A stretch of DNA of 64,000 bases from Planctomycetaceae bacterium (GTDB taxonomy: Bacteria; Planctomycetota; Planctomycetia; Planctomycetales; Planctomycetaceae), in NCBI GenBank assembly GCA_021732845.1, contig JAKFUF010000011.1, forward strand, positions 1 to 64,000, read 5' to 3'. Every line of letters starts with the position of its first letter. The first letter of the stretch is position 1. The notes beneath the pieces were generated by a model. The model searched no databases. It was not told the origin of the DNA and saw nothing but the letters and a program-made list of their open reading frames with translations. Below are positions 1 to 64,000 of the stretch, in pieces. The position numbers and the translations under genes were made by a program.

Positions 1-127
1 CCACAAACTCGCACTTCAACCCTGTCCCAGGTAAGACCATCAACTGGAGAGCCGGATGCGGGAAATCCGCCAGTCCGGTTCGGAGGGAGGGGGGAGCCGA
101 AACCAATCGGCCCTCCCTACCCCTATC
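1..127 (+). ncRNA. 3' end of a group II intron (domains V and VI)
   Basis: Positions 49-81 fold as a group II intron domain V. The lower stem GAGCCGGAT (49-57) pairs with GTCCGGTTC (73-81) and carries the catalytic AGC triad at 50-52. A two-base CA bulge (71-72) and an upper GCGG/CCGC stem with a GAAA-type loop follow. Domain VI follows at about 82-126, a G-rich arm pairing with TCGGCCCTCCCT and an unpaired A in CCCTACCCC, so the intron should end near 126-127 (CCCTAT). Only the tail is inside the window. The reverse-transcriptase gene, if present, lies to the left. The interrupted host site cannot be identified. Confidence 0.82.
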
Positions 128-172
128 CGCCGCGTCGCCCGCAAGCTGAACGTCGTCCTCTCTCGAGCATCG

Positions 173-326
173 CAAAGTTGCCGAGTCACTCCGTGGCTCG
201 ATCCCAGTCACGGAGTGGCTGGGCGACTTTGAGACTCATCGGAGAGCATGTGCCCTGCCGCTGTCTCTGAATTGCAAGCCGTCGAAGAAGCCACGATGCG
301 AGTCACGGAGTGACTCGACTACTTTG
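173..326. repeat. cluster of three copies of a CACGGAGTGACTCG repeat
   Basis: The motif GAGTCACGGAGTGACTCG followed by about five bases and ACTTTG appears inverted at 173-200, direct at 204-230 and direct at 300-326. The first two copies face each other and could form a hairpin. No reading frame in the stretch looks like a gene. It looks like a dispersed intergenic repeat of unknown function directly downstream of the group II intron end. Confidence 0.65.
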
Positions 327-540
327 TGTCGCCTTTCGCTCCCGCGAGAGGACGCGAGGGTGGTCCGGCGATGGCAAGTACCGATTCAACCGACCGGCCC
401 TCAACTCGGTGTGGGGCAGAAATCACAGGCTCGGAGAAGAAATGACGACATTACGCTGTTCTGGCAACATTGGCCGGCACATGCATCTGGAGTTGCGCGA
501 CCCCTCGCTCCCGATCCGGCCGCCGAACCAACAGCCTTTA

Positions 541-643
541 TTCGCGTCAATTCGCGTTCATTCGCGGTTTCTCCCCGCACGTCTGTTGACCGATGTCGGC
601 CAGTTGAATTTCGGAACCGCGAATGAACGCGAATCGACGCGAA
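541..643. repeat. 30-bp inverted repeat (GCGAATGAACGCGAAT element)
   Basis: The arms are 541-570 and 614-643. The right arm is the reverse complement of the left at about 28 of 30 positions, with a 43-base spacer. Within each arm the unit TTCGCGT recurs. There is no T-run, so this is a repeat element or structural palindrome rather than a terminator. The rest of 327-799 shows no convincing gene. Confidence 0.75.
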
Positions 644-717
644 TGGCTGCCTTGGCAGGTGTGACACATGTTCTTGTCATGCACCTCGTGGGCCGGCTTG
701 TGTGGCTCACCGGAGCG

Positions 718-779
718 CTCGCGCCCAGCCGCTTTCATTTGAGCGGCACGGCGCAAGCCGTCCGGTAAGTGAAGATCGC
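718..779 (+). repeat. 62-bp dispersed repeat, copy 1
   Basis: This stretch matches the reverse complement of 36278-36339 over its whole length, apart from a handful of differences. The identical core includes GAGCGGCACGGCGCAAGCCG. Both copies lie in gene-poor intergenic DNA, so this is a dispersed repeat and not part of a gene. Confidence 0.8.
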
Positions 780-799
780 GCCGCGTGGCTCACCGGAGG

Positions 800-1591
800 T
801 CACGGACCAGCGGCGTTTGGATACGCCGCTTTACACTGCTGGAACCTGGCAACGTGCCGTTCGACATGTTTCGCCTGGCACTGCGGACAGGCAATGGTCG
901 GGCGTGTCCGGCCAATCAACATCACTTTCTCGTGCTGGCATTGATCGCACGGGATGCCGACGGGGACGGAGGGATGCAGGCAGAAACCCTGCGTCGTTGG
1001 CAAAGCCGCCGCCAGACGGGCGAAATCCTCGATTTCAAAGCGATTGTTGACCACCAAATGCCGCAGCCACGTCATTTGCTCCAGCGGCCGCAGTCCGAGT
1101 TCGCGAACACGAATTCCGCGCAGCTCCAGCCGCTCTAACGTCCGCAACCCGGCGAGTGGCTGCAGCGAATTCAGTTCATGAAGTGTTGTGACGCTGCAAG
1201 GGCTGATTTCGATCAGCAGATCCTTGAGTTTTCTCAGAGCACCCAGCGGTTCGAGCGACTTGACCTGCGGCAGATGGTGCAGGATCAGTCGTTCGAGATT
1301 TACGACGTTGGACAACGGTTCAAGTGATGTCAGCCCCTTGGAGGGGACCGCGCTCAGCCGCAGACTGCACAACTCCGGCAGCGGAACCAGCGTGCACAGC
1401 AGCGCATCACCGCCGAAAATTCGCAGATGTCGCAATTGCGGAAAGTCGCGCAAGGGTGCCAGGCTCGCAATCGGCTTGGCGATCGCCAAATGCGTGGCCT
1501 TGGGCGGCACATCGCTCCAGTTGCGGACGATCATGAACCGGTCATGGTCCTCCAGCGGATTGATGTCGTCGGGTGAAACGATCGAACTCAT
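800..1591 (-). CDS. leucine-rich-repeat protein with C-terminal zinc-ribbon-like motif
   Basis: The protein has 263 residues. Residues about 40-190 consist of irregular leucine-rich repeats of the form LxxLxxLxxLxL (for example LEPLGALRKLKDLLI and LERLELRGIRVRELGL), a fold used for protein binding. Near the C-terminus two CxxC pairs (CDQC and CPQC, about 22 residues apart) could bind zinc. There is no signal peptide or membrane segment, so it is probably cytosolic. The partner is unknown. The last codons run into a perfect 8-bp palindrome (809-816 with 823-830), which suggests the 3' end was shaped by repeat-rich DNA next to it. The gene stands alone, with a palindromic repeat upstream. The start at 1591 is the first ATG and is not backed by a strong ribosome site. 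Confidence 0.75.
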   Translation of the reverse strand: MSSIVSPDDINPLEDHDRFMIVRNWSDVPPKATHLAIAKPIASLAPLRDFPQLRHLRIFGGDALLCTLVPLPELCSLRLSAVPSKGLTSLEPLSNVVNLERLILHHLPQVKSLEPLGALRKLKDLLIEISPCSVTTLHELNSLQPLAGLRTLERLELRGIRVRELGLRPLEQMTWLRHLVVNNRFEIEDFARLAAALPTTQGFCLHPSVPVGIPCDQCQHEKVMLIGRTRPTIACPQCQAKHVERHVARFQQCKAAYPNAAGP

Positions 1592-1735
1592 CTGTCGCCT
1601 CTCTGCAAATTCGACCAGGCGCTTCTTGACCTCGCCACCGCGAATTCCAAAACTTGACTCAATGAAATCAACTCCCCTGCCTTGTTAAGTTGTCTAAAAT
1701 TGGATTGGCGGATTGGCGACGTGCTAAACAGCCTG

Positions 1736-1814
1736 GCGTGATTCCGGGACACCGCCAGCGGATCTGGAGTGAGCGCCAGCGAGCGAATCCGCGACAGGTG
1801 TCCCGGAATCACGC
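1736..1814. repeat. palindromic element with perfect 18-bp arms
   Basis: The left arm GCGTGATTCCGGGACACC (1736-1753) is perfectly complementary to 1797-1814, with a 43-base interior. It sits between the LRR gene and the end of the membrane-protein gene, both on the minus strand. A degenerate half copy occurs at 44124-44162, so it belongs to a dispersed family. With no T-run it is unlikely to be a simple terminator. Confidence 0.8.
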
Positions 1815-1829
1815 AATGGTGTCTGGTTG

Positions 1830-2885
1830 TCAGCGGTTGCCCAGCGGATCAATAAGCCACAGCCAGTCGTCGAAGATGAACTGCAATCGCGACGAAAAGA
1901 TAGTGATGCGGGTCATGACCGTGAAACCGAAACTGAATCCGAAGGTGATCATCAGCACACAGACCCCGATGCGGGCCACGAAGCCAACCGCCCCCTTGTG
2001 TTCGACCGAGAAGAAGAAATAAGTCAGGCTGGAGACAACGCTCACGAGAATGGCGATGTTCTTCAGCGAGCCCCAGGGGTCGAACGATCGATCGGGCGCA
2101 ATCACCACCAGCGGCAGAATCGTGTTGGCGATCTGTTGCACGAAATCGGCCTTGAAGACCGTCACCAGGTTCACGCCGGCCATCAGCCCCACGAAAAACG
2201 CCAGCGGCCAGCGGGAGATCCAGCCACCCACGGGCGCGAGCCGCCAGAGCATCATGATGCCCAGGCCCAGCGGGACGAGGTACAGCCAGTCCGGCTTTGC
2301 GGCGGAGTGGCCGGGGACGGCCCAGCTTCGCACCAGGTCGGGCCACAGGTTGCCCAGCAGGTTCGGCACTAGTTGCGACCAGAAGGCGATGACTACCGCG
2401 TAGCCTGCCGAAGTTCCGACAACCAGGGCCTGCATCAGCTTGAAGAACGGGTTGTCGCCCCACAGAAAGCTGAGCGCGAACAGCGTCAAAAATCCGGCCG
2501 TCCAAATGCCGACCGTCCGCGCCGGCGAGAATCGCACCGCGGGGTCCCCGAACTCGCGGGGCACCGCCGGTGCATGGTGGGTCCAAGCCACGGCCGGGTG
2601 ATTTTCGGGCACGCGAATCGGCGGTGCATCGGGCTGAATAATCTGCCAGCCGGTGGCCGGCCCGGTGGTCACTCCCGGCGGCCGGACGGGATAGACCCGC
2701 ACCCAGACGGGTGCCTTCGCCTCAGCATGTTGCGGAAGCAGCGGGCGGGCATCGACAAAGCGGTAGTCTTCAGCACGGACGTAGCCCCGGCCGTTGCCGA
2801 TGGCAAGAGCCCGCCAGCCGAGCCCCAGCAGCCCCATGAGGAACAGCGCCATCCAGACTTGCGATTCGCGGCTCGGTGTTCGCAT
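1830..2885 (-). CDS. multi-spanning membrane protein, unrecognised family
   Basis: The protein has 351 residues. An N-terminal hydrophobic segment (about 11-28) is followed by about 95 soluble residues, probably exported and proline-rich. From about residue 125 to the end there are roughly seven hydrophobic segments (for example around 127-145, 150-170, 200-216, 228-245, 255-270, 280-298, 305-325). The start codon overlaps the stop of the upstream gene by one base (TGATG at 2883-2887), a sign of translational coupling, so the two proteins probably work together in the membrane. I do not recognise the family and assign no reaction. Confidence 0.75.
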   Translation of the reverse strand: MRTPSRESQVWMALFLMGLLGLGWRALAIGNGRGYVRAEDYRFVDARPLLPQHAEAKAPVWVRVYPVRPPGVTTGPATGWQIIQPDAPPIRVPENHPAVAWTHHAPAVPREFGDPAVRFSPARTVGIWTAGFLTLFALSFLWGDNPFFKLMQALVVGTSAGYAVVIAFWSQLVPNLLGNLWPDLVRSWAVPGHSAAKPDWLYLVPLGLGIMMLWRLAPVGGWISRWPLAFFVGLMAGVNLVTVFKADFVQQIANTILPLVVIAPDRSFDPWGSLKNIAILVSVVSSLTYFFFSVEHKGAVGFVARIGVCVLMITFGFSFGFTVMTRITIFSSRLQFIFDDWLWLIDPLGNR

Positions 2886-3736
2886 CAGCCCGCCCGCCGT
2901 TCGAGAAAGTAGATGAAGTTCCCCAGCGCGATCAGGCTGACGATCAGCAGGTGAGCCACGAGTTGCGGACCCATCCGCCGCTGGGCATCCCGCGAGCCGG
3001 TGCGGCTTTCAAACTGCGGGAAGCCCTTGATCAACAGGATCTCATACTCGGCCGCCGCCTTGACGTTGCCGAGCATTCCGGTCAGTTGGTTGGGGATGTA
3101 GGGCTGCAACTGCGGCGACTGGACACCGGGGCTGCCGGCAATCATCGCCTTGCCGTAGGCCGAGGCGGCGAACTGCACCCATTGTTTCGCACCGGGGTCG
3201 CCGCCGCCGATGCAAACCAGCAGGTTCAGCTCCTGAAAGCTCTTCATGCCCCGCGTGAGCGGCATGGCGGGACCCTGCAGGCTCACGCCGCGGGCGTCGG
3301 TGAGAAAGTCGCTCCGCATGTCGGACATGGCGTTGCGAATGGCCACCTGCAGGCCCGGCCGATAGCCGAGGTTGACGTAGTCCCGCCCCTCCATCATCTG
3401 CGGGTACTCTTCCTTCAGGATCTTGAGGTTCTGGCGGATCATCCCGCCGCCACGCTCCCACAACGTCATGAAGTACAGCTTGTGTTTGCGTTCGCACAGG
3501 TGCCGGACGAGGGCCGCCGACATCGGGGCCAGTTCGCCCGAACTGGCCGGGTCGTAGTCCAGGCTGACCAGCACCCGCGAGCCTTCTGGCAGCTTCTCGA
3601 TCGTGTCATAAACGACCTGCGTCCGCTCGGACTTCTCTTCGGGAAACTGCACCTGGGCCAGCACGGCCCAGGACAAGGCTCCCAGCATCACCAGATAGAT
3701 GACGCGGCGGTCAATCCGATTGAGCAGTTGAAGCAT
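2885..3736 (-). CDS. membrane-anchored protein, unrecognised, coupled to the downstream membrane protein
   Basis: From the ATG at 3736 the protein has 283 residues. An ATG 33 codons further upstream (3835) would add only a Pro/Ser-rich stretch unlike the rest, so I prefer 3736, though neither start has a clear ribosome site. A membrane anchor near residues 10-27 (IYLVMLGALSWAVLAQV) precedes a domain of about 220 residues with motifs VLVSLDYDPASSGEL, MTLWERGGG and LLVCIGGGDPG. A second membrane segment lies near the C-terminus (VAHLLIVSLIALGNFIYFLE). The two-anchor layout suggests a domain held at the membrane surface. The one-base overlap with the next gene indicates an operon. Function unknown. 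Confidence 0.72.
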   Translation of the reverse strand: MLQLLNRIDRRVIYLVMLGALSWAVLAQVQFPEEKSERTQVVYDTIEKLPEGSRVLVSLDYDPASSGELAPMSAALVRHLCERKHKLYFMTLWERGGGMIRQNLKILKEEYPQMMEGRDYVNLGYRPGLQVAIRNAMSDMRSDFLTDARGVSLQGPAMPLTRGMKSFQELNLLVCIGGGDPGAKQWVQFAASAYGKAMIAGSPGVQSPQLQPYIPNQLTGMLGNVKAAAEYEILLIKGFPQFESRTGSRDAQRRMGPQLVAHLLIVSLIALGNFIYFLERRAG

Positions 3737-3993
3737 GTGGCTCAGAGCATTGAAGGAACTATCCGCTGGTGGAGGAGAACGAATCGCGGCAGGTGGGTCA
3801 AGAGAGCTGCGGAATTCGCCAGAATTTGCCGGCAACGTTGATCGATGGCAATCTTCGGCCGCCCTGTGGACGAAAAGCGTGATTTTTGGGTTTGTGACTT
3901 TGCATCGGGGCGACGGCTTGGCGAGATAACAGTGGACGTGCTAATCCTGATGAACCGGAACCGACTTCTGTTGTTTGGTCACAGGAGGGCAAC

Positions 3994-4296
3994 ATGTCTC
4001 GTTGGAAGCGGTGCCTGCTCGGTGGAGTTTGCGGTGCGGCTGGAGGATGGCTGTTGCACCTGCTGATCGATCTCGTTTGTTCTGCCATGAACTTTGGCTG
4101 GCCGGTGACCAGCATTGTTCTTGTTCCCGTGGGCACCCTTCACGGAATGATGGTCGGACTGTATGGCTCACAGGAGCTTGCAAAGACTTTCGCGTGCCTT
4201 ATCGATGATGACTACCAACCAGTTGCTGAAAGTGAAATCCGTGACAGCCGACAAGAGAAAGACGACGCTGAAAAGGGGAGCAACGAGCTTCCTTGA
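3994..4296 (+). CDS. small membrane protein, hypothetical
   Basis: The protein has 100 residues. The strongest support is an AGGAGG ribosome site at 3983-3988, five bases before the ATG at 3994. Two hydrophobic stretches (about 8-32 and 38-58) are followed by a charged hydrophilic tail rich in D, E and K. This suggests a two-helix inner-membrane protein with a soluble C-terminus. It lies between two minus-strand genes and has no obvious partner. Family not recognised. Confidence 0.6.
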   Translation: MSRWKRCLLGGVCGAAGGWLLHLLIDLVCSAMNFGWPVTSIVLVPVGTLHGMMVGLYGSQELAKTFACLIDDDYQPVAESEIRDSRQEKDDAEKGSNELP

Positions 4297-4373
4297 TTCT
4301 TCGCCAGTGCGCGTTGGATGACTCGCACATCCCCCTCGCCCCGCTCAGCGTCGCCCCCTCCTTAGCTTAGATA

Positions 4374-5675
4374 TCACTTCACCTGGGCCAGATCGAGAAA
4401 CAAAATCATTGACGGATTGCCGACTGGAGCGAACTGGCCGGTGAACTTCAGCGTGCCGGCCGCGCGGTTGACCTGGAACACGGCGACGTTGTCCGCGCGT
4501 TGGTTGCAGCAGTAGAGGAACTGGCCCGAGGGATCGAAACTGAAGCTGCGGGGGTAGTTCCCGCGGGTCCACTCGTCCGCCACGAACGTGAGTTCTCCCT
4601 GGGCACCGACAGCGAAGATCCCGATGCTGTCATGCAGGCGGTTGCCGGCGTAGACGAACTTGCCGTCGGCAGAGACCAGAATGCCCGAACAGAAATTGCT
4701 TCCGGCATAACCATCGGGCAGAGACGAGATCGTCTGTCTGGCGGTCAACCGGCCCGTGGCGGCGTCATAGTCAAACAGGACAATCGTCGAGCCTTCTTCC
4801 TGGATCGAGTAGAACCAGCGGCCATTCGGATGGAAGTGGAAATGCCGCGGGCCGTCGCCCGGCGGCAGCGAAACCGATGGTTGTTCCGCGGGCGTCAGCT
4901 TGCCCTGCTTCGCGTCATATTTCCAAACGAAGATTTGATCGAGCCCCAGGTCCACATGCAGGACGAACCGCCCCGAGGGATCCGCCTGGATCATGTGCGC
5001 ATGGGTGCGATCGTGTCCGCTGAAGGCAAAGCTGCCCGGCGGCGCATGCGGGGCCTTGGTGGGGCCGAGCTTCCCCATGTCATTCTTGATGTCCGTGGCT
5101 TCGCCCAGGCGGCCATCGGGAAGCAGTGGCAGCACCGCCACCGAACCTCCGAAATAGTTGGCCACCAGCAGATGCGTCCCCGAGGGATGAATGCTCACAT
5201 ACGTCGGCCCCGCTCCGCCCGAACGCACGGTGTTCAGCAGCTCCAGCTTCCCATCCGACTTGTTGATGGCAAACGCACTGACGGTGCCTTCCTTGGTGTC
5301 GCCCACGCGGTCGGTTTCGTTGGCGGAATACAACCGCGTGCCGGCCGCATTCGCGATCAGGCAACTGGGGCTGGTGCCCAGGTCATAAGTTCCCGCCGCG
5401 GTCAGTGCCCCGGTGGCTCGATTCACCTGAAACAGATGAATGCCACGACCGTTGCCTGGCGGCAGGTCGACTTGCGTGGGAAGGACATCCTTCAGAGGAG
5501 AACTGAACGTGCCCACGTAGGCCATCAGCGGGGCGGACGCGGAGGTTGGTTGAGCCTCGGCTGGCTGGGCCTTGACCTGCTGAGCCTCGAGCATTCCCGC
5601 CAAAACCGGCGTGGTCCCAGCGATTGCCAGCGAGTGCTTGAGAAAGGAACGCCGCGATGAATTGGGTTCGGTCAT
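4374..5675 (-). CDS. Tat-exported lactonase-fold (7-bladed beta-propeller) protein
   Basis: The protein has 433 residues. The N-terminus carries a twin-arginine signal (SRRSFLK at about 7-13, then a hydrophobic stretch), so it should be exported folded. The rest matches the 6-phosphogluconolactonase/YbhE beta-propeller family: repeated blades with sequences such as YVGTFSSP, GPTYVSIHPSGTHLLVANY, GPRHFHFHPNGRWFY and YPRSFSFDPSGQFLYCCNQ. The family hydrolyses sugar lactones (in E. coli, 6-phosphogluconolactone in the pentose phosphate pathway). Export makes that cytosolic substrate unlikely here, and many exported planctomycete members have no known substrate. It follows the TPR gene by 101 bases on the same strand but may have its own promoter. 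Confidence 0.88.
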   Translation of the reverse strand: MTEPNSSRRSFLKHSLAIAGTTPVLAGMLEAQQVKAQPAEAQPTSASAPLMAYVGTFSSPLKDVLPTQVDLPPGNGRGIHLFQVNRATGALTAAGTYDLGTSPSCLIANAAGTRLYSANETDRVGDTKEGTVSAFAINKSDGKLELLNTVRSGGAGPTYVSIHPSGTHLLVANYFGGSVAVLPLLPDGRLGEATDIKNDMGKLGPTKAPHAPPGSFAFSGHDRTHAHMIQADPSGRFVLHVDLGLDQIFVWKYDAKQGKLTPAEQPSVSLPPGDGPRHFHFHPNGRWFYSIQEEGSTIVLFDYDAATGRLTARQTISSLPDGYAGSNFCSGILVSADGKFVYAGNRLHDSIGIFAVGAQGELTFVADEWTRGNYPRSFSFDPSGQFLYCCNQRADNVAVFQVNRAAGTLKFTGQFAPVGNPSMILFLDLAQVK

Positions 5676-5776
5676 TCAGGTGTGCCTGTTCGCGGGTTGT
5701 CTGTTTTGCGGTTGGTGAGCCAGTGGACAATGCGTCTCCAGAGATTCGCCATTCCTTGAGCGGGTTGCAACCGCAC

Positions 5777-6436
5777 TCATTCCTGATCTTGTTCGCAGCG
5801 CTGCAGCCCCAGCCGTGCCCAGCCGGAATTCGGATTCAGGCGCAGTGCTTCTCGAAAGAACGTCAAAGCTTCCTGCGTGCGGTCGTCCTGCAGGAGGACC
5901 CATCCGCGGGTGGCGTGCGAGTAGTCATCCAGGGGGTCAACCGCGAGGGCCGTGAGCGTGGTGGCTGCTGCCGCTGCCGGGTCGTGCAGCTTCAGCAGCG
6001 CCTGAGCCCGCAGGTTGGCGCAAAACGTGTGCTCCGGGTTGCAGCGCAGTCCGGCATTGCTCAGCTCCAACACCTTGGGCCAGTTTTCACGGTGCAGTTG
6101 AATCGTGGCGGCGATGGAATAAAAAAAGGCGGAGGTCGGCTCCAGGCGAATTGCCTCATTGATTGAACGTTCTGCCTCGGGGAACTGGTCCCGATAGAGC
6201 AGGACCATGGCCAGTTCATTGTGTGGCAGGGCATCATCGGGGGCCAGGGAACAGGCCTGCTCTGCAGCTTTGGTGGCTGCTTCAAGGTCTCCCACCCGTC
6301 GCAGGCAGCCCGCGAGCGAACACCAGGCCACGCTGTCGTGGGGTTCTTCGGCAAGATGCCCTCGCCAGAACGGAACTGCCTGCGCATCTCGATCCATGTT
6401 TGTCAGTGCGAGCGCGCGATGAAAGTCATCGGTCAT
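5777..6436 (-). CDS. TPR-repeat protein, last gene of the AAA/TPR operon
   Basis: The protein has 219 residues made almost wholly of tetratricopeptide repeats (for example LAPDDALPHNELAMVLLYRDQFPEAERSINEAIRLEP), a helical scaffold for protein-protein contacts. It aligns along its whole length with the first 200 residues of the upstream gene product: both carry HLAEDP/HLAEEP, LAPDxALPH, NLRAQAL and THFREALRLDP-like segments. The two genes are therefore a tandem duplication, of which this copy lacks the membrane part. It starts nine bases after the upstream gene, so the two are co-transcribed. No signal peptide; probably cytosolic. Confidence 0.85.
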   Translation of the reverse strand: MTDDFHRALALTNMDRDAQAVPFWRGHLAEEPHDSVAWCSLAGCLRRVGDLEAATKAAEQACSLAPDDALPHNELAMVLLYRDQFPEAERSINEAIRLEPTSAFFYSIAATIQLHRENWPKVLELSNAGLRCNPEHTFCANLRAQALLKLHDPAAAAATTLTALAVDPLDDYSHATRGWVLLQDDRTQEALTFFREALRLNPNSGWARLGLQRCEQDQE

Positions 6437-6445
6437 GGTCCCCCC

Positions 6446-7708
6446 TCACACTCGCCGCCTGTAGGCAGGCAGGGTGTTTCCGAGAATCACCGTGGCCAGC
6501 ATGGCAAACCGAAACAGGGTCATGGCCTGCTGGGTCCAGCCTTGGGGAAGCAGCCCCAGCGATCTGGCACCCACCACAATTCCGCAGCCGACGACGGTCG
6601 CCGTGATGCCCCCCATCAGCCAGCGGGGCCACCCGGGTTCGCAGCGCCGGATGACAGAGAGCGGAAAGGTGGCCAGCCCCAAGGCAAAGCCGACGAGGAC
6701 CGGCGCATCCAGCCCCATGGCGAAACCGGTTACCACGAGCAACAGCCCCGTTCCCATGAATGCGCCGAACCAAGCGGCTCCGTGCCATTCATCGCGGGAC
6801 AACGCGTGGCGGCCGAGCGGGTTGAGCCACAGCAGCAGGTTGAACAACGGCACGGCCAGCCACGTGAGGCACGCAAAAATGATGTATGCAATCTTGATCG
6901 GTAAGATCAGCGGAACCAGCGCTGGCTGCCCCCGCCCCAGTGAGTCGAGCATGTCCATGCCAAAGACTCCGCCGAGGATGATCCCCCACTGGACCTGCCG
7001 TGGCAGCCGGCTCATCCATAAGAACCAGCCCAGCATCAGCCGGTAGACCAGATTCTGGGCTTTGAGTGCCTCGACGATGCCGCGGCGGGCCCATTCGGAT
7101 TCGGGATCGAGCCGCAGAGCCTCCCGAAAGTGTGTGATCGCCTCGCGGGGCTTGCCTTCGTGCAGCAGGCCCCAGCCACGGTTGGCGTGGGTGTGGGCAT
7201 TTTCCGGATCGCGCGCCAGTGCCGATTGCATGGTGGCGGCGGCTTCCGCCCGCTGGCCCAATTGCACCAGGGCCTGCGCCCGCAGGTTCAGACAGTCGGT
7301 GTCCTCGGCGTCGCAGACCAGACCCGAGTTGGCCAGCTTGAGGCACTGTTTCCAGTTCTGCCGTTGAAACTGGATGGAGGCGGCCAGGGCATAGTAATCC
7401 ACGTCGTCGGGATCCAGTCGAATCGACTCACTGGCCGCGGCCTCGGCCTCCTTCAGTTGACCGCGCCGCAGCTTGACCCGCGCCATGCACCAGTGCGGCA
7501 GGGCCTCGTCGGGCGCGAGTTGTATGGCCTCCAGCGCCGACTCTTCCGCCGGATTGAACCGATCCAGGGCCAGCAGGCAGCTTGAAAACAGGCAATGGGC
7601 AGCCCAATCATTGGGATCCTCCGCGAGATGCCGCTGCAAAAACGGCAGAGCCTCGCTGAACCGCTCGACGCTTGCCAGCCACCGCGCCCGCTCCAGATTT
7701 TGGCTCAT
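6446..7708 (-). CDS. TPR protein with C-terminal multi-spanning membrane domain
   Basis: The protein has 420 residues. Residues 1-215 are TPR repeats, paralogous to the downstream gene. Residues about 235-415 hold roughly five or six membrane segments (for example LPIKIAYIIFACLTWLAVPLF, a long hydrophobic stretch at about 310-350, and ITATVVGCGIVVGA). The TPR part should face the cytosol and the membrane part anchor it. Its start overlaps the end of the AAA ATPase gene by four bases (ATGA, 7705-7708), so the two are translationally coupled. The arrangement suggests a membrane receptor or adaptor for the ATPase. This role is inferred from context only. Confidence 0.83.
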   Translation of the reverse strand: MSQNLERARWLASVERFSEALPFLQRHLAEDPNDWAAHCLFSSCLLALDRFNPAEESALEAIQLAPDEALPHWCMARVKLRRGQLKEAEAAASESIRLDPDDVDYYALAASIQFQRQNWKQCLKLANSGLVCDAEDTDCLNLRAQALVQLGQRAEAAATMQSALARDPENAHTHANRGWGLLHEGKPREAITHFREALRLDPESEWARRGIVEALKAQNLVYRLMLGWFLWMSRLPRQVQWGIILGGVFGMDMLDSLGRGQPALVPLILPIKIAYIIFACLTWLAVPLFNLLLWLNPLGRHALSRDEWHGAAWFGAFMGTGLLLVVTGFAMGLDAPVLVGFALGLATFPLSVIRRCEPGWPRWLMGGITATVVGCGIVVGARSLGLLPQGWTQQAMTLFRFAMLATVILGNTLPAYRRRV

Positions 7709-9051
7709 TCGGTTTTCAGATATTTGAGGACATCGTCATAGACCCCGCCTTCGTTGGAATACAGGGCATAGTTGCGGGCGGTGGCAAACCATTCCTGCGT
7801 GGTCGGCTTCAACTGCGCCGCCGACTGCTGCAGGTCGCGCGTTGTCAGTGGCGTGGGGATGCCCGTTTTCACCGCCTCCCGCAGCTTGTTTTCGACCGCC
7901 ACATCGACCACGGCCTTCAGATCCGCGCCGGAAAACCCCTTGGTCTTCTTGCCCAGCAGCTCAAAGTCGATGTCTTTCATCGGCTTGCCCCGGCAGTGCA
8001 GCCGCAGGATTCCCGAGCGGGAGGGAATGTCTGGCGGAGGCACAAACAGGATCCGGTCGAAGCGGCCGGGCCGGCGGAAGGCGGGATCGACATGCCACGG
8101 GGCATTGGTGGCGGCCAGAACCAGCACCCCTTCGTTGGAGGACGAAACTCCGTCCATTTCGGCGAGAAACTGGTTGATGAGATGCCGTCCGCCGCTGTTC
8201 TTCGAGTCGGTGCGGCGGCCGCCCAGGGCGTCGACTTCGTCAAAGAACAGGACGCAGGGGGCACTCTGGCGGGCCTGTTCAAAGAGTTTGTGCATCTGCC
8301 GCTCGCTGTTTCCGAGCCACATGTCGAGTACGTCGTTGATGCCAACCGGCAGAAAGCTGGCCTGGATTTCCCCCGCCGTGGCTCGCGCCAAATGAGTCTT
8401 GCCACAGCCCGGCGGACCATACATCAGGATCCCGCCGCCCACCGTCTTGCCATACGCCGCGTAGATCTCCGGGTGCATCAGGGGATAAATGATCTTGAGC
8501 CGAATCTCTTCTTTCAGCTCATCCATGCCTCCCACGTCGGCAAACTTGCTCTTGGGACGTTCGACCTCGGTGCCCGCCTCGTCATCGTCGTCGTCAAAGC
8601 GTTTGGAGCGCAGCCGGCCGTCGCTGACCTCCGCCCCCTCGCGGGCGTTGATGCCCAGCTTCGCCGCGAGCGCGGCGTCGGCAAGATCGGAGTCGGCCTC
8701 CATCGCCTTCTTGTACATGGCCACGGCCCGCTCGACATCACCCCGGCGCACCAACAGCCGGCAATGCAGCAGACTGGCTTCGGCGGGGGTGTCGCGGAGT
8801 TTGGCGAGGTCCTCGACGATCACCAGGGCCGCGGAGTCCTTTTCCTGATCAAAGAACGCCCGCGCCAGGCCGAACTTCAATTCCGTATTCTGCGGCGCAT
8901 TGGCCAGCGCCTCGCGAAACTCCGCCTCGGCCTCCTCGGGCTGGCCAAGATTCAGCAGCAGCTCCGCCAACGCCTTCCGCAACGGCAGACTGTCGGGCGA
9001 CTGCCGCAACGCCTCGCGCAGCGACTCCGCCGGATCGTTCTTTTTCGCCAC
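7705..9051 (-). CDS. AAA ATPase of the Cdc48/Vps4 type with N-terminal TPRs
   Basis: I start it at the GTG at 9051 (448 residues), because GAGGTG lies five bases upstream. The ATG at 9117 has no ribosome site and adds 22 atypical residues. Residues about 1-130 are TPR-like helices. Next comes an acidic linker (DDDDDEAGTE), then one AAA module: Walker A GPPGCGKT, Walker B VLFFDEVDA, and the second region of homology with arginine finger DPAFRRPGRFD. The sequence FADVGGMDELKEEI before the module is typical of p97/Cdc48/Vps4 relatives, which unfold or remodel proteins using ATP. It leads an operon with two TPR proteins, which likely supply or anchor substrates. One AAA module, rather than two, argues against a true Cdc48. 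Confidence 0.9.
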   Translation of the reverse strand: MAKKNDPAESLREALRQSPDSLPLRKALAELLLNLGQPEEAEAEFREALANAPQNTELKFGLARAFFDQEKDSAALVIVEDLAKLRDTPAEASLLHCRLLVRRGDVERAVAMYKKAMEADSDLADAALAAKLGINAREGAEVSDGRLRSKRFDDDDDEAGTEVERPKSKFADVGGMDELKEEIRLKIIYPLMHPEIYAAYGKTVGGGILMYGPPGCGKTHLARATAGEIQASFLPVGINDVLDMWLGNSERQMHKLFEQARQSAPCVLFFDEVDALGGRRTDSKNSGGRHLINQFLAEMDGVSSSNEGVLVLAATNAPWHVDPAFRRPGRFDRILFVPPPDIPSRSGILRLHCRGKPMKDIDFELLGKKTKGFSGADLKAVVDVAVENKLREAVKTGIPTPLTTRDLQQSAAQLKPTTQEWFATARNYALYSNEGGVYDDVLKYLKTE

Positions 9052-9335
9052 CGCAGCACCTCGTTTGGCCGGCCAGGAAATCTTGTGACCTGAGATTCGC
9101 CATTCTCTCCGGGACATGCAACCGCTGGCAAGGAGGGAGGAATGGCGGGCATAAACCGGAAGAGTGGCACAATCCGGCCACGCGGCAGATCTTTCGAAAT
9201 TTGCCGGATTGAATTCTCTGAACTTTCTACCGGGCTGCCGTCGTCTATAATGAAGTGCGTCTGTTGTGGATGCCGGTGCGCAGACATTCTGTCACACACC
9301 GGTGCCCGTCCGCGTGATCACGCTTGGATTTCACC

Positions 9336-12300
9336 ATGGCCAGTCCGTCGGAAGTCACCCCCCATGCCGGGAATTTTGTCGGCTCCGACGAGTACATCGC
9401 CTTCCAGTTGGGAAAAACGCAGAGCAACATCAAGTGGGCCGAAATCGGGGCCGCCCTGCTGTGGATCTCGATCGCCTTTTTCGCCTACCTGCTGTTCTTT
9501 GTAGTTTTTGACCAGTGGGTCATTCCCGGTGGCTTCAGCCTGGCTCCGCGGCTGGTAATGCTGGCACTCCTTGTGGGCGGCATCGGCTGGGCGGTCTGCC
9601 GGCATGTGCTGTTCCCCAGCGTCAAACAGGTGCATGAACTGTACGCCGCCCGCGTCCTGGAAAATGCCGATCCCGCGCTCAAAAGCGCGCTGCTGAACTA
9701 TGTCGACCTGCAACGGGCGGGGCAGACGCTGTCGCCAGCCGTGCAACGCGCGCTCGAAAAGCGGGCGGCAGTCACCCTGCACAAGAGCGATGTCGACCAG
9801 GCGGTCGACCGGCGGCCGTTGCTGCGGTTCGCGTATGTCCTCCTGGCGCTCGTGGCTCTGTTCGGGATCTACACCGTCCTGTCCCCCAAGGACGTGATGA
9901 CTTCCGTCAAACGGGCGCTGCTCCCTTCCACCACGCCGGTCGCCACGCAAACCCAGATCGCGGAAGTGACACCAGGTCATGTCACCATGGCGGCCCGCAA
10001 TCCGCTGGTGGTGGAAGCCGACATTCGCGGAAAAATTCCCGAGTCGGTGCAACTGATTTACACCACGGCCGATCGCAACATCCTGAACGAAGCGGTGGAG
10101 ATGCGGCAGATCGACCCCGCCCTGCCACGCTTCCGAGGCACGATTTCCAGCGACGGCGGCCGGGGCCTGATGCAGGATGTGACGTACCACGTGGTCGCCG
10201 GGGACACGCGGACGGAAGAGTATCACGCGACCGTCATTCAGCCGCCCTCCGCCAAGGTGAACGAGGTCGAATACGCGTATCTGCCCTACACGAAGCTCGA
10301 GCCACGAAAGATCCCCGGCGGCGCGATTGATGCGTGGGAAGGATCGACAGTCACCGTCCGAGCCACGACGAATGTGCCAGTCAAATCGGCCGTGCTGATC
10401 CTGACCGACAAGGAAGATTCGCACGCCAAGGGCGATGAGATTCCGCTGGCCGTAAAAGAGGGGACGAAGCTGGAAGGGCAGTGGACGCTCGGATTCCGCC
10501 GCGATGGCACCGCGCCGCGGTTCTACCACATCCAGGTGCGCACGGAAAAAGGCGAAACCGACCCCGACCCGACACACTATCCCGTCAAGCTGCGTCCGGA
10601 CCAGCCGCCCGAAGTCGTTTTGCTGACGCCGTCAGGGGACGTGCAGATGCCGGCCAACGGCACGCTGGCGATGTCGCTGCAGGCGGCCGATCCCGATTTC
10701 GGGCTCCGCTCGCTGACACTGCGGGCCGACCTGCCCGACGGACGCGAACCACTCAGCCAGCGGCTGTTCGAAGATCGCGAACTGGGAATGTCATTCAAGG
10801 GGTTGCACCTGTTCCCACTTCAGCGGTTGAAACTCAAATCCGGCGACAAACTCCAGGTGTGGATCGAAGCCAAGGATACGCGGCAGCCGACCGCCAATGC
10901 CCGCACCACGCCCAAGATCGAAATCACCCTGACGGATCCCGTCTCGCCGAAACAGGCCGCGGAAGAACTAGCCAAACAGCAGCAGAAGCAGGACGAACTG
11001 GCCAGCGCCGACATGCCCAAGGAGAACCCGGAAACACCGGATCAGCCGGAGAACGAACCGAAAGAACCCAAGTCCGACGATCCCATGCAGGATGACCAGG
11101 CCCCGCGCAAACCACCCGAGGCTGGCGAAAAACCCGGTCCAAAAAACACCGAGAATCCTCCCGAGGAGGAGCAGCCCGAGAACAAGGATCCACGGTCCGA
11201 CGAAGATGTTTTGAAGGAGTTGCTGGAAGACCAGCAGAAGAAACGGGACCAGCAAAAAGACGAGAACAATCCCCGGCCCGATCCAAATCAGCCCCAGCCT
11301 CCTCAAGAGAAGCCCCAGCGCGATCCCAATCCGCAGGGGGAGAACAAGCCCCAAAGCGGCAAGCCACAGTCCCAGCCGGGGAAATCCGAGGCTGGCAACG
11401 CAGGCGGCGCGGAGAATCCGCAAAACGGCGGATCGAAATCCACCGGGAAGGGCAACCAGGGAGCCCCCACAAAAACCCCGCAGAACTCCAAGCCGGGCGA
11501 GAGGCAACAGCCGGGTGCCAACAACCAACCAGGTGGAGAAGGGGAACCGAAGGAGCAGCCATCGGCCGACAAACCTTCGGAAAACTCGGCCGACGGGCAG
11601 CCGTCCTCGGCGGGTAAAAGCAACCCGCAAAAATCGGAAACCAAGAAATCAGAGAATGGCCGGCCTGACGCGCAGCCCGGCGCAGGGAAACAGGAATCGG
11701 ACCCATCGGGGGCCAAGCCCAACCCCGCGACAAAGAGCGAGAAAGAGCCTGGTTCCAAGCCAGAACAGCGTTCTGACGGGATGAACCCACCGGAAGGCGC
11801 GAGCGGGAATGCGGCCGAAAAAACGCCGATGCCGAATTCCGCCACCGGTACGGAAAAGAAGGACAGAGGCAAGGAGAAGGACGCAGAGAAAGCCGCAGAG
11901 ACATCCACCGAGAAAGCGGCAACGAAGCCCAGCGGAACGCCCGACAACACGGCTGCGGCCAAAGGCGGCGCGGAGAAAGCCAACTCGGGCGAGGCGGCGA
12001 AGTCCGATTCGCCGATGGGCATGCCGCCAGAACCAGCGGCCAAGCCCGGTAAGACGCCCGACAGCAAGGCCTCCTCCAGCCAGAAGCCGACCGAGTCTCC
12101 CAAGGGGGCCGCGGAGAACCAGCCTGGCGGGACCGAGAAGACCCCCGGTTCCAAGCCGGGCGAGACACCCAAGCCCGGTGACACCCCAATGCCCGGTGAT
12201 TCGCCGATGTCCGGCGAAAAGCCGGGTGACCCAGCCACGGCGGCCAAGCCGGATGCCGCGAAACCTGGCGAGAACACGACTGAAAAGAAGGGCACTGAAA

Positions 12301-14324
12301 CGACCGGTGCTGAAAAAGGTGGCGAAAAGAAAACCGGGGAAGAGAAGACTGGAGAAAAGAAGAATGGAGCGGGCAAGCCAAACGCCCAGAATGCCCCCAA
12401 GCCGGGCAATGCCCCCATGAATACGGGCGATAAACCGGCTGGAACCTCCGACAACAAGACTCCCGGAAAGACCGCCGAGAAGCCGATGGGTGAGAAGCCC
12501 AAGGGCAATTCGCCCATGCCGATGGAGAACGCCACGGGAGAGAAAACTGCGGGAGAGAAGGCTGCCGGCGAAAAAACGGCCGGGGAGAACGCCAAACCAG
12601 GCGACATGCCGGACGAAACAAAGGCCGATCAGCCTGGAAAAGCCGGTGAGGAAAAAGGCACGCCGGAGATGCCGCCCAAGCCACAGGCTGGTGGCCAGCC
12701 CGAAGATATGGCTGGCGGCAAAAACGAAGCGGGCGGCGGTCAAAAGGAAACCGATGACCCGGCCTCGCCCGAGCAAAAACCGGGCGGCGGCGACAAGGGC
12801 AAACCGACAGCGGGCAACAAGCCCGGTGCGAACGACGAGCCCGCGCAACCCGGCCAGGGAACCAAGCCTGCACGCCAGGATGACCAGGCGGCGGCACCGG
12901 GCGAGACCAATGGCATGGGCGAAGAGAAGCCCACCGAGGATTCTGAAAACGCCCGCGATGTGAAGGCCACTGGCGACGAGAAAGGCCCGGCCACCGGTTC
13001 GGAGAAGGCCGGCACGAACAACGCCCGGGCGAAGAATGATCTCCCGCGGAAGGACGACAAGCAGGGGGTCCGCAAGCCGGGTGATCCCGCACATCCGCCA
13101 GAAGACGGGAAGACGGAGGAGGGCCAGGCCGAGGGGGAAAAAGCCAAGAACGGCAAAAAGCCCGAGAACGCGAAGCCGGCTCCGGGCCAGTCCGGCGGTG
13201 CCAGTGACCAGGCCGAGCAGGCGAAACCAGCCAACGATCGCAAAACCGATCCCGATCGGTCCAACGACCCGGACGCCGAACGTCCGCATGACGACGCAAA
13301 AAACCCAGACCGGCCGCCGGAACGCAACGGCGGTCAGCCGGATGCCGGCAACGACAAACTCAAGGGCGAGGGCCGTAAGGGCGGGCAAAAATCCGAGAGC
13401 CCCATGGGTGGCGAAGCTGGTGGCAGCAAGGCTGCCGAGAAGGGAAACCAGGGCGGCCAGAACAAGGGGCCGGGCGACAAGTCGAATGAGCCCGGCACTG
13501 CCGACAAGGCCAATGGAAAAACCGGTGAAGCAGGCACTGAAAAGGGCAACGGCTCCACCGACAAACCCGGCGATTCCGGCTCCAAGCCCTCCACCGAAAA
13601 GGGCGGCAGCCAGGAATCCGAGAACGGCGGAAAGCCTGAGGGGGCAAGCGGAGAGAAGGGTGGCCAGCCAAATTCGAAACCCGGCCAGCCTGGTGGAAAC
13701 TCTGCCAAACCCCAGGACAATGGAACGCGGCAAGAGGGCAACCAGACAGACCAAGGGTCTCCCTCTAATGACAAGGGCGGTTCCCAGTCTGGCAAGGGTC
13801 AGGGCGGCGATGGCGCGCCCGCCCGTGGCAGCGACCCTGGCAACGAAAACATGTCCCGCAGCCTGAACAATGGCGGACGCGTCGACGGCCCGAACAAGGA
13901 CGCGGTCAACGAGGACTCGCCTCTGCCCCCCGAAGAGAACCTGCAGCGCAACCGGGATGCGTCCAACCTGGTCCTCAGCAAGCTCAAGGATCAATTGGAA
14001 CGCGGCGAGGTTGACCAGGATCTGCTCAAACGGCTGGGCTGGACGGAAGACAGGCTCGAGAACTTCGTCGAACGGATGGATCAGAAGATCAACGATCCCG
14101 GCGAAGACAACTCGCCCGAGGGCATCGCCCGCCGCAAGCGTTTCGAAGAATTCCTGCGTTCGCTCGAATTGACCGCCTCAACCAAACGCAAGAAAGCCGG
14201 CGACCGCGTCAACCGGCTCGGCCCAAACCTGCAGAACGATTCGCAGGTGCCCGCGGAGTTCCGGGAACAGTATGAGGCCTACACAAAAAGCCTCAGCAAG
14301 GAGAAGGCTGCGCCGAAGAAGTGA
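9336..14324 (+). CDS. giant DUF4175-like membrane protein with ~1000-residue disordered linker
   Basis: The protein has 1662 residues from the ATG at 9336 (an in-frame TTG lies four codons upstream). Membrane segments occur at about 30-55 and 60-80, with another near 165-185. Residues about 200-540 form a beta-rich probable extracytoplasmic region with motifs like those of planctomycete DUF4175 proteins. From about 545 to 1540 it is one long low-complexity chain of K, E, P, G, A, N, D and Q with recurring KPGE, EKPG, GEKT and AGGK units and almost no hydrophobic residues. A folded helical C-terminus follows (DRLENFVERMDQKINDPGE region). The coding strand is purine-rich throughout the linker. 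It is divergent from the AAA/TPR operon, 284 bases away. Function unknown; a surface or envelope-spanning tether is plausible. Confidence 0.85.
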   Translation: MASPSEVTPHAGNFVGSDEYIAFQLGKTQSNIKWAEIGAALLWISIAFFAYLLFFVVFDQWVIPGGFSLAPRLVMLALLVGGIGWAVCRHVLFPSVKQVHELYAARVLENADPALKSALLNYVDLQRAGQTLSPAVQRALEKRAAVTLHKSDVDQAVDRRPLLRFAYVLLALVALFGIYTVLSPKDVMTSVKRALLPSTTPVATQTQIAEVTPGHVTMAARNPLVVEADIRGKIPESVQLIYTTADRNILNEAVEMRQIDPALPRFRGTISSDGGRGLMQDVTYHVVAGDTRTEEYHATVIQPPSAKVNEVEYAYLPYTKLEPRKIPGGAIDAWEGSTVTVRATTNVPVKSAVLILTDKEDSHAKGDEIPLAVKEGTKLEGQWTLGFRRDGTAPRFYHIQVRTEKGETDPDPTHYPVKLRPDQPPEVVLLTPSGDVQMPANGTLAMSLQAADPDFGLRSLTLRADLPDGREPLSQRLFEDRELGMSFKGLHLFPLQRLKLKSGDKLQVWIEAKDTRQPTANARTTPKIEITLTDPVSPKQAAEELAKQQQKQDELASADMPKENPETPDQPENEPKEPKSDDPMQDDQAPRKPPEAGEKPGPKNTENPPEEEQPENKDPRSDEDVLKELLEDQQKKRDQQKDENNPRPDPNQPQPPQEKPQRDPNPQGENKPQSGKPQSQPGKSEAGNAGGAENPQNGGSKSTGKGNQGAPTKTPQNSKPGERQQPGANNQPGGEGEPKEQPSADKPSENSADGQPSSAGKSNPQKSETKKSENGRPDAQPGAGKQESDPSGAKPNPATKSEKEPGSKPEQRSDGMNPPEGASGNAAEKTPMPNSATGTEKKDRGKEKDAEKAAETSTEKAATKPSGTPDNTAAAKGGAEKANSGEAAKSDSPMGMPPEPAAKPGKTPDSKASSSQKPTESPKGAAENQPGGTEKTPGSKPGETPKPGDTPMPGDSPMSGEKPGDPATAAKPDAAKPGENTTEKKGTETTGAEKGGEKKTGEEKTGEKKNGAGKPNAQNAPKPGNAPMNTGDKPAGTSDNKTPGKTAEKPMGEKPKGNSPMPMENATGEKTAGEKAAGEKTAGENAKPGDMPDETKADQPGKAGEEKGTPEMPPKPQAGGQPEDMAGGKNEAGGGQKETDDPASPEQKPGGGDKGKPTAGNKPGANDEPAQPGQGTKPARQDDQAAAPGETNGMGEEKPTEDSENARDVKATGDEKGPATGSEKAGTNNARAKNDLPRKDDKQGVRKPGDPAHPPEDGKTEEGQAEGEKAKNGKKPENAKPAPGQSGGASDQAEQAKPANDRKTDPDRSNDPDAERPHDDAKNPDRPPERNGGQPDAGNDKLKGEGRKGGQKSESPMGGEAGGSKAAEKGNQGGQNKGPGDKSNEPGTADKANGKTGEAGTEKGNGSTDKPGDSGSKPSTEKGGSQESENGGKPEGASGEKGGQPNSKPGQPGGNSAKPQDNGTRQEGNQTDQGSPSNDKGGSQSGKGQGGDGAPARGSDPGNENMSRSLNNGGRVDGPNKDAVNEDSPLPPEENLQRNRDASNLVLSKLKDQLERGEVDQDLLKRLGWTEDRLENFVERMDQKINDPGEDNSPEGIARRKRFEEFLRSLELTASTKRKKAGDRVNRLGPNLQNDSQVPAEFREQYEAYTKSLSKEKAAPKK

Positions 14325-14435
14325 ACGAAGTCGACAGGCCTGGCAAGACGGTGCGGAAGTTGTACGGTCATCAATCAACCACGAATCGCTGGAAATCAGT
14401 GATCAATAGCGGGTTCTGCTTCTGGTCAGACTCTG

Positions 14436-14600
14436 GCCAACCGCCCCAACGGGGCGAGATTCATTGAACATCCGACAAACATCACGGGTTACGCCCCGAT
14501 TGGGGCTCCGTCGTTCGTCGTCATTGCACCCAGCGCACCGTTGGCGTTGACAACTTCGCCCTGGGCTATCGAATTCTGCCCCCTTGGGGCTGACGATGCG
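14436..14600. repeat. intergenic repeat with GCCCC/GGGGC palindromes
   Basis: This stretch contains CGCCCCAACGGGGCG (near 14442), CGCCCCGATTGGGGC (near 14491) and GCCCCCTTGGGGC (near 14577), each a short hairpin. Between them is a CCCAGCGCACCG / CCCTGGGCTAT pair. The regular spacing of similar palindromes marks it as a repeat element. The remaining parts of 14325-14739 show no gene. Confidence 0.6.
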
Positions 14601-14739
14601 ACACTCCGGGGTGTTGGGTTTCGGGCAAGCCCGCGCCATGAAAATACGTGGTTCCCTCTCGTTGCCCAGGTTCGGTCAGCATCTTGACGCGGGCTCTTAT
14701 TCTTTCTCGCTCTTTCACCGGTGGCCTGCATCAAAACGA

Positions 14740-14768
14740 AAGAGCCCGGCCAGTTGGGCCGGGCTCTT
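14740..14768 (-). terminator. terminator of the rpoBC operon
   Basis: A perfect 12-bp stem (AAGAGCCCGGCC, five-base loop, GGCCGGGCTCTT) lies 34 bases beyond the rpoC stop. On the minus strand it is followed by TTCGTTTT, giving a short U-tract. It fits intrinsic termination of the long ribosomal/RNA polymerase operon. Confidence 0.85.
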
Positions 14769-14801
14769 GTCATGGAATCAGAGTCTTGGCGTTCGCCGGA
14801 A

Positions 14802-19115
<4,314 letters not shown>

Positions 19116-19255
19116 GGTACTCTCCGTGTCTTTGGGCCTGCGGTGAGGGAAGAATTCGGCGTCCGTCCGACGTTTTGCGCGATGAGAGTCGGAGGCTCAT
19201 GGACCGAAAACTGATTGTGTTCACTGGATCTCGACTCAAATGTCCAACGGCATGG

Positions 19256-19759
19256 TCAACGCTCCTTGTCCCACTTGTCCCAGAGAAGAAAGCATCCCAG
19301 ATAAGTTCGGGCGAAGTCATCCTGCCGAATTCCACTCCAGTCGACGAAGGCCTGCTCGACCCGCCTGACAATTGCGAGGGCCTCCTGGCGTGTGAAAGAC
19401 TTTGACAAATTATAGTCCGCTTCGTGCCGGGCTTCCTGCAGATCGACAAACGTCTTGGCGACATTCATCAGCGTTGGCGGCATTGCCAAGGAGCCTTTCG
19501 CGCCAATTGCCCTCGGACAGTGACCAATCATGAATTCTCTCGACACTTTCCGCATTTCGGCATGGTTGTAAGTTCGGTTGATTCGCGCCAGCAAATGCCT
19601 GTCCTTGACGAATCTTCGTGACGCTTCAAATGTCAGCAGGTGAAAAATCGCATAGTAGGCCGAGGAAACTGCACGGCAGAGGCTGGCCTGCCGCGGACGT
19701 CGGGATTCTCGCATCGCAAGATGCTTCGCCTGCTTCAACAATTCCGCGTGCAGACTCAT
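19256..19759 (-). CDS. HEPN-domain protein inserted between rpoB and rpoC
   Basis: The start at 19759 is chosen because GAGGTG lies just upstream, overlapping the stop of the preceding gene (TGAGGTGCGAATG); an ATG 21 codons earlier would overlap that gene. The protein has 167 residues. SSAYYAIFH (about 32-40), the later EARHEADY, and an R-x6-H pair (R59, H66) match the HEPN fold. Many HEPN proteins are RNases and act as toxins or in defence, with R and H as catalytic residues. Others only bind nucleotides or partners. The tight coupling to the preceding gene suggests a two-component module such as toxin plus antitoxin. That assignment is inference. It would normally be co-transcribed with rpoBC. 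Confidence 0.82.
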   Translation of the reverse strand: MSLHAELLKQAKHLAMRESRRPRQASLCRAVSSAYYAIFHLLTFEASRRFVKDRHLLARINRTYNHAEMRKVSREFMIGHCPRAIGAKGSLAMPPTLMNVAKTFVDLQEARHEADYNLSKSFTRQEALAIVRRVEQAFVDWSGIRQDDFARTYLGCFLLWDKWDKER

Positions 19760-19766
19760 TCGCACC

Positions 19767-20414
19767 TCAGGCCGACTGTTCCGATGTGGTCCGGATTCGC
19801 ACATACGGCCAGCGGGTGACATTCATTTGCTTTAATGCAGTTCGTAGCTGGTCTTCCACCGTGTTGTAATTGTTCAAGAGCACGTCGTCCGCTGCCGCGG
19901 CATCATCGATTTCTGCCCAGATCCAGATACCGGGCTCGCCGGTCGAGTCGTAATCCGTGTCGATTCTCAGCCCGTTCACCCAGTCGGGAAACGTACCCTG
20001 CAGCCGGGATTCGAGTTCCTTTCCGATGACCAGCGCCTCGGGATCGCCAAATTTATCAGGCCGCAAGACCTCCAAAACACCCTGAAATGCCACACGTGCC
20101 TGCGTCCGGGAGGCCTCCGTGATTGAAGAGGCCGAACCGGGAGCCTGGGTGGCAGCCACGAAATCACGGACGCAATCTGCCAGCTTGCCCCGTTCCGCTC
20201 CTGTGAGGAAACTCCAGTCTCCCTCGTTGAAATTTGCCACAGCGTTAGGATTCAACCACTCCTCTGATCGCTGGAAAAATTTCTCATACTGGGTTGTGTC
20301 CAGTTTCGGGGAATCGACCGTGGCCTTGTTGGAGAGCCTTCTTGATGCGGCGCGGACGTTGGCCCAAAAAGGGGTGATTGCATCCACCACAGCAGCCATC
20401 GCGGAGGTCTCCAT
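19767..20414 (-). CDS. partner of the HEPN protein, unrecognised
   Basis: From the ATG at 20414 (GGGAGAG six to eight bases upstream) the protein has 215 residues. There is no signal peptide or membrane segment. The C-terminal 100 residues contain GIWIWAEIDD and end with RWPYVRIRT, a tail I associate with proteins encoded next to HEPN genes of the MSLHAELL type. The N-terminal half is helical and not recognised. It starts 73 bases after rpoB stops and ends seven bases before the HEPN start, so it should be transcribed with the RNA polymerase operon. A role as antitoxin or adaptor to the HEPN protein is possible but unproven. Confidence 0.75.
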   Translation of the reverse strand: METSAMAAVVDAITPFWANVRAASRRLSNKATVDSPKLDTTQYEKFFQRSEEWLNPNAVANFNEGDWSFLTGAERGKLADCVRDFVAATQAPGSASSITEASRTQARVAFQGVLEVLRPDKFGDPEALVIGKELESRLQGTFPDWVNGLRIDTDYDSTGEPGIWIWAEIDDAAAADDVLLNNYNTVEDQLRTALKQMNVTRWPYVRIRTTSEQSA

Positions 20415-20486
20415 CAAAACTCTCCCACAGACCCGCCACTGTGCCACGGTGTCAAATCACCGCGGCACAGTTTCCGTGATTCCACA

Positions 20487-23400
20487 TCACACGTGCTTTT
20501 TCTCCAACTGGAGATTCAAAGCCAGACCACGGATTTCGTTGTTGAGCACGTCGAAGCTGGCTGGCGTTCCGGCCTCGAGCGTGTTCTCACCCTTCACCAT
20601 CGACTCGTAAATCTTCGTGCGGCCTTCGACGTCGTCGCTCTTCACCGTCAGCAGTTCCTGCAGAATGTAAGCCGCGCCGTAAGCTTCCAGCGCCCACACT
20701 TCCATTTCACCGAACCGCTGGCCGCCGAAGCGGGCCTTGCCGCCCAGTGGCTGCTGGGTGATCAGCGAGTACGGCCCGGTGGCCCGGGCATGCACCTTGT
20801 CGTCGACCAAGTGGTGCAGCTTGAGCATGTAAATTGTACCCACCGTCGTCTTCTGCTCCAGAGCCTCGCCGGTACGGCCGTCATACAGCACCGACTTGCC
20901 GTCGTGCGGCAGGCCGGCTTCGACGAGACATTCGCGGATCAGCTCTTCGGCGGCACCATCGAACACCGGGCACTTTGCCATGTATCCCATCGTGGAGGCC
21001 GCCCACCCGAGGTGGGTCTCGAGAATCTGACCCACGTTCATGCGGCTCGGCACACCCAACGGATTCAGAATGATATCCACCGGCGTTCCGTCGGCGAGGA
21101 ACGGCATGTCCTCGATCGGCAGGACCTTCGAGATCACACCCTTGTTGCCGTGGCGGCCGGCCATCTTGTCGCCGACCGAGATCACGCGCTTCGAAGCCAC
21201 GTACACCTTGACCATCTGCAGCACGCCGCTGGGGAGTTCGTCCCCGCGCTTCATCGTGTTCAACACCCGGTCACGCTGGTCAATCGCCTGTTCGACGAGC
21301 GGCCAGTGTTCCTTGATGACCTTGTCGGCTTCGGCCCGCTTCTGCGGACTGCGCAGATCCAGCTTCTCGTATTCCTGGAAGAAGTTCTGGGCGTAATTCG
21401 CGATGTTCTTCTCGTCGGGCTCGGAACGGATCGCCTTGCCATTGGCATCCTGCAGCTTCTTGTCCAGAACCTGTTCGAATTCGTTCAGGAATTCCTTGAA
21501 CGCCGTGGCAATCGCCTTGGCCCCATCGTCTTCCTTCTGCTTCAGCTCCAGTTCGAACTTCTTTCGCTCGGATTCCGTGAGGCTCATCCGGCGGGCGAAC
21601 CGCTGGGTGTCGATCACGATCCCTTCGACGCCGCTGGGGACTTCCAGCGAGTCGTTCTTCACGTCTTCGCCTGCCCGGCCGAAGATCGCATGCAGCAATT
21701 TTTCTTCGGGGGTGAGTTCCGTTTTTGCCTTGGGCGACACTTTGCCAACGAGAATGTCGCCAGCGGAGACCCGCGTCCCGACATGCACGATGCCGTCATC
21801 ACCCAGGTGCCGCAGGGCTTTCTCGCTGACGTTGGGAATGTCGCGGGTGAACTCTTCGCGGCCCAGCTTGGTTTCACGAATTTCCACGTCGAACTCGTCG
21901 ATATGAATCGACGTGTAGACGTCGTCGCGGACCAGCCGCTCCGACAGGATGATCGCATCCTCGAAGTTGTAGCCTTCCCACGACATGAAGGCGACGAGCA
22001 CGTTGCGGCCCAGCGCCAGTTCGCCCTGGCGGGTCGCGGCTCCATCGCACAGCAATTGGCCTTTTTGCACCTTCTGGCCGAGCTTCACGATCGGCTTCTG
22101 GTTCAGGCAGGTGCGTTCGTTGAGTCCCGTGTATTTCTGCAGGGGATAGATCTTCCCGTCGATTTCGATGCGATCGGCGTCGACGTAGTTGATCGTGCCG
22201 GCCTTCTCGGCCCGCTGCAGCATGCCCGAGTTCTGAGCCACGGCGATTTCCAGCCCCGTGCCGACGACGGCCGGTTCGGTCACCAACAGCGGCACGGCTT
22301 GACGCTGCATGTTCGAACCCATCAGGGCCCGGTTGGCATCGTCATGCTCGAGGAACGGAATCAAACCGGCGGACACGCCCACCATCTGGCTGGGGGCAAT
22401 GTCCATGAACTGGATCAAATCCGAATCGACCATCACGAAGTCGCCGCGGAAGCGGGCCAGTACGCGGTCGGTGGCAAATTTGCCCTTCACCACGGGCGTG
22501 TCGGCTGGGGCGAGGTAAATCGACGATTCCTCGTCGGCCCGCAGCCACTGCACCTCTTCGGTAACGCGGCCGCCCTTGATGACCCGATACGGGGTGATCA
22601 GGAAGCCATAGTCGTCGACCTTCGCGAAGATGCTGAGGCTCGAAATCAAACCGATGTTCGTGCCTTCGGGCGTTTCGATCGGGCAGATGCGGCCGTAGTG
22701 CGAGATATGCACGTCGCGGACTTCGAAGCCGGCGCGCTTCCGGTTGAGACCACCAGGCCCGAGGGCACTGAGGCGTCGTTCGTGCGTCAGCATCGACAAC
22801 GGGTTCGTCTGGTCGACCACCTGCGACAGTTCGCCGCGACCGAAGAAGTACTCGATCGCCGCCGAGACACTCTTGGGGTTGACCAGCGTCCGCGGGGACA
22901 TTTCTTCGACATCCTTGACGCTCATCCGCTCCTGCACGGTGCGGCGGAGCTTCAGGAAACCCTTGCGGATTTCGTCGGCGGCCAGCTCGTCGATCGTCCG
23001 CAGACGACGGTTGCCAAGGTTGTCGATGTCGTCCACATTGACGCTGTTGTCGCTGGCCCGCAGCTTCAGGATGTAGCGGATCGAGTTGATGAAATCCTCT
23101 TCGCGGAGGGTCATCACATCGTCCGGGACGTCCTGGTCGAACTTGCGGTTGATGCGGAACCGGCCCACGCGGCCCAGCCGGTAGCGGTTCACGTCAAAGA
23201 ACTTTTCCTTGAACAGATCGATCGCGCGGTCCAGCGCCGGCGGGTTGCCCGGACGCAGCCGTTGGTAGATCCGCAGCAGCGCCTCCTGGTGGCTCACCGT
23301 GCTGTCTTCGTGGATCGTGTTCAGCACGAGGGGGTCGACATTGCCCGGCAGGACCGGCACCGTTTTCAGACCGGAGTCGAGAATCTCGCCCGCCAGTTCC

Positions 23401-24203
23401 GCCGTGATCGCCTGGCCGGTTTCGGCGATGATCTCGCCGGTGCGCTGGTGAGTGCCTGGATAAACGATGTCGGCGGCGGCGACCTTTCCGGTGACGGTCG
23501 TCGTAAACTCCGCATCGGCCGTGTCCAGGTCGGTCACCGTGTAAAACAGCTTGACCAGTGCGGCGTCAGTGGAGAGTTCCGGGTTCATCGCCCGCAGGAG
23601 CGTCGTGGCGGCAAATTTGCCGCTTTGGTCAATTCGGACTCCCAACGTTTCACGTTTGCTGATATTCAGCTCAATCCAGCTTCCGCGCTCTGGAATGATG
23701 CGGCAGGAGAAGGTCTTCTTCTCGCCGGGTTCCGATGCCGACACGAAATCGACGCCGGGCGAACGATGCAACTGGCTCACGACAACGCGTTCAGCACCAT
23801 TGATGATGAACTCGCCGCCGCCGAGCATGATCGGCATGTCGCCCAGGTAGACCTCTTCTTCCGCCGGCTGTTCCTTCATCAGCCGCAGCCACACCCGGAA
23901 CGGACGACCGTAGGTCATCCGCAGTTGCTTGCACTCCGTCGGGGTGTAGCGGGGCTTGCCGAGTTCGTAGCGGACGTACTCAAGCCGGTGCTGACCGTCG
24001 TAGCTCTCAATCGGGAAGATCTCTTTGAGAATCCCCTCGATTCCGTAGTCAAGACGATGCCGCGGGTCGGCCTCCAATTGGAGGAACCGCGCGTAAGATT
24101 CGGTTTGAATCTGCGTCAGGTCCGAAAGGGCGAACTCTCCGGCGATCGTTCCGAAGTTTCGCACCTTGTCGAACCGGAGGCTATGCATCGCGGGGGTGGG
24201 CAT
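20487..24203 (-). CDS. rpoB: DNA-directed RNA polymerase subunit beta
   Basis: The protein has 1238 residues, shorter than E. coli RpoB (1342) as in many phyla lacking the gammaproteobacterial inserts. It forms the other half of the polymerase active-site cleft. Conserved landmarks include [12 protein letters not shown], the rifampicin region ([33 protein letters not shown], split here across about 470-510), the nucleotide-contacting [10 protein letters not shown] motif, and the C-terminal [24 protein letters not shown] upstream supports the start. A 555-base gap with a strong hairpin separates it from rplL. Two extra genes follow before rpoC. Confidence 0.99.
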
Positions 24204-24628
24204 ACAGCGCTCTCTCGTAGGAAAAAGATGCGGACAGGGGCGCGAGACAGCTTGGCGTCACGACGTCCACTGAACGTGATCCAGACTGAACCAGTGGCTT
24301 CCGGAACAACACGACTCTTTGATGGAAAGCAACCGGGACACATCGACTACAGACCTGCGTGAGACGTCTCTCGAAGACCAGGTCGTCGCACCTGAAGGGG
24401 CGGTCCTGAAGCGATCAGAACCGAATTGCGCGGACTCCATGCGGTGGCAAACCGGCGGCGCGCAGTCCCTGCGCACAAAGTCCGCGGCGAAAAACGAAGC
24501 TGAAGAATAGTCGGTTCGATCAAGGTCAGCCTTTTGGACCTCAAGAACTCTGCGTTGCGAACAGCACCAGGCGGCGCATGCTCAGAACGTGCGAAAAAGT
24601 GAACGCTGAAGTCCATCGTGGCAAGCAG

Positions 24629-24659
24629 AAAGGGACGATCTCAAATTTGATCGTCCCTT
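24629..24659 (-). terminator. rplL-rpoB intergenic hairpin (attenuator or terminator)
   Basis: A perfect 11-bp stem AAGGGACGATC / GATCGTCCCTT with an eight-base loop lies 100 bases past the rplL stop. On the minus strand only TTT follows, so termination is probably partial. E. coli also has an attenuator between rplL and rpoB that lowers polymerase-subunit expression relative to ribosomal proteins; this hairpin stands in the equivalent place. The rest of 24204-24758 shows no gene. Confidence 0.7.
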
Positions 24660-24758
24660 CCCTTGATTCCTGCCCTGGTGGAGGCACCGGCTTCACTCAT
24701 GGACCCGTCTCGCCGTAACGTCGAAACAGATGGTTTGACACCGAATTTCGGTGCCAGC

Positions 24759-25163
24759 TTACTTGATCTCGACGGTCGCGCCGGAGCTTTCGAGTTCTGC
24801 CTTCAGCTTGGCAGCGTCGTCCTTCGAGATGCCAGACTTGACGGCCTTGGGTGCGGCTTCGACCAGGTCCTTGGCTTCCTTCAGGCCCAGGCCCGTCGCA
24901 GCGCGAACGACCTTGATGACCTGAATTTTGTTTTCGCCGAAAGCCTTGAGAACGACGTCGAATTCCGTCTTTTCGGCCGGCTTCTCAGCAGGGGCCGCTG
25001 GCCCAGCCGCCATCATCATTCCGCCGCCGCCAGCGGCAGCCTTGATGCCGTGAACTTTTTCCAGGTAATCGGCAACAGCACGGGCCTGCAGAAGCGTCAG
25101 AGAGACGATCTTATCGCCGAGTTCCTTCGTTGCCGAATCGTATTCTACTTCCGCCGTGGCCAT
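24759..25163 (-). CDS. rplL: 50S ribosomal protein L7/L12
   Basis: The protein has 134 residues from [10 protein letters not shown] (ATG at 25163, with GAGAG upstream). An earlier in-frame ATG would add 32 unrelated residues. The dimerising N-terminal helices, an Ala/Gly/Met/Pro hinge (about 52-65) and the C-terminal factor-binding domain ([20 protein letters not shown], then [17 protein letters not shown]) are all present. L12 forms the ribosome stalk that recruits and activates translation GTPases. It follows rplJ, as usual, because L10 carries the L12 dimers. Confidence 0.98.
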
Positions 25164-25324
25164 GACCTGCTCTCTTTCGAATGACGTCTTGCAGAAATCG
25201 CATTTTTCAAAAATGGCTGCCGGTAGAGAGTAACAACCCGCCTGTGTCAAGGCAAGCAACCCTGCTTTCTGCAGCCGACTTACAACTTTGTGCTACCGCT
25301 TCCTCTTCTTCGCATCCATCCGCG

Positions 25325-25873
25325 TCAGGCGGAGGCGGGTGCTGCTTCCGCTTCTGGTTCCTTGTCGGCGATCGACTTGATCTGGCCGGCGAGAGTTCCA
25401 CCGGTGCCGATCAGGCTGCCAGCCAGGTTGGCACCCGGGCTGAGGAGCATGCCGACAATCTTGCCGATCAGCTCTTCACGGGTCGGCCCCTTGCTGATGG
25501 CATCGACTTCACTTGCGTTGACCGACTGACCTTCAACCACGCCGCCCTTGATCTTGAGCGCCGCCTTGAGGTCCGTCGACCATTTGCTCATCTCTTTCGA
25601 GAGCTGGACGACATCGTTGCCGCCCCACACGAGGACCGAGTGCCCTTTGAACATCTCGTCCATCGAGCCTTTGACGCCGACCGCTTCCAAGGCCTTGATT
25701 GCCAGGGTGTTCTTCACACCCAGCATCGTGATCTTCTTTTCACGCAGCTTGTTCCGCATGTTGTTGCAGGCCAGCGCGGTCACCTTCGACGAATCGACGA
25801 CGACGAAATTTTGGCAGTTGCCGATTCGCGTTTTGACATCAGCCAGAACGAGTTCTTTCAATACCTTGCTCAT
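25325..25873 (-). CDS. rplJ: 50S ribosomal protein L10
   Basis: The protein has 182 residues. The RNA-binding N-terminal domain ([32 protein letters not shown] in two parts, about 24-57) and the C-terminal helical tail that binds L12 dimers are recognisable; the last residues are acidic and Ala-rich. L10 anchors the stalk to 23S rRNA. In many bacteria the L10-L12 complex represses its own mRNA leader. The 119-base gap after rplA could hold such a leader, though I did not identify its fold. Confidence 0.97.
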
Positions 25874-25992
25874 GCTGTTTCTTTCGCCGTCTTTGGTACG
25901 CTGTCAAACGTATGCTGTCAGCCGTGGCCTGTGCCACAAGGGAGGCCGCTTCGATCTCAATCCACCCGCGCCTGCTGGAACCTGCGCCCGTG

Positions 25993-26694
25993 TCACACGG
26001 CAACATCAATCCCAGGACTCATCGTGGCGGACAGCGACGCACCCCGCATGTACACACCCTTGGATGAAGCCGGCTTGAGCGTCCGCAAATGCTTCAGCAT
26101 GGCTTCGATGTTTTCCGCCAACTTCGTCTCGTCAAATGACAGCTTGCCAACCACGCAGTGGACGATGCCGCCGGCGTCAGCCCGGAATTCCACCTTGCCG
26201 GCCTTGTACTCACGCACCGTCGTCGAGACATCGGTGGTGACTGTTCCGGCACGAGGAGATGGCATCAGCCCCCGTGGCCCGAGCACGCGCCCCAGCGGAC
26301 CGACCACACCCATCATGTCAGGAGTCGCGATCGCGGCGTCGAACTCCGTCCAGCCTTCCTTGATTTTGGCCGCCAGGTCCGCCCCGCCCACAAAGTCGGC
26401 TCCCGCCTTCTTCGCGGCTTCGGCGTTCTCACCCTGAGCGAAGACCAGCACAATCTTGTTCTTGCCGATCCCGTGTGGCAGGACGATTGAGCCACGGACC
26501 ATCTGGTCCGCCTGCTTGGTGTCCACGCCCAGCCGCACCGCCAGCTCCACGGTCTGATCGAACTTGCACTTCTTGATCGTGGCGGGGAGGGAAGGCTCGA
26601 GACCCTTCAGCTTCGACACCGCAGCGGGGATCGCCTGGGTATCGAGACCCTCAACCTGCTTCAGAAGATGCTTGAACCGCTTTGATTGTGGCAT
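25993..26694 (-). CDS. rplA: 50S ribosomal protein L1
   Basis: The protein has 233 residues from the ATG at 26694 (a TTG three codons upstream is a less likely start). Signature segments are [29 protein letters not shown], and the L1 signature around [22 protein letters not shown]1 forms the mobile stalk at the ribosomal E site and in many bacteria also represses translation of the rplK-rplA mRNA. It lies between rplK (134 bases upstream) and rplJ. Confidence 0.98.
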
Positions 26695-26828
26695 GACCGT
26701 CAATCTCTAATCTGAACCCGCATGACCTGCAGCACCCGAACCCAGTGCCCGGCGGTGTGCCTTGTCTGTTTACTTCATGACCAGGAACACACCTTCAAAG
26801 CGGTTCCCGTTCCCACACGGCATGAGCA

Positions 26829-27254
26829 TCAGTCGACGACTTCGATTCCCATGCTGCGGGCCGTCCCGGCGATCACGCGTGATGCCTGCTCCAGGGACGA
26901 CGAGTTCATGTCCTTGAATTTCACCTTGGCGATGTCCAGCAACTGCTGCTTGGACACTTTGCCGACCTTGTCGGTTTTCGCGTTGACCGCGCCTTTGGCG
27001 ATCTGCGCGGCCTGCTTGAGCAGCACGGAAGCCGGGGGGCTCTTCGTGAAGAACTCGAACGACCGGTCGCTGTAAATCGTGACCACACAGGGGATGGTCG
27101 TCCCCTTCATCTCCTTCGTGCGGTCATTGAACTGCATCACGAACTGGCCGATGTTCACACCATGCGGCCCGAGCGCGGTTCCCACCGGGGGTGCCGGAGT
27201 CGCCTGCCCGCCCGTGCATTGCAGCTTCACCTGTGCTACGACCTGCTTAGCCAT
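26829..27254 (-). CDS. rplK: 50S ribosomal protein L11
   Basis: The protein has 141 residues, the usual length. The N-terminal domain has the proline-containing switch (QATPAPPVGTALGPHGVNI) that contacts elongation factors and thiostrepton. The C-terminal RNA-binding domain ends in GTARSMGIEV. Its ATG overlaps the nusG stop by one base (TGATG), indicating translational coupling. Confidence 0.98.
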   Translation of the reverse strand: MAKQVVAQVKLQCTGGQATPAPPVGTALGPHGVNIGQFVMQFNDRTKEMKGTTIPCVVTIYSDRSFEFFTKSPPASVLLKQAAQIAKGAVNAKTDKVGKVSKQQLLDIAKVKFKDMNSSSLEQASRVIAGTARSMGIEVVD

Positions 27255-27829
27255 CAGACTGTCTCAACCTGCCAATATTCCAGAAGGATCGGGACTGAAC
27301 GGCCGAAGATTTCGATCAGGACATTGACCTTCCCCGTGGCTTCGTCGACCGTTTCGACAGAGCCTTCGAAGTTTTCAAATGTCCCTTCACGAATCTTGAC
27401 ACGGTCGCCCGCGGTGAACTCGATTTTAATTTTTGGCGCGGCAACTTCCGTCTTGTGGACTTCCTGGCCGAGCATCCGTTGGATTTCATGCTCCTGCATC
27501 GGGATCGGTTTGCCGGCCGCACCCGTGAAATCTCCCACGCCCGTCGTCTCGCGGACAAGAAACCACGTCTCGTCGTTGAGCTTCATCTGAATCATGATAT
27601 AGCCGGGGTACAGCTTCCGCTCGCTGACCTTCTTCTGCCCGGCTTTGTTCTCGACAATCTTCTCCATCGGAATCACAATCTGCCCGAACTGCTCCTGCAG
27701 GTTCTCGCGATTGATTCGCCGTTGAAGATTCTCCTTGATCGACTTCTCCCGGTTGCTCTGCACCTTCAGCACGTACCAGAGCATTTGCTCTTCGAGCGGC
27801 ACGTCAGGGGAGGGAGCAACTGAGTTCAT
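27254..27829 (-). CDS. nusG: transcription termination/antitermination protein NusG
   Basis: The protein has 191 residues. The N-terminal NGN domain begins at [14 protein letters not shown] and includes a stretch ending PGYIMIQM, which binds the polymerase clamp helices. The C-terminal KOW domain is around [21 protein letters not shown]. NusG keeps RNA polymerase processive and links it to Rho or the ribosome. It sits between secE and rplK as in most bacteria. Its clamp-helix target is the region preserved in the polymerase-like protein at 61717, so competition there is conceivable. Confidence 0.97.
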
Positions 27830-27911
27830 AACCAGATTCCATGAGACTTCTGCATCGTTGTGCGAGTTGTTCCATCCGCCTGGCTGACGAAGCCCCCACA
27901 GGCATCGCCAG

Positions 27912-28337
27912 CTACTGAATCACCCCGATCCAACGCAGCAACACGGCCCACACGATATCGTAAACCGTCAGAATCGCCCCGAGGAACAGCATCGTCACCA
28001 GCACCACGATCGTCGCCCGGATCAGTTCGGTTTTCGTGGCCCACGTCACTTTATTCATTTCGCCTTCGACGGCGATCAGGAACTCCGCAAATGTCGGCCA
28101 GTTGATCAGCCGAAATGTTGCCCATCCGCCAATCGCGATAATCAGAGCCGGAATCGTGACCCGGACCGCCGGATTCAACCCCAGCAGCACTTGATCATAC
28201 AGCCAGTACGCACCCAGTGCGATTCCCAGACCAATGCCCGCAGCAGTCAACTGCCGGGCCATTCGCCCCTGATTGCGCTTGTACAAACTGACGGCTGTCA
28301 GTTCGCTCCAAAAATTGTGTGTTTCTGTGCGTGCCAT
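27912..28337 (-). CDS. secE: preprotein translocase subunit SecE
   Basis: The protein has 141 residues. The C-terminal SecE core ([20 protein letters not shown] followed by one membrane helix) is diagnostic. Upstream, two further hydrophobic stretches (about 29-50 and 58-78) give a three-helix form, longer than the 60-residue minimal SecE. It is the clamp subunit of the SecYEG protein-export channel. It is encoded just before nusG, the conserved order. Confidence 0.95.
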
Positions 28338-28470
28338 AGATTCGACGCTTCCCTGGCTGGCTTCCCTGGCCTTGATTGATGGTGCCTGCCGAACCCTGCA
28401 ACTGATGTCCAGCAGTGGTCAGCTCCGTCTTCACTGCCGGCCTGTGGATTCGCCATTGCGAGCCGCAAAA

Positions 28471-28543
28471 CACGGGAGGAGGGAGTCGAACCCCCAACCG
28501 CCGGATTTGGAATCCGGTGCTCTGCCAATTGAGCTACCCCCGT
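28471..28543 (-). tRNA. trnW: tRNA-Trp (anticodon CCA)
   Basis: A 73-base cloverleaf on the minus strand. The acceptor stem ACGGGGG pairs with CTCCCGT, the T-arm carries GGTTCGACTCC, and the anticodon stem GGATT/AATCC encloses the CCA anticodon. No CCA end is encoded. It lies directly upstream of secE. Confidence 0.97.
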
Positions 28544-28650
28544 CCACAGAAGCATTTTCGGTGTTCGATTTAAGTTTTTCGATTGGCTTTTGCGCACGAA
28601 TCGCTGTTCCACACTCGTTGCGGTGACAGCATTTCGGGGTTGGATCCCAC

Positions 28651-28682
28651 AGATCGAAAATCCTCGATCGAAAGTCGAAAAT
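28651..28682 (+). repeat. 32-bp ATCGAAAAT repeat, copy 1 of 3
   Basis: This stretch closely matches 47020-47051 and 48560-48591. The shared pattern is ATCGAAAAT-CC-CATCGAAAATCGAAAAT with few changes. It lies six bases beyond the rpmG stop codon. Confidence 0.75.
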
Positions 28683-28688
28683 GCAGCC

Positions 28689-28844
28689 TTACTTTTTGCG
28701 CGACTCCTTGTGAATGGTATGTCGCCGAAGCCTCTTGCAATACTTCTTCAACTCGAGACGCTCAGTGCCACGAGTTTCCTTCTGGGTGCGGTAGTTTCGA
28801 TCACCGCACTCCGTACACTCGAGCCACACGTATTCGCGGGCCAT
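28689..28844 (-). CDS. rpmG: 50S ribosomal protein L33
   Basis: A 51-residue protein starting [20 protein letters not shown] and ending HKESRKK. Two CxxC-type cysteine pairs are partly present (CTEC near residue 10 and the later YC), and the [15 protein letters not shown] tail is typical of L33. L33 sits near the ribosomal E site. The gene lies between tuf and tRNA-Trp, the usual tuf-rpmG-trpT-secE order of many phyla. Confidence 0.95.
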
Positions 28845-29029
28845 AAAAACCTCGACAATCTTCGCTGTTGCGACCGATGGTCGTCAAGCGAGGAAATGAA
28901 ACCGGCCATGAATCAATGACCAAGGCCCCAATGGCCAACTCGGATAAACAGCCGAATTGGCCACCAGAGCACTGTCACCCGCCGCCACCTCAGACGACGA
29001 TCGCTGAGGCGCGGCGCGAATCGATGAGA

Positions 29030-30229
<1,200 letters not shown>

Positions 30230-30520
30230 CTCGACTCCCTCAATTAAGCAACCTGGTTCGATCGCTTCTCGACTTGCCCGAGCCAACCCTGTGGCTGCAG
30301 ACGACCGGCGTCACATGCCGGACAGGCCGTTCCCGCAGCGATTCAAAGCGGAGAACTGACAGATATGGACCACCGCTCCGCCGCCAAGTCGTGATTTTGA
30401 CCCGATTGCATGCCGTGGAACACGATTTTCACTTCAACGAACTTTCACTTGTCCTGCTAACAACGCCAGGCACCGGCTGTCTAATTTCTTGCCAGCACCT
30501 CGCCCTGCTGTCTCGAACAG

Positions 30521-30593
<73 letters not shown>

Positions 30594-30622
30594 AATTGCA
30601 CCCTGACGCGTCACGGTACTTA

Positions 30623-30693
30623 AGCGGGTGATGGGAATCGAACCCACGTGGCCAGCTTGGAAGGCTGGAACTCTACCATTGAGCTACACCCGC
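30623..30693 (-). tRNA. trnG: tRNA-Gly (anticodon TCC)
   Basis: A 71-base cloverleaf with acceptor GCGGGTG/CACCCGC, anticodon stem CAGCC/AGCTG-type with anticodon TCC, and T-arm GGTTCGATTCC. No encoded CCA. It is separated from tRNA-Thr(GGT) by 29 bases, so the two are processed from one transcript. Confidence 0.96.
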
Positions 30694-30828
30694 AAACCGA
30701 GCCACCTTGCCGGTGCCCGTCAACCTCCTGTTTTTAGCAACTTCGCCTCTGTTGTCCAGCCTGCAACTTTGCACAACGGTCAATTGACCACTGACGGATT
30801 GCCAGAAATCGTTCCTTGCAGGCAAAAA

Positions 30829-30910
30829 TGGGGGAAGTAGGATTCGAACCTACGAAGGCAGAGCCACCAGATTTACAGTCTGGCCCATTTGGCCACTCTG
30901 GAATTCCCCC
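30829..30910 (-). tRNA. trnY: tRNA-Tyr (anticodon GTA)
   Basis: An 82-base class II tRNA with a long variable arm. The acceptor is GGGGGAA/TTCCCCC, the anticodon stem CAGAC/ATCTG-type, and the anticodon GTA. No encoded CCA. It lies second in the tRNA cluster. Confidence 0.96.
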
Positions 30911-31129
30911 GCTATGGGCCTTTTCTTCACTTCTTCAGCAGCCGCACTTTGCGGCAAATCAACTTTGTTGAAAATGAGGCGGGAGCCTTTCTCATCTTTC
31001 GGTGAAGTCGAAAGATGAGAAAGACTCCCGACACTTTCCACAGCGAATCTGTCTTGCGTCGCTGTTTGAATGTCTTTCCGCGTTCTGAATGGCGACTAAA
31101 GCTGTTGGCGATAATCGTTTGCGTTCTGG

Positions 31130-31201
<72 letters not shown>

Positions 31202-31228
31202 ATGTCGCCGCAATTGGGCGAAGCGACG

Positions 31229-31256
31229 AATATAGCAATCCTGCGTTGACTTGCAA
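31229..31256 (-). promoter_or_regulatory. sigma70-type promoter of the tRNA-tuf operon
   Basis: On the minus strand TTGCAA (31251-31256) is followed after 16 bases by TATATT (31229-31234), with TG one base before it (extended -10). Initiation near 31222 would leave a leader of about 20 bases before the first tRNA. The remainder of 31202-31477 shows nothing else. Confidence 0.6.
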
Positions 31257-31477
31257 GTCAAAGTTGAAGTCGCTCAGCCTTTTTTCACCAATCCAGCGAC
31301 ATCGGCCGCAGGTGGTGTTGCCGCTTGGCGCTCGAATTTGCTGTTAGTGTGAGTCCTGAATCGCCAAGATGGTTCATGGCGCATGCCTTCCGACCATTTG
31401 GGCATGCGATTGTCGAGGATTGGCGTTAGCATTCACGTGGTTTTGCCCATTTGTCGGGTTTTGTCGATTGTGCCTGC

Positions 31478-32290
31478 ATGCCTGAAATCCCGGCCGAACG
31501 CCGCGCAAATGTGCTGGATGGCAAGGCATGGACGCGGAATTCCATTAGCGTCTGGGATGACATCCGCTTCACACTCGAAGAGCGGCGGCGCAAACACCCG
31601 GCGATGTTTCCTTCCCAACTGGTGGAACGCCTGATTCATTGCTTTACCACCGCCGTGCCGCATCCAAAGCGGATTCTCGACCCTTTTTCCGGCAGTGGCT
31701 CAACGGTGGTCACCGCGGCCCGACTCGGACAGATCGGCATCGGGTTTGAGCTTTATGAGAAGTTTCTGGACTTGGCCCGCGCCCGGTGCGGCGAGTTGAA
31801 CCCGCCGGCTGCACATCCACCAGAACTGCATGCTGTCGACTCACGCCGACTGAGCGAGTTTGTCCCAGCGGATTCGATCGACCTGTGCGTCACGTCCCCG
31901 CCATATTGGGACATCCTTTCCCAGAAGCGCACCGCTGACTTCCGGACGAGCGAAGCCTATGGGCAGCACACCTGCGACCTTGGCGAAGTCGATGATTACC
32001 ACAAGTTTCTAGCGGAGCTGTCTGCGGTGTTCGCCGGGGTCTTCCGCGCATTAAAACCGGGAGCCTACTGTGTCATCAATGTCATGGATTTGCGGAAAAA
32101 GGATCGTTTTTTTCCACTTCACTGCGATCTCTCCCGGCAGCTTCCCGGCTTGGGCTTCCTCTTCGACGACCTGATCATCTGGGACCGCCGCGCCGACTAC
32201 AACAGCCTGCGGCCGCTGGGTTTTCCGTACGTCTTCCGGATCAACAAGGTCCATGAGTACCTGCTGATCTTTCAGAAGCCCCGGGCTTGA
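31478..32290 (+). CDS. orphan site-specific DNA methyltransferase
   Basis: From the ATG at 31478 the protein has 270 residues; a TTG nine codons earlier is less likely. Motif order is: motif-X-like FPSQLVERLI (about 52-61), motif I DPFSGSGST (S-adenosylmethionine binding), then motif IV TSPPYW (catalysis), with a C-terminal region ending HEYLLIFQKP. This order and the TSPPYW motif point to an exocyclic-amino methyltransferase (N4-cytosine or N6-adenine). The target base cannot be told from the sequence. No restriction enzyme gene is adjacent, so it is an orphan. It lies at the 5' edge of the tRNA operon, divergently. Confidence 0.85.
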   Translation: MPEIPAERRANVLDGKAWTRNSISVWDDIRFTLEERRRKHPAMFPSQLVERLIHCFTTAVPHPKRILDPFSGSGSTVVTAARLGQIGIGFELYEKFLDLARARCGELNPPAAHPPELHAVDSRRLSEFVPADSIDLCVTSPPYWDILSQKRTADFRTSEAYGQHTCDLGEVDDYHKFLAELSAVFAGVFRALKPGAYCVINVMDLRKKDRFFPLHCDLSRQLPGLGFLFDDLIIWDRRADYNSLRPLGFPYVFRINKVHEYLLIFQKPRA

Positions 32291-32429
32291 TGAAGGCCCG
32301 GGTGCGAGCGACCGGCATTGGCAATTGAGTGTTCGCAAACAGACAGGCCGAATATGCTGGTCAGTGACATTCACTGACCGGTGAAGCCAGTGTCGTCAGT
32401 GAATCCAATCTTGTTTGTGGAGCCCTCTC

Positions 32430-33344
32430 ATGGTGATCGGCATCCGACCGACGGTGGATTTCGCCTTCAAACTTGTCTTCGGCAGCCGCAAACACATTGC
32501 CGTCACCATTCATTTTTTGAATGCGATTCTTGGGAAAGAGCGCAGAATCACGAAGGTTGAGATCCTCAACCCGATTTTGGGGCAGGAGTCAGAAAATGAC
32601 AAACTTTCGGTCCTGGATATTCGGGCCACCGATGAGCATGGCCGAAGTTTGAACATCGAGATGCAGACCACTCTGCCGGCTGGAATGGCTCAGCGCCTCG
32701 CCTACTATGTCTCCAACCTGTATGTCGCCCAGATGACAGAGCGGGTGAATTATGTCGAACTCCGCCCGGCCATCAGTATCTGTGTGTTGACGAAGCCGTT
32801 GTTTCCATTGATCCCTCAACTTCACCTCGATTTTCGGCTTCGCGAGACATCTGGCCAACTCCTGACGAACGACCTGCAAATCCATCTGTTGGAGTTGCCG
32901 AAACTGCGGGTCACCGCCGAGAATGTCAGAAGTGCGAGTCCGATTGAACAGTGGGCATTTTTCTTGCAGCATGTGCATGAATTGACCGGCGACGAAGTTG
33001 CACAACTCTTTCCCGACCCCGAATTCGCCGAAGCCGCAGGAGTTCTGGAGATGATCGCGCTCTCACCGGTGCAACAACAGCTCTACGACGACCGCCTCAA
33101 ATTCCAAAAGGACGATGCCGCTCGGTTGGAGGGCGCGCGGCAGGAGGGAATTGTAGAGGGAGAAGCGCGGGGCGAAGCGAAGGGAATCCTGCGGGGTCGC
33201 ATTGCAATCCTTCAAGAGTTGCTTGGCGTGTCTCAGTCCATTCCCGCCGATGGGTCCGATAATGACGAGGCAGAACTGCTGAAGATCGAAGAAGATCTGC
33301 GGAATCAGCTGCGGAATCAGCTGCGGCAGCGTGGCATGGAATAA
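32430..33344 (+). CDS. Rpn-family PD-(D/E)XK recombination-promoting nuclease
   Basis: From the ATG at 32430 (GGAG nine bases upstream) the protein has 304 residues. The N-terminus PTVDFAFKLVFGSRKH and the core VLDIRATDEHGRSLNIEMQ (Asp, then Glu-x-Gln) match the Rpn/PDDEXK_2 family, in which D and E-x-Q/K form the nuclease site. E. coli Rpn proteins promote RecA-independent recombination, and the family is also annotated as putative transposase. A coiled C-terminal part (from RLKFQKDDAARLEG) ends with repeated LRNQ units. A damaged copy of this tail lies directly downstream. Confidence 0.85.
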   Translation: MVIGIRPTVDFAFKLVFGSRKHIAVTIHFLNAILGKERRITKVEILNPILGQESENDKLSVLDIRATDEHGRSLNIEMQTTLPAGMAQRLAYYVSNLYVAQMTERVNYVELRPAISICVLTKPLFPLIPQLHLDFRLRETSGQLLTNDLQIHLLELPKLRVTAENVRSASPIEQWAFFLQHVHELTGDEVAQLFPDPEFAEAAGVLEMIALSPVQQQLYDDRLKFQKDDAARLEGARQEGIVEGEARGEAKGILRGRIAILQELLGVSQSIPADGSDNDEAELLKIEEDLRNQLRNQLRQRGME

Positions 33345-33419
33345 TGCCGCTGTAGCGCATTCAATTGGCGACATCCTTACGATTCTGGATTGTCGAACCA
33401 AGCCGCAGGAGATGTGAAG

Positions 33420-33673
33420 ATGACATCCCCTTTACTTCAGCGATGGCTGGAAACGGCACGCCTCAAATTCCAAAAGGACGAAGCCGCAAGGTTGGAGGGG
33501 CGCGGTTGGAGGGAGAGGCGAAGGGAGTCGCGCGGGGTCGCATCAATCTTCTACAGGAATTGCTTGGTGTGGCTCAATCCACTACCGCTGAACTTTCGGC
33601 GGCTAGTGAAACAGAACTGGTGAAGTTCGAAGAGGATCTGCGGAATCAGCTGCGACAGCGCGGACAAAATTGA
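33420..33673 (+). pseudogene. frameshifted duplicate of the Rpn C-terminal tail
   Basis: Frame one from 33420 reads RLKFQKDEAARLEG, nearly identical to the intact neighbour. After about 33495 the match jumps to another frame: GEAKGVARGRINLLQELLGVAQS, then KFEEDLRNQLRQRG and a stop at 33673. The tail of the nuclease gene was thus copied in tandem and then frameshifted. A further trace (GATGGCTGGAGGCGGCGCGC near 33752) resembles the start of this copy near 33442 (GATGGCTGGAAACGGCACGC), hinting at a third, nearly erased copy. Confidence 0.8.
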
Positions 33674-33773
33674 ACCTGCCGTCGGGTACAACCTCTCAAT
33701 CCTGACTTACTTGACCAAGCCTCGCGAGAAAGTTGAGATCCTATACATCAACGATGGCTGGAGGCGGCGCGCC

Positions 33774-35570
33774 TCACGCCGCCCGGCGCGACAGCCGTTC
33801 GTTCAGAGCCACGGCCACGGCTTGCAGCACGGAAGTCCAATCGCCCCAGCGGGGTTGGCGGAACAGCCGCATGCCGGGGTACCAGGGCGAGTCTTCGCGG
33901 CGCAGCAGCCAGCGCCAGTCGGGCGTGTGGCACAGCAGTGTCCAAGTCGGCACGCCAAGCGCCCCCGCCAGATGAGCGGTTGAGGTGTCCACGGTGATCA
34001 CCAGATCCAGGGCGCTCATCACCGCCGCCGTGTCGGCAAAGTCATGGAGCAGGTGCCCAAGCGGGGTGATTCCCAATCCGGATGTGTCCGGGAACTTCGC
34101 GGGAAGGTCCTTTTGCAGGCTGAACCACCGCACATTCGCTAGGGACTGCAGCGCTGCGAATGCGGAGAGCGGACAAGACCGGACATGGTCCTGCGCCTGG
34201 TGGCTGTTGCCCTGCCACACCAGGCCGATGTGTGTTGCGGTGCCTCCCCGGTTGAGCCGCGCCCTCCATTCCTCCCGCCGCTCGGGATCGGCGGCAATGT
34301 AGGGAATTGTGCCGGGCAACTCCGTGGCTCCCACCCCCAAAATTCCAGGCAGGCTCGGCAGGGGAGCCTCGGCATCAATGTCCGTCGACGGAACTTTTCC
34401 GTAGGTCACGCATTCGTCGGCCGCGGTGGCATCCGCCAGCAGCGACATGGTCGCCGGGGGGAGTTCCAAAACGATCCTTGCTCCAGAGCGACGTTTGGCG
34501 TCATTGACGAACCGCAGAAACTGGAACGTATCGCCGTACCCTTGTTCGGCGTGCAACAACAGGGTTTTGCCCGGCAGTGGCTCACCGTTCCAGCGCGGCA
34601 CCTGAAACTGCCGCAGCGGATGGGCCATGAGTGCCGTGCGGGACTCGTAGGCCGGCCAGCCGGCGGCATAGTCCTCCTGCATCAGGCAGACGGAACCGAA
34701 ATTGAAGCGCGCCAGCGAGAAGTCCGGGTTCAGTTCGGACGCGCGTTCAAAGGCCTGGCGGGCAGACTTCAGGTGATGAGCGGCACGGAGGGCGACGCCC
34801 AGGTTGTTGTGCCCGTCCCACATCTCGGGCTTGATTTCGACCGCCCGGTGGGCGGCAGCCACGGCGTCGTTCGCGCGGCCCTGCCGCTCGTAGATGTACG
34901 ACAGATTGCTGTGGATTTCCGCCAGATTCGGCCGCACCGCCAGAATCTCCCGAAAGACCTGCGCCGACTTGTCCAGAGCGTTTTGACGCAGCAGGGCGAC
35001 ACCCAGTTCGCACTGCGTTTCCAGACGCTCCGATTCTTCCCCCACGGGCGGCAGTTGCAGGGCGGCACGGTAGCACTGGACGGCTCCCGTCCAGTTCCCA
35101 TGCCGGAACAGCAGCCGCCCCAGGGTCACATGCACGATGGCGGCTTCGGGGTCGTGTTCCAGCGTCTGCCGGTAGAGAGCCACGGCGGTCTCGGCACGGC
35201 CCAGCGACTCGGCGATCTCGCCCAAATGGAAGAATGCGGCGGCAAATTGCGGGTCCAGCTTCAGGGCCCGCTCAAACGCCTGAGTCGCCTCGCCCCAGCG
35301 CTCCAGGGCCTGAAAGCCCATTCCCAGATAGTTTTGGACTTCCGGCAGGTCCGGCCGCAGGGCCGCGGCCCGCTCCAGCAACGGCACGCTTGCCGCCGGT
35401 CGGTCGCGGTCGAGTTCGAGCGAGCCAAGGTGGCACAGGACAGCCACATCATCGGCATTGGCTGCCAACACCGCCTGGTAGCCCGTGGCTGCCGCCTCAA
35501 TCTCACCGGCCTCGTGAAGTGCAAACGCCCGCTCGCGGGTGCTGCTCGGCAAGTCTTGACGGTCGTCCAT
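33774..35570 (-). CDS. TPR protein with C-terminal glycosyltransferase-like domain
   Basis: The protein has 598 residues. Residues about 10-310 are some eight or nine TPR repeats (for example RPDLPEVQNYLGMGFQALERWGEA). Residues about 330-590 resemble the glycosyltransferase family 9/41-like domain found after TPRs in bacterial proteins: PLPGKTLLLHAEQGYGDTFQFLRF, HIGLVWQGNSHQAQDHVRSCPL, and the late DLVITVDTSTAHLAGALGVPTW that binds the nucleotide part of the sugar donor. It probably transfers a sugar to protein or polysaccharide; donor and acceptor are unknown. No signal peptide. It stands alone, converging with the Rpn pseudogene. Confidence 0.85.
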   Translation of the reverse strand: MDDRQDLPSSTRERAFALHEAGEIEAAATGYQAVLAANADDVAVLCHLGSLELDRDRPAASVPLLERAAALRPDLPEVQNYLGMGFQALERWGEATQAFERALKLDPQFAAAFFHLGEIAESLGRAETAVALYRQTLEHDPEAAIVHVTLGRLLFRHGNWTGAVQCYRAALQLPPVGEESERLETQCELGVALLRQNALDKSAQVFREILAVRPNLAEIHSNLSYIYERQGRANDAVAAAHRAVEIKPEMWDGHNNLGVALRAAHHLKSARQAFERASELNPDFSLARFNFGSVCLMQEDYAAGWPAYESRTALMAHPLRQFQVPRWNGEPLPGKTLLLHAEQGYGDTFQFLRFVNDAKRRSGARIVLELPPATMSLLADATAADECVTYGKVPSTDIDAEAPLPSLPGILGVGATELPGTIPYIAADPERREEWRARLNRGGTATHIGLVWQGNSHQAQDHVRSCPLSAFAALQSLANVRWFSLQKDLPAKFPDTSGLGITPLGHLLHDFADTAAVMSALDLVITVDTSTAHLAGALGVPTWTLLCHTPDWRWLLRREDSPWYPGMRLFRQPRWGDWTSVLQAVAVALNERLSRRAA

Positions 35571-36074
35571 GACTGTTCGCCTGTAAAAACTGCAACTCTA
35601 TCCCGGATTGGATTGGATCAACCGCGCCATCTTGGCGGCGGATGGTACCACGGGGTGAATTCCGCCGGAATTCCAATCCTGACGTAACTAATCCTGCCCT
35701 GAAAAACTCTCCTTTTGGACATGTCATTCGTGGTTGAAGTGATTCAGGGCAGTGGTCGCGCAGCCTTCACGGTGACTGTTGCGGGCGCATCGCAACTGCC
35801 TCGTGGCCGGGGCAGCCACGGCCGCCACCGAGGCATTCAGATCGGCAACGGGGCAGATCAAGAGCCGCCGCGCATCTGGCACGCTCCTTGCATGCATTCC
35901 CACCGTGGCCCGCATGCCCAATGCGAGCCACTACGCCTGCCGAAACGAAGACCAGGTGCGGCAGGCCGCCGAGGATGATTTGGTTTTGACGCAGTCTGGG
36001 TTTCAGCACCTTCCCCAGACTGTCCTGACTTCCACAGAATGGAAACCGGTCGTCGCGGTGGCACAGGCAGACAA

Positions 36075-36116
36075 AGCCCCAGGCTCCATGAAGATGGAGC
36101 CTGGGGCTGGTTTTTT
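36075..36116 (+). terminator. strong intrinsic terminator with no gene upstream
   Basis: A perfect 14-bp stem (AGCCCCAGGCTCCA, six-base loop, TGGAGCCTGGGGCT) is followed two bases later by TTTTTT. This is the best-formed intrinsic terminator in the window. The nearest plus-strand gene upstream is the Rpn region more than 2.4 kb away, across a minus-strand gene. Confidence 0.88.
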
Positions 36117-36277
36117 GAACAGGGGGAGTCCGCGACCCGTGGCGTGGCGGGACGGCTCTGGTCCTCCAGAGCCACGAGCCAGCGAAGACTCGAGTGTCCG
36201 GTACATTTTGCCAAACATTCGCGAGCGAAAAGACGCTGAAAACGGTTCGTCTCCATTCACCGGCGAGCCACCACGGG

Positions 36278-36339
36278 GCGATCCTCGCCCACCGGACGGC
36301 TTGCGCCGTGCCGCTCAAATGCAAGCGGCAGGGCGCGAG
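36278..36339 (-). repeat. 62-bp dispersed repeat, copy 2
   Basis: Reverse-complement match of 718-779 over the full 62 bases, with the same GAGCGGCACGGCGCAAGCCG core. It lies in intergenic DNA before the efflux operon. Confidence 0.8.
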
Positions 36340-36538
36340 ACGCGTGCGTCGCGGGGAGCCGGCCGGGTCCAACGCGCGCGGATGGTTGGTGGCGCAATTT
36401 GACTAGCCGTGACTAGCCGCAGGCCGGCCTGTGGTGGCGGAGAGAGTGGGGCGAGTGTGAGCCACCAGACCCTGAGTGTCGAGCATCGGCGCGGCCAATT
36501 CGCGGCACTAACTTACGACATTGCAAGCAATGGATAGT

Positions 36539-36575
36539 CCGCCTTGTCTCATCAACTCATGAAGAGACAAGGCGG
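36539..36575. repeat. perfect 12-bp inverted repeat
   Basis: CCGCCTTGTCTC (539-550 of this kilobase) is perfectly complementary to 36564-36575, with a 13-base loop. It lies about 285 bases before the efflux adaptor gene. No T-run follows, so a protein-binding site or RNA structure is as likely as a terminator. Confidence 0.6.
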
Positions 36576-36860
36576 GTGTATTTGGCCCGGTCGCACGCAA
36601 AGATCGGCCCCCGTTCACTCTTCGGCGCAACCTTACATAAACGACAGCTAAATCGTGCTGTCTCAAGTGGTTCCAGTGGAATTACAATTCCTTCAATAAG
36701 GCAGAGACCAGCCTGACTCCACTTTCCTCGGCGGTAAGCTTGGGGAACAATAGGGAGATACACATTGAGCCGTGGCCGACCTTTGTCGATCCCCACCCCA
36801 CACCACGGCAAGGACTCTCCTGAGCCATACTCAGTCACCGCGAGACAGGCACTCATCACG

Positions 36861-38069
36861 ATGAAGACCACCGCGATTTCAGCCATTGCTTTGGCACTGC
36901 TTTCCCTCTCTCTGTCGGGGTGTGAATCGCAGGCCCAGTCTCATGAAGCGACTACCTCTGCGCCGCATGGTGAAGCACACGCCGACGCAGCACACGCTGA
37001 AGGAACGCACGAAGAGGGGGAGCACCAAAAGCACACGATCCTGGTGACGAGCCCGGTCCGTAAGGACATGATCAGCACCCAGCGTTACGTTTGCCAGATC
37101 CACTCCTGCCGGCACATTGAAGTCCGCGCCTTGAAGGGTGGGTATCTGGAAGAGATCCACGTGAAGGAAGGCCAGGCGGTGAAGAAAGGGGAGGTGATGT
37201 TCAAGATCCTCCCGGTCTTGTACCAGGCCAAGCTGGCCTCTGAAGTCGCCGAAGCCCAGCGGATCCAGATCGAACTGAAGAATGCCGAGGACCTGTCGAG
37301 GAAGGGCATCGTTTCGGCTCAAGCCGTCGCCCTGAAGGCCGCGGAACTGGCCAAGGCCAAGGCCAATGTGGCGCTGGCTCAGGCCGAGATGAACTTCGCC
37401 GACGTCAAAGCCCCGTTCGATGGCATCGTCGACCGGCAGAACGCCCAGCTTGGCAGCCTGATCGACGAGGGGGACATGCTCACCACCATGTCCGACAACA
37501 GCCTGATGTGGGTCTACTTCAATGTGCCCGAGTCGGCCTATCTCGCCTACAAGGCCGAGCTTGCCAAGGATCAGGCGGAGAAAGCCGGATCAGGGAGCAG
37601 CAGCGTCAACGATGAGCATCTGCACATCGAACTGCGGCTGGCGAACGGCCAGATCTTCAACCAGCACGGCGAGATCGGGGCGATCGAAGCCGACTTTAAC
37701 AACACGACGGGCAACATCGCCTTCCGGGCGGACTTCCCGAACCCAGAGGGGCTGCTCCGCAACGGCCAGACCGGCACGATCCTGATTCACCGGACGATGA
37801 AGAATGTCGTCGTCATTCCGCAGCGGGCGAAGTTCGACATTCTCGCCAAGCAGTATGTCTTCGTCGTCGACAAGGACAACATCGTCCGCCAGCAGGACAT
37901 CAAGGTAGGCCTCGTCGAGGATGACGTCTTCGTGATCGACGAGGGTCTCGAGGAAAGCGACAAGATTATCCTGGAAGGGATCCGACAGGTGCGTGACGGG
38001 GAGAAGACGGAATACGAATTCCGCGATCCCAAGGAAGTCTTCAAGAGCCTGAAATACCACGCGGAGTAG
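36861..38069 (+). CDS. RND efflux periplasmic adaptor (membrane fusion lipoprotein)
   Basis: From the ATG at 36861 the protein has 402 residues. A lipoprotein signal (ALLSLSLSGC, lipid on Cys about 20) precedes a His-rich acidic stretch (HGEAHADAAHAEGTHEEGEHQKH, in two parts) that might bind metal. The HlyD/AcrA core follows: the lipoyl half GGYLEEIHVKEGQAVKKGEVMFKI, a short helical hairpin, then NAQLGSLIDEGDMLTTMSDNSLMWVYFNVPE and the beta-barrel and membrane-proximal parts. It links the inner-membrane pump to the outer-membrane channel. The pump gene follows 185 bases downstream. The His-rich tail hints at metal, but the pump looks like the drug (HAE1) type. Confidence 0.93.
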   Translation: MKTTAISAIALALLSLSLSGCESQAQSHEATTSAPHGEAHADAAHAEGTHEEGEHQKHTILVTSPVRKDMISTQRYVCQIHSCRHIEVRALKGGYLEEIHVKEGQAVKKGEVMFKILPVLYQAKLASEVAEAQRIQIELKNAEDLSRKGIVSAQAVALKAAELAKAKANVALAQAEMNFADVKAPFDGIVDRQNAQLGSLIDEGDMLTTMSDNSLMWVYFNVPESAYLAYKAELAKDQAEKAGSGSSSVNDEHLHIELRLANGQIFNQHGEIGAIEADFNNTTGNIAFRADFPNPEGLLRNGQTGTILIHRTMKNVVVIPQRAKFDILAKQYVFVVDKDNIVRQQDIKVGLVEDDVFVIDEGLEESDKIILEGIRQVRDGEKTEYEFRDPKEVFKSLKYHAE

Positions 38070-38254
38070 CGTTTCTTGAACAGACCGTCACGGGATGTGC
38101 GCCCATGGTGCGCGCATCCTGGGCGCAGCCTCCGTCGTTGGCATCAAACGCGGCAGGCCATCTGGTCGTTGGAGTGTGGTCAATCAGTCATTGGCCGCGA
38201 ATTCCCAACTTGACCCTCTTTGGGCGCGGCTAGAGCCGCCTTGGGTACCCCATC

Positions 38255-41703
<3,449 letters not shown>

Positions 41704-41707
<4 letters not shown>

Positions 41708-43566
41708 TTCTTTGCTCTGGTTGCCTTGGCGGGCTTCGTCTGCCCGCCAAGGCTTCCAGCCCGTTGAACACTCGTGGCGTGTGAAACCTGTGTGACCGTG
41801 CCGGTGTCAGACTTCCGCGTCCCAGCCGCGGTGCTGGTGGATTTGGGCTTCAGCCTGGTGCCCGGACCGGTCGTGGCTGACGCATAAGTCACACCGCCTG
41901 TGCCTTTTCCGGCCTTGGCTGCAGCTGGCGGTGCCTCGGCTGGGGCCTTCGGATCTGGGATGGCTGGCGGGTTATCTTCCCCTGCCGCCGGGGGTACGGG
42001 CATCGCTGCAGGCGGCACTCCCATTCCAGTTGGCGGGGGCACGGCGACACCACCGTTCTGGACATCGACCGGCGGGCCGATGAATCCAGGATATCCGGCC
42101 ATTGAATCGTCCATCAAGAAGCCACCGCCCAGGGCGCGGTAGGTGTTGACGATGGCCGACAGTTGCTGCTGCTTGGTTTCGATCAGGACGGTGCGGGCGT
42201 CCAGCAGGTCACGCGTGGCCAGCAGGATGTCCAGGTACTCGACTTTCGCAAACTCTTCGGCGATGGGGGCTTTGAACAGGTCGCGGGCCACACTGACCGA
42301 TTCTTCCAGAGCTTTGACCTGCTCCTGCTTGATCGCCACGCTCTGACGGTAGTTTTCCACCTTCGCCAAACCGTTCACGACTTCGGTGAAGGCATTCAGC
42401 ACGGTCCGTTGATAGTCGTAGAGGGCCTGAAGCTGCCGGGCGTTGGCCGACTGGTACTCCGCCCGGATCGCCTTCCGGTTGACCAGTGGCGCGACCAGTC
42501 CGCCGGCGGCGTGGCCGATGAACGCCCCCGGATCAAACAAGTACTTCGGATTGAAGGCCTCAAACCCAACCCCTGCGGTGATGTCGAGTTGTGGATAGAA
42601 GTTGGCGCGGGCCACCAGCACGTCGAGTCCGGCCGCGGACAGTTCGTATTCGGCGGCGCGGACATCGCGGCGGTTTTGCAGGAGCTGTTCGGGAACGCCG
42701 ACATTCAGCACCGTGGAGTCGAGCTTGATGACATCCCACGACTCGCGTTCCACACGCTCGGGGTAGCGTCCGGCCAGAAAGTTGATGCGGTTTTCGGCTT
42801 CGATGATGCTCTGCCGAACGATAAACCGCTGGCTCTCGTTCTTGCGGACTTCCGCCAAAATACGCTGGACACCCAGTTTCGTCTCACGGCCAGCGGCCAG
42901 TTGCCGCGTGGCGACATCCAGGCTTTCCTGCTGAAGCTGGATGGTTTGATCTAGAAACACGAGCCGTTTGTCGAGGGCCGCCAGTTCGTAATAGTTCTCG
43001 GCAATTTCGGCGACGATCCGGGTGATCAGGTAATTCCGCGCTTCGATGGCCTCGCAATAGCGTTGCTGCGCCGCATCCCGGGCATTCCGCAACTGGCGCC
43101 AGATGTCAATCCGCCAAGTGAGATCCGCCGACAGCCGGGTATTGGGAAGCGGGTCCGGGAAATTCCTGCCGTTACCTCTGGGATAGGTAAGCTGATCCTC
43201 CGCGGCACCCAGCGGAGTGAACTTGCTGGTCCGTTCGACCCCGCCGCCGAACCCGCCGGACAGGAACGGCAGGTACGCACCACGCCGGGCCAGAACTTCG
43301 TTGGCCGCGATCTGGACTTCCTCGTTCCGGATCTTCAATTCCTGGTTCTGAGCCAGGCCCTGAGCAATGAGCTGCGTCAGGATCGGCTCATTGAAAAACT
43401 CATCGACGCCGACATGAGCCGAGTTTTGCTCGCTCGTCTTGCCGTTAAAGTCGGCCGGCAGGACGGGCTGCGGGTCGGGGCCGCGGAGGCCCGGCAGACA
43501 GCAGCCGGACAGGCCCAACAGCACAAGGCACGCCAATGCTCTCCTCATTACATGTGGCTTGGACAT
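41704..43566 (-). CDS. outer-membrane efflux channel (TolC/NodT family) with long low-complexity tail
   Basis: From the ATG at 43566 the protein has 620 residues; an ATG six codons later is equally possible. A lipoprotein signal (LVLLGLSGC) precedes the TolC-like body of two repeated helical halves (to about residue 485), including DLTWRIDIWRQLRNARDAAQQ and the second-half GVGFEAFNPKY. The last 130 or so residues are rich in P, A, G, T and K and are not part of the channel fold. This protein forms the outer-membrane duct of the RND system. It is transcribed towards the pump gene, and the stops share four bases (TTAA, 41704-41707), so it needs its own promoter. Confidence 0.93.
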
Positions 43567-44328
43567 GGCGCTGAGGAATAAACTGAATGGTCTGTTCTGG
43601 AGCATCATCGTGCACCCCGCAACTTTCGCCAACTGCCTTAGATGGGGCATGGCGGCGTCATCGCGGTGTCACGATTAGAGCCACAGACCCCCCGTCCCGG
43701 CCGTTGCACTCCGCAAAATCCATCGTAGTCACCCAGATTCAAACGGCGGGGACTGCGAAGAACGGCAAAGTCAAAACCGGCTTCATTGTTATCGGAAGTA
43801 GAATGCGAACAAAACATAAAATCGCTACCACCCCACGCCCGGCTGCTGCGTCACCAGTGCCACAACACTTTGAAGACCGCATGTTTTCCACGTAAAAGAG
43901 GCGTTCTCCGGACCGTTTTCGTTTTGTTACAAAGCATTAAGTGACAACCTTGCCGTGCTGTCGTACAGTCAGGGCACATCATGAAATGACAAAACGGTCA
44001 TCCAACTCATTGCAAATTCCGGTCACAGAGGATGGATGGTTTGGGTGGAGATTGCACGGAAGGCCGCCTGCCCGGATTGCGTCAAGAATGCAGGGCATTT
44101 GACGGGATTGACCGCTAACATTGCATGATTCCGAGACACCTGTCGCATCCGCTCGCTTGCGGTAGGTTTCGTCCGCATAACTTTGGTTGGAATTCTTGGT
44201 CTCGCCCTGAGATAAAGGGCCTGGCACTTCTCTGGATTGCTTCATGCCTTGAAATTCATCATGCCCCGAATGTAACCAGCAGGTGTTGAAGGCGGCGGAG
44301 GCCTACCCCACGAGGACGACCAATATCC
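43567..44328. other. intergenic region with a half copy of the GATTCCGGGACACC palindrome
   Basis: No gene is supported in these 760 bases. Position 44124-44162 (TGCATGATTCCGAGACACCT and following bases) matches one half of the palindromic element at 1736-1814, including the CTGTCGC and CGCTCGC steps. The promoter of the channel gene should lie in the first 100 bases. Confidence 0.55.
44124..44162. repeat. degenerate half copy of the 18-bp-arm palindrome
   Basis: ATGATTCCGAGACACCTGTC here corresponds to GTGATTCCGGGACACCTGTC on the minus strand of the element at 1736-1814, and similarity continues through CGCATCCGCTCGC. The opposite arm is missing. Confidence 0.6.
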
Positions 44329-44661
44329 ATGAATGTTCACCTTCACTTTCCCCCTCACATCGAAAACCTGCTGCTCCGGCGGGCGGCCGTTACTGGTCAG
44401 GATGTGGAATCGTTCGTCACCACGGTTGTCACCGAGCGTCTGACTGAAAAGTTGCAATCCATGCCTTCCCGGTCTCACACCGAATTCATGTCTCAGTTGC
44501 GGCATATCATCGATTTGCATCCTGCTTCAAATGGAGGCATCGACGACAGCCGGGAATCAATTTACGACAGGCAGGGAGAATTGAGAGTGATCTGTGGGCT
44601 GTCGAGGTGTTCAAGAAATCTTTACCCTCAACCTCGGTCTATTTTCTTCGCGGCTCCGTGA
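44329..44661 (+). CDS. antitoxin-like small protein, toxin partner missing
   Basis: The frame encodes 110 residues. The first 40 (MNVHLHFPPHIENLLLRRAA and following) resemble short ribbon-helix-helix-like antitoxin starts. The segment HPASNGGIDDSRESIYDRQGE resembles the usual end of antitoxins of VapBC-type pairs (DDSRESIYAGRGE then stop). Here the stop has slipped out of frame: a TGA occurs one base off immediately after the GE codons, and the protein runs on for 26 unrelated residues. No PIN-domain toxin gene follows. It may be a decaying solitary antitoxin. A GAGGA about 12 bases upstream is a weak ribosome site. Confidence 0.45.
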   Translation: MNVHLHFPPHIENLLLRRAAVTGQDVESFVTTVVTERLTEKLQSMPSRSHTEFMSQLRHIIDLHPASNGGIDDSRESIYDRQGELRVICGLSRCSRNLYPQPRSIFFAAP

Positions 44662-44730
44662 CCTCGACTGGGTCATTACAATTCTGGTGAACTCTCCTCC
44701 GGCAATGCACTCCGTGCGAAGGAGTTGGCG

Positions 44731-45900
44731 ATGCAGGCAACGCACATCCGACTCTCGCTGCTGCTGATCTTGGTTGCTCTGCCCGGATCGGAGGGATCTG
44801 CCTGTTCTTTCTTTGGCGAGCTGCGAACGTTTTCACAGTTCGATCCGCTGGTGGCGGCAAAGTGGGTCGCGGCGGAAAAGGCGACGGAGACTTCAGAGGG
44901 ATCGACGCGAGTCGAAATAGCTAAGATCTTTCGCGACACGCGAAACGCTGCTGGAACAGGCAAGACAATGACCTTGCCCCGACATATCTCCGGCAAACCG
45001 GGTGACCTGTTACTCGTCACCCGCACCGCTGAGCAGGCGGGCTGGGTTCGCTGTACTGACTCGGAGATTACTCACGCCCTCTTGGACTATCTCGCGAATT
45101 CTCCGGACCATGCCCAGCCACCGGCAGCGCGACTCAAGTATTTCGTCAATTATCTTGAGCATCCCGATTTCTTGGTGGCCTACGACGCGTGGGCGGAGTT
45201 CAGGATCGCGAATTATCGCGACATCAAGGCCATCGCAACTGTCTTGCCGCGCGAAAAATTGAGGGTGTGGCTCTCGGATCCAAAACTATCTCGCAGCCGT
45301 CTGGGTTGCTGCGGGATGCTCCTGGGGCTGTGCGGGCAGACGCAGGATGCAGAACTCCTGGAAAAAATCATCTTTGCCAAAACGAAAGAATTCCGTGTCG
45401 GAGCCGATGGCCTGATGGTGGGATACCTGACACTGACTGGAGAAGCCGGGCTGAAAAGGCTGGCCGAAGCGAAACTGGAAGATCCAAAGCAGCCGTTCAG
45501 CGAGGTCTTCTCAGCAATGTGCGCGATGGAGATGTTGTGGAAATACGGGGATGGCGCAGTGCCCAGACCGGCACTTCAGAAGGCCATGCGGAACCTGCTG
45601 GGCCGCACCGATGTGGTGGATCTGGTGATCAACGCTCTGGCCCGATGGAAAGATTGGGAAAACCAAGGCACAATCATCACCCTCTACGATGCTCCCGAAT
45701 TTAACATCCCGGCTTTCAAACGCGCCATCATCCGGTATCTACTGGCGTCCGCAGCCGATGGGGCCAAGGAACCTGGACAGCCGGAGCCCCCGCATGTCGC
45801 GGCCGCCAAGAAGGCCCTCGACAACCTTCGCCAACGCGATCCAAAGACGGTGGAGTTGGTCGAGAAATACTGTAAACCGGCGGATGTGATTGATCCGTAG
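44731..45900 (+). CDS. exported HEAT-repeat-like protein, hypothetical
   Basis: The ATG at 44731 is preceded by AAGGAG at the right distance; the protein has 389 residues. A signal peptide (LSLLLILVALPGSEGSAC, cleavage near residue 24) is followed by about 100 beta-rich residues and then helical pairs that look like HEAT repeats (for example around residues 170-370). Such proteins act as scaffolds. I do not recognise the family and see no catalytic motif. It lies 17 bases before the apbE gene on the same strand, so the two may be co-expressed. Confidence 0.72.
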   Translation: MQATHIRLSLLLILVALPGSEGSACSFFGELRTFSQFDPLVAAKWVAAEKATETSEGSTRVEIAKIFRDTRNAAGTGKTMTLPRHISGKPGDLLLVTRTAEQAGWVRCTDSEITHALLDYLANSPDHAQPPAARLKYFVNYLEHPDFLVAYDAWAEFRIANYRDIKAIATVLPREKLRVWLSDPKLSRSRLGCCGMLLGLCGQTQDAELLEKIIFAKTKEFRVGADGLMVGYLTLTGEAGLKRLAEAKLEDPKQPFSEVFSAMCAMEMLWKYGDGAVPRPALQKAMRNLLGRTDVVDLVINALARWKDWENQGTIITLYDAPEFNIPAFKRAIIRYLLASAADGAKEPGQPEPPHVAAAKKALDNLRQRDPKTVELVEKYCKPADVIDP

Positions 45901-45917
45901 AACGAGGTTGTTACTCC

Positions 45918-46997
45918 ATGTCCGAAGTCCCCTCCCGCCGGCAGTTTCTCAGCGGCCAGGCGCTGCGCGACGAGCTGGCGTGGGCCGGGAAAGAGCTGGC
46001 GGACCGGTTGGCAGAGTCGCGGGAGCGGGAGCCACCGCAGGGCGGCGATACTGTGCGACTCGGCAAGACGGCGATGGCCTGCGATGTCGAAGTGATTATG
46101 AATCCGGGTCCTGCCGCACAGGTTGTCGCGGCTTCGGCGGCACTCGACCGGGTTGATGAGCTTGAGGCGCAGTTCAGCGCGTACCGTCCGCACAGCGAGC
46201 TGACGTTGTTGAATCAACGCGCAGCCACGGAAGCGGTGGCGGTGGAGGATGAACTGTTCGAATTGCTCTGGCGGGCGGCGGAGATTTCCAGGGCCACGGA
46301 AGGGGCGTTTGATCCGACGGCCGGGCCGTTCGTGGCTCTCTGGCGGGCATGCCGCGATGCCGGGCGGCTGCCGACGGAGGAAGAACTGCAGCACACCCGC
46401 CAACGGGTCGGTTGCGAGCACCTGGTCTTTGACCATCAACTGCGGACGCTGTCCTATTTGGTCGATGGTCTGCAGTTCAACCTGGGAGCGATTGGCAAAG
46501 GCCACATCCTGGACCGGGCAGGTCAGGTCATGACCGATGCGCTAATCACTGACTGGATGATTCACGCCGGCTTCAGCAGCATTTTGGCCCGAGGGGGACA
46601 CAATAGTGCGTCCGGCTGGCCGGTGGGGATCCGCAATCCGCTGTTTCCCGAACGAAACTTCGCCACGATGCTACTTCGCGACCGGGGCATGTCGACCAGT
46701 GGCTCAGGCGTTCAGTTCTTCCGCCACGAAGGGCAGCGGTACGGGCACATTCTGGATCCGCGCACCGGCTGGCCGGTCGACGGCATGCTCTCCGTCACCG
46801 TCGTGGCTCCCACCGCTGAAGAGGCGGACGCTCTCTCCACCGCGTTTTTTGTGCTGGGGGTCGAAAAGGCGTTTCTCTACTGCCATAATCAACCGTTGAT
46901 TGGTGCCCTCCTGATCCCCGCACCCACGCGGGGAGCCCGGCTGGAACCGGTCGTGTGCAACATCCCCGAAGACGATCTGTTTTTCGCCCCCAACTAA
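45918..46997 (+). CDS. apbE: FAD:protein FMN transferase
   Basis: The protein has 359 residues. The ApbE core is clear: GKTAMACDVEVIM, FDPTAGPFVALWR, NLGAIGKGHILDRA, then GHILDPRTGWPVDG and TAEEADALSTAFFVLG. ApbE attaches FMN from FAD covalently to threonine or serine of target flavoproteins such as NqrB/NqrC or RnfG-like subunits. The N-terminus has SRRQFLSG but no following hydrophobic core, so Tat export is doubtful. No obvious flavinylation target is encoded nearby. It is followed by the DoxX gene. Confidence 0.92.
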   Translation: MSEVPSRRQFLSGQALRDELAWAGKELADRLAESREREPPQGGDTVRLGKTAMACDVEVIMNPGPAAQVVAASAALDRVDELEAQFSAYRPHSELTLLNQRAATEAVAVEDELFELLWRAAEISRATEGAFDPTAGPFVALWRACRDAGRLPTEEELQHTRQRVGCEHLVFDHQLRTLSYLVDGLQFNLGAIGKGHILDRAGQVMTDALITDWMIHAGFSSILARGGHNSASGWPVGIRNPLFPERNFATMLLRDRGMSTSGSGVQFFRHEGQRYGHILDPRTGWPVDGMLSVTVVAPTAEEADALSTAFFVLGVEKAFLYCHNQPLIGALLIPAPTRGARLEPVVCNIPEDDLFFAPN

Positions 46998-47019
46998 CCT
47001 GCGGGTGCGTAAAAGCAAG

Positions 47020-47051
47020 CAATCGAACATCCAACATCGAAAATCGAAAAT
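47020..47051 (+). repeat. 32-bp ATCGAAAAT repeat, copy 2 of 3, overlapping a start codon
   Basis: This copy matches 28651-28682 and 48560-48591. It ends in CGAAAAT, whose last AT supplies the first two bases of the ATG start of the DoxX gene at 47050. Confidence 0.75.
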
Positions 47052-48312
47052 GGCCAAACCCCTCTCCAACCAGCACATTTCGGTGATCGCGTGCCTCCTG
47101 CTGGTGCTGCTGCGGGTCTCCATTGGCTGGCAGTTCCTGTATGAAGGCTTGTGGAAATACAAGACGTTCGAGACCTCGCGCCCGTGGTCGGCAGAGGGCT
47201 ACCTGTCCAATTCCCAAGGGCCGTTGCGACCATTCTTCCGGAGCCTCGCTTCGGACCCTGACAACCTGTTGAAGCTGGACTACAAGGCGGTCAGCGGCAG
47301 TTGGGACGAGTTTTACAACCGCTTCGTGGCCGAGTATTCCACCAAGCCCGCGGAAGCGTCGCGGCTCACCGATGCCCAGAAGCGCACGCTCAACAACCTG
47401 CTGAACGGTCCCGGCGAGTTTGTTCAGCCTCTGGAGGCATTGCCGGAGGGGTCGCCACTGGCGAAGCCCGACTACAAATTTGGGTTTAAGAAGCCGACTC
47501 CGCCGGAAGGGAGTTTCGTCAAGTACGACGCCGCGAAGAAACGGCTGGTCACGAATGCGCATCTGCTGCCCGAGGATGGCGAGGCGCTGAAGAAGCAGGA
47601 GCTGGCCGAAGCGGACGAGAAGGATCCCAAGGTCGCGGAGTTTCACAAGGCGATCGACAAGCTGGTCGAACGGTCGGGACGGTTGAGCCTCAAGGAGAAG
47701 CTGCAGGTTCTGCTGGTGGAAGACCGCGACCGCAACGGGTTCGTCCAGGCGCAGTTTGAGAATGCGGTCGACGCACGCCGCCCCGGCGATGTCGACGCTT
47801 ATCGCCATCTGCTGAAGCGGTACAACGAACAGTTGAATGCGGCGACCATCCGCTATCAGCATGACCATCTGGGCAAGAACTGGGGCGAAATCCAGGAGAA
47901 GAAGGCCAAACTCTCCGGGCCGGTGGATGCCCTGACAGCCGAGCTGCACGCGGCGGCGTTCGATGTGCTGACCACCGACCAGCAGCGGGCCGTCCCCTTT
48001 CCCAAGACCTCCGTCAACTTGGTCAACATGGCGACGATCTGGACGCTCATCATCCTCGGCAGCCTGATGATCGTGGGGTTGTTCACGCGGCTCGCCTCGC
48101 TCGGCAGTGCCGGCCTGCTGCTGATGTTTTATCTGGCCATGCCGCCGTGGCCGGGGATCCCAGAAGCCCCCGGTCCCGAGCACAGCATGATCGTGAACAA
48201 GAACCTGATCGAAGTCTTCGCCTGCCTCGCCTTCGCGTTCCTGCCCTCGGGACGCTGGCTGGGTCTGGACGCCCTGATCCGCCGGGTCATCTTCCGGCAG
48301 ACGACAGATTGA
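47050..48312 (+). CDS. DoxX-family membrane protein with large soluble insert
   Basis: From the ATG at 47050 the protein has 420 residues. The first helix (about 10-30, VIACLLLVLLRVSIGWQFLYEG) is the DoxX start motif. It is followed by about 290 hydrophilic residues, then three helices near the end (about 316-335, 340-360, 375-395). DoxX proteins are small four-helix membrane proteins linked to redox or quinone-related functions in some bacteria. The insert between helices one and two is unusual and probably lies outside the membrane. An in-frame GTG 15 codons earlier would only translate the repeat and is rejected. Confidence 0.85.
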   Translation: MAKPLSNQHISVIACLLLVLLRVSIGWQFLYEGLWKYKTFETSRPWSAEGYLSNSQGPLRPFFRSLASDPDNLLKLDYKAVSGSWDEFYNRFVAEYSTKPAEASRLTDAQKRTLNNLLNGPGEFVQPLEALPEGSPLAKPDYKFGFKKPTPPEGSFVKYDAAKKRLVTNAHLLPEDGEALKKQELAEADEKDPKVAEFHKAIDKLVERSGRLSLKEKLQVLLVEDRDRNGFVQAQFENAVDARRPGDVDAYRHLLKRYNEQLNAATIRYQHDHLGKNWGEIQEKKAKLSGPVDALTAELHAAAFDVLTTDQQRAVPFPKTSVNLVNMATIWTLIILGSLMIVGLFTRLASLGSAGLLLMFYLAMPPWPGIPEAPGPEHSMIVNKNLIEVFACLAFAFLPSGRWLGLDALIRRVIFRQTTD

Positions 48313-48356
48313 CAGAGGGACCGCTGAACGGGAAACGACTGCAACAATCCTGCAGG

Positions 48357-48505
48357 AATTTCAAATTTCAGATTTCAAATTTCACAGTAAAATAGCCATA
48401 TCAAAAATCCACACGTGCCCCGCAGGATGAATTGCTCGCAATGTTGGCAGACAGTTCGATCTCGCCTGAACAGACTGTGAAATTTGAAATCTGAAATCTG
48501 AAATT
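48357..48505. repeat. 149-bp element with 30-bp inverted termini
   Basis: 48357-48386 (AATTTCAAATTTCAGATTTC and following) is the reverse complement of 48476-48505 at 29 of 30 positions. The arms are A+T-rich in an otherwise GC-rich region and flank 89 bases without a gene. It looks like a miniature inverted-repeat element or a long hairpin between the DoxX and oxidoreductase genes. Confidence 0.75.
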
Positions 48506-48559
48506 ATTTAGAACAAAACATCCGAGTCGATTCTCCCACCGGCGTGGCTCGCCAGACAG

Positions 48560-48591
48560 CAATCGAAAATCCTCCATCGAAAATCGAAAAT
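48560..48591 (+). repeat. 32-bp ATCGAAAAT repeat, copy 3 of 3
   Basis: CAATCGAAAATCCTCCATCG and following bases match copies at 28651 and 47020. It ends ten bases before the oxidoreductase ATG, replacing the place of a ribosome site. Confidence 0.75.
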
Positions 48592-48600
48592 AGATCCACC

Positions 48601-50166
<1,566 letters not shown>

Positions 50167-50172
50167 CGCGAC

Positions 50173-50280
50173 ATGGCCCGCTGGCCCGACTCTCCCCGTT
50201 CGAACGTCATCGCCATCGTGCTGGTGTTCGCCCTGTTCCCGCTGTTGTGCTGGCTGGCCGCGGCCTACATCCGTGGCTAG
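50173..50280 (+). CDS. 35-residue single-helix membrane peptide
   Basis: Reads MARWPDSPRSNVIAIVLVFA and continues as a hydrophobic helix ending AAAYIRG. The ATG lies six bases beyond the oxidoreductase stop, so it is probably translated by re-initiation. The topology (short positive N-terminus, one helix) suggests an inner-membrane peptide, perhaps associated with its neighbour. The length and close spacing make it plausible but not certain. Confidence 0.6.
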   Translation: MARWPDSPRSNVIAIVLVFALFPLLCWLAAAYIRG

Positions 50281-50341
50281 TAGCGGCGGGTCATGGCGCA
50301 GCACGATTCGGCCCAGGGCTGCCAGGCACCCGGAGCGCGCC

Positions 50342-50598
50342 ATGACCGTGTGTCCGAAATGCCAGGCCGAGCTGACTGACCTGCCGCGATGTGGGCATAT
50401 GCCTGAAGTCTCTGGCCGTGCTGCCGAAGTCATCCGATGTCAGCGCGGAGGCGCATCTGGTCATTCCACTGCGAACGGTCGGTCCGGCCAGTGAAACGGG
50501 TGAGCCAGTCGACTACCAGTTGATCGAAATGATTGGCAAGGGATCGACCTCCAGCGTGTGGTCGGCCCGGCAGCAATCCACCGGCAGAACGCAGAACC
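50342..50598 (+). pseudogene. remnant of a serine/threonine protein kinase
   Basis: From the ATG at 50342 the frame reads MTVCPKCQAELTDLP, a zinc-ribbon start typical of planctomycete kinases. Around 50388 the sense shifts to another frame (DVGICLKSLAVLP). It continues to GEPVDYQLIEMIGKGSTSSV and WSARQQSTG, the glycine-rich ATP loop of a Hanks-type kinase, and then breaks off. The catalytic domain is absent, so this is a frameshifted and truncated pseudogene. Bases 50599-50925 hold no gene that I can see. Confidence 0.75.
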
Positions 50599-50925
50599 TT
50601 GATCCAAATTCTCCGTTGACCTGCGGATTTTGGAACGGACCACGCACAATCTGCCATCGAGTTTCGTCGATGTGTGAATTTGTACTGTTTGACGAAAATT
50701 GACCGAGTGGAAATGGCGATAATAGGTAGTGTGGATGCAATGCGAAACTTAGAACGGCTGGCTGAGAGAACACACTCGCCGGACGCTCAGGGTGGGCCGT
50801 GCCGATCCGTGCCCTGCACGAAGCCCCAGCCTGAAGCCACCGCACCCACCACCAGAAACCCGCCCGTCCGGTCAGTGCCCTAACGCTGAAAAACCTTCAC
50901 CTGTTCGTCCAGGAGGATATAGATC

Positions 50926-52122
50926 GTGGATCAATCTGACAGCTACGTTCCCGGTGCCGATTCCGCCAGTGCCATCGAGAAGAACACGATGCTCTGGGGA
51001 ATTTTTCTCGTCGGACTTGTTGTGGGCTTTGTCGGAGTTTACCTCGTCGCAGCCCAGCCGATGTTTGCCCAGATCGACCGTCTGCAGCGTCAAGTGGTCG
51101 CCGTGCAGAATGACATGGAATCGTTGGTGGGTGTTCGCGATCAAGCTTGGGAAACCAGCAACCTGCTGTCGGGCCTGACCTCCCAGCAGCGGCAACTGGC
51201 CGATGCCCGCGCCACGATCAAGGAAATCCGTCAACTGCGCCAGGATCTGCAAGTCGAAGCGGGCCAGATGGCCCAGTCGTTCCAGGCTCTGGCCGACCTC
51301 AAGAAGCTGAAGACCACCGTTCTCGACCAGCGTGACCTGACCGCTCCCGCCGCCAAGGCCGTGGAAGACATTGCCCTCGTGCAGAAGCGGCTGATCGCCG
51401 AACACGGCGCGTTCCCCAAGGCTGAAGCCACCCTGGCCGACCTCGACCGGACGAAGACCGGCCTGGATGAACTGCTCCGCCTGAAGAACCAACTGCTGGA
51501 ACAGGGTGTCGACACCGCCGCCGCTCAAGCCAAAGCCACGGAATTCGTCGCCCTCAAGGACACGATTGTCGCCCAGACCAACACCAATGACGCCAAGAAG
51601 TCCGCTGAAGACCTGATTGCCCTGAAGGACCAGGTTGCCGGCCAGGCTGGCAGCACCGATGCCGCCGCCGCCCGCGTCGCCAAGCTGTTCTCGATGCAGA
51701 ACCAACTCGAAAACCAAGGCGCTGACATGACCATCGCCTTCAGCACACTCGACAACATGGGTGCCCTGAAGGGCAAGCTGGTCAGCCAGACGCAGGAAGT
51801 CGCCGAAGCGATGCAGAACCTGGAGATCCTCTCCGACTTCCAGGACGAGTTCGCGGAACAGATCCGCACCCTGGGCAAGATGCGGCAGAACCTGATGGAA
51901 ATCGTGATGCTCGAATCGACGATCGGCCGCGTCTCCCGGATCATCGAACCGCTCGTTCAGATTGGCAACGTCCGCCGCCTGAGCGAACCCGAACTGCGTG
52001 ACGCCGCCCGCGTGATTCTGGAAAACCGCAACACCCGGATCACCACGAACGTCGACAATCAGCAGCACCCGGAAGTGAAATCGGAAAAGGTTCCTGATCC
52101 GATGCCACTGCCGATCGACTGA
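50926..52122 (+). CDS. membrane-anchored coiled-coil protein, hypothetical
   Basis: The start is a GTG at 50926 preceded nine bases earlier by a perfect AGGAGG. The protein has 398 residues: one membrane helix (about 22-44, MLWGIFLVGLVVGFVGVYLV), then a long heptad-rich coiled coil with few prolines to about residue 370, and a hydrophilic tail. The coil has a periodic pattern of LKDxx and LKxQL units. It is likely anchored in the inner membrane with the coil in the periplasm or cell interior; the family is not recognised. A hairpin terminator follows. Confidence 0.8.
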   Translation: MDQSDSYVPGADSASAIEKNTMLWGIFLVGLVVGFVGVYLVAAQPMFAQIDRLQRQVVAVQNDMESLVGVRDQAWETSNLLSGLTSQQRQLADARATIKEIRQLRQDLQVEAGQMAQSFQALADLKKLKTTVLDQRDLTAPAAKAVEDIALVQKRLIAEHGAFPKAEATLADLDRTKTGLDELLRLKNQLLEQGVDTAAAQAKATEFVALKDTIVAQTNTNDAKKSAEDLIALKDQVAGQAGSTDAAAARVAKLFSMQNQLENQGADMTIAFSTLDNMGALKGKLVSQTQEVAEAMQNLEILSDFQDEFAEQIRTLGKMRQNLMEIVMLESTIGRVSRIIEPLVQIGNVRRLSEPELRDAARVILENRNTRITTNVDNQQHPEVKSEKVPDPMPLPID

Positions 52123-52182
52123 GACTGACAGAATTCCACGCCTGTCCCCTCATACCGGACAGAACGCGACCAGATGACTGTG

Positions 52183-52207
52183 AAAACGGGGCTCAACGCC
52201 CCGTTTT
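52183..52207. terminator. bidirectional hairpin terminator
   Basis: A 10-bp stem AAAACGGGGC / GCCCCGTTTT with a five-base loop. It ends in TTTT on the plus strand and is preceded by AAAA, so it can serve both the coiled-coil gene and the convergent receiver-domain gene. Confidence 0.75.
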
Positions 52208-52293
52208 CCTGTTTGGCCCGCCCCATCGCAGCGTGGGCTTCAGCCCACAGCCTCGTCGTATCACAGTGCATGCGGCTCAGCCGCTCCGGAAGA

Positions 52294-52767
52294 TCAAGGA
52301 GCAGTCGTCGCAGATTCTTCCTTGACCCGTGGCTGCAAGTGATGCGGGCTGGGAGCCGCGGCGAAGCGGTCGGCGAGGGGAGACAGAATGCCGTCAACCA
52401 TGGCGAGCAGAGACGGAAGCTCAAACGGCTTGGCGAGGAAGCCGTCAATGCGGGCCGTGCCGCCCAGTTGGTGATGCCGGGCTTCCGTCGAGGCCGTCAT
52501 CAGGATGACTCGCGGCCGGGAGGGCCAGCGATCCAAATGTTCAACCACGGACAACCCGCTGCGGCGGGGCATCATCAGGTCGATCAGGATCAGATGCGGC
52601 GCGTCGCGCTCGGCCCGCATGAGTCCTTCGCTTCCATCGGCGGCGGTGATGATGTGGTATCCATGAGCGCTGAGGACCACCTCCAAAGTGGTCCGCACCT
52701 CGCGGTCGTCGTCGACAACCAGCACCCGCATCGGGGCGGACGGCAATCGTTGCAGTGGGGTCGGCAT
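52294..52767 (-). CDS. single-domain response regulator (CheY-like receiver)
   Basis: The ATG at 52767 is preceded by GAAGAGG six bases away; the protein has 157 residues. The receiver fold is complete: acidic pocket VLVVDDDREV, phospho-acceptor Asp in LILIDLMMP, Thr/Ser in VILMTAST, and Lys in FLAKPFELPSLL. No output domain follows; the last 25 residues are low-complexity. It probably relays a phosphate to another protein. No histidine kinase is encoded in the window. Upstream, 52768-53314 holds no gene that I can support. Confidence 0.92.
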   Translation of the reverse strand: MPTPLQRLPSAPMRVLVVDDDREVRTTLEVVLSAHGYHIITAADGSEGLMRAERDAPHLILIDLMMPRRSGLSVVEHLDRWPSRPRVILMTASTEARHHQLGGTARIDGFLAKPFELPSLLAMVDGILSPLADRFAAAPSPHHLQPRVKEESATTAP

Positions 52768-53314
52768 CGTCAGCCTCTTCCAATGCGCCCTCGTCCCGGA
52801 ATAGCGCATGCCTGGAGAAGACCCACATCCTGGGGTGGCGGACGGCATCCCATGAATCGCCCGCAGGGATCGTACAACTCTCCTCATTCCCGTCATCTGT
52901 TGCGTTAAATCAACATTAGGTTACGCCCGGACGATCTGGCAAGACGAGACGGTCATCTTCAGTCAAAAACTCTCAGCCGTGGGATTTTGTACGGAACTTG
53001 AGAGTTGTGCGGAGTGTTCCAACGGTGTTCGCCGTGGAGTCCCGCGGACAGGTCCGACGCCGCAACGGGGGAATGGCACGCATAACCGCGCCATTCAGTT
53101 CGCCACTGACCATGGGCCGGTTTCTTGGAAATTCAAGCCCCAATTGGGGATTTGCCAATTGTGACCGGTGCAAACCGGTCGTAGTATGAGAGACATGCCC
53201 TTGGTGCGCGGTCTGTGCGCCGGGGCTTCGCTTGAACAAGCGTCCGCCGCAATTGCGAATCATCGGCGTCCGTCGCAGAACTCTTGGTTCGACACGTCTG
53301 ACGGAGCCGTCTCC

Positions 53315-55966
53315 ATGTTGCGTCCCTTCACGGCGCCTTTGGGCGTCACAGTGTTCGTCTGCGCGCTGGCTGGACCAGCGACTCTCCCGGCAGCCGACAC
53401 GGCACCCCCCCGGGACGTCGCTGCCGCCGTCAACGTGGCCACGAAGTCCGCCTCGTGGCTCGCCTATGACGCTCCGAACGGGACGAGCTACCACGCGCTC
53501 TCGCTCCGCGGCTACGGCGATGCGGAGTCGGCACAGCCGCGCGACCATGTGCTGCTGGTGGATACTTCCGCCAGCCAGACCGGCGAACACCGCCAGCAGA
53601 CGCTCAAGGTTCTCGACGCCTGCCTCGCCGCGCTGCGCCCTGTCGACCGCGTGCAGATGATCGCCATCGACGTCAAGGGACAGAAACTGACGACAGCGTT
53701 CGTCGCGCCACAATCCGCCGAGGCCAAGGCGGCGATCGCAAAACTGCGGAAGCGAGTTCCGCTGGGTTCGACCGACTTGCTGGCCGGACTGCAGCTTGCC
53801 GCGAAGACACTGGAAGCGTCGAAATCGGGTTCTGTGATCTATCTCGGCGATGGCATGAGCGTCGGTCAGCTCATCGAAACCGCCGCGATGAAAACGCTTG
53901 TCGCCAACTTTCGCCAGTGCCAGATTCCCGTTCACAGCTATGCCGTCGGGCCGCGCACCGATCTGCAACTCCTCGGCGTGCTTGGACTGCACACTGGCGG
54001 GATGCTGCTGGTCGACGAACTGATCGACGAGAAGGAACAGTCGGCGAAGCAGACTGGCGAGAAGCTGGCGGTGGCCGCCGCCGCGCCGGTGTTTTATCCC
54101 CAGACATTAACCACGGAACCACGGCTGGAAGCGCTGTTGCCGGCGCTGCCCCCGATCCGCATGGATCGCGAGACCGTCCTGCTGGGTCAGGGCACGGTGA
54201 AAGGTGATGTCCGGGTGACACTGGCCGGCACCGTCAACGGCGTCGCTCGCCAAATGCAATGGACGGTCGCCGCCAAGTCTGGACAGACCAGCAACACCTT
54301 TTTGGCGTCCGCCTGGAACATCGCGAAGCAGGATGATGGGCTCTCGCAGCCACTGGCTGGGACCGAACTGCTGAATTACGCCCGCAAGTCGCACGAAGAC
54401 CGGATCATGGCGATGGCCGCGCGGGGACAGCAGGCGCTCGCCGCCCGCGACCTCGTGCAGGCCCGGCAGATGGCCTGGGCGATCCGCCAGGTCGACCCCA
54501 CCAACGTTCAGTCGCAGACGATTTTGAACGCGTCCCACAAGCTCAACGAGATGCACTTCGCGCTGGTGCAGGATGCGCAACCCGCCGCCGAAGCTCCGGC
54601 AGCCGAGGCCCCGCCGGAAGCACCGGCCGCGGAAGCTCCTCCAGAAGCGCCAGCCGCTGAGGCCCCCGCCGCCGAAGCCACGCCGGCCGAACCGGCCCCC
54701 GAGGCTCCCGCCAGCGAAGCGGGCGCGGCACCGGTTGACCCCTCGGTCGACAACAGCGATGACGCCCCCGGGGGCACCATCGCCCCGGGTGATCTGCTGA
54801 AGAAGAACGAAGAGCTGATCAAGGTCAAGGTTCAAATTCTGAAGCGCCTGGTGGAAAACGTGATCGACGCTTCCCAGCGGGCGGCCGCCAGCGATCCCGA
54901 TGCGGCCCTGGCCGAACTGAAACGAGCCCAGAGCACCGTTGAAGCATCGGGCGATGTCGACCCGACGACCCGCCAGGAACTGGTTCGCCGGCTGATCAAT
55001 GTTCAGCAGCAGGTGGGTGCCCAGAAGGCCAAACTGGAACAGGTCAAGCTGCTGGCCGCACGCCAGCAGGCGTTGACCCAGGCCAATCGGCGGGTCATCT
55101 CCGAGATTGAAGTACGCGATGAAAAGCTGGAACGGCTGATCGACCAGGTCCGGAACCTCATCAATCAGGGCTACCTCGGCCGGGAAGACGCCTTCGAACA
55201 GGCCGAATCGGTGGCTCGCGTCGCCTGGGAATTGAACCCCTACAGCGGCACGACGGCGGCGGCGATTTTCGACGCTGAGGCTGCCGGCCAACTGGACAAG
55301 GCGGCCCGCATCCATGCCCTGACTGCCGATGCCTTCCTGGCCGCCCTTTACCAGTCGGAACTGGCCCACATCCCGTTCCCCGACGAACCGCCCGTCGTCT
55401 ACCCGCCAGCGGAAGTCTGGCAGGCGTTGACGGAACGCCGCAAGAAATGGAAATCGGTGGACCTGGTCCGCGACAACAAGATCGAAGAGGAAATCCGGCA
55501 GCGGCTGGATGACCCAAGTACCGTCAAGTTCATCGACACGCCGTTCATCGACTGCCTCAAATTCCTCGCGGACGAACACAAGATCAACATCGTCCCGCAG
55601 AAGAAGGTCCTCGAAGACGACGGGATCGACACCTCGACCCCCATCAACCTCGAACTCACGGGCGTGTCACTGCGGAGCGTGTTGAAGCTGCTGCTGCAGG
55701 AACTGCAATGCACCTACGTGATTGAAGATGAAGTGATGAAGATCACCACCGCCCTCAAGGCGGGCGAGCAGCTTACCACCCGTGTCTACTACGTCGGTGA
55801 ACTCGTGATTCCGATCATCACCCCGCAGCAAGGCGGCATCGGCGGCGGTGGCTTCGGTGGCGGTGGCGGCCAGGGTCAGTTCGGCGGCGGTGGCGGCGGC
55901 TTCGGCGGCGGTGGCCAACAAGGCGGTGGTGGTGGTGGCTTCGGTGGCGGTGGTGGACAGTTCTAA
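53315..55966 (+). CDS. exported VWA-domain protein with secretin-like N domain and glycine-rich tail
   Basis: The ATG at 53315 (GGAG nine bases upstream) begins a signal peptide (APLGVTVFVCALAGPATLPA). The protein has 883 residues. A von Willebrand A domain (about 65-260) has a MIDAS-like DTSAS. A linker of repeated PAAEAPPEAP units (about 430-485) follows, then a helical region. Near the C-terminus (about 735-815) is an STN/secretin N0-like domain (INIVPQKKVLEDDG, TGVSLRSVLKLLLQELQCTYVIEDE). The last 50 residues are Gly/Phe/Gln-rich. VWA domains bind metal-dependent ligands; secretin N domains dock envelope machines. No beta-barrel secretin domain is present, so it is not a pore. Confidence 0.82.
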   Translation: MLRPFTAPLGVTVFVCALAGPATLPAADTAPPRDVAAAVNVATKSASWLAYDAPNGTSYHALSLRGYGDAESAQPRDHVLLVDTSASQTGEHRQQTLKVLDACLAALRPVDRVQMIAIDVKGQKLTTAFVAPQSAEAKAAIAKLRKRVPLGSTDLLAGLQLAAKTLEASKSGSVIYLGDGMSVGQLIETAAMKTLVANFRQCQIPVHSYAVGPRTDLQLLGVLGLHTGGMLLVDELIDEKEQSAKQTGEKLAVAAAAPVFYPQTLTTEPRLEALLPALPPIRMDRETVLLGQGTVKGDVRVTLAGTVNGVARQMQWTVAAKSGQTSNTFLASAWNIAKQDDGLSQPLAGTELLNYARKSHEDRIMAMAARGQQALAARDLVQARQMAWAIRQVDPTNVQSQTILNASHKLNEMHFALVQDAQPAAEAPAAEAPPEAPAAEAPPEAPAAEAPAAEATPAEPAPEAPASEAGAAPVDPSVDNSDDAPGGTIAPGDLLKKNEELIKVKVQILKRLVENVIDASQRAAASDPDAALAELKRAQSTVEASGDVDPTTRQELVRRLINVQQQVGAQKAKLEQVKLLAARQQALTQANRRVISEIEVRDEKLERLIDQVRNLINQGYLGREDAFEQAESVARVAWELNPYSGTTAAAIFDAEAAGQLDKAARIHALTADAFLAALYQSELAHIPFPDEPPVVYPPAEVWQALTERRKKWKSVDLVRDNKIEEEIRQRLDDPSTVKFIDTPFIDCLKFLADEHKINIVPQKKVLEDDGIDTSTPINLELTGVSLRSVLKLLLQELQCTYVIEDEVMKITTALKAGEQLTTRVYYVGELVIPIITPQQGGIGGGGFGGGGGQGQFGGGGGGFGGGGQQGGGGGGFGGGGGQF

Positions 55967-56013
55967 GTTCGCGAGCCGACTCCCTCAGTCCTGTCGGACG
56001 AGATCTCCAAATC

Positions 56014-56042
56014 ACAGGCCAGGCGAAATTCGCCTGGCCTGT
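56014..56042. terminator. bidirectional hairpin terminator
   Basis: A perfect 12-bp stem (ACAGGCCAGGCG / CGCCTGGCCTGT) with a five-base loop. It lies between the convergent VWA and sppA genes; TTGCTTTTC follows on the plus strand. Confidence 0.8.
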
Positions 56043-56085
56043 TGCTTTTCTGTGATGCTTCGCCGCGAGTCGTCGACGGCAGTTG

Positions 56086-57903
56086 CTATTTGAAACGCAC
56101 CTTGAACGGCATCACCAGCAAGCCGGGTTCGTGCGACAGTGACTGCATCCAGCGGAGCGTCTGGAGGTCTTCGGCGAGTTCCGGAGCAATCTCACGCGCC
56201 GCTTCAAGCAGAGCCGACCGGTTCTGGCGGACGTCGCCTTCGAGGTTGAACAACGAATCGAACGGATTGGAGGCCTTTGGCAGAATCAACCGTTCCAGTT
56301 TCGTGCCGGGTTCAATGCCGGCCTGCTTTTGAGCGTACGCAATCGCGTCCTCCAGCGAACCGAGTTCATCCACAAGTTTCAGTTTGAGGGCTGCCTCGCC
56401 ACTGTAGACCCGGCCCCGCGCCAGCTTCTCCAAGGCCTCGACCTCCATCTTCCGGCCCTTCGCGGCTTTGGTCGTGAACTGTGCGTAGATGTCGTTCAGC
56501 ATCTTTTGCATGGCAGCGCGCTCTTCGTCGGTGAACGGCAGGGTGCTGCTGAAGATGCCGCTGTTCTTCCCGCGAACGATGACTTCCGTGTTCACGCCCA
56601 CCTTGTCGTACAGCCCGCCGAGGGCGATCTTGCCGCCCACCACGCCGATGGAACCGGTCAGTGTGCCGGGCTCCGCGAAGATCCGGTCAGCCCCCATGGC
56701 GATGTAATAGCCGCCGCTGGCGGCCACGTCGCCCATGCTGACGACAAACGGCTTCTCCACCCGCTCCAGCTCCCGCCACATCAGGTCGCTGGCGAGGGCG
56801 CTGCCGCCGGGGCTGTTGACCCGCAGGACGATCGCCTTGACCAGCGGATCCCCGTTCGCCTCGCGGATTGCTTCGATCAGGGTCTCCGATCCCAGCGAGG
56901 ACTCTCCCGACATGAAATCCGAGCCGCTTTTGCCCGTGTTGATCGCGCCCGAGGCGTAAAGCACCGCCAGTTTCGGCTTGGTGGATTTTTTGGTTTTGGG
57001 CTCTTCTCCCAAAATCACTTCCATCAGCTTCATCATCCCGCCGAAGCCGCTGAAGTCGGTGTCGATCTTCTTCTTGCCATATTTCTTCAAAACCTTGAGC
57101 TTCGCCTTTGCGGCCGCAGCCAGGCTGGCGTCCAGTTCGTCCTCGTAGGCGATGCGGTCAATCAGGCCGGCCTCTTTGGCCATGACTGCGCTTTGTGGTC
57201 CCGCGTCGATGACCGCCTGCACCTTGGCGGGATCCAACTTGCGTGAGGTGGCGATCGTCTTGACCAGCAGTTTGAAGTAGTCGTCGAGCACCTCTTCCAT
57301 TTCCTTGCGGAACTCGGGGCTCATGCTGCTGCGGGTGTATGGTTCGGCGGCCGACTTGAACTCGCCGACGCGGAGCATTTCGGCCTTCACGCCCGCCAGT
57401 TCGAACAGGTTCTTGTAGAACGAGACTTCCGCCCGCATGCCGACCACGGTGAGCATGCCCGATTCTGGCATCACGATTTCGTCGCAGGCGGCAGCCACGA
57501 GGTAGTCGAGGTTGCCAGCGCCGTCGAGATACGCGTGGACTTTCTTTCCCTTGGCCCGCACGCCGGCAATCGCCTTCCGCAGCACATCGACCTTGCCCCA
57601 GCCGAGGGACGGCCCGTTGAGGTGCAGGATCACCCCGTGCACTTTGCTGTCTTCGGCCGCCTTCTCGAAGCGCGCCACGGCAGTGCTGAGAGATTCCGAC
57701 AGTTCCCCAAACAGTCCTGCAGGCTGGGCGGCCTCCGGGTAGCTGCCTTGAATCTCAATGTGTGCGTAGGTGACCTCTGGCGTGGCTTCCGCCACCTTGG
57801 GTGTTTCGGCCTTCGGCGGATCTTCTGCAGCGTTGATGTTGGCACAGGCTGGCGCTGCAGCCACGGCGGCAAGCAGCAAGACACTCCAGCGAAGCAATCG
57901 CAT
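56086..57903 (-). CDS. sppA: signal peptide peptidase SppA (protease IV, long form)
   Basis: The protein has 605 residues, the size of the two-domain E. coli enzyme. A signal peptide (LRWSVLLLAAVAAAPACA) precedes the N-terminal domain carrying the catalytic lysine (GEFKSAAEPYTR) and the C-terminal domain with the nucleophilic serine (VNSPGGSALASDL). SppA, anchored at the outer face of the inner membrane, degrades cleaved signal peptides using a Ser/Lys dyad. It has no operon partner. A terminator lies between it and the convergent VWA gene. Confidence 0.94.
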   Translation of the reverse strand: MRLLRWSVLLLAAVAAAPACANINAAEDPPKAETPKVAEATPEVTYAHIEIQGSYPEAAQPAGLFGELSESLSTAVARFEKAAEDSKVHGVILHLNGPSLGWGKVDVLRKAIAGVRAKGKKVHAYLDGAGNLDYLVAAACDEIVMPESGMLTVVGMRAEVSFYKNLFELAGVKAEMLRVGEFKSAAEPYTRSSMSPEFRKEMEEVLDDYFKLLVKTIATSRKLDPAKVQAVIDAGPQSAVMAKEAGLIDRIAYEDELDASLAAAAKAKLKVLKKYGKKKIDTDFSGFGGMMKLMEVILGEEPKTKKSTKPKLAVLYASGAINTGKSGSDFMSGESSLGSETLIEAIREANGDPLVKAIVLRVNSPGGSALASDLMWRELERVEKPFVVSMGDVAASGGYYIAMGADRIFAEPGTLTGSIGVVGGKIALGGLYDKVGVNTEVIVRGKNSGIFSSTLPFTDEERAAMQKMLNDIYAQFTTKAAKGRKMEVEALEKLARGRVYSGEAALKLKLVDELGSLEDAIAYAQKQAGIEPGTKLERLILPKASNPFDSLFNLEGDVRQNRSALLEAAREIAPELAEDLQTLRWMQSLSHEPGLLVMPFKVRFK

Positions 57904-58211
57904 GGCGGTTCCTTGAAAGAATGGTCAATGGGGTGCTGGCTCCGTCCAACCCTGGACTCATCCACGAGCGGGGAGGAAATTCGGTTGTACCGTGAGAACG
58001 GCGAAGAATTCCAGACGGTTCACGCCGGAGTTGCCGGATTTGAGGGTTACCCGCCCCGTAGTGTCGGTTTCAGCCGACACTCGCCACCGACGTGCCATAC
58101 TGCCTCCGCGCCATATCACGGCACAGAAGTCGTGTGAACTGGACAGAAGTTGACAGGGATTTTTGGTCGATTTAAGATGCATCAATGAGAGTTGATAGAA
58201 CCCGCGAGCGA

Positions 58212-58269
58212 GGAACCCCGATAGCGGATGGAGAAAGTGGCACAGCCACCCATCCGCGCCAGGGGTTCC
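58212..58269. repeat. three-stage hairpin upstream of the DUF1501 gene
   Basis: Nested stems GGAACCCC/GGGGTTCC (58212-58219 with 58262-58269), GCGGATGG/CCATCCGC (58224-58231 with 58250-58257) and GTGGC/GCCAC (58237-58241 with 58245-58249) form one hairpin with small internal loops. It ends 45 bases before the next start codon. It could be a repeat element or an mRNA leader structure. No gene is seen elsewhere in 57904-58314. Confidence 0.75.
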
Positions 58270-58314
58270 GCAGCGAGCAAAAACTGACCCGCCACCAGGG
58301 CGAAGGGACGAAAC

Positions 58315-59694
58315 ATGCTGCGCGTTCAGGCTGGCGAATCGGGCAAGTATTGCGACGGGATGAGCCGTCGGAGTTTTGTCCAGATCGGGCTCGCGGGGAT
58401 GGGGTCGCTGGGGCTGCCACAGATCCTGCGGGCGAAGGAAGAGTCTGCCGCGCAGGGAACACCCGGCAAGAAGACCTCGGTGATCCTCCTGTGGCTTGAC
58501 GGCGGTCCGAGTCACCTGGACCTGTATGACCTCAAGCCCGACGCGCCGGCGGAGTACCGCGGGTTCTGGAAGCCGATCACGACCAACGTCCCCGGCTTCG
58601 ACATCGGCGAACTCTTTCCGCTGCAGGCGCGGCACGCCGACAAGTTTTCTCTTGTCCGGTCTCTGCACCACAATTCGGGCGACCACTTTACGGGCGGGCA
58701 TTACATGCTCACTGGGCGCGGCGGCGCGAGCGGGGCCGACACGGCGAGCAAGTCGCCGTTTATTGGCTCGATCGCCACGCGCATCACCGGACCTCGGCAG
58801 GCTGGAATGTGCGCCAATGTGGCGGTGCCGTACGCCATGAGCATCGGCCTGCGACCCGGCTACTTCGGGGCGAATTACGTCGGCATGCAGAACAACCCGT
58901 TTGAGACCGAGGGTGACCCGAACGCCACGAATTTCAATGTCCAGAACATTCAACTTCCCGGTGGGATGACCATCGACCGGCTGCAGGACCGCCAGGGCCT
59001 GAACCGTGGCTTCGACAAACTGCGGCGCGGCCTCGACGTTTCCGGCACGACCTCCGCGATGGATCGGTTCGACCAGCAGGCGTTCGACCTGGTGACAGGC
59101 GATGCCGCCCGACGGGCGTTTGACATCAATGCCGAAGACCCGCGGACCCGCGACCGCTACGGCCGGCACAGTTGGGGCCAGTCGACCCTGCTGGCCCGCC
59201 GGCTCGTCGAAGCCGGTTCCACGTTCGTCACCGTCCATTTTGGCGGCTGGGACCACCACTGGGATCTGAAGTCCGGGATGGAACGCTATCTGCCCATGGT
59301 TGATGACTGCGTCAGCGGCCTCCTGGAAGATCTGCACGCCCGGGGGATGAATGACGATGTCTGTGTCATGCTCTGCGGCGAATTCAGCCGCACCCCGCGC
59401 ATCAACGACGGTGGCAATGGCGGCCCGCCGCTGAGCAAGGGAACGCCCGGACGCGACCATTGGGGAGCCGCCATGTTCTGCCTGTTGGGCGGTGGCGGCC
59501 TCAAGGGCGGCCAGATCGTTGGCTCCACGAACCGCCTCGGCGAAGTCCCCAAAGACCGCCCGATCACCCCGGCCGACATCCATCACACGCTGTTCCACGT
59601 CCTCGGTGTCGATCCCGCGCTCTCATTCTTGAACCACCAGGGCCGCCCCATCTCCGCCTTGGAACCGGGCAGCGTGATTCAGGAACTTTTGTAG
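58315..59694 (+). CDS. DUF1501 family protein, Tat-exported
   Basis: The protein has 459 residues. A Tat signal (MSRRSFVQIGLAGMGSLGLP, starting at residue 16) is followed by the DUF1501 core: VILLWLDGGPSHLDLYDLKP, HTGG-like HFTGGHYMLTG, TVHFGGWDHHWDLKSGMERY, and GEFSRTPRINDGGNG with GRDHWGAAM. The family belongs to the alkaline phosphatase/sulfatase superfamily by fold but has no confirmed enzymatic activity. In planctomycetes its genes usually follow DUF1549/DUF1553 (PSCyt/PSD1) genes, which are absent here. An ATG at 58360 is an alternative start. Confidence 0.92.
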   Translation: MLRVQAGESGKYCDGMSRRSFVQIGLAGMGSLGLPQILRAKEESAAQGTPGKKTSVILLWLDGGPSHLDLYDLKPDAPAEYRGFWKPITTNVPGFDIGELFPLQARHADKFSLVRSLHHNSGDHFTGGHYMLTGRGGASGADTASKSPFIGSIATRITGPRQAGMCANVAVPYAMSIGLRPGYFGANYVGMQNNPFETEGDPNATNFNVQNIQLPGGMTIDRLQDRQGLNRGFDKLRRGLDVSGTTSAMDRFDQQAFDLVTGDAARRAFDINAEDPRTRDRYGRHSWGQSTLLARRLVEAGSTFVTVHFGGWDHHWDLKSGMERYLPMVDDCVSGLLEDLHARGMNDDVCVMLCGEFSRTPRINDGGNGGPPLSKGTPGRDHWGAAMFCLLGGGGLKGGQIVGSTNRLGEVPKDRPITPADIHHTLFHVLGVDPALSFLNHQGRPISALEPGSVIQELL

Positions 59695-59774
59695 CCCGTC
59701 TGCTGTAGCCCGTCCGCGCGGTTCGCCACGCGGGGATTCGGGTTTCGCGCATTGGCTTGTGCTGCCGCACTGCA

Positions 59775-61109
59775 TCACTTGAACTCGCGTGGCTGCCCCG
59801 TCGACTCGAGCACCGTGGTCCACAGGTCGCCGTGGGGGTCGACACAGTATCGGTCGCGGATCGCCAGGGCCATGGGGACATGCACAAACCGGCCGTGCCA
59901 GCGGCCGACGACCATTTCTGTTCGCCCGCTCATTGCCGCATGCACGGCGTTGTGCGCCAGCCGGATGCAGTAGACGCTGTCATAGGGATTCGCCGGCACG
60001 CTGCGGATGGCATAGCTGGGGTCGATGTATTTGAGGTTCAGCTCCCAGCCCAGTCCGGCAAAATATTCGTTGATCTTGTGCTTCAGAAACACACCGATGT
60101 CGTCCAGTTTTACGTTGCCCGAGGCGTCTGTCTGGTGGTGCGCGGCACCGATCAGATCCTGCCCCGCGCCTTCGGCAACAACGATGACGGCGTGTCCGCG
60201 GCGGGCAATGCGCTGCTTGAGAATGGCAAACAGGCCGCTTTCGCCTTCAAGCCGGAAGGGAACCTCCGGGATCAGCACGAAATTGGCATCGCTCATGGCG
60301 AGCGCCGAGTAGCAGGCGATGAATCCGGAATGCCGGCCCATCAGCTTCACCAGTCCGATGCCATTGGGGGCCGACAGCGCCTCGACGTGCGCCGCGCGGA
60401 TCGACTTGGCCGCCTCAGAGAAGGCCGTTTGAAAGCCAAAACTCTGTTCAATGAACATGATGTCATTGTCGATCGTTTTGGGCACGCCCACGACGGCAAT
60501 CTTTTCCCCGCGCTCGGCAATGGTCTGCGCGATCTGCATCGCCCCGCGAATCGATCCGTCGCCGCCGATGACGAACAGCAGATTGATGTTCATCCGGTCG
60601 AGGCAGTCGACAATCTCATCGGGGTCCTGCCGGCCGCGCGAACTGCCGAGGATCGTTCCGCCATGCTCGTTGATGTCCCGCACCACCTCGGGGGTCAGGT
60701 CGAGCACCGGACGGCCATACTTGGCGATGAACCCCTGGTAGCCATTGCAGAAGCCATAAATCTTGTGGACTCCATAGCGGTGCGACAGTTCCAGCACGAT
60801 CGCGCGGATGACGTCGTTGAGACCCGGGCACAGGCCGCCACAAGTGACAATCGCGGCCCGCGTTTTGGAGGGGTCGAAGAAGATCTTGCGGCGCGGACCA
60901 GCCGGTTCGAAGGCCGGCAGTTCCGCCAGCGGCGTGCCACGGGCCGTGACGGCAGACGCCGTGTCGTCGAACAGCACCCGGTCGGACTCGTCCACGTTGT
61001 GGTATGTCTTCTGCCGCTGCGCCAGCAGCGGAGTCATCGGTGAATCAATCCGGCATGTTCCCAGACTTTTGACGACCAGATCGGAGGCTTCGACCATTGC
61101 TGTTTCCAT
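59775..61109 (-). CDS. 6-phosphofructokinase (ATP-type signature with PKTIDND)
   Basis: The protein has 444 residues. It carries the PFK motifs AIVTCGGLCPGLNDVIRAIV, GGDGSIRGA (Gly after the Asp, the ATP-type residue), VPKTIDNDI (Lys as in PPi enzymes and in ATP enzymes of trypanosomes), and LMGRHSGFIA. It therefore phosphorylates fructose 6-phosphate in glycolysis, most likely with ATP. The N-terminal 75 residues are an extension beyond the E. coli enzyme, typical of the long plant/protist-like clade. ATGs at 61109 and 61097 are both possible starts. Confidence 0.92.
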   Translation of the reverse strand: METAMVEASDLVVKSLGTCRIDSPMTPLLAQRQKTYHNVDESDRVLFDDTASAVTARGTPLAELPAFEPAGPRRKIFFDPSKTRAAIVTCGGLCPGLNDVIRAIVLELSHRYGVHKIYGFCNGYQGFIAKYGRPVLDLTPEVVRDINEHGGTILGSSRGRQDPDEIVDCLDRMNINLLFVIGGDGSIRGAMQIAQTIAERGEKIAVVGVPKTIDNDIMFIEQSFGFQTAFSEAAKSIRAAHVEALSAPNGIGLVKLMGRHSGFIACYSALAMSDANFVLIPEVPFRLEGESGLFAILKQRIARRGHAVIVVAEGAGQDLIGAAHHQTDASGNVKLDDIGVFLKHKINEYFAGLGWELNLKYIDPSYAIRSVPANPYDSVYCIRLAHNAVHAAMSGRTEMVVGRWHGRFVHVPMALAIRDRYCVDPHGDLWTTVLESTGQPREFK

Positions 61110-61716
61110 TCGAGTTTGAATGCCCGGTAAAAACTCAGTTCTGAAAACTCAACCCTGACCGCTGGACTCAGCGCAATTCCAGCAAGTTCTCCCGGCGCTT
61201 GGCGAAGCCACGGCAGCCGGAGTTTGTTTCAGGTGCCGCACGCTGGAACCGAGTCAGAGACCCGTCCGGAAACGCCTCGCGCTGGGGCGACGCGAGGCTG
61301 CCTGGGTGAGACGATGCGACCGAAATGCTCGGTGCGGCAGTCTGCCTGGCGGTTTTTCCGAATTGGTTCAGACTTAAGTGCGGTCGCTTCGAACCGCGAG
61401 CCACCATCAACACGCGATGAAGAAGTTCAAGCAATGATGCACCGGGGCGTAATGCAGCCTGCGCGCAGCGGTGCGGAAAGACGTGGCTCGACTTCACGGT
61501 GATTGGCGGCCGATTGAGAGCTGGGGTTGAGCGCCAGCGATGATCTCATGTTACAGCCCGTGGTTTGGACGAACAAGCGGTTCCCCTAGAGTTCTTGAGT
61601 TCCGTACCCACCGAATGGCCATTCCGCGAGGTGCTTCCGGACCAAAGCGGTGTGTTACGATATCGCTCGAAGTCGTCCCGTCTTTACAGGTTTTTGACAA
61701 TCCGTGAGGTGTAACG
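61110..61716. other. 607-bp intergenic region between pfk and the polymerase-like gene
   Basis: No gene is supported here. The region separates divergent genes and should hold both promoters; I find no clear -35/-10 pair. GAGGT at 61706-61710 is the ribosome site of the next gene. Confidence 0.5.
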
Positions 61717-64000
61717 ATGACAAGTTCCAGCGGAAATGTGAGCGAAGTGTCGAACGATGCTTTCCAGCTTCGGGCTGTTGCTGAAGCCCATGGTCTTCCG
61801 GCGGGAAGCGTTCGGGCAGGAATTGTCTCCTCGGGGCGGTTGTCGGTCTCGATTCAAAGCGTGCTTGAAGAGGTGCTCCGCGACACGGCTGATTTGCCCC
61901 CATGGCGAACGCGGGAAAATCCGTTTTTGGCCGAAGCCGACCTGGCACACCTTGATGAAGACGGGATGATTCGGCCCGGAAGCCTGGTTCGCGCGGAGGA
62001 CACGCTGGTCAGCATCGTGGCCGCCAGCGGACCGGCGAAGAACGGGCGGATCCCGATTGAGGATGGATCTTGGATTGTTCCCGCCAACTGGGATTCGTCC
62101 GAGGTGATTGACATCCAGTGTGAATCTTCAACAGGCCGGCGACGGGAGTTTCCGCAGGGAGTTCTTGAGCGCTATCGGGTCACGCTTCGCCGGACGATTC
62201 CGTTCCACATTGGCGATGCGCTGGCAATCGCGGAGGTTAATTTCAAAACCACGGGAGCCGTTTCCGATGACTTGATGCCGCGCGACGCGGATGGCCATCC
62301 CGCCGACATCGTGGTGCCAACAAGTGTGGCGGAGCGCCTGGGGCTGGCTGCCAAAACTGTCCAGGCATGTGAGGTGCGTCGTGTCGGCCAACCGGCCGTT
62401 GATGTCTTGAAGGCGCGGGCGGTGGGGGCCTATTCGCTGATTACGATGCGACCGCATTGCGGGAAGCGAGTCTTGAGACCCGGCGTGCGGATGACTGCGG
62501 AACAACTGCAGTGGCTCCAGGAGCGCAGCTTGTTCGCGCTGCTCGCCGAATTCACGAGTCTGCGGTCGGATGACCTGCAGAATCGTCCGCTGCTGGCAGC
62601 CCTGGCCGATGGAGAGTTGTCGAACGTCGAGTCCCTCGTCCCGGCTGCGCCGGAATCGCTGTTTGAAGTGCAGGAATATCTTTGGGCTCTGGGGGTGGGC
62701 GTTGCACTCAGCCCATCAGAGCACTGTGTCCAAGCGGTGCTCTGGCCCGCCGCTGATGCGGAGATCGTCGAGAGATCACATGGAGCAATTCGCAAGCCCG
62801 AGACGCTCAACTACCGCACCTACCTCCCCGAACCGGGAGGGCTGTTCTGTACAACGGTGTTTGGTCCCGAAGATTCACTGCTCCGCCGGCGCAGTGCGGG
62901 GCATATCGAGTTGTCGGAGCCCGTGATTCCGATTTTGTGGAGGCTGGGACCAGAACCGATCCTGGGGCAGATTCTCCAACTGTCGGAGCAGGATCTGGAA
63001 GCAATTATCTTCAGGCAATCAACGGTTTTTGTCCGTGATGGCGAGGTGAGTCTCAGGCCGGTGGACCAGCTTAAAAAGGACTCAGACAACGACGGCGGGA
63101 TGGACTTAGGGACCGGGTGTGACGCCATCGCTGCACTGTTGCTGAGACTGCCGCCAGCTTCAATTCCCGCCGCCTTCGGTCCGGCGGGCGAACGATTTTT
63201 CACCCGCTCGATTGCGATGGTGCCTCCGGATCTCCGCCCGCTTGTCCGGCTGGCGAACGGAAATTTCGCGACATCCGACTTGAATGACATGTATCGGCTG
63301 CTCACCAATCGCAACAACCGGCTGCGCAAGCTCAAGGATCTCAATGCGCCAGAGGTCATCATTCACAATGAGATCCAGCAACTGCAGCGAGAGGTTGATC
63401 GACTGCATGCGAACAGCTTCCTGCCCGCGTCCCGCCAACTCATGGGAAGCGCCCATCGCCCGCTGGTCAGTCTGCTCGACCTGCTGACGCACCAAATCAT
63501 GACGGCTGCCGAGCGCGTCGTGGAATGGTGTGGTCAGGCGCGCGGCGTCGCCTGCGCTAGCGTCGCGCCGCAGACGGTCCACATCCCCGCCGATATCTTC
63601 GACGAACTGCAACTGACGGAGGCGCACCCCGTCTTGCTGACCTCCGCCTGTGGCTCATTTCTGGCCCGCCGTCCCCATAGAATTGACGGCCCGGTGATGT
63701 TGCTCACGCCGGAGGATGCGGCGCTCCTGCTCGAACCTGAATCGACCGTGGTTGTCCACCGACTCATCACAGCCGCTGCAAGAGCCGAGGCGATGCAGCT
63801 TCTGAATGACGGATCCGGTCATGAGGCGCGGCGCATTCCAGGAGGCGACTGGTGTCAGTCAGACGATCCGCAGTCCATCAGCCAGCAGATCATTCTTGCG
63901 GCCTCGAACCGGCGGAAGACTCAGATGAAGTCGTTGCGGGGGGTGGCATTGTTCGGCACCGGTGCGGTCACGTCGGATCCGCCGGATGCATCGATCGATC
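61717..64000 (+). CDS. fused, catalytically degenerate RpoB/RpoC paralogue (runs off the window)
   Basis: The ATG at 61717 has GAGGT six bases upstream. 761 codons are open to the window edge. Residues 75-104 ([20 protein letters not shown]) match Rpo[21 protein letters not shown]. Residues 153-195 match the RpoB stretch ISVGDKM to DGTPVDIIL. Residues 233-251 ([19 protein letters not shown]) match [19 protein letters not shown]. From 360 on ([19 protein letters not shown]) the match switches to RpoC and stays in order: GHIEL 395, PPDLRPLV 503, NFATSDLND 516, HPVLL 637. The zinc finger is deleted (nine residues where RpoC has 37), the [10 protein letters not shown] motif is rewritten, and NADFDGD is absent where expected (about 660-670). 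It is thus a beta/beta-prime fusion that should not polymerise. A sigma- or NusG-related regulatory role is inference. The 3' end is not seen. Confidence 0.88.

Follow-up and report, generated by a model that had tools for sequence, protein, structure and literature searches.

Two genes stand between rpoB and rpoC at this planctomycete locus, and the question is what they encode, how they came to be there and whether the position itself matters to them. The window, i.e. the whole stretch of 64,000 nucleotides that was analysed (positions 1 to 64,000 of contig JAKFUF010000011.1, Planctomycetaceae bacterium), was used to define the locus, and both proteins were then compared with relatives in other genomes, plasmids and viral contigs.

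Organization of the rpoB-rpoC locus

All four genes are read from the minus strand in the order rpoB, a 72-nt gap, a partner gene of 215 codons, 7 bases, a HEPN gene of 167 codons, about 150 nt and rpoC (table 1). Both inserted reading frames are intact, and their coordinates bear out the preliminary description of two coupled genes of the same direction: the partner stop codon occupies 19767–19769, the HEPN ATG starts at 19759 with seven bases in between, and a Shine-Dalgarno sequence overlaps the stop. The start of rpoC is 19115 or 19103, of which relatives use the equivalent of 19103. GC3 was 0.64 and 0.66 in the inserted pair versus 0.81 and 0.86 in rpoB and rpoC, although low values are expected anyway for genes expressed less highly than these two.

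Table 1. Features of the rpoB-rpoC region (window positions).
Feature	Position	Strand	Remark
rpoB	20487..24203	-	intact; upstream flank of the insertion
Hairpin between rpoB and partner, 14-bp stem, 6-nt loop	20438..20471	-	not a canonical terminator (lacks a U-run)
Partner gene, 215 aa, long form, probable antitoxin	19767..20414	-	
Partner N-terminal helical domain, about residues 1–120	20055..20414	-	common to the long-partner planctomycete clade
Partner C-terminal alpha-beta-beta-alpha-beta domain, about residues 125–211	19782..20042	-	conserved in all partners
Shine-Dalgarno sequence GAGGTG over the partner stop	19763..19768	-	
HEPN gene, 167 aa, probable RNase toxin (predicted)	19256..19759	-	
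R62-x3-H66	19562..19576	-	both residues in 70/70 members
R111-H-x-A-D-Y-(D/N) motif	19409..19429	-	R111, A114 and D115 in 70/70 members
rpoC	14802..19103 (or from 19115)	-	intact; downstream flank

It had been stated that no terminator separates the pair from rpoB. This holds in so far as no canonical terminator was found, but a strong hairpin that lacks a U-run is present there (folding energy -35.8 kcal/mol, z -5.0). Stems of at least 10 bp were found in 19 of 69 rpoB-rpoC gap entries of relatives without the insertion, so the hairpin need not be part of the inserted module. Since it is single-copy in the genome and a search of the flanks of the pair for direct repeats gave none that was convincing, neither a transposon nor a repeat element could be recognized at the insertion. 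The gap between the HEPN gene and rpoC had no notable structure (folding z +1.3).

The genome is a metagenome-assembled or draft sequence in 262 contigs and the insertion occurs in this genome only, which could point to an assembly artefact. This is a far-fetched explanation, however: both junctions lie between intact genes with Shine-Dalgarno sequence and start codons present, rpoB and rpoC are single-copy (apart from a divergent paralogue) on one 137-kb contig, and completeness and contamination of the genome are 96% and 1.5%.

Two further reading frames in the window were recorded. The first (61717–64000, plus strand, continuing to 64752 of the contig; L248) encodes 1011 amino acids in which an rpoB C-terminus-like part is joined directly to an rpoC N-terminus-like part, with 36% identity over the junction-spanning stretch, no DFDGD motif and a different terminal domain that by eye seems DUF1963-like. 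Judged by its sequence it is a divergent paralogue of a fused beta/beta-prime-like type; it lies about 40 kb from rpoBC, and 60 sampled genomes of the family gave no match to it. The second (9324–14324, plus strand), which adjoins the 3' end of rpoC, encodes 1666 amino acids with a very long low-complexity region rich in P, G, E, K and N.

Rarity of the insertion

Across 65 distinct genomes from the family, the rpoB stop codon lies 45–255 bp from the YDRVND motif of rpoC; here this distance is 1404 bp. Of 99 genomes sampled from the phylum, 71 had both matches readable, and in these the gap between the rpoB and rpoC matches was at most 347 bp, as judged by eye from the coordinates. The pair was absent from every other measured gap and is thus not a ubiquitous component of planctomycete rpoBC operons, a possibility that the preliminary description had left to be checked. 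The contrast with the short gaps of relatives marks a single lineage-specific insertion and not a housekeeping arrangement: the pair was inserted once, in this lineage, and is seen in one genome, which is also the only genome of its genus in the collection.

In the open-access papers searched, neither this pair nor any toxin-antitoxin pair within rpoBC was found to be described; an earlier description elsewhere is possible. The excerpts of an operon-cluster study that were available (PMC8046335) describe insertions between operons as well as one of nrdHEF, placed within the rpoBC operon between rplL and rsmC, and these excerpts do not mention an insertion between rpoB and rpoC.

Fold and candidate active site of the HEPN protein

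The downstream protein had been called a HEPN protein, and fold and profile comparisons agree on this. Its AlphaFold model (pLDDT 95.6) has the predicted four-helix HEPN fold, with AF0298 as the best solved-structure match (2hsb, Z 11.6, 3.1 Å over 115 residues), followed by archaeal HEPNs, sacsin and HepT-type toxins and, lower, AbiV (9bj6, Z 6.0), nearly all top ranks being HEPN proteins. Profile similarity likewise places it in the HEPN superfamily, as the family profile matched 2hsb and 9xbd (E 6e-4). PF05168 was matched by 34 of 70 HEPN members at E up to 0.1; the window protein scored 13.1 bits against the Pfam HEPN model, whose curated cut-off is 22, and every member checked individually was also below the cut-off.

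Six residues (S32, R62, H66, R111, A114 and D115) were invariant in all 70 members. R59-x6-H66 had been proposed as the RNase pair, and the spacing is indeed present in the sequence; R59, however, occurs in just 12 of the 70, and the pair was rejected. Because R59 varies freely and H66 does not, the active-site assignment was changed, not dropped. The canonical Rx4-6H motif is missing, as the invariant R111 is followed by Y116 and N117 with no histidine. For HEPNs of this kind that have a conserved histidine further upstream, among them AF0298 and AbiV, Anantharaman and co-workers proposed an alternative site (PMC3710099) made up of a basic residue of the motif and the upstream histidine, and R111 and H66 provide both. 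The candidate site therefore fits the alternative-histidine type of AF0298 and AbiV and not the canonical type. The window copy has C28 where 68 of the 70 members have arginine, so this particular protein may be weakened.

The resemblance to AF0298 (UPF0332) extends from the fold to a STAYYA-FH helix and an R-x-x-(A/S)-D-Y motif. The window family differs in an extra C-terminal helix, in the invariance of R62-x3-H66 and in its upstream partner, which is near-obligate, with AF0298 compared as a protein alone. AbiV of Lactococcus, named in the PDB title of 9bj6 as an RNase in a two-component antiphage system, likewise has a conserved histidine outside the canonical motif, but its structural similarity is only distant (14% identity) in a comparison of the HEPN protein.

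The partner protein

In the model of the partner (pLDDT 91.7), a helical N-terminal part is followed by a C-terminal alpha-beta-beta-alpha-beta domain. Only the latter is common to all partners, most of which are 85–165 amino acids long, and the helical part is characteristic of a planctomycete clade that includes the window copy. Fold matches of the partner (C-terminal domains of cation-efflux proteins, RbfA and RimP) had Z below 8 in a common arrangement and were not used as evidence.

The gene order, partner first and HEPN second, is that of the HEPN-MNT type VII systems (HepT/MntA), whose HEPN also shares the fold (Z 7–8), and an MNT-like partner was considered on that basis. This candidate was discarded: none of 69 partners matched the nucleotidyltransferase families of Pfam, and the modelled topology is different. 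A further difference from these systems is that the HEPN lacks the canonical Rx4-6H motif. Neither protein of the pair had an adequate model in Pfam, NCBIfam or PADLOC.

Spread and pairing of the family

At least 540 HEPN relatives were found in one scan of species genomes; the best 79 of these came from Planctomycetota, Acidobacteriota, Pseudomonadota, Myxococcota, Armatimonadota, Cyanobacteriota and Verrucomicrobiota. In 105 of 108 loci, drawn from at least seven phyla and from Rhizobium plasmids, the partner domain immediately precedes the HEPN gene on the same strand; part of these loci had been used to build the partner profile. All 19 phylum and plasmid loci that were fetched separately (two of them not independent) were positive. 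The three misses were a contig end, a locus in which the partner is present by eye (L104) and one with a diverged upstream gene (L061). Across loci, the partner stop and the HEPN start usually overlap or lie a few bases apart, so that adjacent coupled genes with the presumed antitoxin first, as in type II systems, are the rule. Distances among partners and among HEPNs were correlated (r 0.60; permutation maximum 0.13), as expected for co-inheritance.

The distribution is sporadic and partly mobile, again as in type II systems. The module was present in about 10 of 170 genomes of the window's family, mostly in another clade, and in 13 of 392 genomes of the phylum. It was also carried by 29 plasmids, 20 of them conjugative and Rhizobium plasmids among them; on three plasmids that were read, it adjoins repABC, ProQ/FinO or ParB genes and both of its genes are annotated as hypothetical. 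Two viral contigs carry it, one beside a gene that by eye is portal-like, and the GenBank phage collection gave no match. A viral-protein cluster of PHROGs, phrog_5176, was matched by 69 of 70 HEPN members (best E 2e-12); the cluster has no function and no stated partner, whereas the window family has one.

Most of 113 module neighbours were ordinary metabolic or housekeeping genes. The start of pyrG (CTP synthase) lies divergently near the module in five Acidobacteriaceae-type loci (L087, L105, L113, L115, L119), which suggests a stable ancestral site in this group; copies beside ordinary chromosomal genes, and repeatedly beside pyrG, suggest that some modules are stable residents. Defence neighbours were few (Cas1, AbiEii, restriction-modification), and with no well-fitting PADLOC model, membership in defence islands was set aside as weak.

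These data bear on two other functions. The main rival to the toxin-antitoxin reading is abortive infection, in which the two genes would form an AbiV-like antiphage system, not an addiction module, and the partner, as a sensor or a brake, would release the HEPN RNase upon infection. The structural match to AbiV, the alternative-histidine site discussed for AbiV (PMC3710099) and the few defence neighbours speak for it; the mostly ordinary neighbours, the poor fit of PADLOC models to both families and the rank of AbiV below many other HEPNs speak against it, and we consider it possible though unlikely. That the pair is no toxin system at all, the HEPN binding RNA and acting with its partner in regulation or RNA processing, would suit the recurrent pyrG-side positions and the finding that catalysis can be absent from HEPN domains that lack the canonical motif (PMC3710099). 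Six invariant residues across phyla, mostly polar or charged, the sporadic and partly plasmid-borne distribution and the near-obligate pairing make such a role quite doubtful. The suspicion of a toxin pair gains from the same pairing and mobile spread and from the conserved candidate site, in so far as a toxin-pair-like character is concerned.

Significance of the rpoBC position

The preliminary description had further held that, by its position, the pair would have its expression tied to RNA polymerase and its loss would be costly. At about 85 other loci (rough gene calls), the neighbour was co-directional in 48 of 82 cases upstream and in 44 of 88 downstream, no preference for operons or for an orientation relative to neighbours was seen, and a motif search of these loci found no other rpoB or rpoC neighbour. 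An adaptive linkage to RNA polymerase is thus unsupported, as the module has no operon preference elsewhere. Retention of the insertion because the pair is thereby coupled to the synthesis of RNA polymerase, with a penalty on loss, is compatible with the shared direction, the unremarkable folding after the HEPN gene and the intactness of both genes. Yet the genus is represented by a single genome, no second insertion of this size occurs in the measured rpoB-rpoC gaps, and exact excision of the pair would restore a normal rpoBC, so that together with the missing operon preference this explanation appears improbable. We read the position as one tolerated insertion.

Proposed mechanism and implications

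The sequence evidence is best read as a toxin-antitoxin module of type II-like character (or an abortive-infection module) whose antitoxin is undescribed and not of the MNT kind; partner-first order, coupled translation, near-obligate pairing, mobile and sporadic spread and a conserved candidate RNase site argue for it. It is reasonably probable that a mobile toxin-antitoxin-like two-gene module was inserted once and that its HEPN protein is an RNase toxin blocked by the upstream partner. The module would ride on the rpoBC transcript at this site, since rpoC needs read-through and the pair would have to be transcribed with rpoBC. The partner would be made first from the same transcript, with HEPN translationally coupled to it. 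Most likely, the HEPN protein acts as a toxin, a metal-independent RNase whose putative site is probably at the dimer interface, where H66 and R62 would act with R111 and D115-Y116; cleavage of cellular RNA would lead to growth arrest. The alpha-beta-beta-alpha-beta domain of the partner would bind and block HEPN, probably by contact rather than by AMPylation.

A more specific role, in which the pair guards host transcription and a phage that shuts off or degrades the rpoBC transcript depletes an unstable partner first and so frees the HEPN RNase, seems to us very improbable; if true, it would mean that the RNA polymerase operon is under surveillance by the cell itself.

The novelty lies mainly in the family: HEPN and partner form a large cross-phylum family to which the family libraries searched give no functional name. 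Should the toxin-antitoxin reading be confirmed, the partner, being other than the known MNT antitoxin, would represent another way of controlling HEPN RNases, and the alternative-histidine site would become testable by three point mutations. The insertion between rpoB and rpoC is a rare break in a very conserved operon and amounts to a natural experiment on the tolerance of this site for foreign genes.
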